DNA from: Phoenix dactylifera | Taxonomy: Eukaryota; Streptophyta; Magnoliopsida; Arecales; Arecaceae | DNA: 64,000 nt | NCBI RefSeq assembly: GCF_009389715.1 | Contig: NC_052397.1 | Coordinates: forward strand, 9,642,895 to 9,706,894 | Reading direction: 5' to 3' | Shown: positions 1-64,000 of the stretch, one piece after another | Position numbering within the stretch: position 1 is the first letter of the stretch | Layout: every line of letters begins with the position of its first letter | The notes under the pieces: generated by a model | Database searches by the model: none | What the model was told of the DNA's origin: nothing | The model's input: the letters and a program-made list of their open reading frames with translations, nothing else | Translations under genes and position numbers: made by a program

Positions 1-257
1 CTGAGAAGACCACAGATAGGAGGATTTGGAGTATGATTGGGAGAACGAAGATTGGTGCCCGAGACCTACAGGACCTGATCAGAGTGAGGATGACTCGACG
101 GATTGATGGAGGTTGGATTTGGAGGATGTACATCCACCTCTGTGTCGCCCTATTTATCTGGAGGTGACATGGGGATGCCTGCTGACCAAGGGTATACTGG
201 TGAGGAGAGGGGTACGAGTACCTCAGCATGTGAGCGGTGCCCTAGCGTGGAGGTATC
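1..257 (+). pseudogene. LINE (L1-type) ORF2, upstream part of zinc-binding domain
   Basis: This is the part of a non-LTR retrotransposon ORF2 between reverse transcriptase and RNase H. Conceptual translation gives WRMYIHLCVALFIW, then LLTKGILVRRGVRVPQH, then CERCPSVEVS in a shifted frame; this matches the zf-RVT region that in plant LINEs contains C-x2-C followed by H and C ligands. The reading frame is broken by at least one stop and one frame change, so it is a pseudogene. It enters from outside the window and stops abruptly where the CACTA element begins. The domain resumes at 19095 with the residues SHVFFGCPH, which supplies the missing ligands. Confidence 0.75.
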
Positions 258-274
258 CACTACAAGAAAATACA

Positions 275-600
275 TATTCAACGACTAAGATTCTAGTCGC
301 CGAATAGCCATATTTGGTCGTCGAAACCTTTTCGCGACTAGCATACCCTTCGTCGCCGAACCCTAGTCACTGAAAGGTTTTGGCGACCAATATTGTGTGG
401 TCACCTAAGGTACACCAACAACGACCAACATTTGGTTGCCGAAGAAAATTATCAACGACCAAATCTGTTGTCGCTAATTTCAACGCCTGCCAAATAGTTG
501 GTCGTGGAAGGTTTGTCTTCCGCTACCAAAAAAATGGTCACTAAATATCTATCTTCCCCACCAATAGTTTGGTCGCAGAATGTATTGGAATGCATTGGCA
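275..600. repeat. CACTA subterminal repeats, left end
   Basis: Short degenerate motifs such as AGTCGCCGAA, TTGGTCGTCGAA and their complements (GCGACCAA, ACGACCAA) recur in both orientations over about 300 bp. In En/Spm elements such subterminal repeats are the binding sites of TnpA. The same motif family is present at the other end. Confidence 0.7.
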
Positions 601-1319
601 ACAAACATTTTTTTGTGGCAGAAAGTATTAACCTATATTTAATTAACAATTCAAATTATAAGCTTAATATTTATTTTTGGGCTCGTTCCAAATTCTGTAC
701 AACCAACACAGCCTATCCAATTTCCATATTGTACAATACATTTGCTCATCCAAATAGAAATATACACAATGTTGGAGAATCCATAATCATTCATTATAAA
801 TATCATCATCTATAAGTCTAAAGTCAAGCATACCTATTAACCATACATCAAAATATTTCATCCATACCATATGTTAAGGTGATAATTATCACCAAACACA
901 TCAAAATGTAAATTAAAAATTCCAAAATATCTGATCTTGCTATTCATCCAAACAACCATCATGTAGACAAAAATATTCTTATACCAAAAACTGGATTCTG
1001 CTTGTAGACAACTCCACCATGATCATCTGAACAAAAGCTATCTATGTACTAGAAACTAGATTTCACATGCTCATAACTCCACCATGTATCTGAGAAAGCA
1101 AAAAAGAATACACAATCAATAACCACATGTGAAAAATAATAAACTAAAATTCAAGTATAAGTTCACAATGACATTTCGCTTAATTTGGTCCAAATTTCTA
1201 AATAACCTACGTAATATAAATGAAAATACATACCAACGAGTATTTGTACCATCAGTTGAATACATGGCCCCATCATGATGGATAGATGACTTGTGCGTTT
1301 GAGTCTTTCCCTTTAAGAA
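601..1319. other. AT-rich CACTA non-coding region
   Basis: No coding signal is visible. This stretch lies between the left subterminal repeats and the 3' end of the TnpA-like gene and probably holds its 3' untranslated region. Confidence 0.5.
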
Positions 1320-2530
1320 CTATGTCACCAAACTTGTAAGATGTGCAATTTGCTTCTGTTCTTCCTCTCGCTTTTTCTTTTCCTCCTCACGCTCTCTCCT
1401 CCCCTGCTCCAATTGCCTCCGCAGCTCCTCACGCTCCATCTTCATCTCCTCCATCTTAGCTTTAAGTTTCTGCAACTCCCCAACGTGGTCTTGTGACACA
1501 CGACTAGGTGTGGAAGAAGATGAAGAGGGCTTCGGCCCATCCCCAAATCCAAGAATGTATCTTTTCCTTTTTCCAAGTGCTTGCTTAGACATCTCCTCTG
1601 ATGTTAATTGCACATCGGATTGGGAAGATTCTTCTCGCAAGCTCAACATCTTTGACTGTCAATACAAAGGTAACAACAGAATTAAATGTATATAACCTTG
1701 CAAAAGCAGAAACTGATTTAAATGATTATTGAGATTTTAGATACCTACATGTTTCACGACGCAAATAGGATCAATCCACTCTTTGTTCTTCTTGGTATGA
1801 GTTTTCTTATAGAATTCTGGAAATTCAAGATTTTCATAACCATTAAACTCCGGCTGCAAAGTGTAATTTAGATTAGCATATAGCCACTACATAATAAGAA
1901 AACTAGAATAACTGTCAGATCTACTTGCATAAAAGAATTCCAAAAATATACTTGTAGCAAACTAGAATAAAAAATCTACTGGAAGACTATAAGGGTGAAC
2001 AATATTATCTGTATAGTCATTGTTGCAACAAATGACCGAGATCCTGAACAATGATTGTACTCAAGCTTTTTCCTATTCTTTTTGCCAGCTTTTGATCTCA
2101 CCTTCAAAAAAATATAAATTAAAAATCTAAAGAAAACATTATGATCAAATATTTTACTTATAAACTCTGAAGCACTAAATATGTAAGTTGCCTTGTGTTC
2201 TTTGCTTTTCCACACATCATCAATTAAGTGGCGCCAATCCTCTTGAGTCACATGTTCGTATGGATGACTATAAAGGTCCACATGTAAGACGTTCTTGATG
2301 CTTGTAATGCAATTTCATATTGTGCCTCCCATTTTTGGAATATTGTAGCATTTTCTGTGAACAGCTTGCTGAGCTACTAGATTGCCATGATAATCATCCA
2401 AGATTTTGAACTTGTCCTAAAAACATAAGTAAAATCATTATGTAGTATGATCAATGCAACTATTACAAGTACTTAAAAAAATATTGTGCAATAAATAATT
2501 ACAAGGACAGATTGTATGATAGCAGATTGA

Positions 2531-4064
2531 GGCCCTGTTTGGGGGAGCTGTTGGCAGTAGAGCTGTTGGAAGTAGAGCTGTTGGAAGTAGAGCTGTTATA
2601 AAAAGCTGTTTGCTGTTTGGTAACTACATTCGTAAAGTGCTGTGATACTTTGTTTAGTGTTTGGTAAATAAACTGAGAAAGTACTTTTGTATGACAAAAT
2701 TACTATAAAGGATATTGCATAGTATTATACAACAGAACATAATAAAATATGACATAAATTAATACATAAATATACGATATAGTATAATATTATTGTAATA
2801 TAAAATAATATTATGTTAATATAGCATAATAGTAATATAATTATTAGAGTAAATTAATATTTGGTAATATAACATAATATTAAATTATTTAACATAACAT
2901 ATTAATGTATTATGATATAATATAATATATATTATATTTATAGTATAATACAATAATAAAAGTATAAAATATTATAATTATTAGTATAAATTAATTTCTC
3001 ATAATATAACATAATATTAAATTATTTAAAATAACATATTAATGTATTATAATATAATGTAATATAATATAATATTTATAGTATAATACAATAATAAAGG
3101 TATAAAATATTATAATTATTATTATAAATTAATTTTTCATAATATAACATAATATTAAATTATTTAAAATAACATATTAATGTATTATAATGTAATGTAA
3201 TATAATATAATATTTATAGTATAATACAATAATAAAGGTATAAAATATTATAATTATTAGTGTAAATTAATTTTTCATAATATAACATAATATTAAATTA
3301 TTTAACATAACATATCAATGTATTATGATATAATATAATATGATATTATATTTATAGTATAATACAAAAATAAAGGTATAAAATATTATAATTATTAGTA
3401 TAAATTAATTTTCCATAATATAATATTAAATTATTTAACATAACATATTAATGTATTATGATATAATATAATATGATATTATATTTATAGTATAATACAA
3501 AAATAAAGGTATAAAATATTATAATTATTAGTATAAAATAATTTTTCATAATTTCACATAAAATAATTTTCCGCGGTTCAGGGGCTCTTCTTCGTGGTCC
3601 ACGCTCGAGAAAGACCTCAGCGTAGGCTGCGAGGTTGATGATAAAAAAAAAAAAATAGATTGATTTTGGAAGGTATGGAGAAGGATTAAATTTTTTTTTC
3701 TAAAATGTGGTTCAAGAGATGCATACAAAAATTGAAAAGAAAAATACCTTTTCTTATAGAAGGGAGTCTGACGGCTAGGGTTCTTGGCTCCAGCAGATTT
3801 TTAGATTTATAAAGGGACAAACTATATAATTATGTTATTTTAATATGAGCATTTTTGTCAAAAATACAGCTTTCCGAAAAAGCTGAAACGTCTTCCTCCC
3901 AAAAGCTCCAAATTGGAGCTTCCTCCCAAAAGCTGTTTTCAGCTTCCCGCAAAAGCTGAAACAGCTTTTTGAAAAATTTACCAAACACAGTTTTTCATCT
4001 AAAAGTACTTTTGGAGGGCCAGAAAGTGCTTTCTGGCCCTCCAAAAGCTCCCCCAAACAGGGCC
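2531..4064. mobile_element. Tourist/PIF-Harbinger-like non-autonomous element
   Basis: The 19-bp terminal inverted repeats GGCCCTGTTTGGGGGAGCT (2531-2549) and its perfect complement (4046-4064) are flanked by TGA on both sides (2528-2530 and 4065-4067). A 3-bp duplication with GGCC-type ends suggests PIF/Harbinger, although the usual target is TWA. Subterminal AGCTGTT and AAAAGCTG motifs repeat at both ends. Just inside the right end is a hairpin with 18-bp arms (4008-4045). It has no transposase and most of the interior is a tandem array. It lies inside an exon of the TnpA-like gene; removing it restores the frame across EATQSAIIQ. Confidence 0.8.
2800..3560. repeat. AT-rich tandem repeat, unit about 138 bp, about five copies
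   Basis: The landmark TAGTATAATACAA/ATAA occurs at 2941, 3079, 3217, 3355 and 3488, giving spacings of 138, 138, 138 and 133 bp. Units are almost pure A and T. The array fills about half of the Tourist-like element. Confidence 0.85.
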
Positions 4065-4989
4065 TGAGTAGCCTCGTCTACATGCCGCCACGTCGGTATG
4101 CCCTTAATTGGACACATTCTCCTAATATACACCCCCAACAGATTGGTTACCTTTGGGGCATTAATACCACATAAAGCATTCCACTCATCAAGTACTGGAA
4201 CAGAGAGCTTTTCTCCGCCATTCTGGGCAATGAGTTTATCAATTCCTTTCCCAACTGTCTTACCCCGCACGCGCTTTGATGATGAACCTGCTAAAATACT
4301 TAAATACTTTAGGCCATAAGACAAACCTGCTAGTGATAGACAAAGAGAACGCAAAAAAAATACAAAACCACTGAAATGCCATCATTTTACCAAGAGTATC
4401 TTAGCAATAACAAGATTCAGAAAGATGAGTTTTCTCACTCACGCTGTTGGCAATAATAGGTGGACTTGAAAGCTCGTGGGTTTGCTGGGTAGAAAAGGTG
4501 GTGAGCAGAGTAGGTGGGCAGCCATCACGGGCACAAGTTCAGCATCTCTAGAAGAATTCAGTCCTTCATTATCAGATGGCAGATACTCTTCATCATCATC
4601 ACCATTGCTAATCTTGTTCAGTCCTTTATGACCATTCTGATTTGAACCAAACAATGCCTTGGACATGCCCGGTATGCCAAGAGCCTCTAATCTCATTGAG
4701 TTCATTTCAATCCTTTTTTGCCTTTGCCTTTCGTATCCCGTCAGCTTCTGGGACAAGCACCGAGGCTTCACAAATTTTTTACCTACTTTGTGCATCTTTC
4801 ACAATAAAAAACCAAACAGATACATTACATTCAGCCATAAAGAAATATGGAGTAAAAAGTACATCACACTCTCCATAAAAAATAGAAGCATGTAAGATAA
4901 AAATGGATGATTTTCATTAACATAAAAAACAGAAGCATGTAAGATAAAAATGTTCAACTTTGCTATAGATAGATCATTAGAGAAATATA

Positions 4990-7900
4990 TCATGGCTCAA
5001 AATCTAGATATGTAGCACTGTCACTATGAATGTCTTCTTCTTCATCGCTAGGCTCCTCCATTACTTCATCGACACTCCCTCCGGCTTGATCTCGCCCACG
5101 GCACTGCAAAATGACCTCCTCTTGAATAATTTCAGCATCAATATTATATCTGCGCAAATCCATTGTGGTTGGCTCTTCAATGGAAATTGGTTCAACGTCA
5201 TTAGTTTCATCTTGTTGGAACGCATGATTGAGAACAATGGTTTCTTCAACATCATTGGGTTCTAAATCACTCATCTGTGGCACATCCCATATACCTCGAT
5301 GCTTGAATCTTTGGACAACTTTCCAATTGCCACGTCTCTCTACAGTGTCATTAATATAGAATACTTGCTGCATTTGACTCGGTAGTACAAAAGAATCATC
5401 TTTGTACCACCGACTTCTTATATCAATGCTAGTGCAATGCGCATCAATGCAGAAAGTTTTTTTACTTCCAGTGTTGAACCATTCGCATTGGAACAAAACG
5501 ACTCGTTGTCCGAACATATATGTTAATTCCCAAACTTTGCACAAGTAACCGTAGAAGTCAATCGGTTGCCCTTCGTGGTCCCCTTCAACAACTAACCCAC
5601 TATTCTGGCTTTTACGGCGGTTGTCACGTTCGATGGTATGGAATCGGACACCGTTACAAAAGCATCCTGAATATATGTTGACTATCGGACGAGGACCGTT
5701 GGCCAATGATCATAATTCATCAGTAGCTTCCGGTGATCGCTGGTTTCGAAGTTGAGTCATCTATAACAAAAAAGTGACATAATATGTTACTTCACTTTCA
5801 AATACAAGGATAACTCAAGGTGCCTACATGTTAATTAATTTTGCTTACGCGATCTTTGAACCACTTGGGAAATTCTTTACGTTGTTTGTTTGTGATGTCA
5901 ATTTCACTCTTACCTTGTATGTAGTTCTTGTGTTCCCTATTTGACATTCCGTAACGTATAAGTAACAAAAAAGACTAAAACAACTAAATATACAATAGTT
6001 GAACCTTAATAAGCAAGTTAAAAAAACATACTTTCGATATTGATCCACTTCTGAACTATTGTATAAGACAAACCATTCATTGACCGGCACATCAAGTCCC
6101 CTTCGGATTAACCCAAATGGTCGGGCACTTTGAGTGAAGACTGCTAACCCCATGCCACAATCACCACCATCATCATTCCTTTCTTCTCTGTTAAACATTG
6201 TTTCGATTCCATCGAGGTACATTGAGCAAAATGTTGTACTCTCTTTAGAAATATAAGCCTCAGCGATAGAACCTTCTGGGTGAGCTCGGTTGGCAACAAA
6301 TCCTTTTAGAACTCCGAGTAACCTACGATAAATTATTGCTCAATGCTAATAGAAAAATTCTTACATGTACAATAATATACATGATTACTATTCCTACTAT
6401 ACGGTTGCAAACAATTACCTTTTAATTGGATACATCCATCGATATTGCACTGGCCCTCCAAGAATAGCCTCGCGAGGCAAGTGAATAGCTAGATGAACCA
6501 TGACATCAAAGAAGGCAGGAGAGAAAATCTTCTCAAGCTTGCAAAGATTAAGAACAATTTGGTCCTCTAATTTTTTTCAAATCAGCTATTTTTAATGCCT
6601 TGGAGCACAATTGCTCAAAGAAATTGCCTAATTGTTTTAATGCAGTATTAAGTTCTTTGTTGAGGTACCCACGCATTCCAACTGGAAGAAGGCGTTGCAA
6701 AAGAATATGATAGTCATGACTTTTCAGACCCGATAATTTACCACCTTGAGTACTTACACAGCTAGAGATGTTTGCCGCATAGCCATCTGGAAACTTAATC
6801 GATTTTAAAAAATCACAAAACCCTTGTCTCTCTTGCAGGGACAATGTGTACAATGCTGGAGGCTTCTCATAAGATCCGTTCGTCCGCTTTTTTAGGTGTA
6901 ACTCCTTCCATATACCCATATCTGCCAAATCCATGCGTGCTTTTTCTGTATCCTTGCATTTCCCATCTAAGCCCAGTAATGTCCCAACAATATTTTCTGC
7001 AATATTCTTTTCTATGTGCATGACATCCAAGTTGTGACGCAGCTTGAGTGTTTTCTAATAAGGGAGATCAAACAAAATACTTTTCTTGGCCCAAATCGTG
7101 TCATCATCTTTGCCCCTTTTTCTTTTCTTATTAATGCTTGGATGCTTGCCCAACGGCTTGTATGTCCCTGAATTAATTTGCTCTAAGATCTCTTCTCCCG
7201 TGAACTCTCGTGGCCTTGACCTGTCCTCACTTTTACCATTAAAGAGCTTGCTCTTTCGCCATATGTGGTTCTCAGGCAAGAAACGCCTTGCACCCATATA
7301 GCCAATCTTACTCCTCAAACGTTCTGATGAAGCATCTTCGTTACAAATGGGACAAGCCAAATAACCTTTTGTTGGCCATCCAGACATGTTACCATATACA
7401 GGAAAGTCATTAATGGTCCACATGAGAGCAGCACGCATTCTAAATGTACTTCCACTAGAGGCATCATAAGTTTGCACGCCATCCTTCCAAAGCTCTTTCA
7501 ACTCATCAATTAATGGCCTCAAGTAAACATCTATTTCTTTACCGCGAGCCGCTTTTCCGGGAATAAGCAATGACAGCATACAAAATTGCTCTTTCATACA
7601 CTTCCAAGGTGGAAGATTATACGGCATCATGATAACAGGCCATATACTGTACGATGTGCTCATATTTCCAAAAGGATTGAACCATCAGTGGCTAGCCCTA
7701 ACCTCACATTTTGCGGGTCCTTGGAAAACTCAGGATGTTGCCGATCAAAGTTCTTCCATTCCTCCCCATCAGCCGGATGTCTTGATGTTTCGTCATCCAC
7801 TTGCTTCTCCTTATGCCATCTCATATCTACAGGTATTTTCGGGGACAAAAATAAGCGCTTCAATCTTGGTGTCAGAGGAAAGTAACGCAAAATTTTATGA

Positions 7901-8364
7901 GGGATCTTCTTACCGTTACCATCATTCAGCTTATATCTAGGCTCATCACATATAGGGCATTTCTCCAGGTTCGCATTCTCCTTCCAAAAAAGAGCACATT
8001 CATATTTGCATGCATGAATTAGCACATATTCCAAACCCAAATCTCGTAAAAAATTTTTGACTTCATAAAGGGTCCATGGAACAGACTTATCACACTCCGG
8101 TAGAATTTCCTTGTATACCTTCATGTTCATGTCAAAAGAGGAATTGCTTCACTGGTTGTACACCTTAATATGAAGCATCTTAATAACGAATGATAATACT
8201 GTAAAAGTTTTGCAACCAGGATAAACGGGTCGTTGAGCATCATCGAATAACTTATCAAAATTCTATGCATCCTCCCTCCCCAAGTTATTAGGCAATTCGT
8301 CAATATCGTTATTCATGAAAGCGCCCATGTAAACAGCTTCCAGCATATTAGACAATTCGTCCCT
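4990..8364 (-). pseudogene. TnpD/TNP2-like CACTA transposase, main part
   Basis: This is the catalytic transposase of the CACTA element. From high to low coordinates: 8130-7660 with CPICDEPRYK and YFPLTPRLKRLF; 7660-7055 with IWPVIMMPYNLPPWKCMKE, MWTINDFPVYGNMSGW and ACPICNED (Transposase_21 core); 7030-6548 with LDVMHIEKNIAENIVGTLLG and the DUF4218-like SCVSTQGGKLSGLKSHDYH; 6330-6030 with LKGFVANRAHPEGSIAEAY and MYLDGIETMFNRE; 5706-4990, a DUF4216-like exon with NSGLVVEGD and DFYGYLCKVWELTY, ending in an acidic tail. Disablements include TGA near 8145, a frameshift near 7665, TAG at 7055 and a frameshift in an A run near 6570. The N-terminal exon is 8.7 kb away at 17113-17434, separated by the Athila-like element. 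Confidence 0.85.
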
Positions 8365-8369
8365 ATCAT

Positions 8370-10376
8370 TGATCGGTTCTTTCAATTTTGAAAATAAACC
8401 ACGCAATAGCACGTATCTTGTAGGATAGTGATTACGGGTGTCGGTCCACAGGGATTGGAGACAAGTTATTTTTCTTTTAAAAATAAATCAAAAAGAAGGA
8501 TTTGATAACTTGATTTAACTTAATTAATCTATGAGTACGAATTGAAATTTTATCAAGGTAAATAGATCTAGGGTTTGGAATCCACCACATAGCATTGCAT
8601 CAAGGATTGTGTTCTTAATTTTTATCTTTTGGAGAGGCATGCAATTTTGGCTACAAGCCTTTTAAAATAAAAGCATAAAGAGTGTTAGGAAGATCCATCT
8701 TCGGTGTAGCATGAAGTGTCTACCTAAGTATGCTAATCTAGGATGCAGCACACTTCATCTTCCTAGGCATGGATCATCTTAGACTACTTTAGCAAACATG
8801 ATTAGTAACTAGCATGCTCAAAATTCAAATATCATGAAGAAATATTTCATTGGAAATAAGAATTTAAACAGACTCCAAAATAATAAAAAAAAAAGTAAGA
8901 ACTACAATTGCCCTGTACATTGCTAGGGCTTCATCCAGCCCTAGACTAGATGTTTAGCCGCGCATGGTTTCCGGACGACCTCCCATCTTCAAATGAAATT
9001 GAGCACCTCTCATTCTTCCCAAAATATCACAAACTCTTCTCTTTCCCCCCCTTTTTCTCTCTTTTTTTTATTTCTTTTTCTCTCTTTTCTCTCGGCTGGT
9101 GGCTTCTTTTCTTCACCGAAACAGGGGAGACCCCTGTTTCTTTCTTCTCAACCGAGCTCTCCCCCCTTCCTCCCTCTTCTTCATCTTGCTCTTATAGATC
9201 GCCGAAGGCCGGTGATGGATCCCCAGCGAGGAGGAGGGCGTGATGCTGGGAATGATCTCGGCGGGGGCTTGATTTCTGTTGCACGAGAGATCGCTGGAGA
9301 AGGGCGTGATCGTTGGACGCGGCTGGAACGGACTGATGGCGGAGGAGCTGGATCGTTGATTGCAGCCGGCTGGGATCGCGGAGACTGGGATGGGATCCGG
9401 ATGCGCCACGGGTGGAGGAGGAGGCGGAGACGCTGGGATTTCGACGCGGCTTGGGTCGCTGATCTTGGAGGAGAAGACGCCGCACGCGGTTGATGGCGGA
9501 GGACCCGGGGACGACGACGACGTTGGGGCGTTCGGCTGGGACGAGCTCCTTTGATCGCGCGGGGGAGGATTGCATCGCGGGAGAGGAGGAAGAGGCGCCG
9601 CGGGATCCACGGGAAGACGCAGTGGTTGTGAGCGAGGCGGGATCACGGGAAGGTTTGGCAGCGGGAGAAGAAGATAAACAGTGGAATCTATATATATATT
9701 TTATTTATTTATTTATTTATTTATTTATGTTTTTATTTATTTATATTTTTTTATATATATTTTTTGTGCACTGTTCATATGAACAGTGTTTCCAGTAATT
9801 CTTCCCGAAATTATTTTTATTTATTTTATTATTTTATTATTATTATTTATTATTATTATTTTTTTATTTTTTTTATTTTAAAATTATAAATTTTATATGA
9901 AGGCACGCAAGGCATTGGTTGGGAATTGACTTTGGGTTTGAGGTGGGTCATGATTGTTGATTTGCTTGAATTTGTTCTCGAGCCCAATGACATTTAATTT
10001 TACCATACCGCTTCAGATTGAACTCAACCAGATCAGACCGTGACTTAATAAAAAAATCAAATATTTTTCCATATAATTATAACTTTCAATCTAACCAGGA
10101 CCAAAGCCCATTGAATTATACCCTTAGCTTGATTGCAACTCCATCGGGTTAATAATTCGGGTCAACACAATCTCCTCCTTATATGTTTTTATGAAAGATC
10201 TCAACCAGAAGAGAGACAATTCAGAGTCTGTTTTAAGAAAAGTATTATTTACCTCATAATTTAAATTTATTTCATTGTTTATTCAATTTCATGGTAAAAC
10301 AAGTAGTTATCCGTTTAAGAACATTGATAAGTGCTGGAAAAAGAATATTAAATTATAGATTAATCAGCACTTATCA
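8370..10376 (-). repeat. 3' LTR of the Athila-like element
   Basis: A TG...CA bounded LTR containing a GC-rich block (about 9190-9670), a TTTA/TA run, and a 20-bp perfect palindrome at 9769-9788. ORFs of 97-177 codons in the GC-rich block occur identically in the other LTR and are not genes. Confidence 0.93.
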
Positions 10377-11813
10377 CACCCCCAAACCTATGTTTTGCTA
10401 GTCCTCGAGCAAAATGAAATTAAAGAAAAGCTCTAACTCACTTTCGCAGGCATCGCGATTGCATTTACCATATGCAACAAGGCTTTAAACCCCTAGGTTA
10501 CCCTAGTGGACGAGTTATAGTCTCGTGAGGGTTTCCAGTGAAGATACCCACAAACTTCAATATCATTTATTGTTATGATTAATTTGTTGTTGTTGTTGTT
10601 GTTTTTTTTTTTTTTTTTTTTAAATTCGATTGATGAAACTTCAAATTCCAAGTGCATACTAGCTAGAAAAAAAAATTTTTTTTTTAATTAAAATCTAATT
10701 TAAGATACATAAATGATAAGAATTTCAAAGCACACACGGTTTTATTTACTAAGGCAGCCCAAATTCTAGATTAGTATGCAATCTAAGTTAAAGTCATTAA
10801 GTTTCCGTTTAGGGAGTTGTAAGACTTATTTATATTGGAGTGCTCGGTGAAATCTGGACCGTACACAAGCTAAGGGTTCGAATCTCCAAAATATTGTTAA
10901 TACTAGTAGTTTCCAAGGATTGGTCGAAAAGACCTACTCACTGATTCAAAATCATCTTATCTGCAGGATTTCGAGAGTTGTGGATGTTTACTTTAGTACC
11001 TCACGGGCTTTATCTGTAATATTCCAGTTTACTCGAATTTTTACAACGACGGCTTTCACACTATTGTCTTTTCGGTCAATACAACATTTTTTTTTCTCTT
11101 TTTTTTTTTAAAGAAAGATATATAAATTGTGCACTTTTACTCTTGTGGTGATTTCTCCGTGTAACGAGCAATCAGTCGACAACTCTCACACCAGTTGGCA
11201 TAAGGTGTCGGGCATCAAGACTCCCCTACGGACTTATGCTCGGAGTCCTCATCACAAGCCCACTTGATCTTTGACAATATGTAGCCCTTTTCGATGTTCC
11301 TGACTAAATCCATTTTTATTGATATTTTTTTTTTTGGATTAGATAAGTATGATTCATCAGGGTCCAAGGTTGCTACCATACTCTCAACATAATGTCGAGA
11401 GACCTTAGAGGAGTCGGCCAGTGTGTAGTGAAATTCCAAAGTATTAATTAGCTTACAACTCCCTAAGAGAGACTTAATAAAAAGAACTTAAATTTGTATT
11501 ACTTCCCACTAGTCATTAGGCTTTTTAGATTTTATATACCTTGTGTGTTTATCATTCTCGCATAAATGTATATAAATTAGGGTTTTTTTTTAACAAAAAC
11601 TTTTTTTTAATTATTTTATTAAAAAAATGAAAATAAACACATTTTTTTTAAAAAAAATATTTTTATTTTTTTCTTTTTTTTAAAAAATGATTTTTTATTA
11701 CTATTATTTATTTTTTATTTTTTTTATTTTTATTTATTATTTTTTTTGGATGAAAATCAAGATGAATACCCCCAAACCTAAACCTAACATTGTCCTCAAT
11801 GTTAAGAAATAAT
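10377..11813 (-). other. Athila-like 3' non-coding region and polypurine tract
   Basis: On the minus strand the sequence ending AGGTTTGGGGGTG directly before the left LTR is the polypurine tract (10377-10390). The rest is T-rich on the plus strand with poly-T runs at 10600, 11330 and 11580-11760. One 74-codon minus ORF (11215-11439, starting MEFHYTLADSSK) is partly preserved in the second copy near 63400 but broken there; I see no family for it. No polymerase remnants are visible. Confidence 0.7.
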
Positions 11814-14243
11814 CTAAGAGAATTGGGTTGCCTCCCAACAAGCGCTAAGTTTATTGTCTTCAGCCAGACATAGTGAGATAGTTTTTGCATCTCCTTCTAT
11901 GAGGTCATCTATTTTGTTTATCATAAAACACTCAATTTCCCTTGTGGGTTGGTCGGCCGCATTGAACACATTTAATTTTACCTTCATATTCCCAAATGAT
12001 ATGTTCATTACCCCTGTTCTACAATTGATGCATGCATTGGCTGTTGCTAAAAAGGGCCGCCCAAGGATCACGGGAATTTGTTTATTAGGATTAGGCTCAT
12101 GTTCCATATCAAGGACAATGAAATCTACTGGAAAATAGAATTTATCTACCTTGACAAGAACATCTTCAATTATCCCACGTGGTGTTTTTACAGATCGATC
12201 AGCCAATTGAAGGGATACCGAGGTTGGTTTTAACTCTCCTAAACCAAGTTTCTCATAAACTGAATAAGGTAAAAGGTTGACACTTGCCCCTAGATCTAAG
12301 AGTGCTCGATCAATGAAATTATTTCCTAAGACACAGGAGATCGTGGGAGCACCAGGATCTTTGAATTTTGGAGGGGTGTTGTATTGGAGAATAGAACTCA
12401 CTTGCTCAGTTAGGAAGACCTTCTTAGGCACATGTGTCCTAGATTTTCGCTTTTGTGTACAAAGGTCTTTGAGAAATTTGGCATAGGAGGGAACTTGTCT
12501 GATGGCATCAAGGAGTGGGAGGTTGATTTTAACTTGTTTGAAGACCTCCATCATCTCTTCTAATGAAGTTCCCTTTTTGCCAAATGGAGAGGGTGAAGTA
12601 AGAGCTTCAGGAAATGGGGCCTTTGGGATGTGAGTTTTGGCAGAAGATGGACTAGCCGAAGAAAAAGAAGAAGGTTTTAGATTTTCATTTGACACATTTC
12701 TATCCTCTTCTTCACCTTCCTTATTGTTGTCCTCCCCAATCTTATTGTCTATTATACGTCCACTCCTTAGGGTAGTCAAAGCATTGGCTTGTTCATGATG
12801 AATTGCATTTAGTTGATTTTCTTGAGCCATGTATTGTCCCCTAGGATTACTTAGTGGTTGGCTTGGAAGCTTTCCTTCCTCTCGCTTGTTCAGTGCATTA
12901 GCTAGTTGACCCATTTGGGATTCTAGCTTGGCGATTGATTGCGTATGAGAGTGCACTAATTGTGTAATGGTTTCCAAACCATGAAGGGCGTTCAACACTT
13001 TCTCCTCAAAGGCTGTGTTTCTTTGGGGTGGAGGAGGAGTGTGTTGAAATTGAGTCGAGGGACGGTAGGGATGAATATTTTGTGGGGTTTGAAAATTCTG
13101 AGGGTTTGGAAAGTTTTGGGAATAAGATTGGGCAGTATTCGAAGCTTGCTGCTTCCAAGAAAAGTTTGGATGATTTCGCCATCCCGGGTTATATGTATTG
13201 GAAAATGGGTCATTACCCGGTCTAGGTAGTGTTTGAGCAGCATTGATGTGTTCTTGCACGAGTTCGGGGAATTGGGGCGCTGAAGGGCACTCATGAATAG
13301 GGTGGGATGGGCTAGAACAAATAGTACACACTTGTGCTTGGGAAGAGTTCATGTAATGCCCACCTATCATCAGTTGGTCAATCTTATGGGACAATGCATC
13401 TACCTTGCTAGACAAGTCCATAGAATGACTTATTTCACAAATGGTCCCTTTTCTTTGAGAACTCGGGGGTGCTTGACGAGAACATGAAGCATGGTGGAGG
13501 GAGTTTTCATTTAGATTTTCAAATAATTTCCATGCTTCATGCTCATTTTGAAGCATGAATGTCCCCCCACATGCGGCATCAATCATCTGACGGTTTCGTT
13601 CAGTCAATCCGTCATAGAAGCATTGCACTAGCTGCCACTTAGGTATTTGATGATGAGGGCATTTACGGATTAGGTCCCTAAATCTCTCCCAAGTTTCATG
13701 AAATTCTTCTCCCTCAGTTTGGGAGAAGCTTGTAATGGCACGTCTAAACTGGTTCGTTCTTCCTATGGGAAAGTATTTTTTAAGAAATTCTTGTTGCATT
13801 TGATCCCAAGAACGAATTGAGTTAGCTTCTAAAGAATTCAGCCATTGTTTGGCTCTATCTTTAAGGGAGAAGGGGAATAACCTAAGTTTCAAGGCATCAT
13901 CAGTGAAGTTTTGAATCTTGACAGTGGTGCAAATCTCAAGGAATTCATCTAAATGTTTGTATGGGTCTTTATTGGTGAGCCCATAAAAAGATGGGAGCAT
14001 TTGGATCACACTAGACTTTATTTCATATTGTACAGCTGCTACCTCAGGTAATCGAATGCAAGATGGGGAAGTGTAAATGGTGGGAGTAAAGTATTCCCTC
14101 AGGAGTTTGGGTTGTTCTTCAGCCATCTTAAGAGGTGGGGATGATCCTAATATTTTGATCTTAGCTCGAATGTTCCTAAGGGTTCGTTCTATTTCAGGGT
14201 CAAAAGGTAATAGGTTTTGTACTCTAGAACGACTACCGTGCAT
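11814..14243 (-). CDS. gag-pro: Athila-type Gag-protease polyprotein (809 aa)
   Basis: The ORF encodes structural Gag fused to an aspartic protease and ends there. Residues about 85-215 form the retrotransposon gag domain, with DPYKHLDEFLEIC, LKDRAKQWLNSL and the Ty3-type FLKKYFP. A cysteine-rich CTICSSPSHPIHEC motif follows near residue 307. Residues 330-600 are low-complexity, proline and glutamine rich. The protease begins near residue 620 and carries ALLDLGASVNLLPYSVYEKL, with the active-site aspartate near residue 650 in the DLGA form usual for Athila. The frame ends soon after SLCLAEDNKL, where autonomous relatives run on into reverse transcriptase. It is intact, in keeping with the young LTRs. 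Confidence 0.88.
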   Translation of the reverse strand: MHGSRSRVQNLLPFDPEIERTLRNIRAKIKILGSSPPLKMAEEQPKLLREYFTPTIYTSPSCIRLPEVAAVQYEIKSSVIQMLPSFYGLTNKDPYKHLDEFLEICTTVKIQNFTDDALKLRLFPFSLKDRAKQWLNSLEANSIRSWDQMQQEFLKKYFPIGRTNQFRRAITSFSQTEGEEFHETWERFRDLIRKCPHHQIPKWQLVQCFYDGLTERNRQMIDAACGGTFMLQNEHEAWKLFENLNENSLHHASCSRQAPPSSQRKGTICEISHSMDLSSKVDALSHKIDQLMIGGHYMNSSQAQVCTICSSPSHPIHECPSAPQFPELVQEHINAAQTLPRPGNDPFSNTYNPGWRNHPNFSWKQQASNTAQSYSQNFPNPQNFQTPQNIHPYRPSTQFQHTPPPPQRNTAFEEKVLNALHGLETITQLVHSHTQSIAKLESQMGQLANALNKREEGKLPSQPLSNPRGQYMAQENQLNAIHHEQANALTTLRSGRIIDNKIGEDNNKEGEEEDRNVSNENLKPSSFSSASPSSAKTHIPKAPFPEALTSPSPFGKKGTSLEEMMEVFKQVKINLPLLDAIRQVPSYAKFLKDLCTQKRKSRTHVPKKVFLTEQVSSILQYNTPPKFKDPGAPTISCVLGNNFIDRALLDLGASVNLLPYSVYEKLGLGELKPTSVSLQLADRSVKTPRGIIEDVLVKVDKFYFPVDFIVLDMEHEPNPNKQIPVILGRPFLATANACINCRTGVMNISFGNMKVKLNVFNAADQPTREIECFMINKIDDLIEGDAKTISLCLAEDNKLSACWEATQFS

Positions 14244-15075
14244 ACACTAGTACTCGATCAATCAAGCATGCAATAAAAGAGAAAAGCATACCAATCCTAG
14301 TCTTTGTCCTAAAATCACTAGACAGCTCCTAACTGGTTTGAAGAGGGCACCTAAGCCTCCAATCCGGTCTAATGAACCGAGTTGACCAGGTAAGCTCCCA
14401 GGTAAGTGGAGGGGTCACGATGCGTTCGCAAAGGTCCCACTTAAAACCCACTTGCCTCGAACAGATGAACTGTCTCCCTTATAGGGACAAAGCTTGCCTA
14501 GACATCAACTAAGCCACAGAGCGAAATTGGTGCAACCTTCGGTGATCTTCGTCCTATTGAGCTCCAATGTCCCTAGGGGCCAACGTCTAATTGATTTTAA
14601 TTAAAGATGACACTATGTGAGATTGAGTTCACCTAAGTTGGGCAAGAGTCCGGTGATGAAATCCGGCTCTTATCTTGTTGGGGTGATTGCCCTTACTATG
14701 TGCAAATTGATTTGTGTATGTGTATCAAGCATGCATTCACAATTTTGCTATAATTAAAATCAAACAATCACCACAAAATTTCAAACCAATAATTAGTTTA
14801 AATAAGAAAAGTTTAGAGGTTACCAAAGGGAATTTCTCCAGTAATTTAATTTTTTTTTTTGCAAACCTCTACAGCATTTCTTTTCCGGCAGTTCTCCTTT
14901 TGATCATCCCAGATTTTTTTTCCTCGATTCCTGATCAAATAAAAAAATAAATAAAAATTAGTAAGGGAGAAAAAGGAGATAAGAAAAGTAACAATAATAG
15001 AAATTTTTTTTTAAGAATTTTTTTTTTAATTTTTAAATAATTTTTTTTTAATAAGAAAAATAACTATGCGAGCAA
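14244..15075 (-). other. Athila-like 5' leader
   Basis: Untranslated leader between the primer site and gag ATG. Nearly identical sequence is found at 59388-60225 in the second copy. No ORF is supported. Confidence 0.75.
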
Positions 15076-15093
15076 TCCCCGGCAACGGCGCCA
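15076..15093 (-). promoter_or_regulatory. Primer binding site, tRNA-Asp type
   Basis: TGGCGCCGTTGCCGGGGA on the minus strand is complementary to the 3' end of plant tRNA-Asp. Athila-lineage elements use this primer, which supports the lineage call and the minus orientation. Confidence 0.88.
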
Positions 15094-15098
15094 AAAAT

Positions 15099-17107
15099 TG
15101 ATCGGTTCTTTCAATTTTGAAAATAAACCACGCAATAGCACGTATCTTGTAGGATAGTGATTACGGGTGTCGGTCCACAGGGATTGGAGACAAGTTATTT
15201 TTCTTTTAAAAATAAATCAAAAAGAAGGATTTGATAACTTGATTTAACTTAATTAATCTATGAGTACGAATTGAAATTTTATCAAGGTAAATAGATCTAG
15301 GGTTTGGAATCCACCACATAGCATTGCATCAAGGATTGTGTTCTTAGTTTTTATCTTTTGGAGAGGCATGCAATTTTGGCTACAAGTCTTTTAAAATAAA
15401 AGCATAAAGAGTGTTAGGAAGATCCATCTTCGGTGTAGCATGAAGTGTCTACCTAAGTATGCTAATCTAGGATGCAGCACACTTCATCTTCCTAGGCATG
15501 GATCATCTTAGACTACTTTAGCAAACATGATTAGTAACTAGCATGCTCAAAATTCAAATATCATGAAGAAATATTTCATTGGAAATAAGAATTTAAACAG
15601 ACTCCAAAATAATAAAAAAAAAAGAAGTAAGAACTACAATTGCCCTGATACATTGCTAGGGCTTCATCCAGCCCTAGACTAGATGTTTAGCCGCGCATGG
15701 TTTCCGGACGACCTCCCATCTTCAAATGAAATTGAGCACCTCTCATTCTTCCCAAAATATCACAAACTCTTCTCTTTCCCCCCCTTTTTCTCTCTTTTTT
15801 TTATTTCTTTTTCTCTCTTTTCTCTCGGCTGGTGGCTTCTTTTCTTCACCGAAACAGGGGAGACCCCTGTTTCTTTCTTCTCAACCGAGCTCTCCCCCCT
15901 TCCTCCCTCTTCTTCATCTTGCTCTTATAGATCGCCGAAGGCCGGTGATGGATCCCCAGCGAGGAGGAGGGCGTGATGCTGGGAATGATCTCGGCGGGGG
16001 CTTGATTTCTGTTGCACGAGAGATCGCTGGAGAAGGGCGTGATCGTTGGACGCGGCTGGAACGGACTGATGGCGGAGGAGCTGGATCGTTGATTGCAGCC
16101 GGCTGGGATCGCGGAGACTGGGATGGGATCCGGATGCGCCACGGGCGGAGGAGGAGGCGGAGACGCTGGGATTTCGACGCGGCTTGGGTCGCTGATCTTG
16201 GAGGAGAAGACGCCGCACGCGGTTGATGGCGGAGGACCCGGGGACGACGACGACGTTGGGGCGTTCGGCTGGGACGAGCTCCTTTGATCGCGCGGGGGAG
16301 GATTGCATCGCGGGAGAGGAGGAAGAGGCGCCGCGGGATCCACGGGAAGACGCAGTGGTTGTGAGCGAGGCGGGATCACGGGAAGGTTTGGCAGCGGGAG
16401 AAGAAGATAAACAGTGGAATCTATATATATATATTTTATTTATTTATTTATTTATTTATGTTTTTATTTATTTATATTTTTATATATATATTTTTTGTGC
16501 ACTGTTCATATGAACAGTGTTTCCAGTAATTCTTCCCGAAATTATTTTTATTTATTTTATTATTTTATTATTATTATTTATTATTATTATTTTTTTATTT
16601 TTTTTATTTTAAAATTATAAATTTTATATGAAGGCACGCAAGGCATTGGTTGGGAATTGACTTTGGGTTTGAGGTGGGTCATGATTGTTGATTTGCTTGA
16701 ATTTGTTCTCGAGCCCAATGACATTTAATTTTACCATACCGCTTCAGATTGAACTCAACCAGATCAGACTGTGACTTAATAAAAAAATCAAATATTTTTC
16801 CATATAATTATAACTTTCAATCTAACCAGGACCAAAGCCCATTGAATTATACCCTTAGCTTGATTGCAACTCCATCGGGTTAATAATTCGGGTCAACACA
16901 ATCTCCTCCTTATATGTTTTTATGAAAGATCTCAACCAGAAGAGAGACAATTCAGAGTCTGTTTTAAGAAAAGTATTATTTACCTCATAATTTAAATTTA
17001 TTTCATTGTTTATTCAATTTCATGGTAAAACAAGTAGTTATCCGTTTAAGAACATTGATAAGTGCTGGAAAAAGAATATTAAATTATAGATTAATCAGCA
17101 CTTATCA
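15099..17107 (-). repeat. 5' LTR of the Athila-like element
   Basis: Same structure as the left copy, about 99.8% identical apart from short indels. The 20-bp palindrome is at 16500-16519. In the element's orientation the primer site follows this LTR after a 5-base spacer. Confidence 0.93.
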
Positions 17108-17112
17108 ATCAT

Positions 17113-17434
17113 CGATGCCATCCCCAGCCATTCTATCCTCAACATCTCCACCATTGTCACAGTTAGCATCATTTGAAACACAAGATTGATGCACGTGAAC
17201 AGATTCTCCATGTTGCACCCAAGTCTTGTAAGAAGGCGAGATTCCTTTCAACATCAAATGAATCTTGACAACTTGAATGTTTTGTTTTTTGTCATTCATG
17301 CACTCGACACAAGGACACCAAATATCATTTGCTGAGCCTAAATTTGCCACCGCAAATTCAATAAAGGACTTCACCCCTTCTCTATACTCTTTACTCTTCA
17401 TTCTATTTTTTATTGTCATCCAACTCTTGTCCAT
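17113..17434 (-). pseudogene. TnpD/TNP2-like transposase, N-terminal exon
   Basis: The exon begins MDKSWMTIKNRMKSKEY and continues with VKSFIEFAVANLG, IWCPCVEC and SPSYKTWVQHGE. This is the transposase-associated domain (PF13963-type) that starts CACTA TnpD proteins. It is cut by the right LTR of the Athila-like element and continues at 8364 downward. The start codon is clear from the family's typical MDKSWM start. Confidence 0.85.
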
Positions 17435-17526
17435 TTTGACTGACCTACAAAGTACTTTATCAAGTTAGATTAATTAGTTTATAGATTTATTTTTGTATCC
17501 TGCAAAAAAAAGTTGTAGCAGAAAAC

Positions 17527-18010
17527 CAGGGACGGCCCAATGCATTTGGGGGCCTAAGACAAATTCAGTGAATGAGGCCTTTTTTTTTATATTATTATAA
17601 TAATAATAAATTTTAATAAGTATAAAATAGTTAAAAAATGATATGAAAATAGATAGCTGTCAAGTATACTATTTCAACAAAGATGCATGAATCTAACAAA
17701 GATAGACAGGAAGCCTCTTCAGTTTAATATAATCCTTGAATAGAAGCATGGAAAAATAATTAATTTAAAAGAAGTCTCATCCCACCATCTCCCATCTCCC
17801 ATCTCCCATCTTCCTTTCGATACCCAAGCTACATCACAGCACGGCAACCATTCAACCCAAACAGAAAGGAGAAGAAACAATTAAAAGAATCTCCACCCTC
17901 TAGGAAGTCCATCTCTAATCCCCCTATCTTTCTTCCCGATGGCCCAGCTGGATCAGGAGTAACGTGAGGGAAGGAAAACCAAGACCAAAACCAAAAAAGT
18001 GTCGGTCACC
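17527..18010. mobile_element. Truncated non-autonomous hAT (Tip100-like) relative
   Basis: CAGGGACGGCCCAATGCATT at the left resembles the left end of the complete element at 51267-52211. The two share several blocks, including TTTGGGGGCCTAAGAC and AGAATCTCCACCCTC through GGATCAGGAGTAA. The right end is absent here; beyond about 18000 the shared leader is replaced by short local duplications and then GC-rich sequence. Confidence 0.65.
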
Positions 18011-18760
18011 ACCCTCTAAGAATCTCCACCCTCTAAGAAGTCCATCTCTAATCCCCCTATCTTTCTTCCCGATGGTTCATCTCTAATCCCCCTATCTTTC
18101 TTCTCTCCACCCAAAACAAAACTACTGTCCCCAAATCCCTCCTCGCTCTCTCTCCCTGCCGGCCCAAGAAAAGGCCTTCGCCCCAAATCCCCTTCGCCTC
18201 CTCGCTCTCTCTCCATGCCGGCCTGACCGGAATGGACCTGGCGAAGCCCTGTGGTGGCTGCGGCTGCGGCGACGGCGACGGCGGCGAAGGAGGAGAAGCC
18301 CTGCGGTGGCTGCGGTGGAGAAGCCTTACGGCGGCTGCGGCGGCGGCGAAGGAGGCGGCGAAGAAGGAGAAGCTCTCCGCGGTGGCTGCGGTGGCGGCGA
18401 AGGAGGAGAAGCCCTCCCGCCTCGCCTCCAAATCTCCCGACAACCCGGCCCCGACGACCCCCACCTCTTCGCGGTGGCTGCGGCGGCGGCGAAGGAGGAG
18501 AAGCCCTCCTGGGTTTCTTCTTCTCCCGCCTCGCCTCCAAATCTCCCAACAACCCCCGACGACCACCACCTCTCCCTCTCCCTCTCCCTCTCCCTCTCCC
18601 TCCCGGCCTCTGCTAAATCAAATAACGGAGGACCCCCACCTCTCCCTCTCCCTTCCGGCCTCTGCTAAATCAAATAACGGAGGACACATACATTGGACGC
18701 CGACGCCGAAGAGCTGAGCGAACGGGTGAACGGGCGAGGGCGACGGGTGAAGGCAAAGCA
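18011..18760. other. GC-rich low-complexity block inside CACTA
   Basis: Degenerate GGCGGCGAAGGAGGAGAAGC-type tandem repeats and a directly repeated segment (CCTCTGCTAAATCAAATAAC at about 18606 and 18660) dominate. Every frame is open for 100 codons or more, which is a composition effect; I do not call a gene. Confidence 0.6.
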
Positions 18761-18859
18761 TTAAAGCAGAATATACCAAAAAAAAAAAAAAGAGTTAAAG
18801 TAGAATAGAGTAATAGGGAATTAGGGTTTGTTTGGTTTCTCACACGTCCCCTACATGCA

Positions 18860-19077
18860 TACTTTTTTCGACTAAATTTTTTTTAGTCGCTGGAGATGAA
18901 CCTTTAGGGATCAAAATTTAGTCGCCAAAAATTTAACTTGGTTTTGATTTTTCGCGACCAAATATACATTTAGTCGGTGTAGGACAATCATTCAGTAACT
19001 AACAAGGATGTTGGTCGCAAATAGCTTTATTTGCAGCGGCCACTATTCATTTAGTCGCCGAAAGTGGTCGCTGAAAG
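18860..19077. repeat. CACTA subterminal repeats, right end
   Basis: TTTAGTCGCTGG, TTTAGTCGCCAAA, TTCGCGACCAAAT, TTAGTCGGTG, TTGGTCGCAA and TTAGTCGCCGAAA recur over about 220 bp, matching the left subterminal family. They abut the right terminal repeat. Confidence 0.7.
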
Positions 19078-19094
19078 TGTATTTTCTTGTAGTG

Positions 19095-19967
19095 GTCTAT
19101 CAGTCATGTTTTCTTTGGATGCCCTCATGTAGTTTAGATTTGGGATTGTGTTATGGCTTCACCGCAGGTTGTGACCTCAGCTAAGGACTTCCTATGCCAG
19201 TTGAAAGAGTCCCGGCGAAGGCTCAGTATTGTGGAGTGGGGTATCAGATGCACCAACTTGGCCTATCACATATGGCTGAACAGAAATGCCCATATCTTCA
19301 AGGATAGAAGAGTGCACCCAAAGACAGTGGTGGATAGAATTTTACTTCATGCAGTGAAGGCCACTAGTATTACTGTTGTGGCTTTACCTGGGTCAGTCAG
19401 GGATATCTAGAGTTCCCAATTAGCTTGTATAGCGACCAGGACTGTTCTTATCTTTTGGGAGTCCCCATCCGCTGTCTTTCTTAAGGTAAACTTTGACGAC
19501 AGTATTTCTGAGGATGGACACAGAGGAGGAGCGAGCCTTGTGATTAGAGATCATAACTCCATATTTGTTGCAGCCGAGGGTCATTATATCTTTGATGAGT
19601 CTGTCTTCAGTGCAGAACCGAGAGCTGCATGGAAGGACATCATCCATGCCAGGTTAGTTTTGAGTACGGAAATATCTACCTTAAACGTGATTCGGCTACA
19701 GTGATCGACTGAATTCAAGACCAGCATAACTATGTTGACCGGCACCCATTGCTTCGGAATATGTGCAGGCTCATGGGAGGGTTTGTTTCTTTCTAGGCCA
19801 TTTATATTTATTCAAAGGCGAGCAATGTTGATAATTGGATTGCTTTCTATGCTGTGCATCATTTAAAAGAGTTTCTTTGGAAGATATTAGCATTTTTTTT
19901 TTCTCTATGTCAACTTTTATTTATTTTTTCTGATGGTATTCATGCACTTTGGTGGGAGTCATCGTTG
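19095..19967 (+). pseudogene. LINE ORF2, end of zinc-binding domain and RNase H domain
   Basis: The sequence resumes the zf-RVT domain with SHVFFGCPHVV, then WGIRCTNLAYHIWLNRNAHI. After a stop near 19408, an RNase H (RVT_3) domain follows with LKVNFDDSI, GGASLVIRDHNSIFVAAEGH and AEPRAAW, then the frame breaks. The degraded AIYIYSKASNVDNWIAFYAV tail is the usual end of such RNase H domains. The element ends near an AT dinucleotide run. Together with 1-257 this is the outermost host of the CACTA insertion. Confidence 0.78.
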
Positions 19968-19992
19968 TATATATATATATATATATATATAA
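19968..19992. repeat. (TA)n microsatellite
   Basis: About twelve TA units directly after the LINE remnant; it may derive from the LINE 3' tail. Confidence 0.85.
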
Positions 19993-20229
19993 ACTAGTTG
20001 TAATGCAAGCTTATCCCATGATACTGAAGTGATGGATAGTTTAGAGCACGCCGCACGGCGAACCGAGGGTATAGGATCTCGTGATCTTCGTGTTCCTCGC
20101 CTTCTTGGAAAGTCGCTGATCATGAGAAACGTGTCCAAAACGAAAGATGGAGTACCTTGAGCGCGGCCAACCGCGCCCAAGAATAAATTTATGATGACCA
20201 TTGACCGCTCGGCGTTCCCTGCGTGCCCC

Positions 20230-20235
20230 TATAAG
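20230..20235 (+). promoter_or_regulatory. TATA box of the HAD phosphatase gene
   Basis: CCCCTATAAGTTC lies about 100 bases before the start codon, with pyrimidine-rich sequence 30 bases downstream suited to a transcription start. Only about 240 bp separate it from the LINE remnant. Confidence 0.55.
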
Positions 20236-20332
20236 TTCAGCAGCTCTCCTTCACGTCCTCCCTCTCTCCCTCTTCCCCTCTTTTCACGAGACTAGCTTGG
20301 CCTCCCAAGTTCTCTTCCTCGGCTTCGCTGGC

Positions 20333-22301
20333 ATGATGGAGTTTGGTGGCCTGAGATCATCCTTCGACTGCCTTCTCATCGGTAAATTTCCATTCTTTCT
20401 CCTCTTCGTACATCATAGAATTCTTCAAAGTACGAGGAATATCCTAATATTTCATCTCAAATTAATTACTCGCAGATCTCGACGACACCTTGTACTCATC
20501 CTCCCTCGGCATTGCACAGGCTTGCAAGCGAAACATCGAAGGTACGCAGAGCCCATCAGCACAAAAACTCTCAAAATCACCTATTACTAAATAATCTACA
20601 ATATATTTTTTTCAGAGTTTTTGGCTGCAAAATGCGGGGTCTCAGCAGAGAAAGCCTGCTCCCTCCGCGTTGAGCTCTTCCGCTCCTACGGCAGCTCCCT
20701 CGCTGGCCTCATTGTAATCATTCTTCTTCTTGTAATAACAAGTTTACTTATTTAAATTATCTTAGAGAGATTAACTTGTCAATTTTAATGTAATTTTTCA
20801 GGCCCTCGGATACGATGTACACCCCGACGAGTATCACAGGTCCAAAAATAATCCCAGAATTTCAAACAAAATTACAAAGTAAAGTCCAAAATTTTGTTCT
20901 AATTTTTTCCTCTCTGCTTGCAGTTTCGTGCACGGGTTGTTGCCGTATGAGCGTATCTCACCTGATCCGCAGCTTCGTGAGCTCCTACTCAGCATTCCCC
21001 AGGCCAAAATCGTACGAATCCGTGTATCAGTTCAATTCGTTACTTGTCCTCCAATTCTAAATAAAAACATATTAAAGTTCTGGATTATTTGTTGCCTTGT
21101 TGGTAATATATTTCAGATGTTTACCAACTCGGATAGGAAGCATGTGAAGAGGGTCCTGGAGGGGCTGGGAATTGAGGAGGAATGCTTTGACCGAATCGTG
21201 TGCTTCGAGACTCTCAATCCCCACCTCTTTGATACGAAGGAAGAGTCCTCCACTCTGCCTCGGCCGCCGGCGACGCCGGAGGTGATCCTTAAGCCATCCA
21301 TCACCGCCGTGGAGACCGCCGTCCGTCTTGCCGGTTTCGATCCTCGCCGCGCTGTATGATCCCCAAATGCAAGCGAAAGTTTAAGCTATTTTTCGTGTTA
21401 TTTTAGTTTATTGTTTATTACTGTTGTTGCTGTTCTCTTTCAGCTATTTCTGGATGATAGCGAGAGGAACATCGCTGCAGGGAAAGCTGTGGGTCTTCGC
21501 ACCGCGCTGGTAATCAATCAACCGCCGCCTGTTTACATTCTGTTGCCAGCTTCCATGTTCGTGATTTTTGATAAGATCATGTTATTGCTTAAATACTATT
21601 TATTTAATAAATACTATTTTTCAATATTTTTTCAAGAAATAATTGATTGAAAATTTTGAATTTTGGAAATATAATGACTATTATCAAATAATAATTATTA
21701 TAAAATATTTGCCACTTTTGAGAAATATGGTGGAAGCTCCCTAATCTCCAATCATGCAATACTGAATACATCAATTCCACTGTTTTTTTCTTTCTATAAA
21801 AATTTCCATTGTCTTTGTTTGCATTCTCTTGTTGAATTTTAGGATTCGTAGCAGATCTATGATGGTAATTTTAATACTGCAGCAAATTAACAGCCGACTA
21901 GCAAAATAGATTCGAAACATATTTCTCATTTGTTTTCTGGTAATTCAGAGTTTTTCTAATTTTTTCTAACAAGTTTTCTCCACTGTTTCCAAGTGTCCTA
22001 ATTGCGTGCGGTTTAGGTGCGAACGTATAACAACGCAAGATTGGACATAAAGGAATTCTTTTCAGCTCTGCTATATATTTCCTCAGAGTGCTTTTCTTTA
22101 ATGGACTTTCCTGTTTTGAAGGTTGGGAAGAGAGTGAAGACCAAGGCAGCGGATTACTCGCTGGAGAGCATCATGAACTTGAGCCAAGCAATACCAGAAA
22201 TATGGGGGGAGAAGGAGAAGAAGAAAGGAACTCTGGATGACGGGTTGGCTGTGAGGTCTGAATTGGATTCCGTGAGATCAACCACCCCAATCGAGGCTTA
22301 A
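20333..22301 (+). CDS. HAD-superfamily phosphatase, SDT1/pyrimidine 5'-nucleotidase-like (273 aa)
   Basis: A soluble haloacid-dehalogenase-type phosphatase. Eight exons with GT-AG introns: 20333-20381, 20476-20541, 20616-20713, 20802-20839, 20924-21011, 21117-21353, 21444-21509 and 22122-22301; phases agree and the product is 273 residues. Motif I is DLDDT (nucleophile D17, D19), motif II FTNSD (T116, S118), motif III lysine K172 in VILKPS, motif IV LFLDDS (D196, D197). The cap region contains GYDVHPDEYHSFVHG and YERI, typical of the yeast SDT1/Ssm1 group, whose yeast member is a pyrimidine 5'-nucleotidase; the plant substrate is not shown by sequence. The start is an ATGATG doublet, so residue 1 or 2 may be used. 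No domain is missing and it appears functional. Confidence 0.93.
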
Positions 22302-22435
22302 TCACCATCACATCAACATCAAGTCAGGCAAACCAAAGTGGGGTTGGGTCCCCATCTCCTTCACTGCCTTGTCGTTGCCTTGTACGCACATATTCCGCTT
22401 TATTGCTTTGTTGGCCTGTACATTTGTCTAGTTTC

Positions 22436-22441
22436 AATAAA
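22436..22441 (+). terminator. Polyadenylation signal of the HAD gene
   Basis: AATAAA stands 135 bases after the stop codon in T-rich sequence; a second weaker AAATAAATAAA follows at about 22467. Confidence 0.6.
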
Positions 22442-22499
22442 GTTAAGTGCATGACTTCTCAAAGGAAATAAATAAAGCCAAGCATATCTGTAAGTTTGT

Positions 22500-24105
22500 G
22501 TTTGTGTGAGCAAAGCAATATAGAGAAGCTGATTGTGCCTTTGGAAAGATGTGGTTGAGGTGGTTTGTGGTGAGAATACCTTCAAAACAAGGCCACTTGC
22601 TTTGATATACTTTAAACAAATGGAATCGCTTTAATTAACATAATAATGAACCACCTCATCACCAGTTGATCTGATCTTTCGTCGGCACCATCCAGATTTG
22701 GCATGGCTGGCATATCTCGACACATTACCTAACAGGAATTGCCAATCAATACTGGTTCTTCCAGATATCTTGCAATAAGACCTCTGTGTAAGTCTAGAGG
22801 TGCAGGACAAGCATGGGCACTCTGAACTGAAAAAGAAAATTGTAACAGCTTCGGCACTCCGAAAGTCCAAATGAAATCACCAGGAAAAAGGATTCAGACT
22901 TCAAACAAGATGAGGAATTCATAGAGAGTGGAAAATTACTAAGTGTATAAAATAATTTTTTTCTCATAAATATTCTTCTAAAAATTTAAATTTACGTAAA
23001 TATTCTCTTGAAATTTATATTTATTTTTTGTACCCTCATAAAATACTATTTTTGCACAAATGTTCCTAAATAACGGTTATTCTAACACCATTAATAAAAA
23101 CTATATTTATTTTAATTAAAAATAAAATAAAATTTTGAAATTACTTTTTTGTCCTCCATCACGATTGCTTTATAAATGTTTTTTTTGGCACATCTACCCA
23201 TTAAAGATATTTTAGTTATTTTAATTTAAAACCGACATTAGATGGCATGGATACATATGCAAAAATAAGAATAAAAAAATAGAATAGCAAAACAAGTGTT
23301 TTACGAGGGTATACATGCAAATATCAATTTTGGAAGGATATTCATGCAAAATTCAATATTTAGGAGGGTATTCATGTAAAAATTACAAAATAAAAGATAA
23401 AAAATTACCCGCCTATTTGGCTAGCACCTAGTGGGAGACCCAGAATCCAACAACATCCGCAACTAAAAGGTCATGAATATTTTTTTGGCCTTAATATGAG
23501 AATATGTAAATGAAATAAACAAACAAAATTGCAAACAAGGAAACAAGACATTTAAAGTTTTCCAGCCCCAAATAATGTTTTGGATTAAAAGAGATGGCAT
23601 CTAATTAGCCTACATGTATTGCATAAGTTACTAGTGGTTGAAGTTTACCAACCCTTCCTAGCCGTTATTGCCACGTTCTTCCAACATAATTATATCGTCA
23701 TGGACATGTCAATGACAACACAATTATATCGTCTGGTTCATATGCAACCTGAGAGGCATATAAAAGGCTAAAATCATTTAGCATTTGGGAGAGGGGATAT
23801 TGGAACGTAAACCAAATCCTTCTGGAAGAGCTAGCAATGAATTAGTTTGGCTAACCAACAAAGCTCATGGTCAAACTGAATGTGTTATAAAGAAGACCAT
23901 CTTAGTGTGAAAATTTGGGTTTAGCTAAACATAAAAAAAACATAATATGAACAATTACAAAAGATAAGAACAGTTGATACAGAATAATAATATGAATTGC
24001 CAATGTTCGATCTTTGCCATTAGATCTAGCTATGAAGAAAAGCAATAAATGGAAACAAAAAAGGCAATAAAAAGAAAATAGAAAAAATCGTTTCGAAAAC
24101 CACTA
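22500..24105. other. Intergenic, AT-rich, with a decayed inverted-repeat element
   Basis: No gene is visible. At about 22935-23400 the two ends are roughly inverted copies (CTCATAAATATTCTTCTAAAA against TTAGGAGGGTATTCATG and related lines, about 100 bp each), suggesting an old foldback or MITE-like element; ends are too decayed to fix a target duplication. Confidence 0.5.
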
Positions 24106-24106
24106 G
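23976..24106. repeat. 131-bp direct repeat, copy A
   Basis: GATACAGAATAATAATATGA to CACTAG matches 43236-43366 with four substitutions. Here it ends exactly where the gypsy LTR and hAT insertion begin. Confidence 0.9.
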
Positions 24107-24113
24107 TGATGGG

Positions 24114-24330
24114 TAGGGCTGTCAACGGGCCGAGCTGCTCGGGCTCGGCTCGGGCCCGGCTCGGTAAAAGCCCGGCTCGAGCTCGGCTCGTTAGTCAAAC
24201 GAGCCCGAGCCCGAGCCCGAGCCCAAAATGAGGCCCGTTTAAATCCGAGCCCGAGCCCGAGCCCGAGCTCGAGCATGAGCGGCTCACGAGCCCAAACGAG
24301 CCCAAATGAGGGTTCAATCCAATTAACAAT
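24114..24330. repeat. Left subterminal GAGCCC/CTCGGG repeats of the hAT element
   Basis: Runs of GAGCCC and CGGGCTCGGCTCGG in both orientations. The mirrored set is at 36962-37149. Confidence 0.8.
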
Positions 24331-24573
24331 TTAATTGGGTTCCAATCCGAGCCGGGCCCAAGTAGCTCGGCCCGCTGACAGCAGTAGCAGTGTGGAGTGA
24401 TTTGATTAAAACCCCATTTGATTTTGATGAGCTCAAAGCATTTGAGTATATCTTGTGATTACTAATGAATTCAATTGAGTGTTTCAGTGAAAATCCTGTC
24501 CAAGTGTCTCTAGACTTGGTTCATAGTATTTTGGATAAGTTAAGAAGTCTGCATGAACCAAAGTCTGAGACTC

Positions 24574-25462
24574 GAGTCGACTCCCGAGTATCACGAGTCG
24601 ACTCCAAGCGTATCAAGTTCACTGGCACGAGCTCGAGTCGACTCCAGACTAGTACGAGTCGACTCCGACTGAGAACAGAAAGAAGAACAGAAAGCCTCAT
24701 CTCAGAACCTGTCAACGAGTCGACTCCTGAAGTGCGCGAGTCGACTCCAATGTTCAACGAGTCGACTCCAAGGTAGTAAGAGTCGACTCCAAGAGGTACA
24801 CAAAGAAAAGTCAGAGAGCAGTTTTTTCGGGTCTGAGATTCGAGTCGACTCCAGTGGAACGCGAGTCGACTCCGATGGTTGGCAGGTCGACTCCAAAGAA
24901 AGCATGAGTCGACTCTCAGCGGAACACAAGGAAAAAGTCAGAGAGCATTTTTGGGACTCTGAGATTCGAGTCGACTCCCGCATTGCACGAGTCGACTCCG
25001 AGACTCCGCGACCATCGACAGACAGAAAACCATGTTACTGCCTCTGAGATTCGAGTCGACTCCCAGACAGCTCGAGTCGACTCCAAGACAAGCTTCACGT
25101 CAAAAGGCAGAAGACCAACTTTCGGAAACTGAGAGCCGAGTCGACTCCAAGGAAGTTCGAGTCGACTCCAAGACTGGATGAGCCAAAAGACAGAGGATCG
25201 GGAGTTCGGGCTCTGAGATTCGAGTCGACTCCAAGGACAGTCGAGTCGACTCGAGTGGACAAAATTCAAAATTGGATCCACGGACTTCTGTGGATGAGCC
25301 GACTCCAGAATTGCCAGGTCAGCTCCAGAAGTTGGCGAGTCGACTCCGGGTCAAGACGAGTCGACTCCCAGTCGTGACGGCAACTTTAATTCAAATTTGG
25401 AACAGTTGCCGAGTCGACTCCGGAAAAGCTTGAGTCGACTCCCGCTATAGCCGAGTCGACTC
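24574..25462. promoter_or_regulatory. Phased array of GAGTCGACTC palindromes in U3 (5' LTR)
   Basis: I find 24 perfect copies of the 10-bp palindrome GAGTCGACTC, starting at 24574, 24595, 24635, 24656, 24717, 24738, 24759, 24780, 24842, 24863, 24906, 24968, 24989, 25053, 25074, 25138, 25159, 25222, 25243, 25337, 25358, 25411, 25432 and 25453, plus one-mismatch copies near 24884, 25296 and 25474. The commonest spacing is exactly 21 bp, and gaps between clusters are mostly 61-64 bp. Most copies extend to CGAGTCGACTCC. Spacers are unrelated, so this is not a simple tandem repeat. The array ends about 110 bp before the TATA-like box, an enhancer-like position. Function is inferred only. Confidence 0.8.
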
Positions 25463-25573
25463 CTGATCGCGCGAGTAGACTCCAACCCACCAACGGTCAT
25501 ATTGTCAGGCTGCGCAGAGTGTGCAGAACGGACAGAAAAAGCAGTGTAACGGCTAGTTTCCGTGGGGGTTGGC

Positions 25574-25580
25574 TTAAATA
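25574..25580 (+). promoter_or_regulatory. TATA-like box of the copia LTR
   Basis: GGCTTAAATAGCC is the best TATA-like sequence downstream of the array and would place the RNA start near 25605. The same sequence is in the 3' LTR. Confidence 0.45.
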
Positions 25581-26366
25581 GCCACAGAAGACTGTAGCAA
25601 GGCAGAGAACAACCATTCCACTCCAAGCATTCAAGCTTTCAAGCTCTGCAACGTGCTCTTCAACGAAAAAGGGGAAGATCATCATTTACTGCAACCAACT
25701 ACATCTTCCCAGCAATTAAAGCCTCCTCCTCCTGCATTCAAGTCGACTACTCATTCGAGAGGAGATCGGAGTTCAAGAAGCCATTTCTCTACTTCAGCTT
25801 AAAAGCGTTTGAGGGCTTCTAAACTCCTCTTTTGATTATATTGTTTTACATCTGCTTTTGAGAAGCTTATTTTCCTTTCTTTCTATAACTTATATTTACT
25901 TGGTTCAATCGGGGGATTGAATCAAGGGGACTAAGGTTGGTTGGTGAGCCAAGTTAAAAACCAACGTGTGTAAGGGTTTGATTGTGAGCTCGAAAAAACA
26001 ATCGGGGTTGGTTCTAGTCGGTGAGCCTGGAAAAACCGACCGAGTTCGTTGTGAGCTCGTAAAACAACAAGTTTGGTTGTGAGCTTGCAAAACAACCGGC
26101 TGTAATCCAAGGGGGTTATAGTGAAATTTTCAAGTGAGACTTGGGGAGTGGACGTAGGAGCAAGGGTTAGCTCCGAACCACTATAAAACCTTGTGTTTGT
26201 GATTGATTGGCTCTTTTCTTCTTACTCTCACATCACTCACAGCACTTAGGATTAATTAAATAACTTGCAATAGTTTTTAATTAATCATCCATAACGTCTT
26301 AAATATCTAAATTAATTTTAAAACCCAATTCACCCCCCCTCTTGGGTTGTCTATCTGGGCAACAAG

Positions 26367-26379
26367 TGGTATCAGAGCC
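26367..26379 (+). promoter_or_regulatory. Primer binding site, initiator tRNA-Met type
   Basis: TGGTATCAGAGCC, two bases after the LTR, is complementary to the 3' end of plant initiator tRNA-Met, the usual copia primer. Confidence 0.92.
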
Positions 26380-26413
26380 AAAAACTCTTCCACTCAAGAG
26401 TTAAAAGATCAAA

Positions 26414-28198
26414 ATGACAACCCCATTTGGATCTTCTCACATTGAGGGTCAGTCCACCCAAAGACCCCCTTTCTTCAATGGATCTGACTACTCATACTGG
26501 AAGGCTAGGATGAGAATATTCATCCAAGCCCAAGACTATGAGATGTGGTCCATTGTAGTAAATGGGCCATACATCCCATCCATATACGTAGATGGTGTTA
26601 AGGTACCTAAACTAGAAATGGACTGGGATGAACATGACATGAGGAAGGCACAATTAAACTCTAAAGCTATGAATGTGTTTTATTGTGCCTTAGACCGTAA
26701 TGAATTCAATAGGGTCTCTACTTGCAATTCTGCAAAAGAGATTTGGGACAGACTTGAAGTGACCCATGAGGGCACGAATCAAGTGAAAGAGTCCAAAATA
26801 AATATTTTGGTTCATAAATATGAACTATTTAAAATGGACTCTAACGAAACAATTACATGCATGTTCACTAGGTTTACTGATATTGTCAATGGCCTAAAAA
26901 GCCTTGGCAAGAACTATACTAACAGTGAACTTGTCAGGAAAATCCTTCGGTGTCTACCAAGGTCGTGGGAAGCTAAAGTGACGGCAATCCAAGAAGCTAA
27001 AGACTTGAACAAGCTTCCACTTGAAGAGCTCCTTGGATCCCTTATGACGCATGAGCTTACCATGAAACAACACAACGAGGAAGAGTCCTCCCATAAGAAA
27101 AAGGTAATAGCTTTAAAATCTACTTCTTCTAACAAGGACTTGTCTTGCAGCAGCAGCAGTGAAGAAGAAGAAGATGAGGAAGATGGTGGTGAGGCTCTTC
27201 TTGTGCGCAAGTTCAAGAAATTCATCAACCACAAGAAGTCCTATCATCAAAGGAGAGGCCCCTCAAATTCCTACCGCAAGGACAAAGGTAAGGAAAGGGA
27301 AAGTGAGGGGATCGGGTGCTATGAGTGCAAAAAGCCGGGACACATCCGAGCTGAGTGTCCCTTACTAAAGAAGAGCAGCAAGTACAAGAAGAAGAAGAAA
27401 GCCCTTGTCACCACCCTATCGGACTCCGACGCATCATCTTCATCATCGGATGAAGAACAAGAAGAGAAGGCCAATTTTTGTTTCATGGCCAACGAAAATG
27501 AGGTAACTTCCGATACGCACTATGATTTTTCATTTGATGAACTTTATGATGCGTTTAACGAACTAATGATTGAATATAAGGATGTTAATGTTAAAAACAG
27601 GGAACTAAAAGTAACTAACCAAACTTATATCCGTAAGTATGATTCTTTAATTAAGGATAAAGATGCTATTACCAAAGAAAATCTAAAACTTAAGACAAGC
27701 AACCAACTCTTAATTAAGAAAACTAATACCTTAACTAAAGATAATGAAAAACTAACTAAGGAACTTTCAGAACTCAAAAACCATAAACAAGTCTTAAACA
27801 AGGATCTAACAAAAGAACTAAATGATCTAAAAGCCGAAAATCAAACATTAACTAAAGAACTTAACAAATACAAATCCTTAGTTGAAAAATTCACATATAG
27901 TTCTGAAAAGTTAAACATGATACTTAACAGTCAACGAGCCGTATTCAATAAAGCGGGTTTAGGGTATAAACCGAAAAATAAACAAAAACTTCTTAGTAAC
28001 TTCTTTGTCAAAGCTGGGGAAAATAAAACTAAGAAAATGACCTGTTTTTGTTGTGGAAATATAGGACATAAGGCAAATGCATGTGACTATAGGAAAAGGA
28101 AAACTAAAAGAAAAATTAAACGGGTATGGGTTCCAAAAGGAACCAACTTGACTAACCATGAAGGACCCAAGAAAACTTGGGTACCTAAGATGACATGA
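26414..28198 (+). CDS. gag: Copia Gag (594 aa)
   Basis: The nucleocapsid polyprotein that packages element RNA. Residues about 15-230 are the UBN2-type gag domain (PPFFNGSDYSYWKARM, KEIWDRLEVTHEGT, LRCLPRSWEAKVTAIQEAKD). Zinc knuckle 1, CYECKKPGHIRAEC, is at residues 302-315. Residues 370-510 are lysine and leucine rich with repeated LTKEL/LKxxN segments and are likely coiled coil. Zinc knuckle 2, CFCCGNIGHKANAC, is at 544-557, followed by the lineage-typical RVWVPKGT and KTWVPK. The ORF is intact and ends with TGA; pol follows in the +1 frame after 13 bases. Confidence 0.93.
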   Translation: MTTPFGSSHIEGQSTQRPPFFNGSDYSYWKARMRIFIQAQDYEMWSIVVNGPYIPSIYVDGVKVPKLEMDWDEHDMRKAQLNSKAMNVFYCALDRNEFNRVSTCNSAKEIWDRLEVTHEGTNQVKESKINILVHKYELFKMDSNETITCMFTRFTDIVNGLKSLGKNYTNSELVRKILRCLPRSWEAKVTAIQEAKDLNKLPLEELLGSLMTHELTMKQHNEEESSHKKKVIALKSTSSNKDLSCSSSSEEEEDEEDGGEALLVRKFKKFINHKKSYHQRRGPSNSYRKDKGKERESEGIGCYECKKPGHIRAECPLLKKSSKYKKKKKALVTTLSDSDASSSSSDEEQEEKANFCFMANENEVTSDTHYDFSFDELYDAFNELMIEYKDVNVKNRELKVTNQTYIRKYDSLIKDKDAITKENLKLKTSNQLLIKKTNTLTKDNEKLTKELSELKNHKQVLNKDLTKELNDLKAENQTLTKELNKYKSLVEKFTYSSEKLNMILNSQRAVFNKAGLGYKPKNKQKLLSNFFVKAGENKTKKMTCFCCGNIGHKANACDYRKRKTKRKIKRVWVPKGTNLTNHEGPKKTWVPKMT

Positions 28199-28211
28199 TT
28201 TGCTTGTGTAG

Positions 28212-31200
28212 GAGTGTCTTGCAGCCAAGGTCAACAAGAACTGCTGGTATTTGGATAGTGGCTGCTCAAGGCACATGACGGGTGATAAAGACCAATTTTT
28301 CACCCTTGAAGCTAAGAAGGGAGGTGCTGTGACGTTTGGAGACAACAACCAAGGTCACATCATTGGTATTGGTAAAGTTCAAATCACCCCTTCTACTTTT
28401 ATAGATAATGTTAGATATGTTGATGGTCTTAAACATAACTTGTTAAGCATTAGTCAATTATGTGATAAAGGATATGATGTTATGTTTAAACCATCACTAT
28501 GTATTATAACAAATCCTAATGATAATAGTTTAGTTTTTAAAGGGATTAGACGTGGAAATGTATATGTTGTAGACCTAGAAGATCTTGCAAAACATAACCA
28601 ATGTCTAGTTGTAAATGAAACTAAAGATAATGATGCTAGTTGGTTATGGCACCGTAAGTTAGGTCATGCAAGCATGGACACAATAACTAAATTAGTTAAA
28701 AGAGACTCCGTGATAGGTTTGCCAAAATTAAAATTTGAAAAGAACAAAATATGTGAGGCATGTCAATTTGGCAAACAATCTAGGAACTCTTTTAAATCCA
28801 TAAAATGTGTCTCTACCTCTAGGCCTCTAGAATTATTACACATGGACCTATTTGGTCCAACTAGAACAACAAGCCTAGGTGGAAATAAATATGGCCTAGT
28901 TATTGTAGATGATTACTCTAGGTACACATGGGTCATGTTCCTAGCGCATAAGGACCAAGCATTTTCTATGTTTAAGAAGTTCCATAAGGAAGTAACAAAT
29001 GCTAGAGAGTCTTCAGTCATAGCCATTAGAAGTGACCATGGTACCGAATTCGAAAATCAATTATTTGATGAATTTTGTAGTAAAAAGGGGATAACCCATA
29101 ATTTTTCTGCACCTAGGACACCACAACAAAATGGAGTTGTGGAAAGGAAAAATAGAACTCTAGAGGAAATGGCTAGAACGATGTTATGTGAAAGTAACCT
29201 CCCTAAGTACTTTTGGGGAGAAGCCATTAATACTTCCTGCCATATATTAAATAGAGTTTTATTAAGACCCATTATAAAGAAAACACCATATGAACTGTGG
29301 AAAAACAGAAAACCAAAAGTTAATTACTTTCATGTTTTTGGATGTAGGTGTTTTGTCCATAATAATGGGAAAGATAATCTAGGAAAATTTGATCCTAAAT
29401 CTGATGAAGGAATATTCTTAGGTTATTCTACAACTAGTAAAGCCTATAGAGTCTTTAATAAAAGAACCCTAGTTATAGAAGAATCTATACATGTTGTTTT
29501 TGATGACTCTAATGACATCTCATCTAGTAAGAAGGTTAATTGTGATGATGATATTGAAATACTTGAAGAAAAGATAGATGAGATGGGATTACAAGATGAT
29601 AATCAAAAGTTGATTGAAGAAGCATCATCAAGCCAAGAGCCTATTGTGGATCATGGGTTAACAAAAGCTTGGAGGTATGCTCACGGGCATCCTAAGGAAC
29701 TCATTCTAGATGATCCATCTCAACCGGTTAGGACTAGAGCATCCCTTAGAAATTTGAATAACCATCTAGCTTTTGTTTCACACTTTGAGCCCAAACATAT
29801 AGAAGAAGCCGAAAATGATGTAAATTGGATAAATGCAATGCAAGAAGAACTAAACCAATTTACTAGAAACAAAGTGTGGGATCTAGTAGAGAGGCCTTCT
29901 GAATATCCAATTATAGGTACAAAATGGATATATAAAAATAAGCTAGATGAAAATGGAATTGTTATAAGGAATAAGGCTAGACTAGTGGCAAAGGGTTATA
30001 ATCAAGAAGAAGGCATAGATTTTGATGAAACCTTTGCTCCCGTAGCTAGACTTGAGGCTATTAGACTATTATTAGCATATGCATGCTCTAAGGATTTCAA
30101 ACTATTTCAAATGGATGTAAAAAGTGCATTTTTAAATGGGTATATTAATGAGGAAGTGTATGTAGAACAACCTCCTGGTTTTGAAAATCATCAATACCCT
30201 AATCATGTGTATAAACTGAACAAAGCACTTTATGGATTAAAACAAGCACCTAGAGCATGGTATGAGAGACTTAGTAAATTCCTATTAGAACATGAATTCT
30301 CTAGGGAAAATGTAGACACAACATTATTTCTGAAAAAGCAAAACAAAGATATGTTATTAGTACAGATTTATGTTGATGATATCATTTTCGGTGCTACTAA
30401 CAATCGCCTCTGCGAAGAGTTTGCTGATTTGATGCAGAGTGAGTTTGAGATGAGCATGATGGGAGAGCTGAACTACTTCCTAGGGCTACAAATCAAACAA
30501 TCTGAAGGAGGAATCTTCATCAATCAAGCAAAATATATTAAGGAGATGCTCAAGAAGTTTGATATGGAGGGAAACAAGTCAATCAGCACCCCCATGAGCT
30601 CATCATGCAAATTAGATCAAGATGAATCAGGTAAATCTGTAGATCAAAAACTTTATAGAGGTATGATAGGATCTTTACTGTATCTTACTGCAAGTAGACC
30701 TGATATTATGTTTAGTGTGTGCATGTGTGCTAGATATCAGGCTAATCCTAAAGAATCACACCTAGCTGCAGTTAAGAGAATTTTTAAATACTTAATAGGA
30801 ACTAAGAACATAGGGCTATGGTACTCTAAAGAATCTAGCCTAAACTTAATAGGATACACAGATTCAGACTTCGCTGGATGTAAGCTTGATAGAAAAAGTA
30901 CCAGCGGGTCTTGTCAATTTCTAGGAGAAAACCTTATCTCATGGTTTAGCAAGAAACAAAACTCGGTTGCATTATCCACTGCTGAAGCTGAATATGTGGC
31001 AGCCGGAAGTTGTTGTGCTCAAATCTTGTGGATTAAACAACAATTAGAAGATTATGGCATTAAACAAGATAAAATTCCCATTAATTGTGATAATACAAGT
31101 GCCATAAATCTAACTAAAAATCCAATTCAACATTCAAGAACTAAACACATTGAGATAAGACATCACTTCATAAGAGATCATGTATTGAATGGTGATGTGA

Positions 31201-31313
31201 CACTCCAATTTGTTTGTACTGATAATCAATTAGCAGATATTTTTACAAAACCCCTAAGTGAAGAGAGGTTTAGTGTGCTTAGGAGGGGATTAGGAGTGAT
31301 TGATCCATCCTAG
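28212..31313 (+). CDS. pol: Copia Pol: protease, integrase, reverse transcriptase, RNase H
   Basis: An intact frame runs from just after a TAG at 28209-28211 to TAG at 31313; no ATG opens it, so expression must depend on a recoding event or on an unknown start. Domains in order: protease with [13 protein letters not shown]; integrase zinc site ([10 protein letters not shown] ... CEACQFGK); integrase catalytic residues in [17 protein letters not shown] and [10 protein letters not shown]; copia-type [12 protein letters not shown]; reverse transcriptase from [20 protein letters not shown] through [10 protein letters not shown] to the catalytic [10 protein letters not shown] near 30370; RNase H with [20 protein letters not shown] and [11 protein letters not shown]. 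No internal stop is present, so the enzymes could be active. Confidence 0.94.
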
Positions 31314-31928
31314 TGGTGGTTTTCACTAGAATAATAGATTTTGATGATTACAATGTGGTTAAAATAGAGTTTCTTTTCAATGATCATCAAATCAGATCAT
31401 AATTAGGTGTTTTTCCCTCATTTGGCACGATTATAGCATGAGTTTTAGGTGCGTGCCAAAGTTAGAGACGACTCGAGTAAGTTTCAGAGCCGGCTCCTAA
31501 GGGGGAGTCGACTCGCGCATTTGCGGGAGTCGACTCGCAAAGATGGCAGCTGAGGGGGAGTCGACTCGCACATTGTCGGGAGTCGACTCGAAGTCTACAG
31601 GCGCATAAGGAGAGTCGACTCGCGCATATTCTGGAGTCGACTCGAGGTCGAGTCGACTCGCGACTCAGGGGAGTCGACTCGCAGTCGGGATCCGACTTTT
31701 TAACCCTAGGTTTGTCGTTTCGCAAACACTTTTCTTTCAAGCCGCCACTGTTCAAAAAGCCCTAGAGCCGACTCCTAGGTCGTCCCCGATCGTCTCCAAC
31801 CTCTGTTCGGACGATTTTTCACCGGTTCTTAGGGTTTTCGTCCGTTCCTAGGTCGTCTCCTGTCCGTCCCGAGTCTCCTCCGTCGACCTTTCTCCGTCCT
31901 TTAGGTGTTTCTTCCCGTTTAGGTCAAG
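31314..31928 (+). other. Region between pol and the extra ORF
   Basis: AT-rich to about 31440, then the second palindrome array (31505-31680), then a GC-richer pyrimidine-rich leader with repeated CGTCC and CTAGGTCGTC pieces leading to the ATG at 31929. It may carry a separate promoter or splice acceptor for the extra ORF; I cannot tell which. Confidence 0.5.
31505..31680. promoter_or_regulatory. Second GAGTCGACTC array, upstream of the extra ORF
   Basis: Eight perfect copies start at 31505, 31527, 31558, 31580, 31612, 31634, 31650 and 31671, with spacings of 22, 31, 22, 32, 22, 16 and 21. Six are GGAGTCGACTCG, the reverse complement of the 12-mer that dominates the LTR array, so this array runs in the opposite orientation. 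It ends about 250 bp before the ORF. Confidence 0.8.
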
Positions 31929-33518
31929 ATGCCTCGTAAGACCGTGGTTAGGAAGAGGTCCCGTCCCGAGGCCGGTCCCGAGCGGCGCTCCAAGGCGCGG
32001 CACGATCCCGCGAGGGAACCACCTCCGGCTCGTTCCCCGCCTAGGGCGGTTCCCGCAAGGCCGTTGGCGGGAAAGGCCGTCACCACCGGGAGGTATGTCG
32101 ACTTTGACTATCTCTCCCGGAAAGGGTTCACCATAGGTGATAGGCTTAGAGCCCAGGGCCTAGAGTACTTCCTCACTTTGGACCTTCCCACTTACCCTGG
32201 CCTTGTTCAAGAGTTTTATAGTACCGTCCATCGGGGAGATGGAGGTATCGAGGGCACAGTAGTAGGTGTCCCTGTGCGTGTCACGGAGGATCTCATTGCC
32301 CACATCCTCCACCTTCCATTAGTAGGGGTGGCTCCCGCACACCCTGAGGATAGAGTTGAGGCCCTTACGGTCGTCTTAGGGCATCCACCTCAGTCCCCCC
32401 TAGACGAGGTATCTGCTAGCTCACTTCCTATTGAAGTGAGAATCCTTTTGAGTATTCTGTCCAGGTCCATCTTCCCTAAGACAGGAAGATTTGATTTTGT
32501 AAATGAGAGGGACCTAGCTATTATGTCTTACATTCTTCAGAACACCCCGGTCAACTTCCCCAAACTCATCTATAGGTATATGTGTGAGCCCCTAGATAGA
32601 CCTAGGCTCAACCTCCCATACGGCATGATTTTTACTCTTCTCTTTAGGGAGTACGAGATTCCCATTCCTGAGAGGGAACCCTCTCGTGCATTGCGATGGA
32701 CAGATCGCTTGTGTACGGGGACCATGCACAGGATGGGGTTTCGGAAGAGAGAGGGGGTATGGGTTAGGAAGTCTACCTTCACCGCTCAGACCACCAGACC
32801 TTCACCCAGTCCTGAGCCCGATTCAGACTACCCAGACCTTCCAGACCATCCAGACCTTCCATCCACTCCTCCTGCTCCTACCACCTCCGCCGGACCTTCC
32901 TCCTCGGCACCACCCTCTATGGCGGTCCGGATTGATCCTGAGCAGCTCCGGGAGCTGCGACAGGAGATAGTCAGAGAGGTGAGGGATGAGCTGCTTCGAG
33001 AGCTCCGAGGTGCGGTGCTTGCTCCCACTCCTGCACCCGTATCTTCTCAGTTGGTTCGTTCCTTGACAGCCGTGACTGACATGACGGCTCATGTACGGGA
33101 AGAGATCTACAATGTCCGGAGTTTGGTCCAGGCCCAGTTCCACAGCATGAGTGAGGTCACGAGCTCCACTCGACAGATGCGAGAGGAGATAGGTCGTGAC
33201 ATGCACACCACCACCGAGGGGGCCGAGCGCTTGTCAAATGTACTCATCGACAAGCTGGACGCACTTCAGACATCGGTGACTGGGCTTCAGGCGTCGGTGA
33301 CAGAGCTCTCCACTACACATAGCAGAGCCACCACGTCTATCATCACACAGCTTGGCCATGTCACAGATGCAGTCACCCTCCTCATGGAGCAGAGCCGATT
33401 GAGAGGAGGAGCACCATCCTCGAGAGGAGGAGCCACATCCTCGAGAGGAGGAGCCACATCCTCCAGAGGAGGAGATGCATCCTCGAGAGGGGGAGCTTCA
33501 TCCTCGAGGAGGACATAG
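31929..33518 (+). CDS. Extra ORF after pol (529 aa), plant transposon-associated protein-like
   Basis: I do not know its function. Residues 1-55 are basic and proline rich. Residues about 58-270 resemble the 'putative plant transposon protein' domain often seen in plant repeat ORFs, with RKGFTIGDRLRAQGLEYFLT, PTYPGLVQEFYSTVH, VPVRVTEDLIAHILHLPLVG and RFDFVNERDLAIMSYILQNT. A proline/serine-rich linker follows (290-335), then a likely coiled coil (QLRELRQEIVREVRDELLRE and on to about 490), then SSRGGA/SSRGGAT repeats. No signal peptide or membrane segment is visible, which argues against an envelope protein despite the env-like position. GC content is clearly higher than in pol, suggesting a separate origin. 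Confidence 0.7.
   Translation: MPRKTVVRKRSRPEAGPERRSKARHDPAREPPPARSPPRAVPARPLAGKAVTTGRYVDFDYLSRKGFTIGDRLRAQGLEYFLTLDLPTYPGLVQEFYSTVHRGDGGIEGTVVGVPVRVTEDLIAHILHLPLVGVAPAHPEDRVEALTVVLGHPPQSPLDEVSASSLPIEVRILLSILSRSIFPKTGRFDFVNERDLAIMSYILQNTPVNFPKLIYRYMCEPLDRPRLNLPYGMIFTLLFREYEIPIPEREPSRALRWTDRLCTGTMHRMGFRKREGVWVRKSTFTAQTTRPSPSPEPDSDYPDLPDHPDLPSTPPAPTTSAGPSSSAPPSMAVRIDPEQLRELRQEIVREVRDELLRELRGAVLAPTPAPVSSQLVRSLTAVTDMTAHVREEIYNVRSLVQAQFHSMSEVTSSTRQMREEIGRDMHTTTEGAERLSNVLIDKLDALQTSVTGLQASVTELSTTHSRATTSIITQLGHVTDAVTLLMEQSRLRGGAPSSRGGATSSRGGATSSRGGDASSRGGASSSRRT
33405..33512 (+). repeat. 21-bp tandem repeats at the end of the extra ORF
   Basis: About five units of the type CCTCGAGAGGAGGAGCCACAT encode repeated SSRGGA-T segments at the C-terminus. 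Confidence 0.8.
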
Positions 33519-34291
33519 ATGTGTTTGAGTTTTGTTTTGTATTGTTTTACTTTACTTATTGTATGCTCAAATGTATTCACATTCATATCAATACAATGAG
33601 TAGACATCTTATCTTCACTTCTGTGCCATTTGATGATTGGTTGTGCCATTTGTGCCATTGATTGTGTGTGATTACCTCCTTTTTGGTATGATGACAAAAG
33701 GGGGAGAAATATGTATAAAATGTGTAAAAGGGGAGAAATATGAAAAAATATGTAAAAGAAATCAATGGAAATAAATAAAAAGATAAACTCTTAAAAACAC
33801 ACACAAATTTGTTCTAAGTGGATTCGGTACCTCGAGGCTCATTATCTCTCTTTCGGGGCTCCTAATGGAGTAATCTCCAGAATCTATTCAAGGGATATTC
33901 GGAGATTAGCTGAATCCTACTCAAGAACAAATTGACAGATTTTCCCTCTAAAAACAAAAAATTCAGTTCAAAAACTTCAAAGCATTAAAAGGAAATTCAG
34001 AGAATCAAAACATAGTTGAATGCATATGTTGAGGGGGAGAATCTAAATTTTAATCAAACTAAATCATTAATGACATATAAGCCACACAATTGATTGCATA
34101 ATATGAAGGCTTATATAATTCCAAATGAAAGGGGGAGCTTTAACTCCGAAATTTAATGTTTCACTCCTTTCAAACTTGGATAAATTAAATTATCAGACAT
34201 TTGAATTCATTTATGGATTTTATTTTATTATTTATTGAGCAAGTCATTTTACATATACTCAAAGTTTTGTCATTATCAAAAAGGGGGAGAT
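33519..34291 (+). other. Copia 3' region with repeated polypurine tracts
   Basis: AT-rich, no ORF. Purine tracts of the AAAGGGGGAGA type occur near 33699, 33727, 34031, 34127 and finally 34279-34291, directly before the 3' LTR; the last is the functional position. Multiple such tracts fit SIRE/Maximus elements. Confidence 0.75.
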
Positions 34292-36268
34292 TGTGGAGTG
34301 ATTGATTAAAACCCCATTTGATTTTGATGAGCTCAAAGCATTTGAGTATATCTTGTGATTACTAATGAATTCAATTGAGTGTTTCAGTGAAAATCCTGTC
34401 CAAGTGTCTCTAGACTTGGTTCATAGTATTTTGGATAAGTTAAGAAGTCTGCATGAACCAAAGTCTGAGACTCGAGTCGACTCCCGAGTATCACGAGTCG
34501 ACTCCAAGCGTATCAAGTTCACTGGCACGAGCTCGAGTCGACTCCAGACTAGTACGAGTCGACTCCGACTGAGAACAGAAAGAAGAACAGAAAGCCTCAT
34601 CTCAGAACCTGTCAACGAGTCGACTCCTGAAGTGCGCGAGTCGACTCCAATGTTCAACGAGTCGACTCCAAGGTAGTAAGAGTCGACTCCAAGAGGTACA
34701 CAAAGAAAAGTCAGAGAGCAGTTTTTTCGGGTCTGAGATTCGAGTCGACTCCAGTGGAACGCGAGTCGACTCCGATGGTTGGCAGGTCGACTCCAAAGAA
34801 AGCATGAGTCGACTCTCAGCGGAACACAAGGAAAAAGTCAGAGAGCATTTTTGGGACTCTGAGATTCGAGTCGACTCCCGCATTGCACGAGTCGACTCCG
34901 AGACTCCGCGACCATCGACAGACAGAAAACCATGTTACTGCCTCTGAGATTCGAGTCGACTCCCAGACAGCTCGAGTCGACTCCAAGACAAGCTTCACGT
35001 CAAAAGGCAGAAGACCAACTTTCGGAAACTGAGAGCCGAGTCGACTCCAAGGAAGTTCGAGTCGACTCCAAGACTGGATGAGCCAAAAGACAGAGGATCG
35101 GGAGTTCGGGCTCTGAGATTCGAGTCGACTCCAAGGACAGTCGAGTCGACTCGAGTGGACAAAATTCAAAATTGGATCCACGAACTTCTGTGGATGAGCC
35201 GACTCCAGAATTGCCAGGTCAGCTCCAGAAGTTGGCGAGTCGACTCCGGGTCAAGACGAGTCGACTCCCAGTCGTGACGGCAACTTTAATTCAAATTTGG
35301 AACAGTTGCCGAGTCGACTCCGGAAAAGCTTGAGTCGACTCCCGCTACAGCCGAGTCGACTCCTGATCGCGCGAGTAGACTCCAACCCACCAACGGTCAT
35401 ATTGTCAGGCTGCGCAGAGTGTGCAGAACGGACAGAAAAAGCAGTGTAACGGCTAGTTTCCGTGGGGGTTGGCTTAAATAGCCACAGAAGACTGTAGCAA
35501 GGCAGAGAACAACCATTCCACTCCAAGCATTCAAGCTTTCAAGCTCTGCAACGTGCTCTTCAACGAAAAAGGGGAAGATCAGCATTTACTGCAGCCAACT
35601 ATATCTTCCCAGCAATTAAAGCCTCCTCCTCCTGCATTCAAGTCGACTACTCATTCGAGAGGAGATCGGAGTTCAAGAAGCCATTTCTCTACTTCAGCTT
35701 AAAAGCGTTTGAGGGCTTCTAAACTCCTCTTTTGATTATATTGTTTTACATCTGCTTTTGAGAAGCTTATTTTCCTTTCTTTCTATAACTTGTATTTACT
35801 TGGTTCAATCGGAGGATTGAATCAAGGGGACTAAGGTTGGTTGGTGAGCCAAGTTAAAAACCAACGTGTGTAAGGGTTTGATTGTGAGCCCGGAAAAACA
35901 ATCGGGGTTGGTTCTAGTCGGTGAGCCTGGGAAAACCGACCGAGTTCGTTGTGAGCTCGTAAAACAACAAGTTTGGTTGTGAGCTTGCAAAACAACCGGC
36001 TGTAATCCAAGGGGGTTATAGTGAAATTCCCAAGTGAGACTTGGGGAGTGGACGTAGGAGCAAGGGTTAGCTCCGAACCACTATAAAACCTTGTGTTTGT
36101 GATTGATTGGCTCTTTTCTTCTTACTCTCACATCACTCACAGCACTTAGGATTAATTAAATAACTTGCAATAGTTTTTAATTAATCATCCATAACGTCTT
36201 AAATATCTAAATTAATTTTAAAACCCAATTCACCCCCCCCCCCTCTTGGGTTGTCTATCTGGGCAACA
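34292..36268 (+). repeat. 3' LTR of the copia element, with its own palindrome array
   Basis: Same structure as the 5' LTR; the 24-copy GAGTCGACTC array is at 34474-35362. The first 890 bp match the 5' LTR except for one single-base indel. All 12 substitutions lie in the distal part, positions equivalent to 25283-26129. Confidence 0.95.
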
Positions 36269-36273
36269 AGCAG

Positions 36274-36770
36274 TAAGCCACGCAGAAACAGAGATGTCCT
36301 CCTCCTGCTCACCACGTGCTTCCCCCATTTCTTTAATAACACCTCGGTCCTCAGCGGAGGATCTCCCCACCCCAATTAAAACCCCTCACTTAAAGCCCTC
36401 ACCTACTGTTCTCCACTATACTCGCTTTCCAGCGGAGATGCCGAGGGCGGTGGCATCAAACCCCTCCATCAACGGCCGTCCGAGATGACAACCTGCCGCC
36501 GTTTCCTCCTCGCCGCCGCCGCCGCCGGCGGCGGCCTCTTCCTCCTCTTCCGCCTCTCTCCGGTCTCGCCGGCGACGGCGGAGGAGAAGGAGCTCCTCCT
36601 CGAGTTCAAGGGCGACGTCACCGCCGACCCCGGCGGCGCCCTCGCCTCCTGGTCTGCCGCACCCGGCCGCGACCCCTGCGGCGACTTCGCCGGCGTCACC
36701 TGCGGCCCCTCCGACGCCGTCGAGAAGATCCTTGTCCAAAACGCCTCCCTCGCTGGCACCCTCTCTCATA
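36274..36770 (+). pseudogene. Captured 5' end of an LRR receptor-like kinase gene
   Basis: Following about 210 bp that look like proximal promoter and leader, an ATG at 36485 opens MTTCRRFLLAAAAAGG, a signal peptide, then TAEEKELLLEFKGDVTAD, ALASWSAAPGRDPCGDFAGV and VEKILVQNASLAGTLS. This is the LRRNT_2 cap that starts LRR receptor kinases of the At1g12460 type. Similarity stops after SLAGTLS at about 36770, before the first leucine-rich repeats; membrane and kinase parts are absent. The frame stays open to 37141 only through pyrimidine-rich and GAGCCC sequence. Third positions are almost all G or C. It lies wholly inside the hAT element. Confidence 0.82.
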
Positions 36771-36961
36771 AATTGAGTCCCTTCTTCTCTCTCTTTTTTT
36801 TTTCTTTTTTTCTTTCTTTCTTTCCTTCTTTCTTCTCTTCTTGTTCTTTACTTTCTCTCTTTCCTTCGTTCTTCTCTCCGACGACGAACCGCCGGAACCG
36901 AGCTCGGCTGCTCGTTCTTCTCTCCGATGGAGATGAGGATGGGGATGGCCAGATGGGGATG

Positions 36962-37149
36962 GGGCGGGCTCGGGCAAACGAGCTTTACGAGCCCGAGCCC
37001 GAGCCGGTTTTTCCCACTCGAGCTCGAGCCCGAGCCCAGTACAGGGCTCGGTACCGAGCCCGAGCCCGAGCCCGAGCCGGGGAAGTTGTGAAACGAGCCG
37101 AGCCGAGCCTGCAGAGGCTCGGGCTCGGCTCGGCTTGTTAACAGCCCTA
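36962..37149. repeat. Right subterminal GAGCCC repeats of the hAT element
   Basis: GAGCCCGAGCCCGAGCC blocks with CTCGGGCTCGGCTCGG next to the terminal TAGGGCTGTTAAC complement; the arrangement mirrors the left end. Confidence 0.8.
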
Positions 37150-37150
37150 G

Positions 37151-37632
37151 TGATGGGGACATCAGAACCTTTCATCTAGATGATCCTGAGCCCTCGTATT
37201 GAGTCAGACCTGGATTGGGTCCATTTGAGTCCAAGTCATTTTCTTTTATGCATTATTTGCTTTTGTTTTAGTCAAGTCAATTTGGTCAGTTGTTTTGTTA
37301 TTAAACTAGTCAATTAGATTTATGTAATTAGGTCAATATGTAAGGTCTATATAAAGACCATCCCTCTCATATATGAGGCAATTGATGATTGAATAAAAGA
37401 TTAAGAACTTTTCCCCCACGTCTCCCTCTTCTCTCTTCCTCCTCCTCTTTCTTCCTCCTCTCCTCTTCTCCCTCTTCTCTTCCTTTCTGTCTTACTTCCA
37501 CTCTTCTTCCTTCCCTCCTCTTCCTCCTTCCCTTCTTTTCCGTTCCTCTGATTTCATGTCTTAGTAGCCCATCCCTATTCGGATCCGCGTCAACACCACT
37601 GCGGCAGCCTTCCCATGATCGGTCCGGCATCA
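37151..37632 (+). repeat. 5' LTR of the gypsy remnant
   Basis: Starts TGATGGGGACATCA and ends GGCATCA, TG...CA. A TATA box (TCTATATAAAG, about 37348) and an AATAAA (about 37392) are in the right order for R and U5. The hAT target duplication overlaps its first seven bases. Confidence 0.72.
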
Positions 37633-37635
37633 ACT

Positions 37636-37648
37636 TGGTATCAGAGCC
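37636..37648 (+). promoter_or_regulatory. Primer binding site, initiator tRNA-Met type
   Basis: TGGTATCAGAGCC three bases after the LTR end. Confidence 0.88.
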
Positions 37649-39077
37649 AGTGGTTTTGCCTCCGTTGCCAAAACTACCTTCTTCTTTAAGCTGCAGTGAA
37701 CCAGTCCTTCAAAAGAAAAAAAGAAGAAGGAGCTGTTCTTCGTTGGCTGGTTCTTCCCCCGTCGTCGCACGAGAGCCCACCGTTGCCATCAGTCACCGCC
37801 AGCACCACCGAACCACCTCACAGCGCCGCCGCACCATTGATTGCTGCTGGAGAACGTCGGCCCACAGAAGCGCCACCTCGGTGTATGGCGAAGCAGCGTC
37901 GGATTCCAGGATTCTGGTGGGCGCACGAGATCTATATTGTATACTGAGCAGCATGGACGCTGGAGCGTGTTGATGGGCCACGCACAACTCCCGTTGCCAA
38001 AAAGAGAAAGAGCATCGCCTCTCTTCTTTCGGCTCTATCTCTCGGACCTGCCGTAGCAGCCACCGGCCGCCGCACACAGGAAGGGGCCACCCACCGCTGT
38101 GATCGGCCGCCGCCTGTCGCCGCCGACCACAAAGCCGCGACCACAAGCTCCGTCACCGTCCTCTTCAGCCATTCCACCGCTGCTGCCGAGGAGACCGGTT
38201 CACCCTCCCGAATCGGTCGTGAGGTTGAAGACGAAGTTACGGTAACGGGTAAGTTCTAAACCCGTTACCCACAACCCGGTAGCCCGGGTCCAAAATCCAA
38301 AAAAAAAATGCATGTGATCTGCACGTGCTAGGTATAACGATTATCGAAGCGGGTTGCAATCGAAAGTCCGAATCCGATAACCCGAACCGTAAAGGTTAAA
38401 AAAAAATAAAAAAAATCCTAACCTCCTCCTCTTTTCCTGCACTTGTGCTACAACCAACGCCTGGGATCTAAGCTTCTCTTTCTCTCTCGGTTCTCACCAG
38501 AGGTAAAGGAAAAACCCTGTCTGCGGGTCCTTCCCACCAGCCGTCACCCCCCGTGAACACCTCTACCACCCGCCGCCTGACCACTGGTGGTTCTTCTGCG
38601 GTCTCCCAGAAGTTAAGCCGTAGCCGTCCGGGATCAAGCGTCACAGGCAAACAGCAAAAAAAAGAAAAAGAAAAAAAGAAGAAGAAATCTTCCCCACGGC
38701 CGAGAAGTTCCCCCGTGTCCCTCACTGAGCCCGCTCCTTTCCGCCGCTGCCCCATCCCTTTCTTCCGCCGCCGCAAACACTCGGAGGAAATCGCCGCCCG
38801 CGGAAGCCAGTGAACGGCCGCCACCACCGCCGCAGGTCACGGAGCCGCAGCCGTGACCGCCGCCGCGCCGCCGGAACCGCCGCCTGCCGCAGCCTGTGAC
38901 CAGCCGTCCCGGCGATGCAGAGTCCCGCCGCAGCCCGCCCCGCCGCCGCCGCCGCGAGGAACGGCTCGCCCTCCCGAACCGTCGGGAGGTTGAAGAAGGA
39001 ATCAGGGTAACGGGTAAGTTATCAACCCGTTAACCCACACCCGGTAACCCGGGTCCCAAAAAAAAAAGAAAAAGAGA

Positions 39078-39144
39078 GGCACGTGACTGCACGTGCCAGC
39101 TAAAAAAGAATAAAAAAGAAAAAAGGCACGTGACCACACGTGCC
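39078..39144. repeat. Two CACGTG hairpins
   Basis: GGCACGTGACTGCACGTGCC (39078-39097) and GGCACGTGACCACACGTGCC (39125-39144): each has perfect 8-bp arms around 4 bases. A decayed version is near 38311. CACGTG is the plant G-box core. Confidence 0.75.
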
Positions 39145-39665
39145 AGCAAAAAAAAAAAGGGGTACCTGCCTTCTTCCTGTTCATCTTCCCGTGGCCTCCC
39201 CGCCGCAATCGCCGCCGCACCGTGCAGCCACCGCCGCTCCGCCCCTCGGGTCCCCGCCGTCGCCGAGCCCGTTGTCGCTGCCGGAGTCGTTGTCGCTGAG
39301 CGCTGCTACCTCCGAGCGCCTCCTCCACGCGCCGCCTCCTCCGAGGGCCTCCGCCAAGCTCCTCCTCTCCTCCGTCGGCCGCCGCCCAAGACTCCCAACC
39401 GCCTCATCCGCCGTCGGTTCCCTCGCCGTGCCTCCCTTCGGCTGCATCCCAACCGAGGCACCCCGCCTCCCTCGCCCCGCCGAAGCACCACCGTACGCCC
39501 ACTTCCGTCGCCGCCCACCGGCCGTCCGCCGCCGGCCGCCGAGTACCCCTTCTCCGCCGCCGGCCGCTGAGTACCCCTTCTCCCCCCCCACCGGCTGTCC
39601 GCCGTTCGCCGCCGCCGCCCGCCCCGGCTCTCTCTCACGAGCATCAACTTCTGCAGAAGCCTGAG

Positions 39666-39860
39666 CTAACTCACATCAACAGAGCCTCCATTCAAATCCT
39701 CCCTCGTCTCTTCACCACCGACACCAACACTACTGGACTCGGATAACCCATGCTCAAGGGGACTTGAGGCTTCTTCCAACCCAGTTTCCAAGTTCTCGTC
39801 TTTGTGATCTGAACCAAAGAAACCGACGGATTCAGCCACCGAAATCTCCATCCACGGCAA
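39666..39860 (-). other. Possible captured exon fragment, 64 aa minus-strand frame
   Basis: The frame reads MPWMEISVAESVGFFGSD, ENLETGLEEASSPLEHG and then GEETREDLNGGSVDVS. The composition looks like an acidic, disordered protein tail rather than the GC-triplet frames around it. I do not recognise the family, and a chance frame is possible. Confidence 0.25.
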
Positions 39861-40410
39861 GTCTGATCGACCGCTCCACGACAGATAATAAGGTTTTTAC
39901 TTTTGAGCTTGTTCATTTAGTTATGTTTTAGTTCTCTTGCATGATGGTTATATTCTTGAAACTTACTTTTACTGTCAAAATTCAAAATATTGAACCGTTC
40001 ACTTCTGGACCTATCCTATTACCCATTAAATCTTGATATTAAATTAGCACGCCCTAGTAACATGACGTTTCTTAACATTATTCGATCAGATTACGTTAGG
40101 ATCAGAACAACCATAATACTTGATTGCAATCTAATTTCTTAAATTGAATAATCTTAATCCTTAATTCCAAACAACTGAAATAAAAATCAGCAACATTTAA
40201 AATTTAAGTTATTCTTGTAAACTTGCTGATCTCTGAAATCATAATAAATTGCATTAGTAGGTTGTCCTGCATCAAATTTGGTCCTGCATCATATTTATTA
40301 GGGTTCCATTAGTGACATTGCATTTCACATCATCACCTAATGTTGTTATTGCATGTCAACCTATAGTGACAGGGAGTACTATTTTAATCAACCTAAAACC
40401 TCTGTAGCTA

Positions 40411-41300
40411 CCATGAATTCCGACGTTTATAGATTTCTCATAGAATAGCTCGATGCCATGCGGGCTGGACACGAAGAATTCAAACAAGAGATCTGTGAGC
40501 TCATGCGAAATTCTAGGACCCCTAAACTGCCAATCCCTGTTGCAGCCCAACCTAAAATCGGTTTGGTCGCACCACCTGTAGTCCTTCCCCATTTTTCTAG
40601 GCACCAAACCCAATGCTCTAGATGTCAACAGTTCGGCTACATAGCATCCCAATGTTCCATTAAGACCTATCTGATTACTGAACTAGAAGTTAGGAACCAA
40701 GAGGCCGAATATGTCGAAGAAGTCTATAACCAAATATACAAGACTATGAAGAAGACTTTGAAGACGAACCTACAGAATTAGACCTTGTCCAAAATGATTC
40801 CCAAAGGGAGACTATTGATCTAAGTACAACCAAGCCACTTCACATCACTACTGTGGAAGAGGTAGTGAAAGATATTGAGAGCCAATCACCTGAATTGGCA
40901 CTTGTAGCTAAAGATACCCATGCGGAGTCCAACCTTGAACATTCCCCTGTAGTAGTTCCCCTTCTAGAGGAGTTTCATGATTTAGTCCCTGATGATCTTC
41001 CGAATGCACTTTCTCCGATGCATGATATCTAACACGCAATTGATCTAGTTTCCGGAGCATCTCTGCCCAACCTTCCACATCACAGGCTCAACCCGAATGC
41101 ATATGCTAGGATCTGGAATTTAATGTTACCGACAGTTGAGTTTGTATATAATAGTTCGGTTAATAAGTTCATAGGCATGAATTCATTTGAAGTGGTGCAT
41201 GATTACAAACCTAGGCAATCCATAGACCTGTTTTTCATTTCTCATCAGTATAGAGTCTTTGAGTCTGCACAATCATTTGCATCACATCCACATTCATTGC
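40411..41300 (+). pseudogene. Gypsy gag-pol remnant, internally deleted
   Basis: Starts MNSDVYRFLIE with an early stop, then AGHEEFKQEICELM. A zinc knuckle reads CSRCQQFGYIASQC, with tyrosine in place of the histidine ligand. After a frameshift near 40735 comes an acidic linker, then EEFHDLVPDDLPNALSPMHDI, the piece preceding reverse transcriptase, with a stop and IDLVSGASLPNLPHHRL. At about 41118 the sequence jumps to PTVEFVYNSSVNKFIGMNSF and KPRQSIDL, the C-terminal part of integrase. Reverse transcriptase catalytic part, RNase H and most of integrase are deleted. Confidence 0.78.
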
Positions 41301-41343
41301 ATCAAGAAATCAGCAATTGTATTCCCTTTAATAACTTAAAATA

Positions 41344-43235
41344 TAAAGAATGCATTTTACTCAAATGGTGAGTTCTTTCATGTCTGATATTGTGCTCATA
41401 TTCTTAACTTAATTGTACAAGAGAAATTAAAGGAGATACATGAGCTTATCTTCAAGGTTTGTGAAAGTATTAAATATATGAAAGGTTCACAAGTTTGGAA
41501 ATAAAAAATTTTGGATTGTCTTAGACAAATTTTTTTGGAAAGTAAAAAAAACTTAAGGCAAGATGTTCCTACAAGATGAAATTCAATTTTTTTGATGCTA
41601 GAGAGTGCCTTTCTTCATTTGAAGTTAAGTGACTTTAATTACAAGCATCGTCCATCTGAAGAGGAGTGGGGCAAAGTTAAGAAAATTAGCAAGTGGTTGA
41701 GTATGTTCTATAATGCTACTTTAGTATTCTCCAAAGTTAAATATACTATATCAAATTTTTGTTTTCCTCAAGTTTTATTGATTGAGATTACTTTAAGATG
41801 AGATGTAGAGTATAGATGCTTTCGGGCAAAGAATGACACGACGGATGTATGGAAAATTTGAAAAGTATTGGTTGGATTGTAGCTTAATCTTCCCCATGGT
41901 AGTCAATTTGGATCCTTGGTATAAATTTCAGTTTGTGGAGCATTGTTATAAGAAGTCGAATGGATATGGTTGTACTGAGAGCATGTGCATCTATGGTTGT
42001 ATGTTTTCTCTCGTTAATCACTATATACTTACTTCTCTTAAAGCTCCAACTACTAGCACGTCAACTCATAGAGAGATGGAGAGGGATACTTCTTGTGAGA
42101 CTTCTGAGCGATGCATAAAAGTGGATATTTTTAAGGTAATATAACACATTTTTCACTAGGATGGATGGTGATTTGAGGCATTGTAAAGTTTTAAAATGCA
42201 TAAACATATCACAAATATCATTTCCAAGCAAGTTATCATAACCATAATTCATACCCATTTAAATATTCATGAAGGATGCAATTTAATCAGATTCAAAAAT
42301 CACATGCAATCATATGCTTGATCCTACTTTTAAACAAATACATCATAACAAATATATAATTTTTATTTCATACTTACAATTAAATAGTGATTTGAAATTA
42401 ATAAAATTTGTGCCAGGATTACTTACCTTGATTCGCTCACAAATCTCTAGACCTAGGTGATAATTTTACTGTACCTATCAATATCGTAGAGAACAGATTA
42501 TTAGCCACTCACTCATCATTTTTCTTTTTATTTATATATTTATTTTTTTCCTTTTCTTCTTTTCTTTTTCTTTTCTTTTCCTTCCTTTTCTTTTTCTTTT
42601 CTTTTTCTGTTCCTTCTCTTCTTCCTTCTTTTTCCCGAAGCTTCCCCTTCCTTCTCCATTCTTCTCCTCTCTTCTCCCGCGAGCAAGGAAGGGCAAACGG
42701 AGCTCTTGGGAGGAGGTGATCCTCGTCGGGGTGATCGGAAGAGGATCAGCCCGAGGCCGGCCAGCCCTCTCCTTCTTCCCGCGGAGGAGACAAGCGTACG
42801 GGATAAGCCTGCCGAGGCCGGCGGCGTCGCGGGATGCCCGCGGCCGAGCCTGCGGCCCCTCCCCGCGACGGCCGTGGAGCTCACGGCTGGGCTGCAGCTT
42901 CGCGGCGCCCGCGGCTGGGGCCAGTGGCGCTGGCATTGCTGGCATTGCTCCCGCGGTGAGTCTTCCCTTCTTCCCCTTTTTTCTTCTTCTTTATTTCTTT
43001 CTCTTAATTGATCTATCCTCCCGAGTGGATCGAGAGGAGGAAAAGCAGTGGAGAAAAGAAAGGAGAGCCAAGGTCCTTACCTTGCTCCGGGAATGAGCTG
43101 CGATGACCCTCTCCGGCGGCATCGACGTGGGTTCAGAAAACCCTATCACGGGAGGGTTCTGGAACAGTGAGCGAGGAACGGCTGGGCCACCGTACATCCT
43201 TCTCTCCCCTCCCTGCAGAAATTGGTAGTGCTCCA
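41344..43235 (+). repeat. Inverted duplication, arm 1
   Basis: 1.9 kb, nearly identical to the reverse complement of 43827-45701. Reading plus, it carries the 3' part of the hAT transposase pseudogene (LNLIVQEKLKEIHELIFKVC, SDFNYKHRPSEEEWGKVKKI and the YKFQFVEHCYKKS block near 41930), then AT-rich sequence, then a GC-rich block (42630-43235). It lacks the N-terminal half of the gene and joins integrase debris at its left edge, so it is the secondary copy. Confidence 0.9.
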
Positions 43236-43826
43236 GATACAGAATAATAATATGAACTGCCAATGTTCGATCTTTACCATTAGACCTAGCTATGAAGAAA
43301 AGCAATAAATGGAAACAAAAAAGGCAATAAAAAGAAAATAGAAAAAATCGTTTCGAAAAACACTAGGTTTCGTCCAAAGCAGTAGACTTATATTTCACAT
43401 TCAAAGAAATTCCCCCATTTGTTCGCTTCAATAAACTGTTATGGCAGTAGACAAGTAGTATAACTAGCAGTATTCAATGAAATTACTATGGTCATTCAGA
43501 AGGTGCTGCTTGTTCAATTAAAAATAATTCTGTCATAAAGAAAGATGATCAAGGATGGTAGGAGGATGATCAGAGCTGTTCCACACCAAATGTTCAACTT
43601 TCCAGTTAACTTCCCGCGGTTTTAGAATTGCTTTGTTTTCTATATTGTTAACTGTACATGGGTTGTCTCTGTTTATAAAACCGTGTGCAAGGAATTTTAC
43701 ACTGAATATTTCAAGGAATATATACGGAATATATATCGCAAGGAATATTACTCGTTGAACCTAGACATATACTGTGACTATTGGGCTGCCAGATGGGCCG
43801 GCCTGGACCAAAGTCGGAAGCCCATC
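43236..43826. other. Spacer of the inverted duplication, with 131-bp repeat copy B
   Basis: 591 bp. Positions 43236-43366 repeat 23976-24106 at 127 of 131 bases. The remaining 460 bp are AT-rich with no ORF; a TTTATAAAA at about 43674 is a possible TATA element. The last 35 bp include a short hairpin (CAGATGGGC / GCCCATCTG). Confidence 0.7.
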
Positions 43827-45701
43827 TGGAGCCACTACCAATTTCGGGGGGGGGGGGGGATGTACGATGGCCCAGCCGTTCCTCGCTCACTGTTCCAGAA
43901 CCCACCAGAACCCTCCCGTGATAGGATTTTCTGAACCCACGTCGGTGTCGCCGGAGAGGGTCATCGCAGCTCATTCCCGGAGCAAGGTAAGAACCTCGGC
44001 TCTCGTTTCCTTTCTCCACTGCTTTTCCTCCTCCCGATCCACTCGGGAGGATAGATCAATTAAGAGAAAGAAATAAAGAAGAAGAAAAAGGGGAAGAAGG
44101 GAAGATTCACCGCGTGCGGCCGCGAGCGATACCGGCGCCACTGGCCTCGGCCGTGAGCGCCGCGAAGCTGCAGCCCAGCGTGAGCTCCGCGGCCGTCGCG
44201 GGGAGGGGCCGCAGGCTCGGCCGCGAGCATCCCGCGACGCCGCCGGCCTCGGCCGGCTTATCCCGTACGCCTGTCTCCTCCATGGGAAGAAGGAGAGGGC
44301 TGGCCGGCCGCCGGCGCTGCCGGCCTCAGGCTGATCCCCTTCCGATCACCCCGACGAGGATCACCTCCTCCCAAGAGCTCCGTTTGCCCTTGCTCGCGGG
44401 AGAAGAGAGGAGAAGAATGGAGAAGGAAGGGGAAGCTTCGGGAAAAAGAAGGAAGAAGAGAAGAAAAAGAAAAGAAAAAGAAAAGGAAAAGAAGAAAAAG
44501 AAAAAAATATATAAATAAAAAAGAAAAATGATGAGTGAGTGGCTAATAATCTGTTCTCTACGATATTGATAGGTACAGTAAAATTATCACCTAGGTCTAG
44601 AGATTTGTGAGCGAATCAAGGTAAGTAATCCTGGCACAAATCTTATTAATTTCAAATCACTATTTAATTGTAAGTATGAAATAAAAATTATATATTTGTT
44701 ATGATGTATTTGTTTAAAAGTAGGATCAAGCATATGATTGCATGTGATTTTTGAATTTGATTAAATTGCATCCTTCATGAATATTTAAATGGGTATGAAT
44801 TATGGTTATGATAACTTGCTTGGAAATGATATTTGTGGTATATTTATGCATTTTAAAACTTTACAATGCCTCAAATCACCATCCATCCTAGTGAAAAATG
44901 TTTTATATTACCTTAAAAATATCCACTTTTATGCATGGCTCAGAAGTCTCACAAGAAGTATTCCTCTCCATCTCTCTGAGTTGACGTGCTAGTAGTTGGA
45001 GCTTTAAGAGAAGTAAGTATATAGTGATTAAAGAGAGAAAACATACAACCATGGATGCACATGCTCTCAGTACAACCATATCCATTCGACTTCTTATAAC
45101 AATACTCCACAAACTGAAATTTATACCGAGGATCCAAATTGACTACCATGGGGAAGATTAAGCTACAATCCAACCAATACTTTTCAAATTTTCCATACAT
45201 CCGTCATGTCATTCTTTGCACGAAAGCATCTATACTCTACATCTCATCTTAAAGTAATCTCAATCAATAAAACTTGAGGGAAACAAAATTTGATGTAGTA
45301 TATTTAACTTTGGAGAATACTAAAGTAGCATTATAGAACATACTCAACCACTTGCTAATTTTCTTAACTTTGCCCCACTCCTCTTCAGATGGACGATGCT
45401 TGTAATTAAAGTCACTTAACTTCAAATAAAGAAAGGCACTCTCTAACATCAAAAAAGTTGAATTTCATCTTGTAGGAACATCTTGCCTTAAGTTTTTTTT
45501 TACTTTCCAAAAAAAATTGTCTAACACAATCCAAAATTTTTTATTTCCAAACTTGTGAACCTTTCATATATTTAATACTTTCACAAACCTTGTAGATAAG
45601 CTCATGTATCTCCTTTAATTTCTCTTGTACAATTAAGTTAAGAATATGAGCACAACATCAGACATGAAAGAACTCACCATTTGAGTAAAATGCATTCTTT
45701 A
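43827..45701 (-). repeat. Inverted duplication, arm 2
   Basis: Reverse-complement partner of arm 1. It is continuous on its right with the rest of the hAT transposase pseudogene, so it is the original copy. A C/G run of 13 near 43848 replaces a shorter tract in arm 1. Confidence 0.9.
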
Positions 45702-46345
45702 AATTAAGTTGGATCTTTAGCATGTCAATAGAACCATCATTTACCGATGCATTATCCAAGGTCATGGAATACAATTTCTTTTTAATCCTCCAGTCAATCA
45801 ACAAACCATAAATTATTTCACATAAAGATATGCCATTATATGGAGGCGGCATGAAACGAAAGTTGAGAAATTTCTTTTGTAACTCTCATTCTTCATCAAT
45901 AAAATGGGCGGTTAAACACAAATACCCATCGGTAGTAATAGAGGTCCACAAATTCAAAATCAAACTTATCCTATAAGGAATTGAATGTAGCCACAATACT
46001 AAATTTTCCTTTTCTTTTTTATACTATTTCAACAAATTAACCTTTACAGTATTCTTTGATACTAACTTGGCATCCTCACAAACATAAACAAATAAAGATC
46101 TAATATCTTCATACTCAACAAATTGAAATGGTAGATCATGCTTAATAATTGCAAATATTAACAATTCATGGAATTTGTCGGGATCAAACTTACTAGAATG
46201 CATTGATCTAGACCCTTGAGATTGTGATAAGATCATCCGTCCTATGTCATGGTTCTTTCTACAACTCTCTAAATGTCGTTTCAAATATTTGGTCCCAACC
46301 TTATCACTAAATGGATATTCGCAGCATACTTTATGCACTTGCATT
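44900..46345 (-). pseudogene. hAT (Ac/RICESLEEPER-type) transposase pseudogene
   Basis: The family product is a BED-zinc-finger DNA transposase. From 46345 downward: a decayed BED finger ending YLKRHLESCRKNH; SSKFDPDKFHELLIFAIIKH and LPFQFVEYEDIRSLF; after a stop, YKKEKENL with WTSITTDGYLCLTAHFIDEE; MPPPYNGISLCEIIYGLLID; SMTLDNASVNDGSIDMLKIQ (catalytic-core aspartate region); GEFFHV then a stop and CCAHILNLIVQ; SDFNYKHRPSEEEWGKVKKI; and NLDPRYKFQFVEYCYKKSNG. The C-terminal dimerisation domain is not seen. At least four in-frame stops or frameshifts make it dead. Confidence 0.8.
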
Positions 46346-47640
46346 GAAGGGTTGCTTCATTTATATGAAAAAATTGATAAACAAGTGAAGTTAGCTTTTT
46401 TTTTTTTTTTACGTTTGCCATGTGTGGAGCCACCTACTACAACTATATTAGCACCTAAGGACGTCAATTCATTTGTTCTATCATCATCACTCACCAACTC
46501 TATATTCACAACGAACTATTTATCCACATATAATTTAAAATTATATCAGAATACCAATCTAGAAAGAAAATTATTGGCTTTGAGAAGAAAAATTATATAA
46601 TCCACTCCTCTATTAGAATCACAAAATGTTAGATCTAAAAAAATTAATCATGCTAAAGAAATTAAAGAAATATTTAAGAAACCAACATACATAAGCACTA
46701 AACATTTAGAAAAGAAAAGAAGGGAAGAGAAAGAGGAGGCTCAGATTCATCATTTAATCTATAGCTAAATCAAAATGGCTACAATCGGATGCCTGCAGAA
46801 GCAGGCCATCCAAGATTGGTTGCCATTAGAAATAGCTGATTCTTGCTTCATGATAATCTCATCCAAGAATCATTCTGACCTCTTCATACAAACCTAAAAG
46901 CAAATTCATTTATGGCCGAAGGCCAACCCTTATAACATGTTGACCCAAAAGATTTGATTTTGATGATACAAAATGTTTGGGTAAAATGTTTACTAATCAG
47001 TTGCTTGGAGTGTACTATAATGCATGTAAAAAGTTGAGAAGATATCATTCTTTAACTCGTAATGTGGAAGAATGGAACTTAACCATTTAAATCTCTACAT
47101 GTCTATATTTTGATAGTGATATGTGTGGACGACATCTTGGCATCATGGACAAGTACATGTTATAGTCTAGAACTAACATACTGTTCTGAACTTCCCTGAT
47201 GCTCAACTGGATCATTTACCAAGACTTTGGGAGGGAAGAGACGACTGATCATGCAATTAGCCGAAAACGATTCTATCGCTGAGGAGTATAAGGAAGTTGG
47301 ATGTCTAATTGGTTATTTGATTCCTATTAATGCAAAGACTGTAGATTATTTCTCTAGATGCACTGATAATTCAAAATGCTTTTTCTTTCTCTCTAAAGAA
47401 ATCATCATCATCATCAATACAGTTATGAACCAGAGTTGAAGTGGGCCAAAACTTAAGACCAAATATCCCAGTTGGTTGTGAATGGATTGGACCTAATCCT
47501 GGACCTAGAGCAGATCAACTCACTCTAAAAAAACATTTGTTCATGTCTGAGTCCAGATACTTATACACAGTCTGGAAGTAGTGAGTTTCACAAACCTAAC
47601 ATTTTGGGCTATGGATACCACCTTGCAGACTTCAACTTCA
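46346..47640. other. Intergenic region upstream of the L7Ae gene
   Basis: 46400-46770 has a lysine-rich coding-like frame on the plus strand (LERKLLALRRKII, then STKHLEKKRREEKEEAQIHH after a stop) that I cannot assign; it may be old repeat debris. Beyond 46800 nothing recognisable is seen. The last 150 bp would be the promoter of the next gene. Confidence 0.4.
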
Positions 47641-47719
47641 CCTCCTTTCATAAATATGTAACCCCCTCCCTCCAACTAGGGTTTGAGATTTAGGTATTCT
47701 TTCAGATCTTCGAGGAAGT

Positions 47720-50416
47720 ATGGCCAAGAAGAAGAGATCTCGAATTGTCATGCTGTCCAAAGTTGCTCCGGAAAAGTATGAATTCTCTCTCCTTTTTCTA
47801 ATCCTCCATTCTTCTTCTCTTTCTTTCAATTTACAAGGATTTATTTTAATAAAAATATAAATTTTGACAAGGGCAAGTTCCGATTGTTATGAAGGCGACC
47901 GCCTCGATGGTCTTCTGTCAAAACTTGAGAGGTAATATCAAATCCCTTGATCTCTTGGAATATTGTGATTTTGTTTTTTAAAGAATTTGTTTTTGAAATA
48001 GGAGCATAGAAGCAGCAAAAATTTTGAAGGGAGATCTTCCTGAAAAGATTTGGATCAAGGTACAGTAATTTCTTGGTTTTGGTTCTTCGAAAACCCAAAA
48101 AGATTTATTTTCTAAGAATGTTTATGCATCTAGTGAATTCTAGGGGATTCTATAGTCATACCCTTTCAAGAATTTTATAAATAGTGCTTATATGTTTACA
48201 TGTAGCACCAATTTGCTATTGGGGTCAATGACGTCTCCCGTGTGCTTGAGAGGATGCCTCTAGGTGAGATGCAGGTTCATTCAAAGGAAGATCCTGAGAC
48301 AAAGAGTGGCCTTCGTAGAGCTCCTTTGGTTCCCCTTCAGGTTAAATCATATTTCTCATCTTGCATTGACCTACTTTGCCACCTTGCATTCCATGTAAAA
48401 TTTTTCTTAGCTAGAAGTTGTTGCTTTTCTGTAGTGCGAGTGGAAAACAATAATCTTGCACACATTCAAGTCAGTTCCAATTCCCAAGTGCCTTTCACAA
48501 GCAATCAGTATAAAATGTCTAACATTTCTTTATAATGCAAAAACTTAATTCATAAGCACCTTTAGAGGGAAAAAAGCTAAAGGTCGCCACTCCAATCCCT
48601 GCTTCTGAAAGAGCATTTGACAAGCTGCTCTGTGAAGGGCTGAACACCTGACGAACCCTTGTGGACGTCTACCTACCCCCATATATTGCTCTCATCCAAC
48701 TGGGCAGGAATTGGTAGCACTAGTCCTTTCAAAATTGTTAATAATTTATTTTTTTGCTGAATCCAAATAAATTAAACTTTTCCATGATGATCTAATCGGA
48801 TGAATGTGCTCAATGGGAAGGAGCCTTTTCAGCTCACATCAGTTTTTAAAAGGAACACTATAGATTATCCTGAAATTATAGTGGAATATTAGTGACCGGT
48901 CGCAGCCTACTGCTGCTAATTGTGTATGCTAGATCATCCTTCTTTGTGTTAGGTGGTGCTTTTGTAAATTTCTTAAGAATGCTGAACACCCTATATGCAC
49001 TCCAATGATTTGTGTATTGACAGATTTTCTCAAAAACACCAAGGACAGCCTTGAAGCCTGGTTCTTGTGTTTTTGAGCTATTAACGAAGGTCATCTTTTT
49101 TCTTGAATTCTCACCAATGGGCCTTTTTTAATTTAAGAATTTCTGCCTTGTTGAACTATATTTATGCACAGTTATCAACATATGCAGTAGAAAATTAGAA
49201 TGTATCGATATAAACCCTGTCATTGTTTCCTGAAGTATTATTTTATGCCTTTGGATAATGAATGCATTGTTTTGGAGGAGTATTAAGTTATAGGCAGCAT
49301 TTACAGTCAGACTGTTGATATATTTACATTTTCTTAGATGATTTACTACTACAAAGAGGAGCTCCAAATTTTCTTCTTTCTTTCTTTCTATCTCTCTCCT
49401 TTTCTTTGTATGCATTTTGTTATGTGGTGTGGGGTTCTTGATTTAAATAAATGTGAAGCAAAAGAAAGAAGGGGAGGAAAAAGAGCAAAATATATGAGAT
49501 GTATTTATTGTGGGTGAGCCCATGCTTTGGGGGCTTTGTCTAGTTTGATGACCAAGTGGTACCCCGAAGAAATAGATAATATGTCTAGAAGAATGTGGAG
49601 GCATGAAGATAAAAGAAAGAAACAAGCATAATTGTATAAAATAGATATAATTGCATGTCTACGGAGATGAGGCTTATCTCCAGTTTGCTGGCCACTAAGA
49701 ACTTAAAAGAAATAAGGGTTTCATCATTTTAAGTGTACTATACAAATGTATGGTAGCTAACCTAAGATGTTTTGAGGTCTCTCTGACATACCGTAATTTC
49801 AGGAATAATCTGATTTGGTTACTGCAATCATTTGAAACAAAGTAGTTTTCACCTTTTCTCCAAATTTGGATGCTTCATAATGCCTGTAAGATCAGTTATT
49901 GCTACCATGAACCTAGATAGTTCTTTTTTCTAATCAACAAATTTCTGCACCTCATTATTTTCCTTTGACCTATAACTTTGTTTTGTTTTTCCAACGATTA
50001 AAATGAAAAATGAAGAATGCTTATCTGCCATATTGTCATCTCCTGTTTGCACATCATCGTTTTTGTGTAATATTGTAGGCTGTGATTTTAGCTTCTGATT
50101 GTAATCCACGATGGTTAACTAAGCATATACCAAGCCTGGCATCCTCGAGGCAGGTCCCAGTGATCTTTGTCAAAGATAACAAAGGAGGTTCACTAAGGTT
50201 AGGTGAACTGGTAAAGGTCAAAACAGCACTGGCCATTGGAGTAAAGGTGATGCTCTAAACTTTGATATTTCGCATCCACTCTCTAATTTTGCTGCCTTAT
50301 TTGCAGTAATTGTTGTTTGTCCTGTCTAGGCCAGAGAAAGCTGTATCAACAGAACAATTGATAAAGTTCTAGGTGGCAATGCAGTAGCAGACGGCGATCT
50401 CGAAATGGCCGTATAG
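47720..50416 (+). CDS. L7Ae/L30e/S12e/Gadd45-family RNA-binding protein (187 aa)
   Basis: Six exons with GT-AG introns and agreeing phases: 47720-47775, 47872-47931, 48002-48059, 48206-48340, 50079-50246 and 50330-50416; intron 4 is 1.7 kb. The protein begins MAKKKRSRIVMLSKVAPEK, a basic nuclear-type tail. The L7Ae fold covers about residues 60-165: DLPEKIWIKHQFAIGVNDVS, then after a charged insertion VILASDCNPRWLTKHIPSLA, VPVIFVKDNKGGSLRLGELV and VKTALAIGVKA. Proteins with this fold bind kink-turn RNA in ribosomes, snoRNPs or RNase P. Size and the long charged insertion suggest an Rpp38/Pop3-like RNase P/MRP subunit rather than a ribosomal protein, but I cannot prove this. The gene appears intact. 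Confidence 0.88.
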
Positions 50417-51266
50417 ATTCATTGCACTTCGTCATCTGTCTATATGAAGCTTCAGCGATGGAATCATAGAGTTGGTAGACAAGAGATTCTCCAGGAGAAA
50501 GGATGTTGTCCAACTTCCGAGTTAAAAAGATTTACGATGATAATTAATTGAAATGGCTACCGAGAGATCATTCACTCCATGTGAAAGACGCAGAAATATT
50601 AGGAATTTGAAGACTGGATTGACAGAGACCGTTGGTCATGGTTTTCATCGAGCTGCACGTATAATATTTGTGGACTGGTTACATCTCTGGTGCCCCTTCT
50701 TTGGTTAGATATTTGGAGGCATTCAACCTGGTGTTTGGTTTGCTTAGCACATTCTACAGTACTGATGTTACCAAGCGTTGCGAATTTAGAAGCAATACTG
50801 ACGACCTATGTAACTTGACATAGCCCGGGGGCAGAAAAGGTACAGCCCGTATCTAATAATGCGGTTCCTCATATGACTCGTGGGCGCGTCAATCCCGCAG
50901 TGTGTTGCCCTGAAATTTTTGAGAAACCTGAAAGTGAACCAACAAGGAGCAATACTATTGAAACTTGTCAGTCGACATGGTACACCCTCATGTCTAATAA
51001 CGGGAGTCCTCGGATGATTGGTACTTTGGTAGGCCTATGCGCCAACGAGCAATCCTATGCACACACATACATGTATGTATGTACCTACATATACATGCAC
51101 TTGTGCATTGTGCAAATGCGCACGTGCCCGCATTAGCATAGATGGGCATGTGTGCACGCATGCATCCATGCATATGTATATATGCCCAGCTGCCCGCACA
51201 TGCACACAGGAATGCATGTACAGCATGCACACACATACATGTGATATATATATATATATATATAAG
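50417..51266. other. 3' flank of the L7Ae gene and low-complexity region
   Basis: Up to about 50850 probably includes the 3' untranslated region. 51055-51265 is a CATG/ACAC/TGTA-rich low-complexity tract ending in a TA run. No gene is supported. Confidence 0.6.
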
Positions 51267-52211
51267 CAGGGGCGGCCCAATATATTTGGGGGCCTAAGAC
51301 GAATCCAATGAATGAGGTCTTTTTTTTAATAATAATTTTTTAATAAATATAAAATATTTAAAAAAAATGATGTGAAAATGGATATATATCAAATACACTA
51401 TTTCAACAAAAATACATGAATCTGGCAAAGGTTGGTAAGAAACCTTTTTAATTTAATATTATTTTTGAATGGAAGTGCAGAAAAGTAATTATCCTTAAAG
51501 AAGGCCAATGAAACTGATTAAATAACTGAGATAATGCTTGGCAATATTGTTTATCATGTCCAGCAAGAGCAGAATAGGAAAAGGTCATCCCATGGCACTT
51601 CATGGTCAAGATAAAGAAAAGAATTTGTCCAGAATGGAGCTTCTCTATAAGAGAAAGTAGGAGCATTATGGGAAATTAACTCTATCTAATTAATAAAAGT
51701 CCCATCCCACCATCTCCCCTTCAAGTGAGTACCCAAGCAGCAACCGCAAACATCACAGCACAGCAGCCATTCAACCCCCTCCCTCCTTCTCTCTCTACCA
51801 CCCAAGAGGGGAGAAGAAACGAGAGAAGAAAATTAAAAGAATCTCCACCCTCCAAGAAGTCCATTTCCAATCCCCCTTTCTTCCTGATGGCCCAGCTGGA
51901 TCAGGAGTAATGTGAGGGAAGGAAAATCGAGACCAAAACCAAACAAGAGAAGGGATGAAAGATAAGAGTGGCTTCAGGCGTGTATCAAGCCAACCAAATC
52001 CCTCCTCTCCACCTCCCTTCCATCAAGGGGGAAGACGCGTAGCCAGCTCCTATTTTCGTTTTATATGAGGCCTTTGCTTCCTTTTGATCACGGTCAGACC
52101 CAAGAAACTTTCCTTCCTCCCTCCCTCCCCCCCCCCCCTCTCTCTCTCTCTCTTCACCTCCCGGGGGCCTTCCATTGGCTCGGGGCCTTAGGCGACCTCG
52201 GGCCGGCCCTG
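51267..52211. mobile_element. Non-autonomous hAT (Tip100-like) element
   Basis: 945 bp. Ends CAGGGGCGGCCCAA and, inverted, GGGCCGGCCCTG, with GGGGCCTAAG/CTTAGGC just inside. Flanking octamers TATATAAG and GATATAAG agree at 7 of 8 positions. No coding capacity. A truncated relative is at 17527. Confidence 0.8.
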
Positions 52212-52487
52212 GATATAAGAAATGAGCAATGTATTTCAATAATGAATTATGGCCCTAAATTTTTCGGAACTCGAGTGCTCAAGCCTTTTACATTGCGCTT
52301 TGTTATCATATCTCATTTTCATTCTGTTGAGGAATATTTGGCTGGCGAAAAAAGTTTTGGAAAACTAGAATAATTTGAAAAGTTGAGGGCTTGTTTGGTA
52401 ATTAATGTTTTTGTGTTTCTGCTTCTCCATAAATGATTGAAATACTGACTCGAGATTGAAATACTGAATTGAGATTGATGCTAAATA

Positions 52488-52969
52488 TAGGAGTGGCAAT
52501 TTCTAGCTCAACCCATTTATCCAATGGGATCGGCTACATGACTCGTGGGTCAAGTAAGGGTCAGCTAGTCCAGATCTGCCAGTGGGTTGGGTCAAGTTCG
52601 AGTCAAGGCCCCTAAACTAATTGGGTCATAGAGAGAGGCTTATAAAATGTAATATAATCTAAATTAAAATACTTATATTGATATTTATATATTTTAAAAA
52701 TAATAATATTTGAGCTATTGTGCTATTAATTGTAAAAGGAGATATAAGTTGCAGTAAAAATGGTACAAAAACTATAAAAAATAAGCTCTAGACTAGATAT
52801 GTTTGGATCTAAAATAGGTCAGCGGATTGCTTCAAGTTGGCAGGTCAACTACCTGTTGAGTTTGGATCAGGCATTGCGGTCGGGTGAGGTTTGGGTCAAG
52901 CCATATGGCCCTTTATGTATGAGGTCAACCCATTCCAAACCTGGCTTGATTTGTTGATTGCCACACCTA
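52488..52969. mobile_element. hAT-like MITE (482 bp)
   Basis: Inverted ends TAGGAGTGGCAAT and ATTGCCACACCTA, one mismatch. Flanking octamers GCTAAATA and ACTAAACA agree at 6 of 8. The subterminal parts are rich in GGGTCAAG and CAACCC motifs. Confidence 0.72.
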
Positions 52970-54601
52970 ACTAAACATGATATCTTCAGAAAATTATATT
53001 TGAATGTAGAATTATCTACTACCCAAATTCTAGATATTTTGCAAAACAATTTCAAAACTAGGAGGGTTTCATCATACATTTGTAGTCTAGTTCTTTTTGC
53101 TTGGGTTATTGAAGGAAAAGGGGGAAAAAAACTGCACCACATGAATATGAGCTTTCCTATGTTTTGATGATAGGAAACTATGCGAGTGTAAATATGAGTT
53201 TTTCAATTTTAATTTTCCTTTTCATTGAAAAATTGTTTTCTAGATTCTTGTCCTTTTCCATTTTCACAGTTTTTCAAACAACCAAATATATCTATAGAGA
53301 TAAAGTAGAGCTATTTCGTAGTTCCAGTGTAATTATAAATAGATTAAGAAAAATGCTAGATATTTATCATATCCTTGCTTAAATCAGTTGAAGTTGGTAA
53401 TTGGCTAACAGATACTTGACGCATGAATGACACCACCTATCCCTGTGTACTACATCAACTCTTGATTGCAATGTCGGACTAGTGAAACAAGCATGTACTT
53501 CTAGATTATCATAGAAGTATCTGATCGAAACTGGATGCAAATTTGGTTATCTACTTATAAATTTCGTCGGATATGAATTCACATATCTACTCAGATATCT
53601 ACTAATACCATAGTTGATCCATAGCAGCACTGCTAGTTTATCACGAGTATTCAATTGGAACCGAATACCGATTGGGACATCTACTTCTTTATTGGATACC
53701 GATTCGGTATCTTCTTATAAATCTTGTCAAATACAAATTCGGTATCTACTTATAAAGTAGTTCATCCATGGTAGAATTGGGAGTATTTGGTCAAAACTGG
53801 ATACATACTTAGAAAAAAAACAACATAAATATATATTTTTAATTCTTTGTGATATTTTGCGAACTTTATTGTTAAAATATTAAAAATATTAATAATTTCT
53901 ATATATTCCTACGATACATATTTTAAATCTCTCTGGAAATAAATAATTCATAATTTTTTTAAATTATTCTATAATTAAAGAATAATTGTGATATTTGATG
54001 CAAAAAAATAGTAATATTTTCATATTATATGTTTTATTTGAAATAATTTTTAATTTTAAATATTTAATATAAACCCAACCAGACAAGTGACCTAGAACCT
54101 TAACCAACTCGCTGTCTGTGCAGGTTTAATAGCTAGTTCTTAGATCCTTATTACTTACATGTTGCATGCAATTTGGATGGTGGATTCTATTCCTATGGCT
54201 TATGATTATATAATTAATGTTAGTTTTCATTATTAAATTCTACTTAAAATTTGATTTAAATTTGAATATATTCCAGTTATATTTACGTTTGGCTGGAAAA
54301 ATATGATGTGTGACTTGTATTTTTATTCAATTAGGATAAATATTGATATGCTTAAAATCCAATTTGTATACTTATTCTTAGAACAAATATGGATACTAAT
54401 GTTGTTATTCATTTAATATCCATATTTATATTCCTATTTATTGAAAAGTATGAATATAAATATGGATACACATGTATCTAATCTGTATGCTATCCTTTTT
54501 CAACCCTATTTGCTAGTGATTGATGCGGGATAATTAAAAATATAGTGCTTTTTGCGAGTAATTGCCTATAAAGATGAGGCAAAGAGTGAGGTTGATAATT
54601 T
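52970..54601. other. Intergenic AT-rich region
   Basis: No gene. Between 53540 and 54490 short degenerate motifs such as GGTATCTACTTATAAA, GGATATGAATTC and GGATACAAAT recur on both strands, suggesting an old MITE-like repeat, but no clean ends are visible. Confidence 0.5.
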
Positions 54602-54892
54602 GGCCCTGTTTGGATGTCGAAGGTTTTTATCGGCTAATAAGGTCTCTCTAACAAGATACTGATTTAAAAAAAATGCTGAAAGCAAGGTGTTTAAATTGGG
54701 TACCGCACTAGACAACAAAGCACTATTTTTAGAGAGAACTAAAATACTTCTCCTAGTTTATTTGGCTGAATTAGTTGTTTGGTGATTGCCTGATCTCTTT
54801 CAATTGCATCACTTCTACATATGTTTAAGATAGAAATGTCATCTGGAAGATCATATCGGACTGATAAGATCTTTTAGCATCCAAAGAGGCCT
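54602..54892. mobile_element. Short Tourist-like MITE (291 bp)
   Basis: Ends GGCCCTGTTTGGATG and, inverted, GCATCCAAAGAGGCC, flanked by T-rich bases (TTT on both sides). No coding capacity. The end sequence is of the same general class as the element at 2531. Confidence 0.6.
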
Positions 54893-56021
54893 TTTTTTTT
54901 TTCGGGTGAGAAAGGAAGCCTTCAAATCCTTGAAAATTGCTATATTTGATTACAGGGCAGAAGGAAATTATTAGCATTTGAAGCTTATGCTTTAGTGATG
55001 TTGAATATGTTTACTCCCAATTTGCATTCCTCTAGTTAAGCTCTAATATCATCATTAATACTCTTGACATCTTAGTTCCTTAAAAGCTTACAAAGTCAAT
55101 TACACTAGTAGTACTTTAAAGTCTTAATAGCTTAACAAACTAGTCATCGCTCACATTACCTTGCCACGCGCATACTGATAGCAACTATGTGATCTCCATC
55201 GAGGTTGCTAGATATATCTCCTTGAGGTATCACATCTCATCTATCTCACTTGAAAGATATACATATTTTTACAGAAATAGCTTTTTTGCATATGAGCCCC
55301 TAAATATATCTGTATTTGAATAATAATATCTTCCTTTTCAATCTTCTACTTGCACAAATTGATCCTTCCACTAGTTTTTGTTGACCAAATTCATATTAAA
55401 GTTAACCAAAGCAATAGAAAGACAAAAATGGACTTGTTTTAAGGGCCAGCAAGGCTCCAAACTAGGTCTCTTCTCACTTTTTTCTCTCACCCGACAATTG
55501 GCCATGGAGAAGCACAAGCTATAAGGTCGGTTAAGTTTGAGAGCTAGGGACAAAATATCCACTAGATATGAAATTAATACTTTTAAGAGAATAAACAAAT
55601 AGAATATTTCATTATTATCTAGTTATCTAAGCAATAAGTTAAAAAATTCCAGAGATTAAAGTTAAAAAAAGGAAAAAGACAAGGACTCATATGCAAATGA
55701 ATGATTTGGATGTTGCTTTATGCTCCCTCATTCACCATTGAAGCATATACTGCAATCTAAACTGTTAATGAATGAATTCTAAAGGGAGAGCAGAAAATCA
55801 TAGTCGTCCAATGCTTCTCAAAAAATGACAAATGCTATCTCCATCTTAATAACTTTATTCATTCCTTATTTTGATGTAATACAGATCGACATCCAGCCAC
55901 TTTTTGTCCACATGTTCTTAAGCCATTTGTCTCTGAAATACAAATTAGAAAAGCATTAATCCAGCATCCTAAAGGTTTTCACAAACAGAATCTTCCATTC
56001 AACAATTGATCTTCACAAGGC
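54893..56021. other. Intergenic, nothing recognised
   Basis: AT-rich unique-looking sequence with no supported ORF or repeat boundary; the right part may be the 3' flank of the exons at 56022-56471. Confidence 0.5.
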
Positions 56022-56471
56022 TCATACAATATATGTTCCAGGTTTCCCATAAAGAGGCAACAACTGTTTATCTTTATCCAGTAGGTCAGCTTGGAATCTG
56101 TTGTCCCACAAGATGTGCACCTATGCAGTGTATGTAGAACGGAGACAAATTAATATTTCTTTCAACTGATAAATGAGTATGATCTTTATAATTGTTGAAC
56201 AGTATATTCAATATAGCTTCTGCATTAGATATCATCAGCTTTCAAAATGTAAAAAAATGATTTTGTTATAATCTAAAAGCTTTGTGAAATCAACTATATT
56301 CTAATATCCAACAACTCATTCTAACAAAATCAGTTGGAAAAACTCAAGAAAAATGAAGGTAAACTGGTGTGAAAAGGATAAATCCGTGGTCATAGTTACC
56401 ATCCGATCGTGATCGATGCGATCAGTATCTCCACTTCTTCGCAGGCTTTCCTGAAGCAAAGCAAAGAGTCT
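56022..56471 (-). CDS. Possible last two exons of an unidentified gene
   Basis: On the minus strand a 72-base exon (56471-56400; acceptor TTTGTAG, donor GGATG|GTAACT) encodes RLFALLQESLRRSG and DTDRIDHDRM. A second exon (56120-56022; acceptor TGCATAG) encodes VHILWDNRFQADLLDKDKQ and LLPLYGKPGTYIV, then TGA. Both are in phase 0 and the peptide looks like real protein, unlike all other frames nearby. I do not recognise the family and find no convincing upstream exon before 57600, so this may be a gene 3' fragment. Confidence 0.35.
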
Positions 56472-58050
56472 CTACAAATGAAATGACAACGTTCAGTATG
56501 ACCAGAACCGTAAATCCACAGAGACCACAAATAAAATGTGGACAGCGAAATATAAGCAAACATTGCAGGCTTACAGAACAAAAATGCCCAAAGCATTGGA
56601 ATTCTGGAAGGTGAATACATAATTTTGAGTGGCAAGCAGATTTAAAGTACAAAATCTATCAACCAAAATAATTATGTATATCAGACAGCACAACAAATTT
56701 GACATTCAAGAACACAAGTCATAAAATAACAATAAGTTGGGGAACCTATTCTCTTTTGTATGATACTTGTGTCTGTGTATGAACCAGGAACTTCCTGTTG
56801 GAAATAACCATATTGTGCATAATAGGCTGTAAGGGCTCGTGAAGGAAATGAGTAAATTTTGGCCAGTCAGATATTTTAGAAAGGAGGAAAAGAGGAATAA
56901 ACTCAACCCAGGAGTCCAAAAGACCTGCTAATTGCCTGGCGGACCAGTTACTCGTACATTTTATACATGCATGTTATATATTGACTTCCTCCAAAATCAA
57001 ATATGAAGACTTTTGTTGTTTGTTGCATTACTCATTCTTTGATCTTTCACACATATCCTTGAGATAAGCTAATTGCTGATGGTTAAACATTTCGAGCTCT
57101 TAACAAAAGAAACACATATGATCATACATACATACATAGCTACATATATACATAACCTACATAAACACATGCATACATACATTCATGCATACATACATAC
57201 ATGCATACCTAGATACATACATGCGTACATAGATAGAGAGACCTTTTTTTGCACTATGATAAAGAAAAACAAGACCAAGGTCACTAATAATTCCATAAAA
57301 AAGGAACAGATGGCATACTTAGGTCTCTGCTTCACTTTACTGTTCCTCAGTCATCATTGATTTAACTCTCTTTCTTATAATTGATATCAATGACTGATAT
57401 AGTGATAGCTCTCCAATCATCACGTGCATTTAAATGACTAGCTTGAAGAACTGTTAATGCTCTTGGGACTTAAATCTAACAACACTTGAACTGTTAATGC
57501 TCTCGTAGAGATACTCAAATCAACTCACTTTTTTCTCTCTCTAAGACCCTCTTGCACTAGGGTAATCTTCCACTCTTAATCTCTAAACAATCCCTCTACT
57601 CTATAACCATTTTCTATATCATTTTTCTCTAATTTTGGTTGGCTTTATTTTGTGTAGGGGTGTGACCTTCAAGGCAAGAAGATTAGCATACGGTTTCACA
57701 CTTAGTACCCTAGCCTTCTTATTATTTAGTTTTGGTAAATAGATTGGGTTAGAGTTAGGTTGGGAAAACCTAGAGTTAAGGTTAGTTTTAAAGATAAAAA
57801 ATTTTGAACTTAAAAATTTGAAAAAGAAAAGTAAATGATTGATTAGATTAGTTATGCATATGAGGTGGTTGATCATGTACAGGTGAGTTGGTTCCTAGAT
57901 TTTACAATGGTAATTAGTTTTATAATTAACTAGATATGATAGGTATACATTTTTATTGATGATAGAGGTAAGAATCCCCTTGCATGCTTAGTTGTATAGA
58001 AGTGCATATTTCTATCATGTGCATCGGTATCATAGTACAGATGTACATGA
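56472..58050. other. Intergenic or intronic sequence
   Basis: No supported exon. Contains a CATA-type microsatellite at 57121-57240 and otherwise AT-rich sequence. Confidence 0.45.
57121..57240. repeat. Interrupted (CATA)n microsatellite
   Basis: CATACATACATA units with CATG and TACC variants over about 120 bp. Confidence 0.85.
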
Positions 58051-58890
58051 TGTTAGGAATTATGTCCTGAAAGTGAATCGTCAGCCTATTGATGATTGAG
58101 TTGTATATGAATTAATAAATTAATAAAAATTATTTGGCATTATTCAACGTATATATTTTGTACATCTTCTTGAACTCTTGAAATGTGATGAAGTCTTTAG
58201 GACTCTTTTAAATGGATAAAGGAGGATTTGTCTATGATACCTTAAACCTGTTCGCGACTAAACGATATGCTATTACTAGGATAATAGCATTATCAAGTAT
58301 AGGTCGTTGTGTGCCATATCGTTGGTTGTCCTCTTAACCAAGGAGTGTAGAGATACTGATATGCCACACATGTGAAGTATAGGAGTACATTTCACTGACA
58401 TAACTAGTTTCGGAACGCTCTGCTGTCAAGAGATGTTTCTGTGGATATGGGTATATGTGTCCCTCCGACCTGAGATCACCACGGTAACTAGCAAGCAACT
58501 CACTGTACTTTAGTACTAGACTATCTGAGTTTCTAATTCAGTGACGGAAGATTACTTAGTGCAGTCAAGTACTTGCGAAGTTGGTGTGTGAGTCAAGATG
58601 AAATTGACCCCTCCTGGTGATAGGAGATAATGCTCTTGTGTTCAATTTTAGCAAAATCTTGGCCAGGATAATCCTTGTGAGGAGTCACAGGATTTGTAAA
58701 GTTGAAATACATTATGGATGAACTGATTAAAGAGTTAACAGTGAACTCTGAAGTCGTCCTGAGCATTTGGTGTCATAGGAATGAATTATACGGTAACCAT
58801 AGTCCAAGGGTTCTAGAATATTGCTTTGCAATCATTCAGCCTATCCGGACGTCGGGTACCATTGCTAGATGGTCACTTCGATTAGTACAG
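58051..58890 (+). repeat. Copia-type LTR-like fragment
   Basis: Begins TGTTAGGAATTATGTCCTGA, a TG-start typical of a plant copia LTR, and continues about 840 bp without coding capacity. At about 58890 it joins an Athila-like gag fragment. No matching second LTR or target duplication is visible, so it is solo or truncated. Confidence 0.45.
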
Positions 58891-58895
58891 AAAGT

Positions 58896-59387
58896 TGTTC
58901 TTGTTAGCATGGGAAAGTATTTTTTAAGGAATTCTTGTTGTATTTGATCCCAAGAACGAATCGAGTTAGCTTCTAAAGAATTCAACCATTGTTTGGCTCT
59001 ATCTTTAAGGGAGAAGGGGAATAACCTAAGTTTCAGGGCATCATCAGTGAAGTTCTGAATCTTGACAGTAGTGCAAATCTCAAGAAATTCATCTAAATAT
59101 TTGTATGGGTCTTCGTTGGTGAGCCCATAAAAAGATGGGAGCATTTGGATCACACTAGACTTTATTTCATATTGTACAGCTGCTACCTCAGGTAATCGAA
59201 TGCAAGATGGGGAAGTGTAAATAGTGGGAGTAAAGTACTCCCTCAGGAGTTTGGGTTGTTCTTCAGCCATCTTAAGAGGTGGGGATGATCCTAATGTTTT
59301 GATCTTAGCTCGAATGTTCCTAAGGGTTCGTTCTATTTCAGGGTCGAAAGGTAATAGATTTTGTACTCTAGAACGACTACCGTGCAT
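58896..59387 (-). pseudogene. Athila-type gag, N-terminal fragment
   Basis: The first 160 or so codons match the N-terminus of the 809-residue protein (MHGSRSRVQNLLPF, LKDRAKQWLNSL, FLKKYFP), with few differences. Homology ends at 58896-58911 where copia-like sequence begins, so the protein is truncated. Confidence 0.88.
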
Positions 59388-60225
59388 ACACTAGTACTCG
59401 ATCAATCAAACATGCAATAAAAGAGAAAAGCATATCAATCCTAGTCTTTGTCCTAAAATCACTAGACAGCTCCTAACTGGTTTGAAGAGGGCACCTAAGC
59501 CTCCAATCCGGTCTAATGAACCGAGTTGACCAGGTAAGCTCCCAGATAAGTGGAGGGGTCACGATGCGTTCGCAAAGGTCCCACTTAAAACCCACTTGCC
59601 TCGAACAGATGAACTGTCTCCCTTATAGGGACAAAGCTTGCCTAGACATCAACTAAGCCACAGAGCGAAATTGGTGCAACTTTCGGTGATCTTCGTCCTA
59701 TTGAGCTCGAATGTCCCTAGGGGCCAACATCTAATTGATTTTAATTAAAGATGACACTATGTGAGATTGAGTTCACCTAAGTTGGGCAAGAGTCTGGTGA
59801 TGAAATCCGACTCTTATCTTGTTGGGGTGATTGCCCTTACTATATGCAAATTGATTTGTGTATGTGTATCAGGCATGCATTCACAATTTTGCTATAATTA
59901 AAATCAAACAATCACCACAAAATTTCAAGCCAATAATTAATTTAAATAAGAAAAGTTTAGAGGTTACCAAAGGAAATTTCCCCAGCAATTTAATTTTTTT
60001 TTTAAACCTCTACAGTACTTCTTTTCCAGCAGTTCTCCTTTTGATCATCCCAGATTTTTTTTTCCTCGATTCCTGATCAAATAATATAAAAAAAATAAAT
60101 AAATAAAAATTAGTAAGGGAGAAAAAGAAGATAAGAAAAGTAACAATAATAGAAAATTTTTTAAAGAATTTTTTTTTAATTTTTAAATAAATTTTTTTTA
60201 ATAAGAAAAATAACTATGCTAGCAA
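59388..60225 (-). other. Leader of the second Athila-like copy
   Basis: Closely matches 14244-15075; no ORF supported. Confidence 0.75.
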
Positions 60226-60243
60226 TCCCAGGCAACGGCGCCA
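60226..60243 (-). promoter_or_regulatory. Primer binding site, tRNA-Asp type, one mismatch
   Basis: TGGCGCCGTTGCCTGGGA on the minus strand differs at one base from the site at 15076-15093. Confidence 0.85.
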
Positions 60244-60248
60244 AAAAT

Positions 60249-61878
60249 TGATCGGTTCTTTCAATTTTGAAAATAAACCACGCAATAGCACGTATCTTGT
60301 AGGATAGTGATTACGGGTATCGGTCCACAGAGATTGGAGATAAGTTATTTTTTTTTTTAAAAAATAAATCAAGAAGAAGAATTTGCTAATTCGAATAAAC
60401 TAAATTAAACTATAAGTGCGAATTGGAATTTATCAGAGTAAATGGATCTAGGGTTTGGAATCCACCACATAGCATTGTATTAGGGACTGAGTTCTTAATT
60501 TTTATCTTTTGGAGAGGCATGCAAATTGGCTACAAGCCTTTTAAAATAAAAGCATAAAGAGTGTTAGGAAGATCCATCTTCGGTGTAGCATGAAGTGTCT
60601 ACCTAAGTATGCTAATCTAGGATGCAGCACACCTCATCTTCCTAGGCATGGATCATCTTAGACTTTAGCAAACATGAATAGTAAATGGCATGCTCAAAGT
60701 TTAAACATCATAAAAAGATATTTCATTGAAGATAATAATTTAAACAAGCTCCAAAATAATAAAGAAAATAAGAACTACAATGCCCTGATACATTGCTAGG
60801 GCTTCATCCAGCCCTAGATTAGATGTTTAGCCGAGCATGGCTTCCGGATGACCTCCCATCTTCAAATGAAATTGATCACCTCCCATTATTCCCAAAATAT
60901 CACAACTATTCTCTTTCCCCCCCTCTCTCTCTTTTTTTTTTTCTTTCTCTCGGCTTTCTTCTTCTTCTTCTTCACCGAAACAGAGTATCCTCTGTTTCTT
61001 TCCTCCACCGAGCTCTCCCTTCCATCGAACGCCCCCTCCTCCTTATATAGATCCCCTCATCATATCAGCCAGCAAGCACGTGGAGAGGAGGGGAAAAAAC
61101 GGACGCGATCTGTGAGGCGGATGCTTGGGATTTCAAATCCGGAAGAGAGCTGGTCTGCGTGGGATGATTGCTCGCGGATGCTGGAATTGGGGAAGAGCTG
61201 CAGACGGGCGCCGATCCGGAAGGAGGATGGCGTGATTGCTGGGGTGCCGTTTTGATTGCAAGCGGCCGGATCAGTGGAGCTGGCCGCGGGATTTCGGGAG
61301 GTTGACGTGTGGAATGAGCTAGGGCGCGGAAGAAGAAGATCACGGCTTGCTGATTTGGGAAGGAAGGAGATGCTGCAGGATGAGCTGGAGGAGCCGGGAG
61401 CGTTGGGAGGAGCCGAAGAAGAAGGTGGCCGGATCCGTGGCGTGATACGCTGGGAGCCTGTCTCGGACGCTCGGAACGGCAGCGCGGAGGCGGGGATGCG
61501 GGCGGAGAAAGAGGCGGAGGAACGGCTGGGCGTGATGCTTGGATCCCGCTTGCAGTCGGACGGGCATGGGAGGTTGCTGGATTACCGGCGTTCACCGCGC
61601 GCGGGCTGTTGATGGCCTCATCGCGATGGAGCTTGGAATGGGCTGGGGTTGGGACGGGCGGTGGATCGACGCGGACTGGGATCGTGGAGGAAATTGGTCG
61701 CTGGCGGAACACCCGGGGATGAAGACGGAGGAGCTGGATGCGGTGGTCACGCGGTTGATTTCCCTCTTAGATGGATTTGGCACGCGGCTAATACGAGGTC
61801 CCGTTGAGGATGGAGTATCGGTTGCTTTGATGGGGGAAAAATCGGCATGACTTTCCTGTTTCAGCGTTGTGAAAATAA

Positions 61879-61916
<38 letters not shown>

Positions 61917-62357
61917 GATGGCTGTTGATTTGAGAAGGATAGGGGAGTTGGCTTTGGATGGTTGTTGATTTATCCTCGAGTCCAATGTTATTTAATTTTT
62001 ACTAAACCGCTTCAGACTGAACTCGACCAGATAGATAAGACCGTGACTTAATAAAAGGGTTAATCAAATATTTTTCCATACAATTATAACTTTCAATCTA
62101 ACCAGGACCAAAGCCCATTTAATTATAACCTTAGTCGGGTCAACACAATCTTCTTATATGTTTTTCTGTAGTTTTCATGAAAGATTGTAACCAAGAGAAA
62201 GAAAAGTTCAGAATCTAGTTTAAGAAAATAATTACCATATTTTAAACTTACTTCAATGTTTGTTCAATTTCATGGTAAAATATGTATTTATCAGTTTAAA
62301 AATATTGATAAGTGCCATGGAAAGGTAACTAAATTATAAATTATTGAGCACTTATCA
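60249..62357 (-). repeat. Shared LTR of the second Athila-like copy
   Basis: 2109 bp, starting TGATCGG and ending CTTATCA on the plus strand. Outer parts align with the LTRs at 8370 and 15099; the GC-rich middle is largely rewritten, the 20-bp palindrome is absent, and a (TA)n run is at 61876-61911. Confidence 0.88.
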
Positions 62358-64000
62358 CACCCCCAAACCTATGTTTTGCTAGTCCTCGAGCAAAATGAAA
62401 TTAAAGAAAAGCTCTAACTCACTTTCGCAGGCATCGCGATTGTATTTACCATACGCAACAAGGCTTTAAAACCCATAGGTTACCCTAGTGGACGAGTTAT
62501 AGTCTCGTGAGGGTTTCCAGTGAAGATACCCACAAACTTTAATATCATTTATTGTTATGATTAATTTGTTGTTGTTGTTGTTGTTTTTTTTTTTATTAAA
62601 TTCGATTGATGAAAATTCAAATTCCAAGTGCATACTAGCTAGAAAAAAAAACTCTTTTTTTTTCTAATTTAAGATACATAAATGATAAGAATTTCAAAGC
62701 ACACACGGTTCTATTTACTAAGTCAGCCCAAATTCTAGATTAGTATGCAATCTAAGTTAAAGTCATTAAGTTTCCGTTTAGGGAGTTGTAAGACTTATTT
62801 ACACTGGAGTGCTCGGTGAAATCTGGACCGTACACAAGCTAAGGGTTCGGATCTCCAAAATATTGTTAATACTAGTAGTTTCCAAGGATTGGTCGAAAAG
62901 ACCTGCTCACTGATTCAAAATCATCATATCTGCAGGATTTCGAGAGTTGTGGATGTTTACTTTAGTACCTCACGAGCTTTATCTGTAATATTCCAGTTTA
63001 CTCGAATTTTTACAACGACGGCTTTCACACTATTGTCTTTTTCAAGGTCAATACAGAACTTTTTTTTTTTTTTGAAAGATGTATAATTGTGTACTTTTAC
63101 TCTTGTGGTGATTTCTCCGGGTAACGAGCAATCAGTCGACAACTCTCACACCAGTTGGCACAAGGTGTCAGGAATCAAGACTCCCCTACGGACTTATGCT
63201 CGGAGTCCTCATCACAAGCCCACTTAACCTTTGACAATAGGTAGCCCTTTTCGATGTTCCTGACTAAATCCTTTTTTATTGATGATTTTTTTTTTTTTGA
63301 TTAGATAAGTATGATTCATCAGGGTCCAAGGTTGCTACTATACTATCAACATAATGTCGAGCCTAGACCTTAGAAGGGTCGGCCAGTGTGTAGTGAAATT
63401 TCAAAGTATTAATTAGCTTACAACTCCCTAAGAGAGACTTAATAAAAAGAACTTAAATTTGTATTACTTCCGACTAGTCATTGGGCTTTTTAGATTTTAT
63501 ATACCTTGTGTGTTTATCATTCTCACATTAATGTATAGAAATTAGGTTTTTAAAAACAAAAACCCTTTTTTTTATTTAATTCTTTATTATTATTATTATT
63601 TATTATTTTTTTATTATTATTTTTCAATTTAAAGATGAAAATGAACACAATTTTTTATTATTATTATTATTTATTATTTTTTTATTATTTTTTTTCAATT
63701 TAAAAATGAAAATGAACACAATTTTTTTTAAAGATATTTTTATTTTTATTTTTCTTTCGATAAACCTGACATTATGAAGTGAAAACGAATGCAAGAGATG
63801 CAAACAAAACAAAAATGATTAAAAATACTTAAAAATACCCCCAAACCTAAACCTAACATTGTCCTCAATGTTAAAGAAATCTAAGAGAATTGGGTTGCCT
63901 CCCAACAAGCGCTAAGTTTATTGTCTTCAGCCAGACACAGTGAGGTAGTTTTTGCATCTCCTTTTATGGGTTCATCTATTTTGTCTATCATAAAACACTC
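62358..64000 (-). other. Athila-like 3' region and start of gag C-terminal part
   Basis: Matches 10377-11940. Polypurine tract at 62358. The end of a gag-pro ORF (complement of GGGTTGCCTCCCAACAAGCG onward, about 63890-64000) enters from the window edge. As in the first copy, no polymerase sequence lies between gag-pro and the LTR. Confidence 0.8.

Follow-up and report, generated by a model that had tools for sequence, protein, structure and literature searches.

The window, i.e. the whole stretch of 64,000 nucleotides of Phoenix dactylifera DNA that was analysed, contains at 24391-36268 a TSD-flanked, intact-looking Copia retrotransposon, with LTRs of 1974 bp (5') and 1977 bp (3'); 12 substitutions and 7 gap columns are counted in the alignment of the LTR pair. 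The element is a young Copia retrotransposon with published Sirevirus hallmarks; the RVT_2 match of its pol shows Copia only. Its features are listed below, where "aORF" indicates the additional open reading frame downstream of pol.

24391-26364, plus strand: 5' LTR (TG...CA), direct repeat with the 3' LTR; TSD AGCAG at 24386-24390
24574-25482, plus strand: U3 array, 24 exact GAGTCGACTC and one-mismatch copies at 25296 and 25473
25574-25580, plus strand: TATA-like TTAAATA
26333-26339, plus strand: polyC run close to the LTR end, of the type of the Sirevirus "integrase signal", as judged from sequence
26367-26379, plus strand: primer binding site TGGTATCAGAGCC
26414-28198, plus strand: gag ORF, 594 aa, with Retrotran_gag_2 and a CCHC zinc knuckle
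28251-31313, plus strand: pol ORF, 1020 aa, with integrase core and Copia RVT_2
31465-31774, minus strand: linker array, 8 exact GAGTCGACTC and one-mismatch copies at 31465 and 31765, the asymmetric 12-mer being on the minus strand
31929-33518, plus strand: aORF, 529 aa, with Transposase_32 (PF20167), basic N terminus and C-terminal helical region
33696-34290, plus strand: polypurine-tract copies with GGGGGAG at 33696, 34031, 34127 and 34278
34292-36268, plus strand: 3' LTR, followed by TSD AGCAG at 36269-36273
34474-35382, plus strand: copy of the U3 array in the 3' LTR, 24 exact

For most LTR computations, 24391-26362 was taken as the 5' LTR, 2 bases short of the final end at 26364. Elsewhere in the window, a 2-kb direct repeat, 99.4% identical (8368-10376 and 15097-17107), may represent the two LTRs of a further young element, and an inverted repeat of 1.9 kb, with 93% identity, is found at 41340-43238 and 43824-45705.

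A preliminary description, made from the sequence of the window, had reported 24 exact copies of GAGTCGACTC in U3 at 24574-25462, repeated at 34474-35362: 24 are indeed present in each. Its account of the copies as belonging to the two LTRs holds for these 48 but is not complete, the window total being 56 exact copies. The remaining 8 form a further cluster, missed earlier, at 31505-31680 between pol and aORF; with two one-mismatch copies, this linker cluster spans 31465-31774, within the 615-bp gap that separates the two ORFs. Matches with at most one mismatch are 62 in the window, whereas 100 shuffles contain 0.89 on average and never more than 4, which rules out a chance origin of the sites. 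The spacing had been given as mostly exactly 21 bp with larger gaps of 61-64 bp, and the array as ending about 110 bp before a TATA-like box; both statements are confirmed, as in the 5' array 13 of the 23 neighbour gaps measure 21 bp and 6 measure 61-64 bp (the other 4 are of 40, 43, 53 and 94 bp), and 111 bp lie between the last exact copy and TTAAATA at 25574. In the linker, the spacings are, in order, 40, 22, 31, 22, 32, 22, 16, 21 and 94 bp.

Site clusters between pol and aORF are found in five families, A to E, where A is the window element. The true site is longer than the 10-mer: it is a slightly asymmetric 12-mer, CGAGTCGACTCC, which lies on the plus strand in U3, where 20 of 24 sites have the two flanking C, and on the minus strand in the linker cluster, where 6 of 8 have the two flanking G. 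The orientation flips likewise between U3 and linker in family B (18/22 and 5/7) and, weakly, in family C (13/15 and 1/3). The flip is not general: in family D linker and LTR sites share one orientation, and in family F (loci L010, L011 and L020), where arrays are present in the LTR and again inside the gag region, the internal array keeps C..C in 6 of 8 sites. This gag-region array (L010:4377-4607 and L020:6969-7250) takes the place of an aORF-upstream one. In a further element, N, described below, the flanks are mostly C..G (5/8).

Bousios et al. 2010 (BMC Genomics 11:89; PMC2829016) had already reported palindromic "repeated motifs" (RMs) for Sireviruses, placed both in the LTR and ahead of the env-like gene. 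It had been stated that no plant LTR with this design was described: this does not hold, since the two-place layout was published in 2010, and the design itself is therefore not new. According to PMC2829016, each element carries 8 to 32 RM copies, which in the LTR occupy the upper part, ahead of the TATA box; linker RMs are confined to env-containing elements, with 77 of the 79 linker copies upstream of the env-like gene; RMs are CpG-rich, and their flanks diverge. The window element is alike in its palindromic arrays, in both their places, in CpG richness and in diverging flanks. It features the RM array in the upper LTR, with 24 exact copies ahead of the TATA box, and the extra copies (8 exact, 31505-31680) ahead of the aORF, which starts at 31929 and corresponds by position to the published "ENV-gene". 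CpG islands are present at both clusters, with observed/expected ratios of 1.18 and 1.32 (GC 0.52 and 0.56) against 0.32 in gag-pol; CpG richness is here the observed/expected ratio, while CpGplot is the programme of PMC2829016. Four polypurine-tract copies precede the 3' LTR, and gag is large (594 aa) with a zinc knuckle (zf-CCHC at 301-316); for a gag coiled coil, only weak matches below the cut-off are found, at about 410-505. A polyC signal, expected some 20 bp inside the end of the LTR, is present (C7 at 26333-26339; end 26364) and is likened by type to the "integrase signal" described in the available text of PMC2829016. The published RMs mostly contain a CGG-CCG core, present in 12 of the 13 tabled motifs, while GAGTCGACTC does not; because the exception, Tnd-1, is also without it, the core is common, not defining.

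A second motif, TTGRGTCGACCCAA, marks family D, found in L009 (34 sites) and then in L029-L032. Its exact 21-bp pairs number 4,304 on the forward and 4,162 on the reverse strand genome-wide, symmetrical ones counting on both. The D motif is found in D's own LTR and linker, the A motif in A's; the centre GTCGAC, which also occurs in the Vitis RM CGGTCGACCG of the PMC2829016 table, and the 21-bp lattice are common to both families. The LTR pairs of A and D are little diverged. In the D copy at L009 (C1, 60-70 kb) the LTR pair shows more gap openings (47) than mismatches (29), and some of the frame breaks of this copy may stem from indels of the assembly. A motif intermediate between A and D is seen at L013:8281-8630, as a cluster of GAGTCGACCC (5 copies) with one GAGGCGACTC.

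The preliminary description had also proposed that site and phase are conserved, rather than a whole repeat unit. This is borne out by the LTR comparisons of A and D, in which cores outlast spacers. In a sample of eight LTRs, corresponding to about five elements, three of which contribute two each, palindromes did not decay faster than spacers: aligned with the window 5' LTR, the core is 92-100% and the spacer 50-94% identical, with core exceeding spacer in all eight (Fisher p from 2.3e-6 to 1e-36), although Mafft may anchor on palindromes and inflate core identity. Within family D, core identity is 0.99-1.00 and spacer identity 0.76-0.88 in 4 of 4 LTR comparisons. The number of intact 10-bp blocks shows the same contrast. 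Between A and B, 21 of 24 core blocks are intact, compared with 58 of 442 in spacers and 232 of 971 in the other LTR parts; for A and C the figures are 14/24, 10/442 and 51/517, and for A and C2 11/24, 5/442 and 145/944. The synonymous divergence that separates A from B amounts to 1.2 for the aORF and to 0.62 for part of pol. Six linker comparisons of core and spacer were made: p is 4e-6 for A-B, 0.016 for A-L019 and 0.09 for A-C, and the three family D pairs are not significant.

The spacers had been called unrelated, which is not wholly so: Tandem Repeats Finder detects higher-order units of 85 bp (73% matches) and 126 bp (78%) within the array. These are the kind of repeats to be expected if the array were a neutral minisatellite, its unit spread through slippage and gene conversion and having no function. 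The palindromes, however, are kept while the spacers in the same arrays diverge, and one motif appears in two contexts, in opposite orientation, within one element, and again in the unrelated element N; a neutral origin is thus considered very improbable.

The phase of the sites was evaluated on 12 of 18 arrays built, six near-duplicates being dropped, using neighbour spacings of 13-129 bp between sites with at most one mismatch. The LTR spacings lie mostly at multiples of about 10.5 bp. This is supported by a resultant at 10.5 bp of 0.81 (n=140 neighbour spacings, 12 arrays), 0.66 when each spacing counts once per array (n=69) and 0.58 after also excluding 19-23 bp (n=49; best period 10.85, and 0.29 at 21 bp), where the phase statistics (Rayleigh values) are descriptive, not true probabilities, because copies share descent. 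Odd multiples of 10.5 bp (31-32, 51-53 and 94) are present, so that duplication of 21 bp alone is not a sufficient explanation; they agree more closely with helical phase than with a unit of 21 nt, the plant siRNA size to which the preliminary description had also pointed. The proposed location of the sites on one DNA face is supported for the LTR arrays, mostly in helical phase, but not for the linker, which contains a 16-bp step, nor for the off-phase gaps of 70-71 bp in the family D LTRs. Four families (A, B, C and D) show the 16-bp step (1.5 turns) in their linker arrays, and D shows it in its LTRs too; the step is part of a 22-16-22 module (with 21 or 20 as one of the outer spacings in some) which is itself conserved and in which neighbouring sites are on opposite faces. 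Positions of the step include 31634-31650 in the window, L031:1117-1133 and, on the reverse strand, L032 1137-1153.

In the 773-Mb genome, where the window is placed at C6:9642895-9706894, the exact 21-bp pair of GAGTCGACTC occurs 111,310 times (reversed-pattern control: 0). Pairs 24-28 bp apart are 105 (control: 2) and those 29-33 bp apart, in phase, 4,599 (control: 0); at 35-39 bp there are 6,564 (control: 0), which outnumber the in-phase 29-33 bp pairs, and the statement that every pair is in phase was dropped for this reason. Among 100 matches listed of these 6,564, inspection by eye finds a third site, with at most one mismatch, inside each pair, and mostly the 16-bp linker step beside 21 or 22 bp. 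Exact copies are present in 10 of 12 10-kb stretches taken from C1 near known matches, and in none of 8 from arbitrary places of C2 and C3. A search for the 21-bp pair in viral contigs gave 0 matches; in the literature, the matches listed for GAGTCGACTC include no plant retrotransposon by title.

Palindromes so arranged could also act in the transcript: neighbouring copies would pair into hairpins, which either supply siRNA pathways or escape them, an idea discussed for the palindromes of maize Sireviruses. When compared with 20 shuffles, the RNA of the array folds much better (z -6.2), and in maize Sireviruses the palindrome-rich parts of the LTR are sRNA hotspots, according to the available text of PMC5311732. 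The same text relays, from Bousios et al. 2016 (Genome Research), that the palindrome-rich cis region of these LTRs is highly variable and rapidly evolving; the likeness to the window LTRs lies in this palindrome-rich cis region, as described by the citing paper. Any repeated palindrome yields hairpins, however. Moreover, pairing would tolerate compensated changes, yet the identical 10-mer is retained, and would not depend on a helical spacing in which odd multiples of 10.5 bp occur: a role at the RNA level is regarded as improbable.

The kept sequence, its palindromy, the helical spacing in U3, the positions of both clusters and the family-specific motif favor a dimeric DNA-binding protein over RNA pairing or neutral repeats. 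With a probability of about 0.7, the array is the Sirevirus RM system, in which identical palindromic sites ahead of two promoters form the platform of a two-fold symmetric, sequence-specific DNA-binding protein. These promoters would be the LTR promoter, for gag-pol, and a probable internal promoter for the aORF; the protein would control both, through activation or through protection from silencing. With U3 sites mostly at whole helical turns, bound dimers would be aligned along one face, and their binding may be cooperative; specificity would come from site density, not from any single site, as described for VANC.

As for the protein that would occupy this platform, the aORF product of the element itself and a host factor appear about equally likely, each at slightly less than even odds. 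In the first case, the aORF ("env-like") protein would bind the RM arrays of its own family and thereby activate or unsilence the two promoters, in the manner of VANC on VANDAL elements. Such a role is suggested by the position of the linker sites, directly ahead of the aORF, and by their restriction to elements with an env-like gene in PMC2829016. Features of the protein are also consistent with it. A first look at the genome gives 11,620 candidate aORF homologues; the 82 scored are 94-100% identical, and 77 of them contain no internal stop. Purifying selection acts on the aORF, with dN/dS of 0.11-0.24 in 4 comparisons. Residues 1-50 are basic (pI 12), and by hydropathy the protein shows no strongly hydrophobic stretch and no transmembrane helix, a trait of retroviral envelopes, the highest 19-residue value being 1.19. 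A long C-terminal helix is predicted in the AlphaFold model, which is of low confidence (mean pLDDT 41.7). On the other side, that model offers no evidence of a DNA-binding fold, and none of the VANC domains (DUF1985/DUF287) is present among 25 of the 26 matched Pfam families listed for 13 aORF homologues at E<=10. The best E of the aORF profile against PDB is 0.13, and no match is found in NCBIfam. At the 3' end of the aORF, a 21-bp tandem repeat of 5.3 copies (33401-33513) encodes SSRGG-type repeats, whose number varies among homologues.

Comparison between families bears on the same point. Two D copies carry an open aORF of 435 aa, 40.7% identical to that of A over 285 residues, and a pol tail 74-75% identical to A; the two D aORFs, compared with each other, give a dN/dS of 0.11. 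Divergent aORFs are thus found, within one genome, in families whose motifs differ both in LTR and linker, as would be expected if each protein read its own sites. A third D copy (L029-L030), with no aORF match even when the D protein is used as query, keeps both arrays, which argues against the aORF product as the binder. So does family E: its aORF, recovered in pieces, shows 21-37% identity with A and 30-43% with D, plus a 25-residue piece at 52% (E 0.18), and by sequence this aORF seems, if anything, nearer to D than to A, yet its five linker sites are A-like (2 exact, 3 with one mismatch). The simple rule that the motif follows the aORF is weakened by this family. A 3' LTR of E was sought beside the remnant and not found; a 2046-bp tandem repeat is located there (C1:258767-263500; L019 end, L033).

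The A-like sites of E, paired with a distant aORF, would instead agree with a host transcription factor recognizing a palindromic, GTCGAC-centred site, towards which the Sirevirus families and element N evolved independently; the GTCGAC shared by A, D and the Vitis RM points in the same direction. N is a Copia element with a single open gag-pol frame (1,204 aa seen, the 5' end lying past the locus edge). Its LTRs, at L016:5325-6266 and L017:283-1224 (C1, about 225.3-231.2 kb), are 942 bp long and 99.15% identical, with TSD ATCAA if the LTR end is moved one base earlier. The U3 of N contains 8 exact and 2 one-mismatch GAGTCGACTC, on a lattice mostly of 20-21 bp that ends 87 bp before TATATA. 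No aORF match is found in N, and its LTR, with motifs masked, gives no blastn match at E<1e-3 to five Sirevirus-type LTRs: the same sites and lattice are present nonetheless, in favor of the host factor. N is classified as non-Sirevirus on its layout rather than on a tree: both linker and aORF are absent, and pol identity is 33%. It could equally use a Sirevirus protein in trans, however. Moreover, A and D differ in motif inside one genome, with little diverged LTR pairs, which counts against the host factor, and a common binding site of one known factor could not be found for RMs, according to the available text of PMC2829016.

It is conceivable, though on balance rather unlikely, that the "env-like" gene, rather than specifying an envelope, codes for a family-specific activator or anti-silencer that binds DNA and reads the RM arrays of its own two promoters, that motif and protein changed together, as in A and D, and that unrelated Copia elements such as N grew the same helical-phase array independently and exploit the protein in trans.

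VANDALs are DNA transposons. For those of Arabidopsis, binding by VANC21 was shown by EMSA (Hosaka et al. 2017, PMC5735166). In the available text of that paper, they resemble the present elements in the dense short motif of their non-coding parts, in the extra protein that they encode and in the variation of the motif between related families. VANC, in contrast, contains DUF1985/DUF287, while the window aORF contains Transposase_32 and is known here from its sequence. The aORF of sunflower Athila, as described in the available text of PMC11728184, is alike in its 3' position and in Transposase_32, and a nuclear signal is predicted for it; Athila is of the Gypsy lineage, and no palindrome array is mentioned in that text. 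The "DOWN" motif of Arabidopsis PMD, as far as presented in the source text available, was weighed as a possible analogy to the palindrome arrays.

The palindrome array is a well-supported variant of a published Sirevirus feature; its putative link to the aORF and its presence in an unrelated element are possibly new. Beside the layout known since 2010, novelty may lie in the contrast between core and spacer, in the 10.5-bp lattice, in the D-type second motif with the same layout and in the U3 array of N, i.e. in the regularity and conservation of the arrays and in the occurrence of the same sites in an unrelated element. The available text of PMC2829016 makes no mention of a 10.5-bp lattice or of a motif pair like A and D in one genome; RMs are there said to be absent from classic Copia elements, while N carries an array. 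The role of the Sirevirus palindromes and of the env-like gene was left open in 2010, in the same text. A single genome offers 111,310 site pairs, two families, A and D, differing in both motif and aORF, and the aORF-less N with the same sites: this combination makes the choice between own protein and host factor directly testable. Should the binder prove to be the element's own protein, this would give an additional ORF, in an abundant group of Copia elements, a function comparable to that of VANC.
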